This document shows, piece after piece, positions 1 through 34,566 of a stretch of 34,566 nucleotides of DNA. The DNA comes from Planctomycetota bacterium. GTDB taxonomy: Bacteria > Planctomycetota > Planctomycetia > Gemmatales > Gemmataceae. The notes beneath the pieces were generated by a model. That model did no database searches. It was not told the origin of the DNA and was given only the letters and a program-made list of their open reading frames with translations. Position numbers and translations under genes: made by a program. The DNA lies in assembly GCA_021807595.1 (NCBI GenBank), contig JAKBCS010000048.1, positions 1 to 34,566 on the forward strand. Direction: 5' to 3'. Positions within the stretch are counted from its first letter, which is position 1. Each line of letters opens with the position of its first letter.

Positions 1-169
1 CGATGTCGGTATCCGGCAAGCGCTTTCCTCGGCCAATCGAGTACAAGTGACGGTGCCATATCGGCTCCACGGCTGCCCAGCCGTCCGCCTGCGAAAATGA
101 CTCCGCTGCCATATCCTTTAGGAGAGCGGCCAGCGCCGCTACGATGTCTTGTCTGAGGTGCTTGCTCAT
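1..169 (-). CDS. Unrecognised protein, N-terminal 56 residues (runs off left edge)
   Basis: A minus-strand reading frame opens with ATG at 169-167 and stays open to the window edge. It begins MSKHLRQDIVAALAALLKDM and continues through a Trp-rich stretch (WAAVEPIWHRH). The start is supported by a very strong Shine-Dalgarno (AAAGGAGGAAGGGG) directly upstream. It sits 180 bp downstream of hoxY on the same strand, where hoxH is normally found, but the sequence has none of the N-terminal features of a hydrogenase large subunit (no DPVTRIEGH-type motif). A promoter-like sequence precedes it, so it may be transcribed separately from the hox operon. The N-terminus looks helical and soluble. I do not recognise the family. 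Confidence 0.6.
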   Translation of the reverse strand, partial: MSKHLRQDIVAALAALLKDMAAESFSQADGWAAVEPIWHRHLYSIGRGKRLPDTDI

Positions 170-299
170 GCCCCTTCCTCCTTTCCTCGACCTGGCGGAT
201 CCGCGCTGCGGATGCCACCCATTCGGTGCGAACACTGGGCGTAGGAGGGCGTTTGTAGAGGCGTCGATCGGCTTTTGCAAATCGACCGCGCGAGAGAGA

Positions 300-328
300 A
301 TTGTATCTCGATTACCGGAGAGAGTCCA
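300..328 (-). promoter_or_regulatory. Candidate sigma-70-type promoter for the left-edge gene
   Basis: Read on the minus strand, TGGACT (323-328) and TACAAT (300-305) are separated by exactly 17 nt. They match TTGACA at four of six positions and TATAAT at five of six. The site lies in the 179-bp gap between the hoxY stop and the ATG at 169, so it would serve only the left-edge gene. This is seen by eye only; no transcript evidence. Confidence 0.35.
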
Positions 329-348
329 GGAGGCGGCAGCCCGCTCGC

Positions 349-891
349 TTAACCGAACTTCAAATCGCGGCCTTCGAGATGCGGCGGTTTGCCTTGTACG
401 ATATTTTCCAGGACAGCGCGGATGCGTGGGGCCGGGGGTGGACAGCCGGGCAAGAAGAAATCGACGGGCACCACTTGATGCACGGGCAGTACGCGGTCCA
501 GCAAGCGCGGCACGACGCTGGTATCGTTGGGTATCTGCTTATGCACGTCGGCCAACTCCAGATAGCCGCGCTGCAACACCGGCAGCGCACTGCCGAGTGA
601 ATTGCGCATCGCCGTCACGTTGCCGGTCACCGCGCAGTCGCCGAAACCGACGAGGACGCGGCTGTTGGCCCGAACCACTTGAATGAAGTGAAAGTGATCT
701 TCGTTGGCTACCGCGCCTTCCACGAGGGTGACATCGACGTTGGCGGGGAAGGTTTTGACATCTATCAGGGGCGAGTATACGATGTCGGCCAACTGCGCCA
801 ACTCGATGAGCCATTCGTCCAGATCGAGGAACGACATATGGCAGCCGGAGCAGCCTCCCAGCCAGATGGTGGCAAGCCTTAGACGTTCCAT
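349..891 (-). CDS. hoxY: NAD-linked [NiFe] hydrogenase small subunit HoxY
   Basis: This 180-residue protein is the small subunit of the bidirectional NAD-reducing hydrogenase. It carries the proximal [4Fe-4S] cluster that passes electrons between the NiFe site of HoxH and the HoxFU diaphorase. Four cluster cysteines are visible: C14 and C17 in [13 protein letters not shown]86 in [10 protein letters not shown] and C150 in [10 protein letters not shown]. The length fits the compact soluble HoxY type, and there is no Tat signal, as expected for a cytoplasmic enzyme. The gene overlaps the end of hoxU by 13 bp, which implies translational coupling. The usual partner hoxH does not follow directly; after the TAA at 349 comes a 179-bp gap and an unrelated gene. 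Confidence 0.93.
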
Positions 892-1595
892 TGTTTCTTC
901 TCCCGAGCGTTGACGAGAAACTCCAGTTTGGCTCGCGGATGATCCGTTTCAGCCACGGTGTCCCCCTTTTGGAAGATAGCGCCGGTCGGACAAGCCATGA
1001 AGCATTTGCCGCACGAGGTACAAGTCTGGGATTCACCCCAGGGTTCATTCAAGTCGGTAATCACCTTAGAATGGCTGCCTCGACCGGCCATGTCCCAGGT
1101 ATGGGCACCTTCCAGTTCGTCGCAGGCGCGAATGCAGCGCGTGCAGAGGATACAGCGGTTGTGGTCGATGCCGAACCGATCGTGCGACAGATCGACTTGA
1201 CGGTTGGGATGGATGTAGTCGAAGCGATCGTGATCCATGCCGACGGTGATGGCCATGTCCTGAAGTTCGCACGCGCCGTTGGCCACGCATACGGAGCAGA
1301 TATGATTGCCTTCGGCGAAGAGCAGTTCGACGATGGTGCGGCGATAGCCGCGCAGTCGTTCGGTATCGGTTTGCACTTCCATGCCTTCGCCGACCTTCAT
1401 GAAGCAGGCCGGTTGTAATCGCGGACTGCCGGCAATTTCGACCAGACAGATGCGGCAGCCGCCGTGCGCCGACAATCCATCGACATAGCACAACGTCGGG
1501 ATGTCGATGCCGGCCTCCCGCGCGGCCGTCAAAATGGTGTCGCCCGCGCGAGCGCTCACCAGTTGGCCATTGATGGTCAGCGTGACAACACTCAT
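879..1595 (-). CDS. hoxU: Hydrogenase diaphorase iron-sulfur subunit HoxU
   Basis: HoxU is the NuoG-N-terminus-like electron-transfer subunit of the NAD-linked hydrogenase. Numbered from [10 protein letters not shown], the 238 residues show a plant-type [2Fe-2S] set (C36, C47, C50, C64), a NuoG-type HxCxxCx5C set (H98, C100, C103, C109) and two CxxCxxCxxxC [4Fe-4S] sets (C148-C158 and C192-C202). I chose the ATG at 1595 because AAGGAG lies about eight bases upstream and 238 residues is the usual HoxU length; an in-frame upstream start at 1619 would add MRKKEIDT and lacks support. The gene follows hoxF after a 31-bp gap and overlaps hoxY by 13 bp. Confidence 0.94.
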
Positions 1596-1626
1596 TGTAT
1601 CGATCTCCTTTTTTCGCACCCGGCGG

Positions 1627-3315
1627 CTAACGCGGCCGGTTCGCCGAAACTGGCGCGACGAGCGGCAATCCCATGCGCTGGGCCGGCGATCCCGGCTTCA
1701 GCAGCGCCTCGTATTCGTGGCGGAAGAAACGCAACGTACTCAAAGTCGGATTCGGCGCGGCTTGTCCCAGACCGCAAAGGCTGGTGTGCTTCACCATATC
1801 GCACAGCGCCTCCAGTTGCTGCACATCCTCCGCTCCGGCGCGGCCTTCGAGGATGCGGGTCAACAAACGATGCAATTGCACGGTTCCAGCTCGACACGGC
1901 ACACACTTGCCACACGATTCGTCCATGCAAAACTGCATGAAGTAGCGTGCCACATCGACCATGTTGTTCTTGTCGTCCAGGACGATCATGCCGCCCGAAC
2001 CCATGATCGAACCAAGTCGAGCCAGGGAATCGTATTCAACCGGCGTATCAAACAATTCGGCGGGAATGCAGCCGCCCGATGGACCGCCGGTCTGAACCGC
2101 CTTAATGGTGCCGCCGTCGGGTGCTCCGCCGCCGATGTCGTGTACGATCTTTCGCAAGGGCGTTCCGAGCGGCACCTCGACCAGGCCGGTGTTGACCACC
2201 TTGCCGGTCAGACAGAAGACCTTCGTTCCCTTGTTTTTCTCCGTACCGATGGAGGCAAACCAATCCGCGCCGCGGCGGATGATGGTGGGCACGTTGGCGT
2301 AGGTTTCGACGTTGTTGAGCAGCGTCGGCATCCCCCACAAACCATGTTCGGCGGGGTAGGGTGGTCGCGGTGTGGGCGTGCCGCGCTGGCCCATGATCGA
2401 CGCCATCAGCGCCGTCTCTTCGCCGCACACAAAAGCCCCTGCCCCGGTGCGAAGATCGATGCGGAAATCGAAAGGCGACGAAAAGATGTGCGAACCCAAA
2501 AGCCCCAGCCGTCCGGCTTGGGCGATGGCGGTGTGCAAGCGTTGCACGGCGAGCGGGTATTCTCCGCGAACGTAGATGTACCCTTGGTTGGCACCGATGG
2601 CGTAGCCGGCGATGGCCATACCCTCGAGCACGCGATGCGGATCGCTCTCCAACACACTGCGATTCATAAACGCGCCGGGGTCGCCCTCGTCGGCGTTGCA
2701 GACAACGTACTTCTTCTCGCCGGGATTCTTGGCCACCGTCGCCCACTTCACACCTGTGGGATAGGCCGCGCCGCCTCGCCCTCTTAGCCCGCTGCGCGTG
2801 ATTTCTTCAACGACTTGAGCCGGGGTGAAATTGCGCAAGACGCGATGGAGCGATTGATACCCTTCCGCGGCGATATAGGTCTCGATCCGCTCCGGCTCCA
2901 CCCGACCGCTGTTCTCCAAGATCACCGAGGATTGAAGTTGAAAAAAAGCACTATTCAGATCGCCTTTATTTGCCGTCACCGTGCCGCCGTTAAAACCGCC
3001 AACGATGGAGCCGGCGTCGTCGGGTGTCACTCGTTGATACAATTCTTCCTTCATTCCCACCCCTTCGGTTCCGGAAGAGGCAACGGGAGAATCGACCCGA
3101 ACGAGTGGTCCTTGACAGCACAGTCGCATGCAGCCGACGGCGGCGACGCCGACGCGCTCCGTCAATCCCTCATCGTGAACCGCTCCGCGCAGACGGTCGA
3201 GGACGGCCGCGGAGCCGGCCGACAAACATCCCGCCGCCGTGCAGCAGCGAATGAGATGCGGCGGGCGCGCTTGGCGTTCTTTGGCGGCGATGTCAAGCAG
3301 ATCCGTCAGTTCCAC
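1627..3315 (-). CDS. hoxF: Hydrogenase diaphorase subunit HoxF (NADH/FMN-binding)
   Basis: HoxF oxidises or reduces NAD(H) and carries FMN and a [4Fe-4S] cluster, like NuoF of complex I. The 562 residues contain an N-terminal thioredoxin-like ferredoxin region (C25, C30, C62, C66), the glycine-rich NADH-binding loop [13 protein letters not shown] (177-188), the FMN region [13 protein letters not shown] (204-216), and the cluster ligands C468, C471, C474 (ESCGKCVPC) and C514 (SLCGLGQ). It is slightly longer than NuoF because of the N-terminal domain, as in other HoxF proteins with a separate HoxE. Translation starts with GTG at 3315, inside the last 23 bp of hoxE, so the two are probably translationally coupled. 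Confidence 0.95.
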
Positions 3316-3838
3316 GAGGCAGCCATCCTTTCACTTGCTCCAAGAGGGATTCGGGCGTCTCGCGGCCTTTGACAATGCCATCGAGGACGGCCACCGGTGC
3401 GATGCCGCACGGTTCCAAACATCGCACCGTGCGTAGAGTCAATTCACCGTCCGCCGTCGTCTGTCCATCTTCGATTCCGGCGGCCCTGCTAACGGCGTTC
3501 AGCAATGCATCCGCACTTTTGACGTAGCAGGCCGTGCCGGTGCAGACGACGCACGTATGTCGGCCGCGCGGAGTCAGGGTGAACAAGTGGTAAAAAGTGG
3601 CCACGCCGTGAACGCGGCTAGGAGGTAGTTTCAGACGATGTGCGACGAAGTGCAGCGTCGGCGCGTCAAGGAAGCCGAATAACTTCTGGGCGGCGTGCAG
3701 CACTTCAATGAGCGCGTCTTGTCGAAACTGATAGCGTTTCATGGCGATTTCGAGTTGTTCGAACCGCGGGTCGCCGTTGGAGATCGGCAAAGCGGCCGTC
3801 TTCTTCCTTCCTCGAGGCTCGCCAACGAATGCCTTCAT
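3293..3838 (-). CDS. hoxE: Hydrogenase diaphorase subunit HoxE (NuoE-like [2Fe-2S])
   Basis: HoxE is the thioredoxin-fold [2Fe-2S] subunit of the pentameric bidirectional hydrogenase, homologous to NuoE. The 181-residue protein shows the NuoE signature [12 protein letters not shown] (75-86), then the cluster ligands C99 and C104 (CTGTACYVK) and C140 and C144 (CLEPCG). About 25 polar residues precede the fold. It starts only 13 bp after the stop of the COG2187 gene and overlaps hoxF by 23 bp, so the five genes form one tight minus-strand operon. A separate HoxE is typical of cyanobacterial-type HoxEFUYH enzymes. Confidence 0.93.
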
Positions 3839-3851
3839 TCCACCGACTCCT

Positions 3852-4889
3852 TTAGGGTAGAGAATGCGTCGTTTGTTCTAGCTCCGCCAGCGCAAAAAGC
3901 CAGTGAGACGCCGCGCTGCGAGGGAGTGCGGCTCTCTGCAATGCGGGTATCTCCCATTCCTTCCCTTGAATGATTTCGACTTTAGCGCGGACGGCTGCGC
4001 GATAGGCCACATACAATGGCACTAACCCCCGTCCCTCTTCGTCGTCCGCAGCCCGGAAATAGGTCTCGGCGAATGGCTCGGCCAAATCGGGTCTGCCCTC
4101 GAACTTCAAGTCCATCATGGTGAAGGCCGCGTCCGCCACGGGATCGGCGAACCGGAATCGCTCGTCGAATTCGATGCAATCGACGATCGCCCAATCTTCG
4201 GGCTGCTGCTTGTCAGGAAAGTTGTAAATGTGTTCCAGGCGCAGATCGCCGTGCCCGTCTCGCGGCACGCCGCGCGCGGCACGCGACTCGAGGAGCGGAC
4301 GGGCGCGCGCCAGACTCTGTTGCATTTGACGGCGCAACCGTTCGAGGGCCGTGCGATCTCCTTCGTATCCGGGCACGTCCAGAGCATCGCGGGCGTTCGA
4401 GACGATTGCGTCAAAGGTTGCGAACGAGGATATGCGAGGACTCCCCTCCGCTGCGGCATGGAATGCCGCGAGGCGTCGCGCCAGCCGTCGTACCGTCGCG
4501 GCGTCGAGACGGTTGCCGCGCAGGCGCGCCAAAAACGTCGCCTCCTCCGGCAATCGCTCCATCCGCACCGCCCATTCGACCGCCTCACCTTCGCCGCCGA
4601 AAAACAGTCCGTCCCCGCGCCGTGTTACCGGCACGACTCCTCGATAGACGCCGGGAGCCAAACGCCGATTGAGACGCACTTCTTCCTGGCAAAAATGACG
4701 GCGCGCTTCCAAGGTGCTGAAATCGAGAAAGCTCAAGGCCACCGGCTTCTTAATCTTGTAGGCGAAGTCTCCCGCGAGGAACACCACCGAGATATGCGTC
4801 TGACAGATGCGGACTTCAGCGGGCCTATCCGCATATGCCGAAGGGCGGGATAATTCTTCGATCAAACGGAAAAGCTCCATCGCTATCAC
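3852..4889 (-). CDS. COG2187-type aminoglycoside-phosphotransferase-fold protein
   Basis: The 345-residue protein belongs to the APH-like kinase family COG2187. Visible features are the family's N-terminal signature (FAYKIKKPVALSFLDFSTLE, 42-61), the Brenner-type catalytic loop DGHGDLRLEHIYN (211-223, catalytic D215) and the metal-binding IVDCIEFDER (235-244, D237). Many relatives carry a fused C-terminal P-loop kinase; this one ends without it, so it is the short form. The physiological substrate is unknown. Translation may begin at GTG 4889, with AGGTGA just upstream, or three codons later at ATG 4880. It is the first gene of the hox operon, 13 bp ahead of hoxE. A member of this family (Rv2004c) belongs to the mycobacterial DosR hypoxia regulon, which makes the hydrogenase linkage notable. 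Confidence 0.82.
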   Translation of the reverse strand: MIAMELFRLIEELSRPSAYADRPAEVRICQTHISVVFLAGDFAYKIKKPVALSFLDFSTLEARRHFCQEEVRLNRRLAPGVYRGVVPVTRRGDGLFFGGEGEAVEWAVRMERLPEEATFLARLRGNRLDAATVRRLARRLAAFHAAAEGSPRISSFATFDAIVSNARDALDVPGYEGDRTALERLRRQMQQSLARARPLLESRAARGVPRDGHGDLRLEHIYNFPDKQQPEDWAIVDCIEFDERFRFADPVADAAFTMMDLKFEGRPDLAEPFAETYFRAADDEEGRGLVPLYVAYRAAVRAKVEIIQGKEWEIPALQRAALPRSAASHWLFALAELEQTTHSLP

Positions 4890-5364
4890 CCGATCACCTG
4901 GCCCGATCTCGCTTCCTTGCCGAGTTCTCTACGAGAAGCGGGGGACGACACCGCGTCTTCGTATCTCGAAGGAAGCGAAAAGCAAGCGAGATGCCGATAG
5001 ACTCGACCGGACGATTTTTTTGCGAGTGTACCGCTTTTGCATCGAAAGACGGTATCGACGGCGTGCGAGGTCGAAGACGCAGAGGGAAAGCCCCGCTTTC
5101 GATTGAACCTTTTCGCACAAGATCGAGCGGTTTTCGCACAGCGAGACGGGTTCTCTCTCGGTAAACCACGATTGATTCGGCGCATTTCGTGCAGCGAACG
5201 CCATCCTTAGACTGCTCTCGGTGGAACCGGCATCACGTTTGCAATTCTATATCTCGCGGTTGTGAGAAATTCGGATTCGCCAATCGTTTCATAAGATCGG
5301 AGGACGTAGCGTCTCCGGCGCGACAGAGCGAACTCGAAAGACCCAAACGCGAAGGAGAAGTCCA
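4890..5364. promoter_or_regulatory. Divergent control region between the hox operon and the stress cluster
   Basis: This 475-bp gap separates the first gene of the minus-strand hox operon from the first plus-strand universal stress gene, so promoters for both must lie here. I see no convincing gene in it. Features by eye: a seven-T run near 5014-5020, a direct repeat of TTTTCGCACA near 5107-5140, and an imperfect hairpin GGAGGACG-TAG-CGTCTCC at about 5299-5314 just upstream of the plus-strand gene. No clear FNR box or DosR-type palindrome was found. Confidence 0.4.
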
Positions 5365-6264
5365 ATGTACCGCTCAATCCTCGTGCCTCTGGACGGCTCG
5401 TTACCCAGCGAACAATCGTTGCCTTATGCGGCGGCTCTGGCTCGACGATCGGGAGCGGGCTTGGAGTTGGTTTATGTCCACACACCACTGCTTTTGGCGG
5501 AAGGTTCGTTGTACCTCGGAACACCCGACGTGCAACTTTGGGAGGAGGAAAAGCAATACCTCCTTACCATCGTCGAACGCTTGAAGAAAGCGGGCGTGGC
5601 GAAAGTCGAAGCGCATTTGTTGGAGGGGTCTGTCGTCGAGAAGCTGCAAGAACATGCCTTTGCCCAGGGGTGCGATCTCACGGTGATGACAACGCACGGT
5701 CGTGGTCCCCTCTCGCGTTTCTGGCTGGGCAGCGTGGCCAATCAACTGCTCACGCGCACCACGATTCCGCTCCTTTTGATTCGCGCACGCGAGGAGCGCG
5801 TTGAATTGGCCGAGGAACCGGAGATCCGCGACCTGCTCGTTGCTCTCGACGGCACGCCCACGGCGGAGCAGATACTCGAACCAGCGGGAACGCTGGCCAA
5901 GTTGATGGGCGCGAAGTGTACGCTGCTGCGCGTGACCCCTGGGGTAACGACCAACCAGTTTTCCAAGTCCACGAGGGTAGACGCGGCCTTGGCCGACAAA
6001 TGGCGAGCCGAAGCACACATCTATCTCCAGCGCATGGCGGCAACTTTGCACGATCGCGGCATCACCACGCGAACGCGCATCCTGGCCCACGCGCATCCGG
6101 CCACGGCCGTTCTCACGGAAGCGGCGAGTGGAGAATATGGAGCGATCGCCCTGGAGACGCACGGCCGTTGCGGGCTGCCTCGCTTGTTCCTCGGCAGCGT
6201 TGCCGACAAGGTGGTGCGCGGCGCTTCGCTTCCCGTTCTCGTCCATCGATGTCTGCCCAGCTGA
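5365..6264 (+). CDS. Tandem-domain universal stress protein
   Basis: This 299-residue cytoplasmic protein contains two UspA domains, roughly 1-145 and 152-297. Each begins with a typical beta strand and DG/DGT loop (ILVPLDGSLPSEQ; LLVALDGTPTAEQ). Each ends with the nucleotide-loop motif: THGRGPLSRFWLGSVA in domain 1, where the second glycine of the G-2x-G-9x-GS motif is displaced, and THGRCGLPRLFLGSVAD in domain 2, which is canonical. ATP binding may therefore be confined mainly to domain 2 (inference). A good ribosome-binding site (GAAGGAGAAG) precedes the ATG. It heads a run of stress genes and is divergent from the hox operon. Confidence 0.92.
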   Translation: MYRSILVPLDGSLPSEQSLPYAAALARRSGAGLELVYVHTPLLLAEGSLYLGTPDVQLWEEEKQYLLTIVERLKKAGVAKVEAHLLEGSVVEKLQEHAFAQGCDLTVMTTHGRGPLSRFWLGSVANQLLTRTTIPLLLIRAREERVELAEEPEIRDLLVALDGTPTAEQILEPAGTLAKLMGAKCTLLRVTPGVTTNQFSKSTRVDAALADKWRAEAHIYLQRMAATLHDRGITTRTRILAHAHPATAVLTEAASGEYGAIALETHGRCGLPRLFLGSVADKVVRGASLPVLVHRCLPS

Positions 6265-6317
6265 ACGCGGGCGGGGCAGCTCCCCTGGAGCAACCGCGTC
6301 TGAGGAGAGACGAATCC

Positions 6318-6917
6318 ATGAACGAACGCATAGGTCTTCCCCGTCTGCCGGACTCCGAGGGAACGGGGCGATGGCTCTTAGCCTTGGGCGTGGGATTGAT
6401 TTTGTTAGGCGCGGTGGGGCTTGGATCGGTCGTCGCCATGCAGTTGCTCGCCGTCTTCGTGCTGGGGCCAATGATGGTGGCGAGCGGCGTCCTCCAGATT
6501 CTCTTGGCGTTCTTTTCGGGGCGTCGGCGCGACGCGCCGTTGCATTTGGCCGCCGCCGCCCTCGATAGCGTCGTCGGTTTCCTGGTGTTAACCCAACCCC
6601 GCGACACCATCGACGACCTCATTTTGGTTCTGGCGGCTTTTTTACTGATCGGCGGCATCTCGCGCATCCTCGGCTCGATCTACCTCCGCTTTCGCCACTG
6701 GGGCTGGATTCTTGTCGGCGGACTGATCGCCGTGGCTTTGGGGATAGAGGTCTGGAAAGAGGGCCATTTTCGCGGCCTACCTCTGGTTCTCGCTTGTGTC
6801 GCGGTCGATTTTATCGCGCATGGCGTCAGTTGGATCGCCCTGTCGCACCGCGTTCGTCTCGACTCGTCCAAGACCGAATCCCAGCCGCCAAAACAAGATT
6901 CGATTGGCAACGGGTAG
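6318..6917 (+). CDS. HdeD-family (DUF308) membrane protein
   Basis: The 199-residue protein has about six hydrophobic segments arranged as helical pairs (LLALGVGLILLGAVGLG, LLAVFVLGPMMVASGVLQI, VVGFLVLTQ, LILVLAAFLLIGGISRIL, WGWILVGGLIAVALGIEV, LPLVLACVAVDFIAHGV). This is the layout of the HdeD/DUF308 family, named for the E. coli acid-resistance membrane protein. The charged C-terminus is probably cytoplasmic. The ATG at 6318 is preceded by GAGGAGAG; the frame is open further upstream, but that part overlaps the preceding gene and is not membrane-like. The gene lies 53 bp after the tandem Usp gene and is probably co-transcribed with it. Confidence 0.85.
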   Translation: MNERIGLPRLPDSEGTGRWLLALGVGLILLGAVGLGSVVAMQLLAVFVLGPMMVASGVLQILLAFFSGRRRDAPLHLAAAALDSVVGFLVLTQPRDTIDDLILVLAAFLLIGGISRILGSIYLRFRHWGWILVGGLIAVALGIEVWKEGHFRGLPLVLACVAVDFIAHGVSWIALSHRVRLDSSKTESQPPKQDSIGNG

Positions 6918-6956
6918 TCCTCCACGGAACGCGGACGGCCTTTCGATGACTTCTCA

Positions 6957-6983
6957 TCGTTCCCACGCAGAGCGTGGGAACGA
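6957..6983. repeat. REP-like palindrome, GTTCCCA family
   Basis: A 12-bp perfect stem, TCGTTCCCACGC and its complement, surrounds a 3-nt AGA loop. It lies 40 bp after the HdeD-like gene and could act as a terminator or an mRNA 3'-end stabiliser. The outer arms GTTCCCA/TGGGAAC are shared with the larger hairpin at 28603-28646, so both probably belong to one dispersed repeat family. Confidence 0.7.
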
Positions 6984-7403
6984 GAGACGAGAGAGAGCAT
7001 AGTGGTTCTCGCTCCGCTTCGACCCTCCCTACAGAACTTTCGACCGCAGCCACCATTCGCAAGCATCGTGTCTCTCGGGCAATTCTCGACGCCTTCGATC
7101 CTTCCGAGAACGCAGCCTCCTTCGCCGACCCGATGCCACCGCTGGCGTGCGAGTACGCTCATTGACTGTAACGAATCGGCTCAGTGCGCCGGCCGCCGAT
7201 GCTCGATTGGTCTCCGTTGCCGTTCTCCATTCGATGAAAATGGCTGAAAAACATGGACAATCGAGGCTCGATCCAGATTTGTCGACGTTCGTCGTCCACG
7301 GCATGAACCTTGCACTCTTGAAGAGTGGAGAGCGAAAAGAAGGAGGAAGCGAGGAGCGCGGGGTTCCTCGCGGTGGACCTGCTGGAAGAAAGGAGGCCAC
7401 ACA
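6984..7403. other. Intergenic region upstream of hsp20
   Basis: No convincing gene is present in these 420 bp. Two elements stand out close to the hsp20 start: the 15-nt palindrome at 7313-7327 and the sequence GAGCGCGGGGTTCC at 7354-7367, which recurs with one extra G upstream of the next gene. The hsp20 ribosome-binding site GAAAGGAGG closes the region. Confidence 0.4.
7313..7327. promoter_or_regulatory. Perfect palindrome upstream of hsp20, candidate operator
   Basis: CACTCTT-G-AAGAGTG is a perfect inverted repeat with a single central base, 76 bp before the hsp20 start codon. The CACTC/GAGTG halves recall the HrcA-bound CIRCE element, but CIRCE has a 9-nt spacer, so this is not a CIRCE. 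It could be an operator for another repressor or simply a hairpin. Confidence 0.3.
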
Positions 7404-7853
7404 ATGTTCGGGATAGTTTCTCGGGGCAAAGAGAAGAGGGTGGAGGGGTTTTGGCCGTATGAGCCGCCGATGGAGGCGATCCGGCGGGAATTCGCTCCTC
7501 TCTTCGAGCGCATGTTCGGTCGTTGGCCGATCTTCACCGAGACCGAGACACCTCCTTATGGACCGGAAATGGAAGATCTTGGGGAGGCGTTCGTGGTTCG
7601 AGAAGCGGTGCCCGGCTTCGACGCCAAGGAGATTGAGGTGAAGGTGAGCGGCAACTTGCTGACGGTTCGCGCCGAACGGAAAGAGAAGAAGGGCGAGACG
7701 GAGAAGGTGTGGGGCGAGATTGAACGCACCGTCTTGCTGCCCGAGGGCGTGGACACGGAGCATGTCGAGGCCAGCTATCGCAACGGCGTCTTGGAGATGC
7801 GGCTGCCCAAGCTGCCGGAGGCCAAGGAACGGCGCATCGAAGTGAAGACCTGA
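7404..7853 (+). CDS. Small heat-shock protein, Hsp20/alpha-crystallin family
   Basis: This 149-residue ATP-independent holdase binds unfolding proteins during stress. The alpha-crystallin domain spans roughly residues 50-148. It shows the usual strand pattern FVVREAVPGFDAKEIEVKVS, the L-T-V-R-A-E strand and the late consensus SYRNGVLEMRLPK (a variant of the A-x-x-x-n-G-v-L motif). The N-terminal 50 residues are rich in aromatic and proline residues (FWPYEPP, FGRWPIF), as expected for the oligomerisation arm. The ATG has a strong AAAGGAGG site seven bases upstream. The gene is flanked by universal stress genes. Confidence 0.93.
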   Translation: MFGIVSRGKEKRVEGFWPYEPPMEAIRREFAPLFERMFGRWPIFTETETPPYGPEMEDLGEAFVVREAVPGFDAKEIEVKVSGNLLTVRAERKEKKGETEKVWGEIERTVLLPEGVDTEHVEASYRNGVLEMRLPKLPEAKERRIEVKT

Positions 7854-7985
7854 TGCCGGTTGGAGGGGAGCGTCTGTTGTGGGCGCGCCGACCGGTGAAT
7901 GGTTCGGCGGAATCCATTCGCGCCCGGGAGCGCGGGGGTTCCGCCGTTTGAATAAACACAGGCGCGAATCGAGAAGGAGAAGACA

Positions 7986-8486
7986 ATGTTACCTCTGGCA
8001 ACCCTATTACATCCCACGGACTTTTCCGAGAATTCCGAGTTCGCCTTTCGCGTGGCAGCCTCGTTGGCGCGCGACTACAACGCCCGACTGATTCTCCTCC
8101 ACGTCATCCCTCCGCCTGTGGTGATTTATGCGGGCGGACCCATACCGGCGGAGACGTGGCCCAGCGTAGAGGAAGTGAAAGAAAAACTGCGCGTCATGGA
8201 AGGGGCGGCGCGGCACGTCCGCGTCGAGTCGGAGGTCTTGGAAGGCGATCCGGTGGACATGATCCTGCGAGCGGCGGAAGAGACGCATAGCGATGTGATC
8301 GTCATGGGCACGCACGGTCGAACGGCTTTAGCTCGCTTATTGTTGGGCAGCGTGGCCGAATCGGTTATTCGCAAGGCGCGTTGCCCTGTATTAACCGCCA
8401 AACCCGTCCCGGCGCGAAAAAAGGTCATCGAAGAGAGCGAGAAGAAGGCGGAGACGAGCATTCCGGTTGCTGCCCGCTCGGAGTAA
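7986..8486 (+). CDS. Single-domain universal stress protein
   Basis: A 166-residue UspA-fold protein beginning LLHPTDFSENSEFAFRVAA, with the late motif VMGTHGRTALARLLLGSVAE. The second glycine of the usual G-2x-G-9x-GS nucleotide loop is alanine, so ATP binding may be weakened. A Lys/Glu-rich tail (about 25 residues) follows the fold. The start is set by GAGAAGGAGAAG ahead of the ATG. It follows hsp20 by 132 bp. The leader contains the GAGCGCGGGGGTTCC sequence (7928-7942) that also occurs before hsp20. Confidence 0.9.
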   Translation: MLPLATLLHPTDFSENSEFAFRVAASLARDYNARLILLHVIPPPVVIYAGGPIPAETWPSVEEVKEKLRVMEGAARHVRVESEVLEGDPVDMILRAAEETHSDVIVMGTHGRTALARLLLGSVAESVIRKARCPVLTAKPVPARKKVIEESEKKAETSIPVAARSE

Positions 8487-8548
8487 CTGTGCGTTCGTCG
8501 AGTCCTGGCGGATAAAAGGATACTACGAAGGTTGGAAAAGAGGTCGCC

Positions 8549-9085
8549 ATGTTACCCATGCGAACGATTGTATACGCGACCGACTTCTCGGAGAACGCCG
8601 AGCCAGCCTTCGACCTGGCCTGTGCTTTGGCGGGCGAAGGAAAAGGAAAATTGATCGTTCTCCACGTCGAACGCCCTCCTTTGGCATCGCTCGGCGGAAC
8701 GGCTGGCGTACCGCCGATAGCTCCGGAATACGAACGACGATCTGCTTGGGAGCAGCTGCAGCGCTTTCGGTCGATGCGGCCCGGAATCGACCTCGAGCAT
8801 CGCTTGGAATTTGGGGAGCCGGGTGCAGTCATCCTGCGTATTGCAGATGAGAGGAAAGCCGATCTGATCGTCGTCGGCACGCACGGGCGGACGGGTCTAC
8901 GGCGGTTCCTGATGGGCAGCGTGGCCGAGCGCGTGGTGCGCAAGGCATCCTGTCCCGTTCTCACCGTGCGCACGCCAGTGCAAACGAAGTTGACCCTGCC
9001 GTCTTACGAAGACGAAGAAGGCGAGCAAGGCGGCTCGAAACTGAAACGAACAATCTTCTCTCAAGGAGACACATCATGCCGGTGA
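8549..9085 (+). CDS. Single-domain universal stress protein
   Basis: A 178-residue UspA-fold protein. It starts TIVYATDFSENAEPAFDLAC and carries the fully canonical nucleotide-binding loop VVGTHGRTGLRRFLMGSVAE, so it is the most probable ATP binder of the two single-domain paralogues here. The two paralogues share the TDFSEN start and HGRT motif but differ elsewhere, so the duplication is old. About 30 acidic and basic residues follow the fold. The gene overlaps the CBS gene by 10 bp and the next ribosome-binding site lies inside it, which indicates coupled translation. Confidence 0.9.
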   Translation: MLPMRTIVYATDFSENAEPAFDLACALAGEGKGKLIVLHVERPPLASLGGTAGVPPIAPEYERRSAWEQLQRFRSMRPGIDLEHRLEFGEPGAVILRIADERKADLIVVGTHGRTGLRRFLMGSVAERVVRKASCPVLTVRTPVQTKLTLPSYEDEEGEQGGSKLKRTIFSQGDTSCR

Positions 9086-9585
9086 TGGTCAAACCGTTGA
9101 TCGCGCTCGTGGCGAGAGACTTGATGAACCGTGAAGTGGCCACCATCCCAATCGACTTGGGAATGCAGACGGCAGCGAGATGGCTGGCTCAGATGCAAGT
9201 CAGCGGCGCGCCCGTGGTGGACGAACGCGGCAGTTGCGTGGGGGTATTGTCGTCGAACGATTTCGTCTCCTGTTGCGCCGCCAACCGTTCGCGCTGCGGC
9301 AAGCATCGCGCCGAGGCCCGCACCGGACCTTGCACCTTCCCAGAGTGCTACGGCTCCGAATGGCAAATCGTTGAACCGGAGAGCAAGGAGGGCACGGTGC
9401 GAGAATTTATGACCCCCGATCCCGCGACGGCACTGCCGGACACGTCCATCGGCAAACTGGCGGAGATGATGGTAGACGCACACCTCCATCGTCTCATTAT
9501 CGTCGACGAACGCAATCGCCCCGTTGGCATCGTATCCGCAACCGACATCGTGGCCGCAGTGGCACGAGCGGGACACGAGGAATAA
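9076..9585 (+). CDS. Two-CBS-domain protein with Cys/His-rich insert
   Basis: The 169 residues contain two CBS motifs, about 12-66 (LMNREVATIP..., GVLSSNDF) and 107-165 (FMTPDPATAL..., GIVSATDIV). They form one Bateman module of the kind that senses adenine nucleotides. Between them lies an insert with C66, C67, C74, H77, C86 and C91, which could hold a metal ion or form disulfides. Mycobacterial Hrp1, a hypoxia-induced two-CBS protein, also binds zinc, so a similar role is possible (inference). There is no other domain. The ribosome-binding site CAAGGAGAC lies within the end of the preceding Usp gene. Confidence 0.88.
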   Translation: MPVMVKPLIALVARDLMNREVATIPIDLGMQTAARWLAQMQVSGAPVVDERGSCVGVLSSNDFVSCCAANRSRCGKHRAEARTGPCTFPECYGSEWQIVEPESKEGTVREFMTPDPATALPDTSIGKLAEMMVDAHLHRLIIVDERNRPVGIVSATDIVAAVARAGHEE

Positions 9586-10418
9586 GGGGCGAGGAGTGTC
9601 CGTGCGGCACATCGCGTTCGCAGCGGAGGTGGGGCGAGGAGGTCTGCGTGCGAAGTGGATGCGCGGGACGCGATCGGGTTCGCGGACGACCGGCACGTCT
9701 TACGATCTATGGCGAGTCCATCTATCTCAAGTTGTGAGGCGTTGTTGTCGTTCGACAAAAAGCCCGCCTCCGTAGAATGCAGCAACGCCGTCCAGTTGTT
9801 CAAAGCATCGTCGCAGACCCACTCCAATCGTGTCCTCGCTTCGGAGCGGCTTGCCTTCATTTTATGTACCAGTCGCTTAGCGAGTCGAATCAATCGTTAC
9901 AGATGCGTTCTCGGCCCGGCGCAGCGTAGCGAAGTTGAGACGAGAACCGATCTCCCCGAACTCCGTCGGCACCGGATACCCCGACGAACTGTGGGGCCGG
10001 ACACGGTTGTATTCCTGACGCCACGATCAGCCGCAACATCAACTTCCAGCCAGCCCGAGTCGTGCAAGGTCGAGGCTCGGAGCCGTCGCCAGTCTCTCGC
10101 ACCTCGGTCGAGATGAAACGTCTCCCCTCCAATAACAGCAAAAAATTTGCGCTATCTGCGCAGTCCTCTGTCGCTAGGTATGGCGAACTCTTGGGGTTGG
10201 GGTGAAACTATACTGAACGATTCGCGCGGTTATCGACGATCATTATTGCGCATGGAATGGCCGATGGATTCGGAGATCGTTCTCGCTGTATCCTCGTAGC
10301 GGACAATTCAATCGCTCCCTTTTGCGAGATGGAGGCGCGATTGCATTTCCAGACACTTCGGATATATTCGTTGCGGATCGAAGGAGCATTCCGCGCGAAG
10401 ATGGGCAAGGAGGCGGTG
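9586..10418. other. Gene-poor stretch with transposase debris before kdsD
   Basis: Apart from the IS3-type remnant at 9877-10026 I see no supportable gene. A TATACT hexamer at 10209-10214 could be a -10 element for kdsD, but no good -35 lies 16-18 bp upstream. The kdsD frame is open back to 10257, but that segment has no homology-like features and precedes the strong ribosome-binding site. Confidence 0.4.
9877..10026 (-). pseudogene. IS3-family transposase C-terminal remnant
   Basis: Read on the minus strand from 10026, the frame gives WRQEYNRVRPHSSSGYPVP followed by TEF. This is the conserved C-terminal tail of IS3-group DDE transposases (consensus near W-x-x-x-Y-N-x-x-R-P-H-S-S-L-G-Y). The frame ends at TAA 9877-9879 and is blocked upstream by TGA at 10027-10029; related-looking sequence continues in another frame. 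The catalytic DDE core is absent, so it is a dead fragment. No terminal inverted repeats were identified. Confidence 0.7.
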
Positions 10419-11471
10419 ATGGGCTTGCAGGTTCATCTGCACAATCCGGGCAGTTCCAGCGAACCTCGTCTGGATTATGCTCGACAGATCGTCCGTGCCG
10501 AGGCGGCGGCGTTGGAGCGCGTTGCGCAGCGGCTCGACGACGCTTTTCTGCGGGCCGTCGATCTCCTCCTGCGGTTGACTGGGCGCGTGTGCATCACCGG
10601 AGCGGGCAAATCCGCCGATGTGGGGCAAAAGATCGCCGGAACCCTCAATTCGACGGGAACGCGCGCCTACGTTCTCGACGCCACCAAAGCGATGCACGGC
10701 GATTTGGGCATGGTGCATCCCGACGATGTGGCGTTGGTTCTGTCGCACAGCGGCGAGAGCGAAGAGATCGTGCGTTTACTGCCTCCGTTGCGACCGATGG
10801 TGCGCGGCATCCTGGCGTTGACCGGCAATGGGCGGAGTACCTTGGCTCAAAAGGCGGACGCGGCCATCGTCTACGGTCCCCTGGAAGAGGTTTGTCCGCT
10901 GGGTCTGGCTCCGAGCGCCAGCACGACGGCCATGATCGCCCTGGGCGACGCTCTGGCGTTTGTACTCAGTCAAGAGCGGGCATTTACGCACGACGATTTT
11001 GCACGCTTCCATCCGGCTGGAAGTTTGGGGCGCAAACTCCTGAAAGTCGAAAGCGTGATGCGACGAGACGGCGACATGCGCCTGGCATCGGCGAACGAAA
11101 CGGTGCGGAGCGTGTACGCGCGGTCGCGGCACACAGGCCGACGTACCGGAGCCGTGGTGTTGGTGGACGACGATGGAAAACTGTGCGGGTTGTTCACCGA
11201 TAGCGATTTGGCGCGCCTGATCGAAGCGCGGCGCGACGCGGCGTTGGATCGCCCCATCGCCGAAGTGATGACCACCGATCCGATCGCGGTGCCGTCGGGA
11301 ACGCGTGTCGGCGATGCCGTCGAACTGCTGCGCCGCCATCGCATCAGCGAATTGCCCGTCGTCGATAGCGCGGGCAAACCGGAGGGATTACTTGATATTA
11401 CCGATCTAATTGGTGTCGTTTCCATCGACGATACCGAGGAGACGACGACGCGGACGAGGATCGGCGCGTGA
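10419..11471 (+). CDS. kdsD: D-arabinose-5-phosphate isomerase, KdsD/KpsF family
   Basis: The enzyme converts ribulose 5-phosphate to arabinose 5-phosphate, the first step towards Kdo of lipopolysaccharide. The 350 residues comprise an N-terminal SIS domain with VCITGAGKSADVGQKIAGT and SHSGESEEIV, the active-site stretch LAPSASTTAMIALGDALA, the segment HPAGSLGRKLL, and two C-terminal CBS domains (VMRRDG...; VMTTDPIAVPSGT). I place the start at ATG 10419 because AAGGAGG lies five bases upstream and MGLQVHLHN leads directly into the fold; in-frame starts at 10401 and 10257 are less well supported. It overlaps kdsC by four bases (GTGA). Confidence 0.92.
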   Translation: MGLQVHLHNPGSSSEPRLDYARQIVRAEAAALERVAQRLDDAFLRAVDLLLRLTGRVCITGAGKSADVGQKIAGTLNSTGTRAYVLDATKAMHGDLGMVHPDDVALVLSHSGESEEIVRLLPPLRPMVRGILALTGNGRSTLAQKADAAIVYGPLEEVCPLGLAPSASTTAMIALGDALAFVLSQERAFTHDDFARFHPAGSLGRKLLKVESVMRRDGDMRLASANETVRSVYARSRHTGRRTGAVVLVDDDGKLCGLFTDSDLARLIEARRDAALDRPIAEVMTTDPIAVPSGTRVGDAVELLRRHRISELPVVDSAGKPEGLLDITDLIGVVSIDDTEETTTRTRIGA

Positions 11472-11962
11472 AGACCTTGCGCGAACGCTGCGCCGCCATC
11501 GAGTGGCTAATTCTCGATGTCGATGGCGTGCTGACGGAAGGCGGCATCGTTTATGCCCATCCGGAGTTGGAGATCAAACGGTTTCACGTCCGCGATGGTT
11601 CGGGGCTGAAGCGGTGGCATCGCGCCGGCAAGCGAGCCGCGCTGCTGACGGGACGTAGTTCGCCGCTAGTGGATCGGCGGGCTGCCGAATTGGACATCGA
11701 CCGCGCGATTCAGGGAGCGACGGACAAACTACCGGCCTATCGGCGGCTGCTCGAGGAAACCGGCGCGGCGGCAGAGACCGTCTGCTACATCGGCGACGAC
11801 GTGCCCGATGTGCCGCCGTTATGTGCGAGCGGCTTGGCCGCCAGCGTCGCCGACGGCTGCTCCGAGGCGCGTGCCGTCGCTCACTACATCACCCGTGCTG
11901 TCGGGGGGCACGGGGCGGTGCGCGAAGTCATCGACTTGATTCTCCGGTGTCAAGGACGTTGA
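11468..11962 (+). CDS. kdsC: Kdo-8-phosphate phosphatase KdsC (HAD superfamily)
   Basis: KdsC removes the phosphate from 3-deoxy-D-manno-octulosonate 8-phosphate. The 164-residue protein is a cap-less HAD phosphatase with motif I LILDVDGVLTEGG (nucleophile and acid Asp pair), motif II LLTGRSS, and motif III GDDVPDVPPL. The pattern matches the tetrameric KdsC family. It starts with GTG at 11468, overlapping the kdsD stop, a typical coupled arrangement. kdsA and kdsB are not in the window. Confidence 0.92.
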   Translation: MKTLRERCAAIEWLILDVDGVLTEGGIVYAHPELEIKRFHVRDGSGLKRWHRAGKRAALLTGRSSPLVDRRAAELDIDRAIQGATDKLPAYRRLLEETGAAAETVCYIGDDVPDVPPLCASGLAASVADGCSEARAVAHYITRAVGGHGAVREVIDLILRCQGR

Positions 11963-12032
11963 AGCGATACGGGGACGCGAGGCGTCCGGACGGGCGTTCC
12001 AGCGCGGAGCGCGGCCGCGAGGAGATATAATT

Positions 12033-15000
12033 GTGTGGACTCCCAAGCGCATCGTGTTATTGGTCGGAGGATTTGGACTATTTGTCATCGTCTATTTTAT
12101 CTATTCGTTGACGACTTTGGGGCGCATCAATACGCTTCCTCCTCTACCGGAACAATATAAGATCAGTCGAAAAGGGATGCCGTCCGGCGAGAGATCGACC
12201 AATAAGGTAAACGGTCCCACGCCGCTCCAGAAAAAATTGACGATGGCCTTCAACGCGGGGTGCAAGGAATTAGAGTGGCCGGTTCAACTCGAAATGAACG
12301 CGAAAAACATGGTGTTGGCCGCCCAGCAATGCGATCGCACCGAGGACGGACGGGTCAAGTTCTCGCCGATGAGCTTGGCCATTTTCGGGAAAAACAAGGA
12401 CGGGCGCGGCGTTGAAATCAATACGCTCAAATGCGCGGAGGCGTATCTTCGCTTCGATCGTCGGCTCAGTTCGCTCAATCCCAATGAAATGAATGGCCGG
12501 AAAATCGTCGAGGTGCAATTGATCGGCGACAGCCCCGGCGGCCATCCGATTCGCATCATCAACAACCGGCGCACCCCAAGCGACGAGGACGATCTCGTCG
12601 TCACGATTAACACCGGCCCCGTCTATTATCTCGAAAAAACACAACTCATCAAAACCAGCGATTTCGTGCATATCGTCGATGGCAAATCCACGTCCCGCGA
12701 TGGACAAAGGCTGCTTCCGCCCAAAGCCGACATCTACGCCAAGGGCATGGAGATGGAATTGACCACCGCCGCACCCCCGCCTCGGCCCGGTGTGCTTCTC
12801 GCGCCCAAACCGAAGAACGAATCGATTACCGGCGTCAAGCGCATCGTCCTCAAAGAAAACGTCATCATGAACTTGTGCGTCAACAAAGGCGGCGGGCCGT
12901 TTCCCGGCACCGATTCCGCTTCCAACCGGGTTAAGCCGGCCGCTCCTGGAAAGAATCCCGAGCCTGAGGCACCCTCGCGCATCCGCATCGACTCGCCGGG
13001 CCGTTTCGAGTACCACTTGCTAAAAGATCACGACGAAGCCACTTTCGATGCGCCCACCGACACGGAAATGTCCACCAGTCCGCAAGACGTTATGGTGCAA
13101 CGTCTCAACGACGAGAGCATCGGCTACGACATGCTCGTATGCAAGCATCTGGAACTGCGCATCAAACGGCGCAGCAACGAGAAAGCCGAACCGAAATCCA
13201 CGCTATCGGGTGACGAGCAGGGTTTCGAGATCGAGACCGTTCATGCCACCGGACCCTTCGTCACGCTCACCTCCGACGCGGAGAAACTAACCGCGCACGG
13301 CAACGATTTCTTCCACGATACGAGCAAGAAACTCACCATCCTCAAAGGCGTTCCCACCATGGAAGCCAACAAGGAAGACAATCTGATTGTCGCGCCGATG
13401 CTGACCATTCGGGACGTGCCCCTGCCGGAAACTGCCAAGCAAGGCAACGGCGACAAGAAGCAGAAAGCGAAAACGTATCAATACGTCGAAGCGAGCGGGC
13501 CTGGCCGCATCGACATGATGAACAAATCGACCAAGGAGCGAACTACGCACGCCTATTGGAACGAGAGTCTGGTTTCCACGCGCGACGGTGCGCTCGATCT
13601 GTTGGTGCTGACGGGCGCGGCGCGCTTCAAGGACGACGAACACGATCAATCGCTTCGAGGGGAAGAGTTGAAGGTTTGGCTGTTGCCCGACGACAATCCT
13701 CCGGTGGCGCGGGCCGAATCGCCTCTCCGTCCCGCCGTCTCGCCGTCTCCGCCCACAACCGGACTCGTGAAAGAGAAAAAGGGTGCCGCCGCCTCCGACA
13801 AACCGGCCGCATCGTCGCGCCGACCGCACCACCTCCAAGCCTTGCGGAATGTTTTCGCACACTCCAAGGATATGAATATCCACGATGCCGCCCGCCTCGT
13901 GATCCAATTCACCGATGTGCCGCTCGCCCTGATGCCGCCCAGCAAAGACGACGAGAAAACGAAGTCCAAACCTCGGCCAACCGCAAGTCCCGCCCCTCTC
14001 GTTCCGAATGCGGGGTCGCAACGCACGGGTACCGCGCCGCCGGTTGGCAGCGGGGTACCGCAGCCGATCGCTCGAGCCAATGCGAAAGCGCCAGCGACGG
14101 AGCCGGAGCCAAATCCCATCGATCTGAGCGCGCGCAACATTGAAGCCAAAGTGCTGCGTTGCGAAGAACGCATGGCGCTCGATCATTTGTGGGCCGAGGG
14201 CGGAGCGGCGGAATACTTGCACAAGCGCGGCGGCGTGCGCGTGCGGCAAAAGCCGAGCCGGCCGGGTGAAGACGGCGTGGACATCGAAGCCAACACGCTC
14301 GACATGAGTTGCACCGCCAACGGGAATATCCTCGTCGCCAACGGCGATTTAGCTAGTTTAGAGATGGGCAAAATAAAAATTATCGGCCCCGAGGTTCACG
14401 TCGATCAAGAATCGAACAAGGTATGGGTCGAGGGCGCGGGGGCCATGTGCATGCAGAGCAACACCACGTTGGAAAATAAGCCGCTGGAAAAGCCGATCCC
14501 GCTGACCATCCACTGGAGCGACGATATGTTTTTCCAGGGCACTCATGCGTCGTTTCGCGGGGGCATTCAGGCGGATCAGGGCGAGGCGCGTCTCGCCTGC
14601 CAACGCTTGCAAGTCATTTTCGACCGTCCCATTTCCCTCAAGCAAGGCATGCGCAACGATCGTCCGGCCAAGGTGAAGAAGCTCGTGGCCGACGACGAGG
14701 TGCGGGCCGAGGATCAAACCATCGTCGATGGAAAACTGGAGAAATATCAACGGCTTTCGGGCATTTCGATGACCGTGGAGACGGAGTCGCCCGACGAGTC
14801 GTCCGCCGACGCCAAAGCCCCCGAAAGCAATACCATTCTGTTGTCCGGCCCCGGCAGCGTGCGCATCCTCCAGCGCGGGGGCAACGATGTCGCGACCGCG
14901 CCCGTCAAACCCGCGCCGAGTCGTGCCATTACCCTGTCGCCCGGCGAAGAGGCGCAAGAACTCAAGCTGACCGAAGTTCGCTTCGAGAACTTGATGAAGG

Positions 15001-15482
15001 CCAACAATCTCACGAACGTGGCGACCTTTTGGGGGTCGGTGCGCCTTCTGAACATGCCCAGCGACAATCCGCGCCGCGACATCGACTTCGGCGACATCTT
15101 GTCCAAGGAACTGCCCAAGGGCGTCCTCTATCTCAGCTGCAATCAACTCACGGTGCGCACCTACCGCGTTCGCATTAAAGAGGACAATACTACGGGAAAT
15201 ATAGATAAAAACCACAAGCCCAAGTACCGCACCTATCAAGAGATGGTGGCGACGGGGCAGGTCGTCGTTCAGAGCCAAGAGTTAACCGCCAAGTGCGACC
15301 GCATGATTTTCAACGAAGAGAAGGATCAGATCATCTTCCACGGCGAAAACGGCAACAAAGCCGTGTTATCGAAAGTCACCGTCAAGGGAGGAAGACCGCA
15401 AGTGATCCAGAGCAAGAAGCTCATCTACTACCGTTCGACCAACGCCGTCGAAGGGGACAAGACCGATTCGATCAGCGGCTAA
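12033..15482 (+). CDS. Giant membrane-anchored LptC/OstA-like protein
   Basis: This 1149-residue protein has an N-terminal membrane segment (VLLVGGFGLFVIVYFIYSL, 9-27) and then a long beta-rich, export-type chain. The C-terminal part (about 1065-1140) reads like an OstA/LptA repeat: GQVVVQSQELTAKCDRMIF and DQIIFHGENGNKAVL. Similar strand patterns occur near 740-800 (DIEANTLDMSC, KIKIIGPEVHV). Proline/alanine/lysine-rich linkers occupy roughly 569-600 and 640-694. Its position after kdsDC and its single N-terminal anchor argue for a periplasmic lipopolysaccharide-transport role, combining LptC-like anchoring with OstA-like repeats (inference). It is several times longer than LptA or LptC. Start GTG at 12033 with GAGGAGAT upstream; it lies 70 bp after kdsC. 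LptB is not adjacent. Confidence 0.7.
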   Translation: MWTPKRIVLLVGGFGLFVIVYFIYSLTTLGRINTLPPLPEQYKISRKGMPSGERSTNKVNGPTPLQKKLTMAFNAGCKELEWPVQLEMNAKNMVLAAQQCDRTEDGRVKFSPMSLAIFGKNKDGRGVEINTLKCAEAYLRFDRRLSSLNPNEMNGRKIVEVQLIGDSPGGHPIRIINNRRTPSDEDDLVVTINTGPVYYLEKTQLIKTSDFVHIVDGKSTSRDGQRLLPPKADIYAKGMEMELTTAAPPPRPGVLLAPKPKNESITGVKRIVLKENVIMNLCVNKGGGPFPGTDSASNRVKPAAPGKNPEPEAPSRIRIDSPGRFEYHLLKDHDEATFDAPTDTEMSTSPQDVMVQRLNDESIGYDMLVCKHLELRIKRRSNEKAEPKSTLSGDEQGFEIETVHATGPFVTLTSDAEKLTAHGNDFFHDTSKKLTILKGVPTMEANKEDNLIVAPMLTIRDVPLPETAKQGNGDKKQKAKTYQYVEASGPGRIDMMNKSTKERTTHAYWNESLVSTRDGALDLLVLTGAARFKDDEHDQSLRGEELKVWLLPDDNPPVARAESPLRPAVSPSPPTTGLVKEKKGAAASDKPAASSRRPHHLQALRNVFAHSKDMNIHDAARLVIQFTDVPLALMPPSKDDEKTKSKPRPTASPAPLVPNAGSQRTGTAPPVGSGVPQPIARANAKAPATEPEPNPIDLSARNIEAKVLRCEERMALDHLWAEGGAAEYLHKRGGVRVRQKPSRPGEDGVDIEANTLDMSCTANGNILVANGDLASLEMGKIKIIGPEVHVDQESNKVWVEGAGAMCMQSNTTLENKPLEKPIPLTIHWSDDMFFQGTHASFRGGIQADQGEARLACQRLQVIFDRPISLKQGMRNDRPAKVKKLVADDEVRAEDQTIVDGKLEKYQRLSGISMTVETESPDESSADAKAPESNTILLSGPGSVRILQRGGNDVATAPVKPAPSRAITLSPGEEAQELKLTEVRFENLMKANNLTNVATFWGSVRLLNMPSDNPRRDIDFGDILSKELPKGVLYLSCNQLTVRTYRVRIKEDNTTGNIDKNHKPKYRTYQEMVATGQVVVQSQELTAKCDRMIFNEEKDQIIFHGENGNKAVLSKVTVKGGRPQVIQSKKLIYYRSTNAVEGDKTDSISG

Positions 15483-15494
15483 ACTCCGGCGAGA

Positions 15495-15555
15495 GGCGAA
15501 CCCAAGATCCCCTCGCCCTGAGTACAGGAGAGAGGGGATCTTCTGAGACAGTCTC
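15495..15555 (-). repeat. Stop-codon-abutting hairpin repeat, copy A (probable terminator)
   Basis: Between the convergent LptC/OstA-like and DUF1080 genes lies a perfect 11-bp stem, AAGATCCCCTC with its complement (15504-15542), and on the DUF1080 side the small palindrome GAGACTGTCTC directly after the stop codon. A second copy, at the same position relative to a stop codon, occurs at 25950-26012. It can serve as a terminator for both converging genes. Confidence 0.75.
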
Positions 15556-16218
15556 TTACTCTTTTTTGTCCGCCGGCAGCTCGATGACCTCGATCTTGCG
15601 GAACTTGACGACGCTGTTGGGATCGTGTTGTTGCAGGGCAAAATGGCCCTTGGAGAAATTGTTGTTCTCGTCCACAAAATCCACCGTCGTCTTGCCGTTC
15701 ACTTTGATGACGATGTGCTTGCCGCGCGCGATGACCTCCTGGGTGAACCATTCGTTGGGCTTCACCAAGATGTCCTCGACGACGAGCTTCTTCCGATCGC
15801 CGTCCTTCAGCTTCAGACGCGCCGGATAGAGACTGCCCGTCTTGATGCGGTCGCCGTGCGTGCTGTTGATCTGGGCCTCGTACCCGTCGGGGAAGCCGGG
15901 GCCGAACTTGGTGCGGAAATATTGTCCGCTGTTGCTCTTGTCACCGATCGAGACCTCGACGCGGAAGCGAAAGTTCTCGTAGTCGCCGCGCTCGCTGAAT
16001 AGATGGCTGGCCGGCCCGCTGCCGATCAAAATGCCGTCTTCGACGCGCCATTTGCCGGCGCTCTTCGGATGCGCCTTCCAGCCGGTCAAATCTTTACCGT
16101 TGAAGAGCGGCGTCCATTTCTCATCTTTTTTGTCGTCGGCGGAAACGGAGGCCAAGGCCAGCGTCAACCCCGCCGCGATCATCGGCACTACCGCGAACCT
16201 CAATAAATGTCGTACCAT
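15556..16218 (-). CDS. Secreted DUF1080 (3-keto-disaccharide hydrolase-like) protein
   Basis: The 220-residue protein has a signal peptide (MVRHLLRFAVVPMIAAGLTLALASVSA-type, cleaved near residue 27) and one DUF1080 domain. The domain shows the family hallmarks WTPLFNGKDLTGWKAH, WRVEDGILIGSG, SNSGQYFRT and DGYEAQI, and ends with HFALQQHDPNSVVKFRKIEV. The fold is a concanavalin-like jelly roll; some members hydrolyse 3-keto-glycosides. It probably acts in the periplasm. It lies 24 bp downstream of the ThuA-like gene on the same strand, so the two are likely co-expressed in sugar-derivative metabolism (inference). Confidence 0.9.
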   Translation of the reverse strand: MVRHLLRFAVVPMIAAGLTLALASVSADDKKDEKWTPLFNGKDLTGWKAHPKSAGKWRVEDGILIGSGPASHLFSERGDYENFRFRVEVSIGDKSNSGQYFRTKFGPGFPDGYEAQINSTHGDRIKTGSLYPARLKLKDGDRKKLVVEDILVKPNEWFTQEVIARGKHIVIKVNGKTTVDFVDENNNFSKGHFALQQHDPNSVVKFRKIEVIELPADKKE

Positions 16219-16242
16219 TCCCGAATACTCCTTAACAAGATG

Positions 16243-17187
16243 TTAAACAATGCTTATTTCGATGCGATTCGTTTGGGCCTTCTTCTTGGGCGAGGGCAAT
16301 ACCGAGGCGTTGGGGGCAACGTCGTTCAAGTTGGGCTTTACCTCCGCTTCGACGCGACCGAGCGTCCAGGCCAAGGCTCCGGCAAGCATTTTCTGCATGA
16401 TCTCGCTCTCCCACACGTCTTCGCGGTGGCCCATCGAGGTGTAGAAGACGCGGCCCTTTTTGTGCTTCCGCGCCCAGGTGGCCGGGTATTTCGGACGTTC
16501 GTAGTCGAGATTCTTCATGCCTTCGGTGTCTTGCACCAGAACGACGTGCAGGTCCGGCGCGAAGTTTTTGAGCGAATACCATTCTTCGTGCTTCTCGAAA
16601 TCCTTGACGCCATCGAGTCCGGGAAACTTCGGATCGACGACGCGCATCCACGAATTCTGCTGTTGGCCGTGGCGGATGAACTCGCCGCCGAGCATGGCGA
16701 TGTAGGGATCGACTTGTTCGCCGGTCTGGTTTTCCCATTGCCCGCCCTTGCTGTGGAAGGTATCGCTGGCACAATGGCAACCGATAAACCCTTTGCCGCC
16801 GGCGACGGCGTCGAGCAGTGCTTTCTTGCCGGCGCGGGACATGGGCGGCGAGCCGTCGAGACACTTTTCACTCGTCAGATCGCCTTGCGTCTGGAATAAA
16901 AAGCCGTCGAAGGTGTCGAAGTCCTTGGCCTCGAAGACGCGCCCGTCTTTCATGCACACGACCTCGATATTATGTTTCTTGCCCAGTTCGGTGACGAGGC
17001 GTTCGGCCAGCGAGAGTTTGCCCTCTTTCCGAGCGATGACGGAATGTTGGAAGCCGACCGAGCGCGTGTACACGAGCAGTTTACGGCGTTTGCTGTCTTC
17101 GGCGACGGCCAGCGCGTGCGGCAGTCCGGCACCGCCGATCATCAGAGCGGCGAGTGAGGACTGTTGCAGCCATTGACGACGATTCAT
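16243..17187 (-). CDS. Tat-exported ThuA-like domain protein
   Basis: The 314-residue protein starts with a Tat-type leader (MNRRQWLQQSSLAALMIGGAG) and continues into a ThuA-like, glutamine-amidotransferase-fold domain: KLLVYTRSVGFQHSVI, FDGFLFQTQGDL, GKGFIGCHCASDTFH, and RVFYTSMGHREDVW near the C-terminus. ThuA proteins act on trehalose-type disaccharides by way of 3-keto intermediates, which fits the adjacent DUF1080 gene. The GCHCASDTFH segment corresponds to the usual G-x-H-x-A motif, here with cysteines on either side of the His. The last 25 residues are Lys-rich and probably disordered. Confidence 0.88.
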   Translation of the reverse strand: MNRRQWLQQSSLAALMIGGAGLPHALAVAEDSKRRKLLVYTRSVGFQHSVIARKEGKLSLAERLVTELGKKHNIEVVCMKDGRVFEAKDFDTFDGFLFQTQGDLTSEKCLDGSPPMSRAGKKALLDAVAGGKGFIGCHCASDTFHSKGGQWENQTGEQVDPYIAMLGGEFIRHGQQQNSWMRVVDPKFPGLDGVKDFEKHEEWYSLKNFAPDLHVVLVQDTEGMKNLDYERPKYPATWARKHKKGRVFYTSMGHREDVWESEIMQKMLAGALAWTLGRVEAEVKPNLNDVAPNASVLPSPKKKAQTNRIEISIV

Positions 17188-17329
17188 GGTGATACTCCTT
17201 TGTGAAGGAACGATGGACCCGTGAGACGGAGGAGGGATCGGCGTTAGTTTAAGAATTGCCCCGGTCGATTGCCAGCAAGATTTGAGGATCGTGGAGAACC
17301 GCCGACGCGAGCAGCCGGATTCAAGCGCC

Positions 17330-19672
17330 TCAAGGAGAGGTGTTCAGCACTTCGTCCATGACGCGCGCCAGTTCGGCAAACTGAAGCGGCTTGGTGACGT
17401 AGCCGTCCATCCCCGCGGCCAGACAGCGTTCGCGGTCGCCGGCCATGGCGTGGGCGGTGAGTGCGATGATGGGAAGGCGCGCGCCCGTGTTTTTCTCGCG
17501 GCAGCGCACTGTCGAGGTGGCCTCGAATCCATCCATGCGCGGCATTTGCACGTCCATCAAGACGAGATCGAAAGGCTGCTTTTCGAGCGCTTCCAACGCT
17601 TCGCAACCGTTCCCGGCCAGCACGACCTCGTGTCCGTGCTTCCGCAACATCGCCTCGCCGACGCGCCGGTTGATGGCGTTGTCCTCGGCCATGAGGATGC
17701 GCAGCGGCCGCTCTCCCGAAGCGCGGAGCGAGGAAGAGGGAGCAACCGGAGCCGTGCAAGAAGCGGCGGCGGCCCTCTCGATCCCCGCCTCGACGGGAAC
17801 GGTGAAATGGAATTGGCTCCCTATCCCCAACTCGCTCTCGACCCAGACGCGCCCGCTCATCATGCTCGCCAGCTGGACAGAAATGGCGAGTCCCAAGCCG
17901 GTGCCGCCGAACTGCCGTGCCAGTGTGCCGTCCGCTTGCACGAAGGGCGCGAAAATCGATTCGAGCTTGTCCTTGGCGATCCCGATGCCCGTATCGCGGA
18001 CAATGAAGTGCAAGGGCGTTGGTCTCCCTCGTTTGTCGTTCGTCGTCGAAACTTCGACGACGATTTTGCCGCTCTCGGTAAACTTGACGGCGTTGCCAAC
18101 GAGATTCAACAAGACCTGCCGGATGCGTCCCCAATCGCCGTGCAACGAATCGGGTATCGCATCGCTGACACGGCGAGTGAACGACAATCCTTTGCTTTCG
18201 GCACGCACGGCCAACGGCTTGAGCGCCTCGTCGAGGGAGTTGCGCAGGCGAAACGGCCCGACGGCAACTTCGAGCTTGCCGGCTTCGATTTTCGAGAAAT
18301 CGAGAACGTCGTTGATAATCGTCAACAGCGCTTCGGCCGACCCCTTGACCGCGTGGAGATACTCGCGCTGCCGATCGGTGAGCGAGGTATCGAGTAGTAA
18401 GTCCGTCATCCCCAGAACGCCGTTCATGGGAGTGCGAATCTCATGGCTCATGTTGGCGAGAAATTGGCTCTTGGCTCGATTGGCCGACTCCGCCGCTTCC
18501 TTGGCTCGTTTCAACTCTTGCTCGACGGCCTTGCGCTCGCTGATGTCGGTATACACGCCGAGAACGCCGGTGACCCGTCCCTCGGCGTCGCGGAGAGGGA
18601 CTTTGTTCGTCAGTAGATGCGCCGTCGTACCGTCCGGCCGACTCTGTGTTTCCTCAATGTTGAGACACGACTGGCCCGATTCCATGACGCGCCGGTCGCA
18701 GGCAACGTAGAAGTTGGCCTCGTCGCGCGAGAACGGCAAATCGTGATCCGTCATTCCGAGAACCCGCTCGGGCGATTCCAAACCCAAATCGCGCGCCGAT
18801 TGCTCGTTGCAACCGAGGTAAACGCTGTTGCCGTCTTTCCAGAACACCGCGCAAGGTATGTGCGCGATCACGTTGCGGAGAATCGACTGCTGTTGGCGGA
18901 GGGCCGACTCGGCATGATGTCGGTCGGTCACGTCGATGGCCATACCCCCCACGAAGCGCCGGCCATTGCTGTCTTGAAAGGGGAACTTCAACACTTGCCA
19001 ATAGCGAAGCGAACCGTCGGAATTAGGCGATTGATCGGTCGTTTCCAGCGATTGTCCCGAAGCCAAGACCCTTCGATCGTCCTCGACGTATTTGCGCGCG
19101 TATTCGGCCGGCCAAATCTCGAAGTCCGTGCGTCCCAGCCATTCTTCGGGGCGAACGTGGAAGCAATCGACATAGCGACGGTTGTAGTAGACGTAGCGCC
19201 CCTGATCGTTTTTCATCCAGGCGACGGCGGGATTGTGATCCATGAAGCGTTGAAAGCGTTCCTCGCTCTCGCGCAGCGCCGTCTCGGCAGCGCGCTGTTC
19301 GCTCAAATCGCGAGCGGTGAGGAGAGCCATCGTTTTGTTCGGCAGATGCAGACGGGCGATGCTGAGATTGACGGGCAGCCAGACGCCGTCCTCGCGCGTT
19401 CGCAGAAAGTAGCCTACTCTCGAATGAAATATGCAACTCTTATTGGCGGCCCGTTGCAGCTGGGCGCGACCGCCTTTGCCCTGGAAGCGAAACAGAGAGG
19501 TGGCCGGCAGCTGCATCAACTCGTTTCGACCGAAGCCGCTCAAACGCAACGCCATCTCGTTGATGTTTTCCAATCGATCCGATTGCGGATCAAAGAGGAA
19601 CAACGCATCGGGCGATTCGTTAAATAGGGCTTCGGCCAGGCCGGCGGCGTCGGCCAACGAAGAATCGTTCAT
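17330..19672 (-). CDS. Hybrid histidine kinase with three PAS domains and receiver
   Basis: Numbered from ATG 19672 the protein has 780 residues. In order: PAS 1 (about 10-125), PAS 2 (about 135-250, SEERFQRFMDHNPAVAWMKN), PAS 3 (about 260-380), HisKA with phospho-acceptor H410 in NMSHEIRTPMNGVLG, HATPase with N-box LNLVGNAVKF and G-boxes DTGIGIA and GGTGLGLAIS, then a receiver with D707 in LMDVQMP and K761. No membrane segment is visible, so it is probably a cytoplasmic sensor. ATG 19672 was chosen because AAGGTTGA lies upstream and the PAS domain follows; the frame is open 29 codons further. No partner regulator or output gene is adjacent. Confidence 0.9.
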   Translation of the reverse strand: MNDSSLADAAGLAEALFNESPDALFLFDPQSDRLENINEMALRLSGFGRNELMQLPATSLFRFQGKGGRAQLQRAANKSCIFHSRVGYFLRTREDGVWLPVNLSIARLHLPNKTMALLTARDLSEQRAAETALRESEERFQRFMDHNPAVAWMKNDQGRYVYYNRRYVDCFHVRPEEWLGRTDFEIWPAEYARKYVEDDRRVLASGQSLETTDQSPNSDGSLRYWQVLKFPFQDSNGRRFVGGMAIDVTDRHHAESALRQQQSILRNVIAHIPCAVFWKDGNSVYLGCNEQSARDLGLESPERVLGMTDHDLPFSRDEANFYVACDRRVMESGQSCLNIEETQSRPDGTTAHLLTNKVPLRDAEGRVTGVLGVYTDISERKAVEQELKRAKEAAESANRAKSQFLANMSHEIRTPMNGVLGMTDLLLDTSLTDRQREYLHAVKGSAEALLTIINDVLDFSKIEAGKLEVAVGPFRLRNSLDEALKPLAVRAESKGLSFTRRVSDAIPDSLHGDWGRIRQVLLNLVGNAVKFTESGKIVVEVSTTNDKRGRPTPLHFIVRDTGIGIAKDKLESIFAPFVQADGTLARQFGGTGLGLAISVQLASMMSGRVWVESELGIGSQFHFTVPVEAGIERAAAASCTAPVAPSSSLRASGERPLRILMAEDNAINRRVGEAMLRKHGHEVVLAGNGCEALEALEKQPFDLVLMDVQMPRMDGFEATSTVRCREKNTGARLPIIALTAHAMAGDRERCLAAGMDGYVTKPLQFAELARVMDEVLNTSP

Positions 19673-19911
19673 CGAAATCAACCTTGCATTGCGAGTCGCT
19701 CGGACGGGAGAGGCCCGTTCCATCGAAGATAGACTTCGACGGAATCTCCGCTTACTCAACTATAGCTCAAGATCGAGGAGGAGAATTGCCGGAGGCTCGC
19801 GCCGTCGATTCGCCGAGAAAGGTTCAAGCCGCTCTACTTTGGGTGACGATGCTCCTTTTACTCGTTCCATTCTAGATTCACGATTCCCCATCGACACAAC
19901 GGAGAAATACG

Positions 19912-21042
19912 GTGCGCGTCGCCTCCCATCCTTGGCTCCCCGTCGCCGCCGCCGTGGCGTTTCATCTCGGACTGTTGGCGGTGTACTTGCCTGCGTTTCA
20001 CGGCGATCTGTCGGCCCTGGTGTGCGTCGGGCAAGAGCGCATCGGCGCTCCCCCGTATGAAGCGGTGCGCGTGGGTTTCGTCACGGGCGGGTTCGACGGC
20101 CAATTTTACTATGCCATCGCCCGCAATCCGTGGACGTGGCACCGAGCCGTACTCGACGTGCCGGCCTATCGCCATGTGCGCCTGCTCTACCCGGCATTGG
20201 CGTGGGCATTGAGTGGGGGCGGCAATGCGTATCGTCTGTTCTGGGCGCTGCCGCTCGTCAATCTCGCGGCCATCGGCGGACTGGCGTGGTTGGGGGCGCG
20301 TTTGGCGCGGCATTACGGTGTCAACGTCTGGTGGGGATTCCTGTTGCCGCTGGCCGTCAACGACGGCATGCCGCTGCTGCGCGATCTCACCGATCCATTG
20401 GCGACCTTCGCCGTGTGCGGATTGCTGGCGAGTTGGCTATTGGGCGGGCGCTGGCATCACCTTGCCTTATGGTCGGCGGCAGCTCTGTTCGCGCGCGAAC
20501 AGAACGCGGCCATCGTCTTGGTCGTCCTCGCCGCAGCCGGGTGGACGGGGCGCTATCGCACGGTGGCGGGGATCTGCGCCGTCCTGGCTTTGTGGGGAGG
20601 TTGGATCGGCTTGCTCCATGCTGGCTACGGCGAATGGCCCTTGTTGCCGAGGAGCGATTACTTCTTCGGTTCGCCGTTCAAGGGTATGTGGTATCGTTGG
20701 ACGCATCTGGGCGTGTCCGGCTCGCGCGTGTCCGCCGGGCTGCATCTGATCCGCATGACGTTGTTGACCGCTCATTGCGGGCTGGCGTTGTATCTGGCGG
20801 CGAGAACTCCGGATCGCGTGGTAGCTTGGATGGCAGTAGGCGGAGTGGCGTTGGCGGTGTTGACCGGCTGGGCATCTTACGAAGACGCCTGGAGTTATAC
20901 GCGCGTATTCGTCTGGATACCGCTCGCGGTCTGGTTGGCCGGCGTTCGACTTCGCCGGACGCGACCGATCTGGCTGTTGGCACCGGCTACCTTGTGGCCG
21001 CTCGTCTCCGTGGTCACGGCTTGGCACACCTGGCGAACGTGA
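19912..21042 (+). CDS. Polytopic membrane protein, glycosyltransferase-like, function unknown
   Basis: The 376-residue protein has about ten hydrophobic segments and almost no long soluble region. An early loop reads GFVTGGFDGQFYYAIARNPW, a motif seen in GT-C-like and related uncharacterised membrane proteins, where an acidic residue after the first helix can be catalytic. A later DLTDPLATFAVCGLLASW and FAREQNAAIV add conserved-looking polar residues within membrane helices. I cannot name the substrate. It starts with GTG at 19912 with GGAG seven bases upstream, is divergent from the kinase gene, and ends before a strong intrinsic terminator. Confidence 0.65.
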   Translation: MRVASHPWLPVAAAVAFHLGLLAVYLPAFHGDLSALVCVGQERIGAPPYEAVRVGFVTGGFDGQFYYAIARNPWTWHRAVLDVPAYRHVRLLYPALAWALSGGGNAYRLFWALPLVNLAAIGGLAWLGARLARHYGVNVWWGFLLPLAVNDGMPLLRDLTDPLATFAVCGLLASWLLGGRWHHLALWSAAALFAREQNAAIVLVVLAAAGWTGRYRTVAGICAVLALWGGWIGLLHAGYGEWPLLPRSDYFFGSPFKGMWYRWTHLGVSGSRVSAGLHLIRMTLLTAHCGLALYLAARTPDRVVAWMAVGGVALAVLTGWASYEDAWSYTRVFVWIPLAVWLAGVRLRRTRPIWLLAPATLWPLVSVVTAWHTWRT

Positions 21043-21144
21043 GGATTCGGATGCCTTACGAAGATGTAACGCTCTGGAACTTGTGGCGATCGGCGAGATC
21101 GTGGTATGCTCCACCATCGCACAGTTTGAGCGGTTGTGCGAAAG

Positions 21145-21180
21145 TCGGCCGGCCCCTCACGGGTGCCGGCCGATGTTTTT
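21145..21180 (+). terminator. Intrinsic terminator after the membrane-protein gene
   Basis: A 9-bp GC-rich stem, TCGGCCGGC (21145-21153) with GCCGGCCGA (21165-21173), is extended inside by CCC/GGG and followed by TGTTTTT. It lies about 100 bp after the plus-strand stop and 16 bp before the end of the convergent gene. Confidence 0.88.
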
Positions 21181-21195
21181 CTCCTCCCAGAGTCT

Positions 21196-21837
21196 CTACG
21201 TTTTCTTCGGCTGAGGCGGCACGGCGGGTGGTGCAAAGTTGAACTTTTCGCCCATCGCCTCCTTGTACCCCTTTTTCTGATCCGCCGTCAGCACCTCGTT
21301 GGCTTTGGTTTCCGCTTCCTTTGTGATCGAGTCGTACTTCTCGTGCGATCTCTCCCCTTTCTTTGCCAATTCCAGACCTTGCCTGGCCGCTTCCTTCCCG
21401 ATGTCCTCTAATTTCTTTTTCTGCTCGTCGCTGATCTTCAGTTCTTTTTGCATCTCTGGATCGAGCAGAGAACCCATGCCCAACATCTGCCAGCCGATTT
21501 GTTTGAAACGTTTGTATTGCTTGCCATCAAGGATACCGGCAATGACTTTATTGCAGTCCTCGTGGATAGCAAGCTGCAGCCTTTGCACGTCCTCCGGGGT
21601 CGGCGGTGCCTTGATAAATTTGACGAATTCGCCTTGGTACTTCGTCGCCAACTTGCCGAGCGATTCCTCGAGTTTCCCGCTTTGTTCCTTGGTCAGTTTC
21701 AACTCTTTTTGAACGTCCGGATTGAACAAAAGAGAACCCGGCCCCAAGATCGCCGGCGGCTTGCCTTGGCCGAAAGCGGTGCCCAGCAGTCCTAAGCTCA
21801 ATCCCAGGGTCAACGCGGTTTTCAACAATCGAGACAT
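21196..21837 (-). CDS. Secreted Spy-like helical repeat protein
   Basis: The 213-residue protein has a signal peptide (MSRLLKTALTLGLSLGLLGT, cleaved near AFGQ) and a charged, helical body. An internal duplication is plain: LLFNPDVQKELKLTKEQ near 36-52 and LLDPEMQKELKISDEQ near 123-138, each followed by Lys/Glu-rich helix. The ELKLT-x-EQ-x-x-K-L pattern resembles the Spy/CpxP periplasmic chaperone motif and is common in planctomycete proteins of unknown role. The C-terminus is proline-rich (PPAVPPQPKKT). It stands alone, convergent with the membrane-protein gene. Confidence 0.7.
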   Translation of the reverse strand: MSRLLKTALTLGLSLGLLGTAFGQGKPPAILGPGSLLFNPDVQKELKLTKEQSGKLEESLGKLATKYQGEFVKFIKAPPTPEDVQRLQLAIHEDCNKVIAGILDGKQYKRFKQIGWQMLGMGSLLDPEMQKELKISDEQKKKLEDIGKEAARQGLELAKKGERSHEKYDSITKEAETKANEVLTADQKKGYKEAMGEKFNFAPPAVPPQPKKT

Positions 21838-22006
21838 TTCTTAACTCCTAGTTATCGCTTTCTCGTTGGGGCGAGACGCGCGGGTCTCGGGTTCCCACTT
21901 CCTTGGGAAGTCCCCAAATACCTTGAGATATGATAATAGCAAATGCGACGCCAGACTATGGGAATCTGCTGGTTCGAAGTCTGAAGCGCGCGTGCGGGAA
22001 GCGAGC

Positions 22007-22423
22007 TTACAGCGCGCCGGAATCCGAAAAGTAGCCGTAAAACAGACTGAGCAACAGCACGGCCAGTACGACCAGCGTGAACGAGACGTAGAGATAATCG
22101 CGCTGCAGCCCGAAAGCAGCGACCGAAAAAATCACCCGTGCCACCGGCGTGGCGATCAAAAGCAACAAACCGAGGAAGATGAGGTCGAGACTGCTTCCTC
22201 GAGCGGATGCGCCAACGATGTGGAAGAGGCTGGGCGGCTCCTCCGGCGGATTCGGAAACTGGTGCAGATCCGGAGCCAGCTTTCTGCCGTCGCGGATCAA
22301 GTACGACGCGCCGCCGACCAGCACCACGAAGGCGGAGAGAAGGACGCCGAAGCGCAGCAGGTTGCCGATCACGCCCTCGACGCGCTCGTCGTTGAGCTTC
22401 GCGGGTACCGGTTGCTCGGACAT
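22007..22423 (-). CDS. DUF1634 membrane protein
   Basis: The 138-residue protein has three hydrophobic helices (LLRFGVLLSAFVVLVGGASY, LIFLGLLLLIATPVARVIFS, VSFTLVVLAVLLLSLFYG), the layout of DUF1634. This family is typically encoded next to TauE/SafE transporters, and here the ATG starts two bases after the TauE stop codon. It may be an accessory subunit of the exporter (inference). Its RDGRKLAPDLHQF loop would face the periplasm or cytoplasm between helices 1 and 2. Confidence 0.85.
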   Translation of the reverse strand: MSEQPVPAKLNDERVEGVIGNLLRFGVLLSAFVVLVGGASYLIRDGRKLAPDLHQFPNPPEEPPSLFHIVGASARGSSLDLIFLGLLLLIATPVARVIFSVAAFGLQRDYLYVSFTLVVLAVLLLSLFYGYFSDSGAL

Positions 22424-22424
22424 T

Positions 22425-23294
22425 TTACAGTTTCCCCGTGAACCCTTTGTAGATCATTTGCAGTGCCAGGGTGAAGATCACGGCACTGAAAACAATGCGT
22501 AATACTTTCGTCCGCGCCGCCATCAGAACCCGCGCCCCCAACAGCGATCCGCTCAGCACGCCCAGCATAACGGGCATGGCCAGGCTTGGTACGATGTAAC
22601 CGCGATGGAGATAGACCCCTGCGCTGGCGGCGGCGGTGACGCCGATCATAAAATTACTCGTCGTCGTGGACACCTTAAAGGGAATGCGCATGGCTTGGTC
22701 CATCGCCAACACCTTGAGCGCGCCCGAACCGATGCCGAGCAGCCCCGACAGGCAGCCGGCGAGGTACATCAAGCCGAAACCCTGCGGAACGCCGTGAACG
22801 TGATACGTCTGCTTTTTCCCGTCGCTGGTTGGGAAGGCTCCATCGAGCCGAAGCCTCGCCGCCAGCGGATCGGCTTTGTCGCCTTCGCCGTGCGAGCGCC
22901 GCGAGCGCAACGACAGATAGGCCGACACGAGCAGCACCAAGCCGAAGACGATGGACAGCGCGGCGGGATTCATGAGGTCGTTCAAATACGCGCCGGTTAC
23001 CGCGCCGAAGGTGGTGGCGATTTCCAGAAACATGCCGATGCGGATGTTGGAGTAGCCTTCTTTGACGTATGAGGCCGCCGCCCCGGACGAGGTGGCGATG
23101 ACGGAAATCAGCGAAGCGCCGATGGCGTAGTGAATGTCCACACCCATCAGCACCAACAGCGGCACGATGACGACGCCCCCGCCCAACCCGGTGAGCGCGC
23201 CGAGAAATCCCGCCGCCATCGCCCCCGCGGCTACCGAGCCGGTAAACTCTAGAACATTCAAGCTACAAGCTCTCCAAAAAGCACTCGATTTCAC
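22425..23294 (-). CDS. TauE/SafE-family anion exporter
   Basis: This protein of up to 289 residues is a TauE/SafE (DUF81) transporter of sulfite, sulfonate or similar organic anions. It has two related halves of hydrophobic helices, each opening with the family glycine motif: GFLGALTGLGGGVVIVPLLV near 29-48 and LAGCLSGLLGIGSGALKV near 178-195. A soluble loop with a Lys/Arg-rich segment (about 128-160) joins them. The start is uncertain: GTG at 23294 has little Shine-Dalgarno, while TTG at 23261 is preceded by GGAG. It is the middle gene of a three-gene operon. Confidence 0.88.
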   Translation of the reverse strand: MKSSAFWRACSLNVLEFTGSVAAGAMAAGFLGALTGLGGGVVIVPLLVLMGVDIHYAIGASLISVIATSSGAAASYVKEGYSNIRIGMFLEIATTFGAVTGAYLNDLMNPAALSIVFGLVLLVSAYLSLRSRRSHGEGDKADPLAARLRLDGAFPTSDGKKQTYHVHGVPQGFGLMYLAGCLSGLLGIGSGALKVLAMDQAMRIPFKVSTTTSNFMIGVTAAASAGVYLHRGYIVPSLAMPVMLGVLSGSLLGARVLMAARTKVLRIVFSAVIFTLALQMIYKGFTGKL

Positions 23295-23312
23295 CCTTCG
23301 AGCCGCTTCGCT

Positions 23313-24317
23313 TCAACTTTCCGCGTGAGGATCCCTGTCGCACCGCGAGCGCCGGGCTTCTTCCAATCGCAGCAGCGCGCTGTCGCGCCACGCCGAAGCA
23401 TCCTCAATCGGCTCGATATGCACGGCGACTTCGACCTGAGGCAGAGCGTTGCGAACGGCATCCTCGACGGTTCCCGTCAAGGTATGCGCCTGCTGCACCG
23501 TCAGTTGTCCGGGAACGAGCAGATGAAATTCGACGAAGCGCCGCCGCCCGGCTTGGCGCGTGCGCAGGGCGTGGTAGTCCATGTTCGGTCGCAGGTTGCG
23601 TTCGATGGCCGAGCGCACCGTCGCTTGCTCTTCCTCCGGCAAAGCGTGATCCATAAGCCCGTTGAAGGAGCGGCGCATTAGATCGAATCCGGTCCAGAGG
23701 ATATTGGCGGCCACGACCAAGGCGATGATCGGATCGAGCAAAAGAATGTCGGTCAACCATACCAACCCCAAGCCCGCCAACACGGCCACGCTGGTCCACA
23801 CATCGGTCAGCAAATGCCGTCCGTCCGCTTCGAGAACGATGGATCCCTGCTGACGACCGGCGCGCAGAAGAACGACCGCGACCGCGCCGTTGACTGCCGA
23901 AGCCAACAGGGAAATGGTCAAGCCCAGGCCGAGCGGCTGTAACGGCGCTGGCGCAAGTATTCGCAACACGGCATACCAGGCGATCGCGGCCGCTGCCACC
24001 AAGATCAACGCGCCCTCCAGACCGCTGGAGAAATACTCGATCTTTTCGTGGCCGTAAGTGTGCGATTCATCGACGGGGCGAGCCGAGTAACGCAGCGAAA
24101 CATACGCCGTCGCCGCCGCCGTGAGGTTGACCAGCGATTCCACGGCGTCGGACAGCAGGCCAACCGAATTGGTCAAGAAATACGCCACCGACTTGAGAAC
24201 GAGCGTCACCACCGCCGCCAGGATGGAGAGCAGAATCGGGTATTTTAAGCGAGAGTCCAACATGCGCGGCATCCGCGTAGTAAGTCGTTTGTCGTCCCCA
24301 GGCGAGGCCGTTGCCAC
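23313..24317 (-). CDS. Cation diffusion facilitator (CDF) metal transporter
   Basis: The 334-residue protein is a CDF-type proton/metal antiporter. It has six membrane helices (about 28-215) and a cytoplasmic C-terminal domain ending with PQVEVAVHIEPIEDA, whose His may bind metal. The membrane metal site shows D57 in LLSDAVESLVN and H168/D172 in RHLLTDVWTS. Glu and Asn stand where many CDF proteins have His and Asp in helix 2, so metal preference cannot be inferred. The protein begins with GTG at 24317; ATG codons 16 and 19 are alternatives. It is the first gene of the CDF / TauE-SafE / DUF1634 operon (18-bp gap). Confidence 0.9.
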   Translation of the reverse strand: MATASPGDDKRLTTRMPRMLDSRLKYPILLSILAAVVTLVLKSVAYFLTNSVGLLSDAVESLVNLTAAATAYVSLRYSARPVDESHTYGHEKIEYFSSGLEGALILVAAAAIAWYAVLRILAPAPLQPLGLGLTISLLASAVNGAVAVVLLRAGRQQGSIVLEADGRHLLTDVWTSVAVLAGLGLVWLTDILLLDPIIALVVAANILWTGFDLMRRSFNGLMDHALPEEEQATVRSAIERNLRPNMDYHALRTRQAGRRRFVEFHLLVPGQLTVQQAHTLTGTVEDAVRNALPQVEVAVHIEPIEDASAWRDSALLRLEEARRSRCDRDPHAES

Positions 24318-24370
24318 GCTCGGCTATTGTAGGAATCGAAGGCGAGTGACGCGAACCGGCCGGCCTTGTT

Positions 24371-24440
24371 GGCGAACCGGCAGCGTCAGCTGCCGGGTAA
24401 TGGCGTGCCATTATCCGGCAGCTGACGCTGCCGGTTCGCC
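24371..24440. repeat. Near-perfect 70-nt palindrome (REP/MITE-like or terminator)
   Basis: A 26-bp perfect stem (24371-24396 pairing with 24415-24440) encloses one mismatch, a second 7-bp stem TAATGGC/GCCATTA and a 2-nt loop. The outer arms begin GGCGAACCGGCAGCGTCAGC. A partial copy, GCGAACCGGC, occurs at 24351-24360. The element lies 10 bp after the DUF1501 stop codon and before the CDF gene, so it can terminate transcription. The absence of a T-run and its very regular structure suggest a dispersed palindromic repeat. Confidence 0.85.
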
Positions 24441-24450
24441 GGGCTGTATC

Positions 24451-25902
24451 TCAACACAGAATTTCTTTGAGGATATGACCGCTCGTCTCCGTTAGTCGTT
24501 CGTCGCGTCCGTCGTGCGCGAACGTCAAGTGCTTGTGATCGAGACCGAGCAAATGAAGAATGGTCGCATGGATGTCGTGGACGTGAGCTGGTTTGTCCAC
24601 GGCGTAAAGGCCTATTTCATCGGTGGTGCCGTATACCATGCCGCCTCGGACGCCGCCTCCCGCCATCCACATGGTAAAGCCGAAGGGGTTGTGATCGCGT
24701 CCGTTGCCGCTCTCGCTCATCGGCGTGCGGCCGAACTCGCCACCCCAGACAACCAGCGTTGAATCCAACATGCCTCGCCGTTTCAGATCTTTCAGCAATC
24801 CCGCGATGGGTCGGTCGCTCTCGCGGCACGATTGGGCATGGTTCTTGTCCAAATCGCTATGGGCATCCCATTTACTTCCCGAACCCATGTACAACTGCAC
24901 GAAGCGCACGCCGCGTTCGACCAAACGTCGAGCCAGCAGACAATTGCGACCGTTGCGCGCCGTATCGGCACGATCGAGGCCGTAGAGGCGCTGCGTGGCC
25001 GAGGTTTCGCGCGACAGATCGACGGCGTCAGGCGCGCTCGATTGCATCTGATACGCCAATTCGTAGGCAGCGATGCGGGCTTCGATGGCATCGCTGGCTC
25101 CGCGCCGTGCGGCATAGTGTTCGTTCAAATCCTTGATGTAATCGACTTTGGCCCGTTGGCGTTGGACGCTGGTGTCGGCTGGGGCGTCAGCGTAAAGGAT
25201 CGGCGTCTTTCCGGGGGCGAACTTCGTGCCCTGATAGGTGGCGGGCATGAAGCCGGTACTCCAATTGCGCTCGCCGCCCGGCGGATCGGCATCGTGATCG
25301 GCCAGTACGATGAAGCCCGGTAGATTGTCGCAAACGCTGCCGAGGCCATAGAGCGTCCAAGCTCCCAAGCACGGGCGACCGGGACGAAGATTGCCGGTGT
25401 TCATCTGGCACACGCTGGCGACGTGGGTTTGACCGTCGGCACGACAGCTGCGAAGGACGGCCAAGTCATCGACGCAACCGGCGATCTCCGGATACCAATC
25501 GCTCACCCACAGACCCGACTGGCCGTGTCGTTTGAACGCGCGCGTCGAGGCCAGCAACGGCGTGTTGGCCGTACTCCCCATCGCCGTCATAGGGCGAGCG
25601 AAACTCGATGGCAACGGTTTGCCCGCCAGCTTCTTCAACTGCGGTTTCGGATCGAACAAATCGAGATGACTGGGGCCGCCGTCCATGAAACAGAAGATGA
25701 CACTCCGCGCGCGAGTGGGAAAATGCGGCGGGCGCGGAGCGAGAGGATTCGTGGCCGCGCAGCGCGGCGCGCTTCCGGCGTCGCGCGCCAGCAGCGCGGC
25801 CAAAGCCAGACCGCCGAAGCCCGCGCCGGCGCATTGAAGAAACTCGCGCCGCGACCCAGGCCGCGCGATCGGATGCGATCGATCGGAGTGAGGGAAAGTC
25901 AT
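24451..25902 (-). CDS. Tat-exported DUF1501 protein
   Basis: The 483-residue protein has a Tat leader (SRREFLQCAGAGFGGLALAA, 17-36) and the DUF1501 fold, an alkaline-phosphatase/sulfatase-like domain abundant in planctomycetes. Visible landmarks are VIFCFMDGGPSHLDLFDPKP near the N-terminus, the central RLVERGVRFVQLYMGSG and WDAHSDLDKNH, and WGGEFGRTPMSESGNGRDHN followed by HVHDIHATILHLLGLDHKHL near the end. The exact reaction is unknown. It is encoded just downstream of the DUF1549/DUF1553 gene, its standard partner; the pair probably acts on the cell exterior in processing complex organic matter (inference). Confidence 0.92.
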   Translation of the reverse strand: MTFPHSDRSHPIARPGSRREFLQCAGAGFGGLALAALLARDAGSAPRCAATNPLAPRPPHFPTRARSVIFCFMDGGPSHLDLFDPKPQLKKLAGKPLPSSFARPMTAMGSTANTPLLASTRAFKRHGQSGLWVSDWYPEIAGCVDDLAVLRSCRADGQTHVASVCQMNTGNLRPGRPCLGAWTLYGLGSVCDNLPGFIVLADHDADPPGGERNWSTGFMPATYQGTKFAPGKTPILYADAPADTSVQRQRAKVDYIKDLNEHYAARRGASDAIEARIAAYELAYQMQSSAPDAVDLSRETSATQRLYGLDRADTARNGRNCLLARRLVERGVRFVQLYMGSGSKWDAHSDLDKNHAQSCRESDRPIAGLLKDLKRRGMLDSTLVVWGGEFGRTPMSESGNGRDHNPFGFTMWMAGGGVRGGMVYGTTDEIGLYAVDKPAHVHDIHATILHLLGLDHKHLTFAHDGRDERLTETSGHILKEILC

Positions 25903-25949
25903 GACGATCCTGCGGGGGCGAAATTTCCAAAGACAAATCTCAGGTCAGA

Positions 25950-26012
25950 GGCGATCCGAAAAGCCCCTCTCCCCTGGATTCAGAGGGAGAGGGGAGCTTC
26001 AGAGACAGTTTC
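25950..26012 (-). repeat. Stop-codon-abutting hairpin repeat, copy B
   Basis: On the minus strand the stop codon of the DUF1549/DUF1553 gene is followed at once by GAAACTGTCTCTGAAG and then a 10-bp stem, CCCCTCTCCC (25964-25973) with GGGAGAGGGG (25985-25994). This aligns base for base over most of its length with copy A at 15495-15555. It separates the gene from DUF1501 and may attenuate transcription between them. Confidence 0.75.
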
Positions 26013-28199
26013 TCAATCCACATCGAGGAACTCGGCGGAATTGAGCAACGCATGGCACAAGTCCACCAAGGCGCGATTGCCGTTTCGGTCGGAACTCGAA
26101 CCGATCAATTGTCTCTGATGCGTCAAAAACCTCTCCGCCGCCTCCATTTCGTGGGCGTCCGGCTCGCGGTTAAAGACGCGCCGATAGGCGGAGCGAATCG
26201 AGGCATCGGTATCGTGGCCTTGCTCCGCGATGAGGCGATCCGCCCAGAAGTGGGCTTGCGTCAGTGCAAACTCGCCGTTGAGCATCGCTAAAGCCTGCGG
26301 CGCGGTGATGGTGGCGGGACGCACCGGGCAACTGTTCACGCGGTCGGGTTGATCGAACGCGGCGAGAAGAGGATAAACGAGATTCCTTTTTGACAAAATA
26401 TAAATCGAGCGCCGATTGCGCTCGCACGATTGCTCGTCGGCGTTCCAGGCATAGACGTTTTCCATCATCGCCGTCGGCAATTGCGGGCAACTGCTGCGAC
26501 CGCCCATGCGCGGATGGAGTTGTCCCGATACTTGCAAAATGGCGTCGCGGATCGCCTCCCCCTCGCGCCTCTTGACGCGCGCGTGCCACAACAGGTTATT
26601 CTTGGGATCGACGGAGCGCGCCTTCTCGGCGGAGGCGTTTCGATTCGGCGACGACGCTTGTCGATATGTCGCCGACGTGACGATGAGACGGTGAATCGGC
26701 TTGAGTTTCCAGCCGCCGCGAACCAGCTCTGACGCCAAAAAATCGAGCAATTCGGGGTGTGTTGGCTTATCGCCCATCGCGCCGAAATCATTGGGAGAGG
26801 CCACGATCCCCACACCGAGATGATGCTGCCAGAGACGATTGACGATGACACGGCCCGTTAGCGGATGATCGGGAAGGCACAGCCAACGCGCCAACTCGGC
26901 GCGCGATTTTCCCCGGCTCCCCATTTCGAGACATTCGGGGAAGCCCGGCTCGACGCGCTCGCGCGGTCGATTGTAATTGCCGGTCGCCAAACGGTAGGTA
27001 GACGGTGGCTCGCCCGGAAGATTGACCGCGCCCATCGCCGTCGGCAATGGCGTTGGCATGTCGGCCTCAATCTTTTTCTCCAACGCATCGTACAACGCGC
27101 GCCGATCCTTGTCCAATCGTCGATGCGCTCGACTAAGGCGGCGATCGACCTGTTTGCCCGCCAATGCCACGAGTTGCCGCTGGAGAGGTGTTCGCTTGCG
27201 TTCCACGGTGTTCAGCGCCTTTTGCGTATCGGCATCGAAAGTCGCAATCACCTCGTCGCGGATCGCTCGGCGCGGTTCGACAAGCAACGCATCGCGCCTG
27301 CCGCGCAATTCCTTGGTATCTTGCTCCCACTTCGCAAACCTACGCCGATAGACCGCTTGCTCGGACGCTGAGGCCACGGGCAAATCGTCGCGCTGGATCA
27401 ACGGTGTGAAAAAGGCCTGCAGGCGGAAGTAATCCTTCTGCGTCAGCGGGTCGAACTTATGATCGTGACAGCGTGCGCAGCCGAGCGTCAGACCGAGGAA
27501 AGACGTGGAGAACACATCGGTCACATCGTCCAGAATGTCCTGGCGCACCATGCGATAGTTCGAGCCGTTCGTCTCTTCGGGGGGGAGGCGATAGAAGCCG
27601 GTGGCGATAAGGGCGTCGGGATTGTTCGGCTCCAACTCATCGCCGGCGAGTTGTTGACTCAGGAATCGGTCGTAGGGCAGGTCGTCGTTGCAAGCGCGAA
27701 TAACGTAATCGCGGTAGCGCCAGGCGCTGGGCCTCAGCCGATCGAGTTTGAAGCCGTCCGTCTCGGCATAGCGCACCACGTCGAGCCAATGCTGCGCCCA
27801 GCGTTCGCCGAAGCGCGGCGAACGGAGCAAGCGATCGACGAGCCGTTCGTAGGCATCGGACGATGTGTCGGCCAGAAAGTCCTCGCATTCGCCGGGAGTG
27901 GGCAGCAACCCCGTCAGGTCGAAGGTGACGCGGCGCAGCAGGGTGAGCTTGTCGGCTTGAGGATTGGGTTGCAGTCCTTCCTTTTCCAACGCCGCCACGA
28001 CGAAGGCATCGAGGGGATTGCGCATCCAGGCGGTGCGGCAAACTTCTGGGATCGCCGGTCTCTTCAGCGGGATGAGAGGCCAATTGGGCTGCGTCGCGTC
28101 GTCGGCTCGGCTGGATGCAGCCAGCGCAACCAACAGACACAAGGCGACAATTCTACACGGCCAGAAACAAAGTAGACGAATGCGATAGCGGCGGATCAT
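26013..28199 (-). CDS. Secreted DUF1549/DUF1553 (PSD1-type) protein
   Basis: From ATG 28199 the protein has 728 residues. It opens with a signal-type hydrophobic segment (IVALCLLVALAASSRADD), then DUF1549 (about 55-260) with FDLTGLLPTPGECEDFL, RYAETDGFKLDR and the CxxCH-containing LGCARCHDHKFDPLTQKDY. DUF1553 follows in the C-terminal half (VIVNRLWQHHLGVGIV, RLIVTSATYRQAS, PQALAMLNGEFALTQA). There is no N-terminal cytochrome or PSCyt1 domain, so it is the short form. The frame is open 42 codons upstream, but ATG 28199 places the signal peptide at the N-terminus; the Shine-Dalgarno is weak. It partners the downstream DUF1501 gene. Confidence 0.92.
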   Translation of the reverse strand: MIRRYRIRLLCFWPCRIVALCLLVALAASSRADDATQPNWPLIPLKRPAIPEVCRTAWMRNPLDAFVVAALEKEGLQPNPQADKLTLLRRVTFDLTGLLPTPGECEDFLADTSSDAYERLVDRLLRSPRFGERWAQHWLDVVRYAETDGFKLDRLRPSAWRYRDYVIRACNDDLPYDRFLSQQLAGDELEPNNPDALIATGFYRLPPEETNGSNYRMVRQDILDDVTDVFSTSFLGLTLGCARCHDHKFDPLTQKDYFRLQAFFTPLIQRDDLPVASASEQAVYRRRFAKWEQDTKELRGRRDALLVEPRRAIRDEVIATFDADTQKALNTVERKRTPLQRQLVALAGKQVDRRLSRAHRRLDKDRRALYDALEKKIEADMPTPLPTAMGAVNLPGEPPSTYRLATGNYNRPRERVEPGFPECLEMGSRGKSRAELARWLCLPDHPLTGRVIVNRLWQHHLGVGIVASPNDFGAMGDKPTHPELLDFLASELVRGGWKLKPIHRLIVTSATYRQASSPNRNASAEKARSVDPKNNLLWHARVKRREGEAIRDAILQVSGQLHPRMGGRSSCPQLPTAMMENVYAWNADEQSCERNRRSIYILSKRNLVYPLLAAFDQPDRVNSCPVRPATITAPQALAMLNGEFALTQAHFWADRLIAEQGHDTDASIRSAYRRVFNREPDAHEMEAAERFLTHQRQLIGSSSDRNGNRALVDLCHALLNSAEFLDVD

Positions 28200-28597
28200 G
28201 GTCGAAACCCACGTTGTTTGTGCGGTTCGCGGAAACCGCCGGCCGAGGCATTGCGCGCCGGTCGGCACCCCGCCTGCCGTCGGACCAACGCATGCGCCGC
28301 TGCACGCAATCGACCAACCAGGCACGCTCTATCTTTGAGCAGTAATAGCTACGAGACATTGAGGCATCGCGATCCGGAATCATCATTGACAAGTCGGATC
28401 GGCTGCCTCCAGCATAAAGGCGGGCATTTTCGTGGAGCAATCCTTGCGCCCACTTATCTCAGTGTAATGGGAAACCGGCGCGGTTGCAATGGGATCACTG
28501 ACGAGTTTGCAGAAATCGCTGCCCCATATCGGAGGATTGAGAGGAATGCACGGATGGGGCGAGGTATGAAAGAACAGCAATGCGAACGCTGCCTTTT
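28200..28597. other. Intergenic region upstream of the DUF1549/DUF1553 gene
   Basis: I see no supportable gene in these 398 bp. Short open frames exist on both strands but lack a ribosome-binding site and recognisable protein features. The promoter of the DUF1549/DUF1553 gene should lie here, reading to the left. The right end borders the transposase debris and REP-like hairpin. Confidence 0.4.
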
Positions 28598-29285
28598 CTA
28601 GGGTTCCCAAACTCCTGGCACCCAAACGGAGTTGGAGTTTGGGAACGTGGAAGGTGACTTCTCAATAACTCTTGGTAACTGAACTTGGCGGTATCCGAGC
28701 GCGGTCGGCGGCTCGGCAGAGGGTTCGCGGTGGATTCTCTGGTGGGTGATTGCCGCGCCCAACTTTCCGGAAGGCGGGCACGGCTTCTCCACGTCTGGCG
28801 GAACAGGCCTCGGCTGCGCGATGCTCGATGAAGGCAGCCAACCGGGGGATTGTCTCCAGGCCCACAGCAGTCGGTCCCGCACATCGTCCCAGAAACTCGC
28901 CCCCAGGTTCCAACATCTCTTCTTGAAACCGGTGAAGCTGTCCCGGTAACACCGACGCGCTTCGCTGCGGGTACTCCCGCTGATCTCACGGGTGTTCAAA
29001 GAACCTCGAATGATCGACTCGCTGCCGTTGTTGTGCAAGGGAACCTCGGGACGCTCCAGCACCCGCAGCAGATCGGCCTTGTGGGCAAGCATCTCTTCTA
29101 CGCACTGCCAATGGCGGTGGGAAAATCGCTCCTCTGGCCGCCAACCGCGCCTGCTCTGCGGACGTGCAGGCAAACTGCTTGGGCCAGGCCTTCAGTCGCT
29201 CCGCTCCCTCCCACGTCGAATGCTGACGCTCCCAGTAGGCCAAGGCCACTTCGTCGATCGCGTAGCCATCCGACGTGCCACGCAA
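28598..29285 (-). pseudogene. IS66-like transposase, frameshifted remnant
   Basis: Two minus-strand frames together give the C-terminal part of an IS66-like transposase. Upstream: EVALAYWERQHSTWEGAERL through SAEQARLAAR (to about 29135). After a shift: ERFSHRHWQCVEEMLAHKAD, LLRVLERPEVPLHNNGSES, IIRGSLNTREISGSTRSEA and FWDDVRDRL (to 28868). The N-GSE and R-K/E-ISG-TRS motifs are hallmarks of this group. Beyond 28868 the frame stays open to 28598 but loses resemblance. The N-terminal half is missing. It adjoins, and probably truncated, the gene at 29315-30373. Confidence 0.75.
28603..28646. repeat. REP-like hairpin, GTTCCCA family
   Basis: A perfect 13-bp inverted repeat, GTTCCCAAACTCC (28603-28615) and GGAGTTTGGGAAC (28634-28646), encloses an 18-nt loop. 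The outer arms match those of the palindrome at 6957-6983. It lies at the edge of the transposase remnant. Confidence 0.75.
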
Positions 29286-29314
29286 GCGACGTCAGAAAGT
29301 TCAGCCGAAAGTGT

Positions 29315-30373
29315 TCAGGCCATAGCCAAGACACCAGAGATTTCGGGGATCATACGCAAGCGGTGCATCGATACCGCGCACATCCTTGGGGCGGTCAACC
29401 TGTATCGGCGGCGCTTATCCTTACAAGCTTTCCAGAACTTTTTCGGGCTACGGTAGTGAGAGTCGTGTAGACGCATGTTCATAACTGGTAATGTGATTGC
29501 AGGTATCTCTGAATGGTCATATCGCGCGTTGGGATATGAGTCGGTAGTAATGACAATGCCGAAATAATCTTTCACCCATTCCCAGCGGACGAACTTAAAC
29601 AGGGCGGTTTTTCTCTCAAGGGACATCTCCTTCAATGCAGTAATGCTCTTCATTACTTGCCCCTGCCCTTTGATCATTTCCGTTGTATCAGCGTTGACTT
29701 CATTCACCTCATCTGAGCCAAGGAATGCTTTGCCTTCAATGAACAATACTTCATCGGGTTGGTGGGTATGATACGCAAGAAGATCAACGTCTCCGTTTCC
29801 GTAATCCGTTGTTAGTTTGTATTGATAACCGTGTTTCGCAAAATGCAGGCCAATTTCTTTGAGCAGCGCACGAGATCTCTGTCCTATTAGATTATCCGCA
29901 AGTTGTTTTAACGCTGGCGTCCTGGCCATCTGCTTCAACAAATTTCGCATTCTTTTTGTGGTTTGAATGAGATACGGACTCCAAGCAACCTTCGATGAGT
30001 TGCTGAGAAATGGCTGCAAGAAGATATCGGGTTTCTTCGTGCCTGAACCGTATCTCAACCTTTCAAAGATACGATCTACTTTAGCCCTTTCAAGACGACT
30101 CAATTGTGTTACGGCATCGAGGAAATACTCCTGTTCTACGACCTGCGTCGGGAGACACTCCCATTGCGATTTTCTATTCTCAAAGACATATTCTAAGAAA
30201 AGCCCGGTGCAGACTATGCTCCAGTTCAACACCACCCTCCAAAATTGCTCGAATTCTGTCGCACAGAAGCCGCCAAGGTCTGCTTCGAGTGGCAACAGCA
30301 CATCTTCCGGCGGATACGCTACCCTAGAAAACGCATTGATTTCAACGGACTGTGCGGTGTTCAGATCCTCCAA
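29315..30373 (-). CDS. PD-(D/E)XK-like nuclease domain protein, probable fragment
   Basis: The frame encodes 352 residues in AT-richer DNA (roughly mid-40s% GC by eye). A candidate PD-(D/E)XK core is visible near 193-216: YGNGDVDLLAYHTHQPDEVL followed by FIEGKAF, i.e. D-(x)n-E-x-K on two strands. Upstream is a mostly helical region; downstream comes VRWEWVKDYFGIVITTD and RYDHSEIPAITL. The only available start is TTG at 30373, inside the end of the preceding gene, and the protein begins mid-sequence in character, so the two frames were probably one gene of about 500 residues. The last 25 or so residues (from about 29390) derive from the transposase debris. Family not recognised by name; nuclease role is inferred from the motif only. 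Confidence 0.5.
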   Translation of the reverse strand: MEDLNTAQSVEINAFSRVAYPPEDVLLPLEADLGGFCATEFEQFWRVVLNWSIVCTGLFLEYVFENRKSQWECLPTQVVEQEYFLDAVTQLSRLERAKVDRIFERLRYGSGTKKPDIFLQPFLSNSSKVAWSPYLIQTTKRMRNLLKQMARTPALKQLADNLIGQRSRALLKEIGLHFAKHGYQYKLTTDYGNGDVDLLAYHTHQPDEVLFIEGKAFLGSDEVNEVNADTTEMIKGQGQVMKSITALKEMSLERKTALFKFVRWEWVKDYFGIVITTDSYPNARYDHSEIPAITLPVMNMRLHDSHYRSPKKFWKACKDKRRRYRLTAPRMCAVSMHRLRMIPEISGVLAMA

Positions 30374-30797
30374 TCGCGGACTCTTTCTGGGTGAAGCGGA
30401 TCACAGTTCCATCAATAGACACATCGAGCATGCCTCGACCGTAAGTTACATGAGCGTCAGCAATCTGTGCGTATTTAGTGCAATATCCTAGAAATCCGTC
30501 ACCTTCATCAAGCAGTGCCTGCTGAGCCAGGGGCGTAGCTTGAGCTTTGCTCGGCTCCTCCACCAGAAATCGAATCGCTTGAGTGAATCCATCGTTCATG
30601 TACATCAGACGTTGGGGGGCGCTTGGTGACATGCCAAACGGCATCGCCAGTGACAGAGGCACCACCATGCTGTCAAACGCTGCGAGCGCGCCGAAGACAG
30701 CAACATCTCTCGTCCTTTGGAAAAGAGGGAGTGTCTGGTGATATTTATCGAGTATTTCCGTCTCAAATTTTCTCAACTGTGATTCGGTATTGTTCAT
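30342..30797 (-). CDS. N-terminal part of the same unknown protein, or small separate gene
   Basis: This 151-residue frame starts with ATG at 30797 (MNNTESQLRKFETEILDKYH) and contains a mildly hydrophobic segment (VAVFGALAAFDSMVVPLSLA). Its natural course, IDGTVIRFTQKES, appears to continue in the neighbouring frame as LEDLNTAQSVEINAF, while its own last residues (IGGSEHRTVR) look like out-of-frame readthrough. I therefore favour a frameshift near 30375 that split one gene. The alternative is two overlapping genes with a TTG start. No domain is recognised in this part. It lies 10 bp after the DUF1016 remnant. Confidence 0.5.
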   Translation of the reverse strand: MNNTESQLRKFETEILDKYHQTLPLFQRTRDVAVFGALAAFDSMVVPLSLAMPFGMSPSAPQRLMYMNDGFTQAIRFLVEEPSKAQATPLAQQALLDEGDGFLGYCTKYAQIADAHVTYGRGMLDVSIDGTVIRFTQKESAIGGSEHRTVR

Positions 30798-30807
30798 TTC
30801 TATGCCT

Positions 30808-31024
30808 TTACTGCCCTTTTACCGCGTTTCCTCCCAGGTTGGGAGGTTCTGTCCGCGAAGACGCCAATCCGTAAAACTCGTGCAGTTTGGCTTGCAGGAG
30901 CTTCTTCTCGGGTCTTCCAATACAAGTCGATCGGTTCCGTGTTGACGGCGGCGAGGGCGCGCGTCCGCGCCGCGTCTCGTTTGACGATGCTGCGGTCTTT
31001 GCTTTTCTTCGGCGTTTTGCTCAT
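30808..31024 (-). pseudogene. DUF1016 (YhcG-type PD-(D/E)XK nuclease) gene reduced to its two ends
   Basis: From ATG 31024 to about 30914 the frame gives a basic leader and RALAAVNTEPIDLYWK, the start of a DUF1016 N-terminal domain. From 30906 to the TAA at 30808-30810, in a different frame, it gives KKLLQAKLHEFYGLASSRTE followed by PPNLGGNAVKGQ, the typical DUF1016 C-terminus. The whole middle, including the nuclease core, is missing and the ends are out of frame. Reading straight through in the first frame yields a 74-residue basic peptide ending RGKRAVKA, an artefact. YhcG-type genes often accompany restriction and defence loci. Confidence 0.78.
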
Positions 31025-31275
31025 GTCGGCTCCTTCCCTTGGACCAACAAACCGGCCAGATCGTAATTGACGCTGGTGGCCCCGAAGTCCGGCTCGCGGA
31101 GAAACGGCTTACGCAAATGCCGGATTTCGACAGTCTCCCCGCTGCTCGGGCAGATAGCAAGAAGATATTCGTCGGGTTTGTTTAGGCAGGTCAGGATTTC
31201 GTTTTTGGTGACGGTTACGGCGGCGGCACCGCGGGTGCGGCCTTTCACCTCAATGAAGCGCAGGAAAGCGGCCAG
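31021..31275 (-). pseudogene. C-terminal remnant of a DUF3883 protein (helicase-associated)
   Basis: From about 31275 to the stop at 31021 the frame reads RFIEVKGRTRGAAAVTVTKN, EILTCLNKPDEYLLAI, and KPFLREPDFGATSVNYDLAG. This is the DUF3883 domain, found at the C-terminus of SNF2-type helicases in defence islands; E-x-K within FIEVKGR suggests a nuclease-like core. Only the tail survives; all helicase motifs are absent. The frame is open to 31440, but that part has a different origin. The stop overlaps the DUF1016 start by four bases, an original operon junction preserved despite the decay. Confidence 0.75.
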
Positions 31276-31313
31276 GTAGGCATCGAGGTATTTCTCCAGT
31301 TTATGGCGGGTCG

Positions 31314-31400
31314 GGTGGCCAGCCCCAGAGCAAGTTGGGCGGGGCCGGAACCACCAAATCTCCAATTGAGTACGTCGCTGTACCGGCGCAGGTCGAGCAG
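31314..31400 (-). pseudogene. Short remnant with GGSGPAQLAL motif (DUF6166-like)
   Basis: In another minus-strand frame than the DUF3883 tail, LLDLRRYSDVLNWRFGGSGP continues into AQLALGLATR. The W-x-(F/Y)-GGSGPAQLALALL motif marks a small uncharacterised family (DUF6166-like, by memory) of accessory regions. Only this core is left, joined directly to the DUF3883 tail, so a deletion fused the two genes. Confidence 0.45.
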
Positions 31401-31816
31401 ACCTGGCCGGATTTCCTCTCGCTGCTCGGTTGCACTCCACAGCGGCGGTTGAACATAGCCGAGCGTAGCAAGCCTTGGTTGCATCGCCCGCCCGATGAAA
31501 TCGTTAATCCCCTTTTGGTAGCGGCAGACGAGCGATTGATGAAGAGCCGCCAGCTGTCCGGCATGCCTTCATGAAAGACAAGAAAGGAAGTGGGCTCACG
31601 AAAAAAAGAGGCGGCAGAGATCCTTCATCGCCTCCTCCGGCCCTCCGTTGCTCTCCGACTCGGCCGTTAGCAATAACTCGAACTCCGAAGGGGTCCATCC
31701 AAGAGATCCGCATCCACCACTCATCAGCCGATCAACGCCAGCCTAATGCGACGTCAAAGCTTTCTCCAAATCCTCCTCAAATCAAAAATGCACTTTGAAC
31801 ATCCCTAAAATGACAG
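31401..31816. other. Non-coding or decayed stretch between island remnants and tRNA
   Basis: These 416 bp contain no gene I can support. A 75-codon plus-strand frame at 31571-31798 is Pro/Ser/Arg-rich, lacks family features and is probably not coding. The sequence may be further decayed island DNA. Confidence 0.35.
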
Positions 31817-31843
31817 TAGCCGCAAGTCTTTGACTTGCGGCTA
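31817..31843 (-). terminator. Hairpin terminator after tRNA-Asp
   Basis: A perfect 12-bp stem, TAGCCGCAAGTC with GACTTGCGGCTA, has a 3-nt loop. It begins 12 nt after the tRNA 3' end and is followed on the minus strand by CTGTCATTTTAGG. The position fits a terminator of the tRNA transcript. The arm sequence looks like a repeat-type hairpin. Confidence 0.7.
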
Positions 31844-31854
31844 GTTCTGTTAAG

Positions 31855-31928
<74 letters not shown>

Positions 31929-32224
31929 ATGCGTTGGTCGGGATTGGCCAGGATGGTACGATACGACGAAGTTCGCGATCGGTTCCGGCAAGTCACGCCC
32001 TTGCACCGTACATTCTACATTCGACGCGGACGGCGGCAAGACTGTCTCATCGACTGAAAAGGAAATTTGAATAATCGCGCCTTCCGGTCGAACGATTCGA
32101 CCGAAAAGCCTCTATCGAGACACGCATCTCTCTCGAAAAGTTCGGATGCTGACATTTGTGTCCCGATGCGTTATCGTAAAGAAACGGATTAGCCATCGAT
32201 TCTCTTCCGCGAGGAGGACGCGCC
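31929..32224. promoter_or_regulatory. Upstream region of tRNA-Asp and of the toroid-protein gene
   Basis: This 296-bp divergent spacer holds no gene. It must contain the tRNA promoter (leftward) and the promoter of the plus-strand gene (rightward). An 8-bp hairpin, CGGTCGAA-CGA-TTCGACCG, lies at 32085-32103, followed by AAAAG. AGACTGTCTCA near 32040 resembles the small palindrome in the stop-codon-abutting repeats. The ribosome-binding site GCGAGGAGGA ends the spacer. Confidence 0.4.
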
Positions 32225-34171
32225 ATGATGAGGTTTCTAAGAATCGCCACATTGGCGGGGATCGCCTTCGCCATCGTCTCACCCTCGCTTCGCGCCGTCG
32301 ATCGAGAAGCCATCGATCGTGCGATTGAGCGCGGGGTGAAGGCGCTGCGCGGCTTGCAGGCCGAGGATGGCACCTGGCCACAGCAAGAGATCGGCGCTAC
32401 CGCGCTCGCCGGGTTGACGCTTTTAGAGTGCGGCGTCAAAAGCGACGAGAAGGCTGTCGTTCGCGCCGCCGACGCGGTTCGCGCCCTCGGCGTCAACCTC
32501 ACCCACAATTACTCGATTTGCCTGTCGATTCTGTTTCTCGATCGACTCGGCGATCCCGAAGACATACCCCTGATCGAATCGCTCACCGTTCGCCTGCTGG
32601 CTGGACAGACTTCGACCGGCGGATGGGGCTATCGCTGTCCGCCGCTCGGCGATGCCGAAGTGCGGCGGCTGCAAACGAAATTGGCCGCACGTCGAGAATT
32701 GATCGGCCGTCGAGATCCGCCGAAGCCCGGGATCGTTCATCGAAACGAGAAAGATCTCGCGCCAGAGATTCGCCTACAGCTCGCCCTCCTCAAACGAAGC
32801 GGCACGTCTCCCTTGGGCGCGTTCTGCGACAACTCGAATACGCAATTCGCCACGCTCGCTCTGTGGGTGGGCAGGCGTTATGGGCTGCCGGTAGACAATG
32901 CTCTGAAGCGTGTGTCGGCTCGATTTCGCCTCAGTCAGAATGGCGATGGCGGGTGGGGTTATTTTGATCCCAGCATGAGGGGAGGTGCCATGATGGCGCG
33001 GTCGACGGCAAGCATGACCTGCGCGGGATTGCTGGGACTGGCGGTTGCCGACGGCAAAGCAGCCGAGACGCTGCGCGAACGGAAGCCCGATGCCAAGCCG
33101 GCCGGTGACATCAACAAATCCACGCGGGTAAAACGGGGACTGTATGCTCTCAGTTCCACCATCGGACGCGCCGCGGCTGAGAATGCGAAAGGCGCGGCAA
33201 GGGTGGCGGCCATCCCGCAAATCGGCGGTCGATCGTATTATTTTCTCTGGTCGTTGGAGCGCGTCGCCGTGGCACTCGATTTGAAGACGATCGGCAAGAA
33301 GGATTGGTATGCCTGGGGCGCAGAGCTACTCGTTTCCAATCAGCCGGTCGATGGTGTCTGGCGCGGCAGCTACGCCGAGTCGGGAGCCGACACTTGTTTT
33401 GCCCTGCTATTCCTCAAACGCGCCAATCTCGTTCCCGATCTGACGAAGCAGCTCGCGGGTACGGTCAAAGATCCTGGCGAGCGCGCGTTGAAAGGCCGCG
33501 AGGCAATCGAAGGCGGGACCACGCGAAAGGACGGCGATCTCTCCGCGGGCATCGAAGGCAAAAATGCGAAGATCGCGAAGGACGGAGCGTATCCCGCTGA
33601 GCTTCTCAAAGATAACGAGTCCTCTGCCTCGGCCAAGCCGTTTTCCCCGTCAGCCGGCGAGAAAAAGTCCGAGGCGAGTCAAACCGTCGCCAATGATACT
33701 CCGACTTCGACGGCGGGAAACATGGCTGAAGACCTGGCGAAATCGACCGGCTCACGTTTCGACCTGTTGGTGAAGCTGTACCGCGAAGGCAAGGGGGCGG
33801 ATTTCACCGAGGCGCTGGCACTGGCCATTCCACAGATGAATGGCGACCGCCAAGGGAAAGCGCGAGACGCCCTTTTTGAGCGCCTCAAGCGCATGAAAGA
33901 CTCGACACTCTCGCAGTATCTAGGCGATGAGCTATTGGAAATCCGCATCGCTGCCGCCCGCGCTTGCGCCTTCAAAGGCAGTAAATCGCTGATCCCACGC
34001 CTAGTCCCCCTGGTCCGCGACACGCGCGGCGGCGTGGCCGAGGCGGCACACAACGCGCTCAAGGAGTTAAGCGGGCGAGATTTCGGTCCCAAGCCCAACG
34101 CTAACCGCGAAGAACGCCTGCAAGCCTCGCGCGAATGGCTCGAATGGTGGAATAACCGGGAAGGAAAATGA
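32225..34171 (+). CDS. Secreted alpha/alpha-toroid repeat protein with HEAT-like C-terminus
   Basis: The 648-residue protein has a signal peptide (FLRIATLAGIAFAIVSPSLRA, residues about 4-24). Prenyltransferase/squalene-cyclase-type toroid repeats cover about 28-420: GVKALRGLQAEDGTWPQQEI, AGQTSTGGWGYRCP, RLSQNGDGGWGYFDP and SNQPVDGVWRGSYAES. The G-x-W-G/P core of each repeat is clear, but the DxDD catalytic motif of cyclases is not visible, so it may be a scaffold or binding protein. A Ser/Lys-rich linker (about 425-500) leads to a helical segment with HEAT-like repeats (LEIRIAAARACAFKGSKSLI; GGVAEAAHNALKELSG, about 570-625). ATG 32225 or 32228 with a strong GAGGAGGA site. It is followed 24 bp later by the pseudopilin-like gene. 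Confidence 0.8.
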   Translation: MMRFLRIATLAGIAFAIVSPSLRAVDREAIDRAIERGVKALRGLQAEDGTWPQQEIGATALAGLTLLECGVKSDEKAVVRAADAVRALGVNLTHNYSICLSILFLDRLGDPEDIPLIESLTVRLLAGQTSTGGWGYRCPPLGDAEVRRLQTKLAARRELIGRRDPPKPGIVHRNEKDLAPEIRLQLALLKRSGTSPLGAFCDNSNTQFATLALWVGRRYGLPVDNALKRVSARFRLSQNGDGGWGYFDPSMRGGAMMARSTASMTCAGLLGLAVADGKAAETLRERKPDAKPAGDINKSTRVKRGLYALSSTIGRAAAENAKGAARVAAIPQIGGRSYYFLWSLERVAVALDLKTIGKKDWYAWGAELLVSNQPVDGVWRGSYAESGADTCFALLFLKRANLVPDLTKQLAGTVKDPGERALKGREAIEGGTTRKDGDLSAGIEGKNAKIAKDGAYPAELLKDNESSASAKPFSPSAGEKKSEASQTVANDTPTSTAGNMAEDLAKSTGSRFDLLVKLYREGKGADFTEALALAIPQMNGDRQGKARDALFERLKRMKDSTLSQYLGDELLEIRIAAARACAFKGSKSLIPRLVPLVRDTRGGVAEAAHNALKELSGRDFGPKPNANREERLQASREWLEWWNNREGK

Positions 34172-34195
34172 TCGACACCGAAGGTCGAGAATGTC

Positions 34196-34566
34196 ATGCG
34201 TAGAGCAAGAAAGCACCGTCGCTGGGCGGCGTTCACGCTTCTGGAGTTGCTCGTCGTCCTAGCGATTCTCGCGGTTCTGATGGCCTTGCTCTTACCGGCG
34301 GTGCAGCGCGTCCGCGAAGCCGCCGCGCGCATCAAGTGTGCCAACAACCTCAAACAATTCGGTTTGGCGCTGCACGGTTTCCACGATGTCAACAACTACC
34401 TTCCCGCCGGCATGGTCACCGAGTTGGACATTCAGGATTCGTTTCACACGGGCTTCACCTACCTCTTGCCTTATCTCGAACAAGATAACATTCACCGGCT
34501 GTATCACTACGATCGTCAATGGTACGATTCGGCAAACTACACGGCGGTCGAGCAACAGGCAGCCGT
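34196..34566 (+). CDS. DUF1559 pseudopilin-like protein, N-terminal part (cut by right edge)
   Basis: The frame opens at ATG 34196 ([10 protein letters not shown]) and runs off the window after 123 residues. It contains a type IV pilin/type II secretion N-methylation motif and helix, [20 protein letters not shown], followed by [20 protein letters not shown] and [19 protein letters not shown]. This is the signature of the DUF1559 family, highly expanded in planctomycetes. The Gly normally before FTLLE is replaced by Ala (WAAFTLLE), which may change prepilin-peptidase processing. Another ATG at 34191 is in a different frame. The gene follows the toroid-protein gene closely and may share its transcript. 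Confidence 0.88.

Follow-up and report, generated by a model that had tools for sequence, protein, structure and literature searches.

A probable single-chain LptC-LptA-type bridge protein encoded after kdsD-kdsC in Planctomycetia

In E. coli, the genes of the Lpt bridge follow kdsD-kdsC, and LptA is a small soluble periplasmic protein of about 185 amino acids. In the window, i.e. the whole 34,566-nucleotide stretch of planctomycete DNA analysed here, kdsD and kdsC lie upstream of a reading frame for one protein of 1149 residues (12033..15482, + strand, stop included), which differs from LptA in its size and its N-terminal membrane helix. This raises the question of whether a single gene provides the parts that are elsewhere encoded separately by lptC and lptA.

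The frame is open throughout and starts with GTG. The N-terminal motif WTP after the start is common to 19 of 29 homologous loci, several of the others being truncated. As the family was seen in 53 of 59 relatives by single-sequence search and in 117 of 118 sampled Planctomycetia genomes with a family profile (A1), the frame is not a product of chance. The profile comprises the window protein and 24 of the 29 homologous loci L002-L030; L011, L016, L020, L025 and L030 were left out because they were truncated or lacked a clear start. Most long homologues of the class are encoded by frames of about 900-1600 residues, and in distant families of the class A1 often covers part of the protein only (e.g. 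positions 636-1065). Related loci among named genomes numbered nine, all in close relatives.

Both upstream genes, named in a previous sequence-only reading of this DNA, were identified by Pfam and NCBIfam. The arabinose-5-phosphate isomerase type kdsD (10257..11471, + strand) encodes a SIS and two CBS domains and scored 240.8 bits against TIGR00393 (cut-off 203.7). The KDO-8-phosphate phosphatase type kdsC (11468..11962, + strand) encodes a HAD domain and scored 139.6 bits against TIGR01670 (cut-off 106.95). Neither product reached the cut-off of the narrower NCBIfam equivalog for KdsD or KdsC. The long-protein gene follows kdsC and/or kdsD in all 54 testable Planctomycetia genomes, a count taken from the loci of 57 genomes minus three with less than 350 nt upstream. 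We consider it probable that the gene encodes a single-chain periplasmic LPS bridge, in which an anchored LptC-like module is fused to about three LptA/OstA-type modules.

An anchored chain of predicted beta modules

The structural model consists of a membrane helix followed by beta modules. Lpt-type beta folds, whose absence would have contradicted the sequence-only reading, are predicted in the window protein. The helix at residues 4-26 (12042..12110, + strand) coincides with a conserved hydrophobic sequence, which bears out the proposed membrane anchor. Beta module 1 (residues 71-402; 12243..13238, + strand) occupies the LptC position. In VIA structure alignments it matched 4q35, entitled just 'membrane protein' and presumably LptD, with Z 11.7 (181 residues, rmsd 4.4), and the LptDE entry 8h1s with Z 11.3 (172 residues, rmsd 4.6), and residues 182-247 matched the LptC part of shorter fusion proteins described below (hhalign, 1.9e-6). 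Module 2 (residues 416-613; 13278..13871, + strand) aligned to E. coli LptA 2r1a with Z 10.7 (126 residues, rmsd 2.6). OstA matches were obtained for residues 315-461 by hhalign (1.3e-9) and for residues 397-457 by an OstA HMM; since both straddle the border between modules 1 and 2, the borders are approximate.

A Pro-rich linker (residues 629-695; 13917..14117, + strand) contains 16 prolines in 67 residues, and its residues 640-689 have a pLDDT below 50. With a second Pro-rich stretch at residues 555-597 (8 prolines in 43), the Pro-rich linkers of the sequence-only reading were recovered. The all-beta module 3 (residues 696-948; 14118..14876, + strand) was assigned from sequence matches and from the strands of the full model, of which it was treated as a part; it matches the OstA HMM at residues 837-896 and OstA in hhalign at residues 820-893 (2.5e-9). 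Module 4 (residues 977-1149; 14961..15479, + strand) is OstA/LptA-like by Pfam PF03968, by VIA against LptA 2r19 (Z 11.1, 123 residues, rmsd 2.0) and by hhalign, in which residues 980-1144 matched OstA (1.8e-8). Altogether, the OstA HMM found three OstA stretches in the protein.

The best structural alignments were to the N-terminal part of LptD and to LptA for residues 71-402, 416-613 and approx. 906-1149. For the whole model, the top eight VIA rows were LptD or LptA/LptH chains, and for its N-terminal half the top 15 were LptD, LptA/LptH or LptC chains. Because confidence in the full model is intermediate (pLDDT 74, pTM 0.53), we infer rather than observe a continuous groove along the modules.

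Sequence relationship to LptC and LptA

At the sequence level, the OstA-like character of the protein is supported by PF03968 (LptA/LptD-N, OstA), which matched residues 1039-1136 with 23.5 bits (cut-off 20.4), a match too weak to appear in a genome-scale search. PF03968 was matched in 19 of the 25 A1 members including the window protein, and PF06835 (LptC) in one of 25, both at E ≤ 0.01. The LptC-like character emerged from profile-profile comparison, whereas PF06835 found no match in the own genome, and this part of the earlier description holds to that extent. The window protein gave no NCBIfam match at E ≤ 1e-6, the LptA equivalog TIGR03002 included, and no match in a single-sequence search of PDB sequences. 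The A1 profile, searched against PDB sequences up to E 10, returned two matches only, both of them LptA (E 0.08 and 0.83). A self-comparison with hhalign for internal repeats was suggestive at most (best off-diagonal E 1.6e-4).

The connection is provided by shorter LptC-LptA fusions from other Planctomycetota. A second profile (A3) was built from 15 of the 30 loci L110-L139, picked for intact frames of 635-720 residues (rows within L110-L136); L115, L117, L119, L123 and L125, which are further frames of the same kind, and ten truncated, unclear or different ones were left out. All 15 proteins match both PF06835 and PF03968 in one chain. One of them, L110, scored above the NCBIfam equivalog cut-offs for LptC (80 vs 38 bits, residues 42-196) and for LptA (TIGR03002, 73 vs 71.7 bits, residues 523-641). 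In the eight stretches fetched around such fusions, kdsC was located upstream in every case, and lptB was not found. The fusions resemble the window protein in having a membrane anchor, LptC followed by OstA in one chain and a position after kdsC; they differ in their far clearer LptC and LptA sequence and in a length of 635-720 residues, compared with mostly approx. 900-1600.

Comparison of A1 with A3 by hhalign gave an E-value of 5.9e-18 (probability 99%). Segment by segment, 9 of 16 comparisons reached E ≤ 1e-5 in an order fitting LptC first and OstA after it, and the best of the 16 reversed controls was 0.047. Moreover, an OstA HMM made from proteins outside the class matched 49 of 61 long-protein rows and none of the 61 in reversed or in shuffled form. 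These rows remained after removal of those sharing the last 300 residues, the window protein being represented by its copy L068, and they do not amount to 61 independent proteins because they include truncated copies and relatives of almost identical sequence.

Lpt inventory of the genome and alternative readings

The own genome encodes two LptF/G proteins and an LptB (316 bits, cut-off 240), whose gene lies on another contig beside rpoN. A separate LptD was located at G000:C27:54738-57239 (E 1.1e-266) with a profile (A2) built from the PF04453 hits of the class, while searches of the own genome with Pfam PF04453 and PF19838 gave no match. The window protein itself was not matched by PF04453 and does not qualify as an LptD-type outer-membrane beta-barrel.

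Separate LptA or LptC proteins, which would have contradicted the sequence-only reading, were not detected with PF03968 and PF06835 in the own genome or in the 118 sampled class genomes. As the assembly of the own genome (282 contigs) has a completeness of 95.5%, a small lptA could, for this genome taken alone, have been missed. It is conceivable, but in our view unlikely, that the long protein is merely an enlarged LptC (or LptA) and that the bridge also needs a small, divergent LptA from a gene elsewhere. The low sensitivity of PF03968 (matches in 17 of the 118 class genomes, compared with 117 that have the long protein) means that such an LptA could escape as well. However, all 17 OstA matches lie by their coordinates inside the long-protein family. 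Of five weak PF06835 matches (E ≤ 0.05), three lie inside the long protein, two inside LptD and none in a stand-alone LptC. Furthermore, the LptC and LptA models share one chain in the shorter homologues, and the window protein has its three OstA stretches.

Still less probable is a bridge that shares this fold but has a different lipid as its cargo (a phospholipid, a hopanoid or some other glycolipid), like bridge proteins of the AsmA/VPS13 type. The long beta chain is structurally similar to LPD-3, which we take to be a bridge-like lipid transfer protein and which ranked second in one Foldseek search (probability 1.00) and sixth in another (probability 0.95). A Pfam search of the window protein up to E 1 gave no AsmA/VPS13-type domain. 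What speaks against this reading is that LPD-3 scored far lower than the Lpt chains in VIA (Z 5.5 vs 11-12), that the gene adjoins Kdo genes, and that LptB, LptF/G and LptD are encoded in the genome.

Unrelated all-beta chains followed closely in the VIA comparison of the whole model (radial spoke 7dmp, Z 10.5; junctophilin 9uo9, Z 10.3), and Foldseek by E-value placed teneurins first, but with probabilities of 0.63 and 0.16 compared with 1.00 for LptA. Teneurin, DDB1, radial spoke and junctophilin chains either had a low Foldseek probability or occurred as single rows in lists with many Lpt chains, and were set aside as general all-beta resemblance. Hydrophobic alternation between the inside and outside of the strands was slightly above shuffled sequences overall (reached by 38 of 2000 shuffles). 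Taken one by one, the modules gave no significant result, and module 4 was below the shuffle mean. An all-beta periplasmic protein, such as a scaffold, that is OstA-like by fold only and has no transport role would suit these two results and the weak Pfam match, but is hardly credible given the profile-profile E-value to proteins that match curated LptC and LptA models, the presence of the family in nearly all class genomes and its conserved place after kdsC.

A proposed covalent bridge to LptD

As a single-chain bridge, the protein might operate as follows. The first module, presumably docked on LptF, would receive LPS or a related lipid A glycolipid from the inner-membrane complex LptB2FG. 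The lipid would then move along the row of modules, with Pro-rich linkers between them, to the last module, which would be docked on outer-membrane LptD at its N-terminal part, so that one chain would span the periplasm. The sequence-only reading had linked such a bridge to a wider or differently organised periplasm. The single-chain bridge is supported by our data; the altered periplasm is not, and we have dropped it, as LptC and three OstA stretches are already present in the homologues of 635-720 residues encoded at this gene position, and the long protein contains long Pro-rich stretches. With approx. four modules compared with LptC plus three OstA stretches in the shorter relatives, a good part of the extra length falls in loops and Pro-rich linkers.

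The proteobacterial LptC-LptA-LptD bridge has beta-taco/jellyroll modules, which are predicted here, an N-terminal anchor and LptB, LptF/G and LptD in common with the planctomycete system. In place of its separate LptC and LptA, the planctomycete has a single chain with about four modules and Pro-rich linkers. The proteobacterial lptC gene follows kdsC and directly precedes lptA-lptB; here, too, the gene follows kdsC and/or kdsD, but a separate lptA was not detected and lptB is located elsewhere. According to the available part of PMC5007114, diderm Firmicutes possess two OstA proteins of about 200 residues as LptA/LptC candidates; these share the OstA domains but are two individual small proteins, encoded in an lpt cluster of four genes, and LptD was not found there. 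In Borrelia, LptC and LptA are likewise encoded by separate genes directly upstream of lptB, as far as the accessible text of PMC10353723 goes.

In the literature covered, to which subscription journals contributed little, we found no account of LptC and LptA being naturally fused, nor of LptA or LptC in a planctomycete. Speth et al. 2012 used LptD, BamA and TonB as markers, and LptA, LptC and LptF are not mentioned in the available sections (PMC3422733). One survey, available in part, terms planctomycete Lpt 'largely reduced'. The completeness of planctomycete LPS export has so far been argued from such partial gene lists, and a fused, divergent LptC-LptA may partly account for the reduced or incomplete appearance. 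With LptA, LptB, LptC, LptD and LptF/G covered here, LptE would then be the sole Lpt part left to assign.

We lean slightly towards the broader view that Planctomycetia and some other planctomycetotal lineages build a covalently continuous LPS bridge with a fixed number of modules from the inner membrane to LptD, without LptA oligomerisation. It has been proposed that the LptA-LptC and LptA-LptD contacts act as quality control steps for the bridge (PMC8824477, in the part available). A natural covalent bridge would dispense with the LptA-LptC step, and agents that break this contact would have no target in these bacteria. One gene would encode both the length of the bridge and the LptC-LptA joint, making the number of modules countable and alterable.

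Gene context and spread of the long protein

The 1149-codon open frame at 12033-15482 on the plus strand has a GTG start and follows kdsD (10257-11471) and kdsC (11468-11962), both exceeding their NCBIfam subfamily cut-offs, with a gap of 70 nt after kdsC. The next downstream gene identified, for a 3-keto-disaccharide hydrolase (15556-16218), lies on the opposite strand, and thus the gene run seems to end with the long protein. Among the 57 genomes with the locus in hand, 54 offered at least 350 nt upstream, and in all of these kdsC and/or kdsD was located at most 1.4 kb upstream on the same strand. Where at least 1300 nt was available (n = 45), both genes were present in 38 genomes, kdsD alone in six and kdsC alone in one. 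Read against the E. coli order kdsD-kdsC-lptC-lptA-lptB, the fusion gene can be regarded as occupying the lptC-lptA slot. Elsewhere in the window, a DUF1501 gene adjoins a PSCyt2/PSD1 gene on the minus strand (24451-28325), and a 648-aa ORF (32225-34171) has a squalene-hopene-cyclase C-terminal-type match above and a HEAT-repeat match below cut-off.

A single-sequence search with the window protein found a homologue in 53 of 59 relatives, and when the profile built from it and 24 homologues (25 rows) was run on 118 sampled Planctomycetia genomes, it detected the long protein in 117 and missed it only in G112. Among the matches listed, most open frames measure about 900-1600 aa, and in distant families of the class the match often spans only part of the protein. 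A hydrophobic N-terminal stretch followed by PPLP is common to most homologues with a complete N-terminus. A contig titled Candidatus Kuenenia stuttgartiensis (L055) encodes a protein whose best segment shares 97% identity with L005, a homologue of the Gemmatales type; the record is probably misbinned or mislabelled.

OstA and LptC content

The sequence-only reading of an LptC/OstA-like protein was borne out for OstA, as PF03968 matches residues 1039-1136 over the Pfam cut-off, and for LptC by profile-profile comparison only: at E ≤ 0.01, PF03968 was found in 19 and PF06835 in only one of the 25 profile members. Across the phylum sample PF03968 matched 51 of 244 genomes, five of them from Planctomycetia, and turned up anchored proteins of 635-720 aa in other Planctomycetota. 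Fifteen of these shorter fusions were compared with the curated models and all carry an LptC and an LptA/OstA match, and the single chain of L110 exceeds the equivalog cut-offs for both LptC and LptA. At eight of their loci examined, kdsC was upstream in eight and kdsD in seven; neither lptB nor rpoN was found in the surrounding stretches.

The long and shorter families align by hhalign with E 5.9e-18 (probability 99%). Segment by segment, 9 of 16 comparisons reached E ≤ 1e-5 (pairwise, not database, E-values), the best of 16 reversed controls being 0.047. Residues 182-247 matched the LptC part (1.9e-6), and 315-461 (1.3e-9), 820-893 (2.5e-9) and 980-1144 (1.8e-8) matched OstA; the N-terminal segment had no match to the OstA parts, nor the C-terminal segment to the LptC part. 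An OstA HMM built from 24 stretches of proteins outside the class recognized three stretches in the window protein (397-457, 837-896 and 1041-1129) and three in each of the 15 shorter proteins. At E < 0.01 it matched 49 of 61 long-protein rows and none of the 61 reversed or 61 shuffled ones, and its sole match among 131 neighbouring ORFs was a long protein. A wider periplasm, proposed earlier to account for the length, is unnecessary because the shorter homologues in the same place have three OstA stretches besides an LptC part, and long Pro-rich stretches add to the length of the window protein.

Predicted fold

The full AlphaFold2 model (25 sequences; pLDDT 74.2, pTM 0.53) begins with a helix (4-26); the chain that follows is almost entirely beta, with 62 strands and some unstructured stretches. 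A model of residues 60-640 from 45 sequences was better (pLDDT 81.0, pTM 0.78). In VIA alignments of the full model the best eight rows were LptD or LptA/LptH, with LptA 2r19 superimposed on 948-1149 (Z 11.1, rmsd 2.0, 123 residues) and LptC 6mit at Z 10.2; unrelated chains also scored close by, with Z 10.5 for radial spoke 7dmp and 10.3 for junctophilin 9uo9. For the N-terminal half each of the best fifteen rows was an LptC, LptD or LptA/LptH chain, and Z had dropped to 7.8 at the first unrelated one. Residues 71-402 aligned with 4q35, which we take to be LptD (Z 11.7), and 416-613 with LptA 2r1a (Z 10.7, rmsd 2.6, 126 residues). One LptA has 16 strands; judged by the 62 strands here and by the ranges of the matches, the predicted structure would comprise about four modules. 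Sequence and structure place the borders differently, the OstA match at 315-461 spanning the structural border near 402-416. Foldseek ranked teneurins first by E-value with low probability, LptA rows having a probability of about 1.00.

LPD-3 also scored high in the Foldseek lists (1.00 and 0.95), as would suit a bridge of the same fold carrying a lipid other than LPS, a reading we consider improbable. The long protein is quite probably a single-chain LptC-LptA bridge that would carry LPS between the membranes; the LPD-3 probabilities and the close Z-scores of unrelated beta chains keep us from a firmer statement. Fold, order and parts are computed; for cargo, contacts and a continuous path we propose that the membrane-anchored first module would be loaded by LptB2FG, the lipid handed along the following modules, and the last module would meet LptD. 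A strand alternation test lent this slight support.

Remaining Lpt components and the proposed fused bridge

The genome itself (5.67 Mb, 282 contigs, 95.5% complete) encodes two LptF/LptG-type permeases and an LptB above the equivalog cut-off (316 bits), whose gene adjoins rpoN on the same strand (L041:7576-8727 and 8794-10377, G000:C70). In Proteobacteria the lptB-rpoN pair comes after lptC-lptA, so the present arrangement may go back to an ancestral cluster that was split downstream of the fusion gene. LptD (L171:1132-4803, G000:C27, 1223 aa) was detected only with a profile built from PF04453 hits of the class (E 1.1e-266), which also matches 58 of 59 relatives; Pfam models did not match it at E ≤ 0.01, nor NCBIfam models at E ≤ 1e-6, and thus it may escape annotation by curated models. 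One LptD match, G011:C1:1756566-1759496, contains an in-frame TAA. About 100 nt upstream of one permease gene (L042:5012-6244) and on the same strand, a 1104-aa ORF (L042:1598-4909, G000:C181) partially matches DUF748, presumably AsmA-like (40 bits against a Pfam cut-off of 50); it is possibly a second lipid bridge partnering an LptF/G-type permease.

As expected for a fusion, neither a separate LptA nor a separate LptC was found in this 95.5% complete genome. In the 118 class genomes all 17 PF03968 matches fall inside long-protein matches, and the five PF06835 matches (E ≤ 0.05) comprise three in the long protein and two in LptD. In most class genomes, however, PF03968 does not pick up even the long protein, so a very divergent small LptA could escape it too. 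In four Planctomycetota genomes outside the class, OstA matches fall in open frames of only 169-225 aa, about as long as a stand-alone LptA (G240:C23:24020-24376, G198:C26:9796-10125, G212:C190:8082-8408 and G154:C223:1032-1361). These may be separate LptA-sized proteins, in which case the fusion would not be universal among Planctomycetota.

In the available portion of Speth et al. 2012 (PMC3422733), LptD is taken as a marker and LptA, LptC and LptF are not mentioned; PMC8871954 counts Planctomycetes among the groups in which the Lpt and Tol-Pal components are largely reduced. In contrast to the one long, fused chain of the window, two OstA proteins of small size are described from diderm Firmicutes (PMC5007114), and in Borrelia LptC and LptA are distinct proteins (PMC10353723). 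The literature searches brought up no description of a natural LptC-LptA fusion of this kind. The Lpt system itself is known; its bridge in the fused form proposed here appears to be new.
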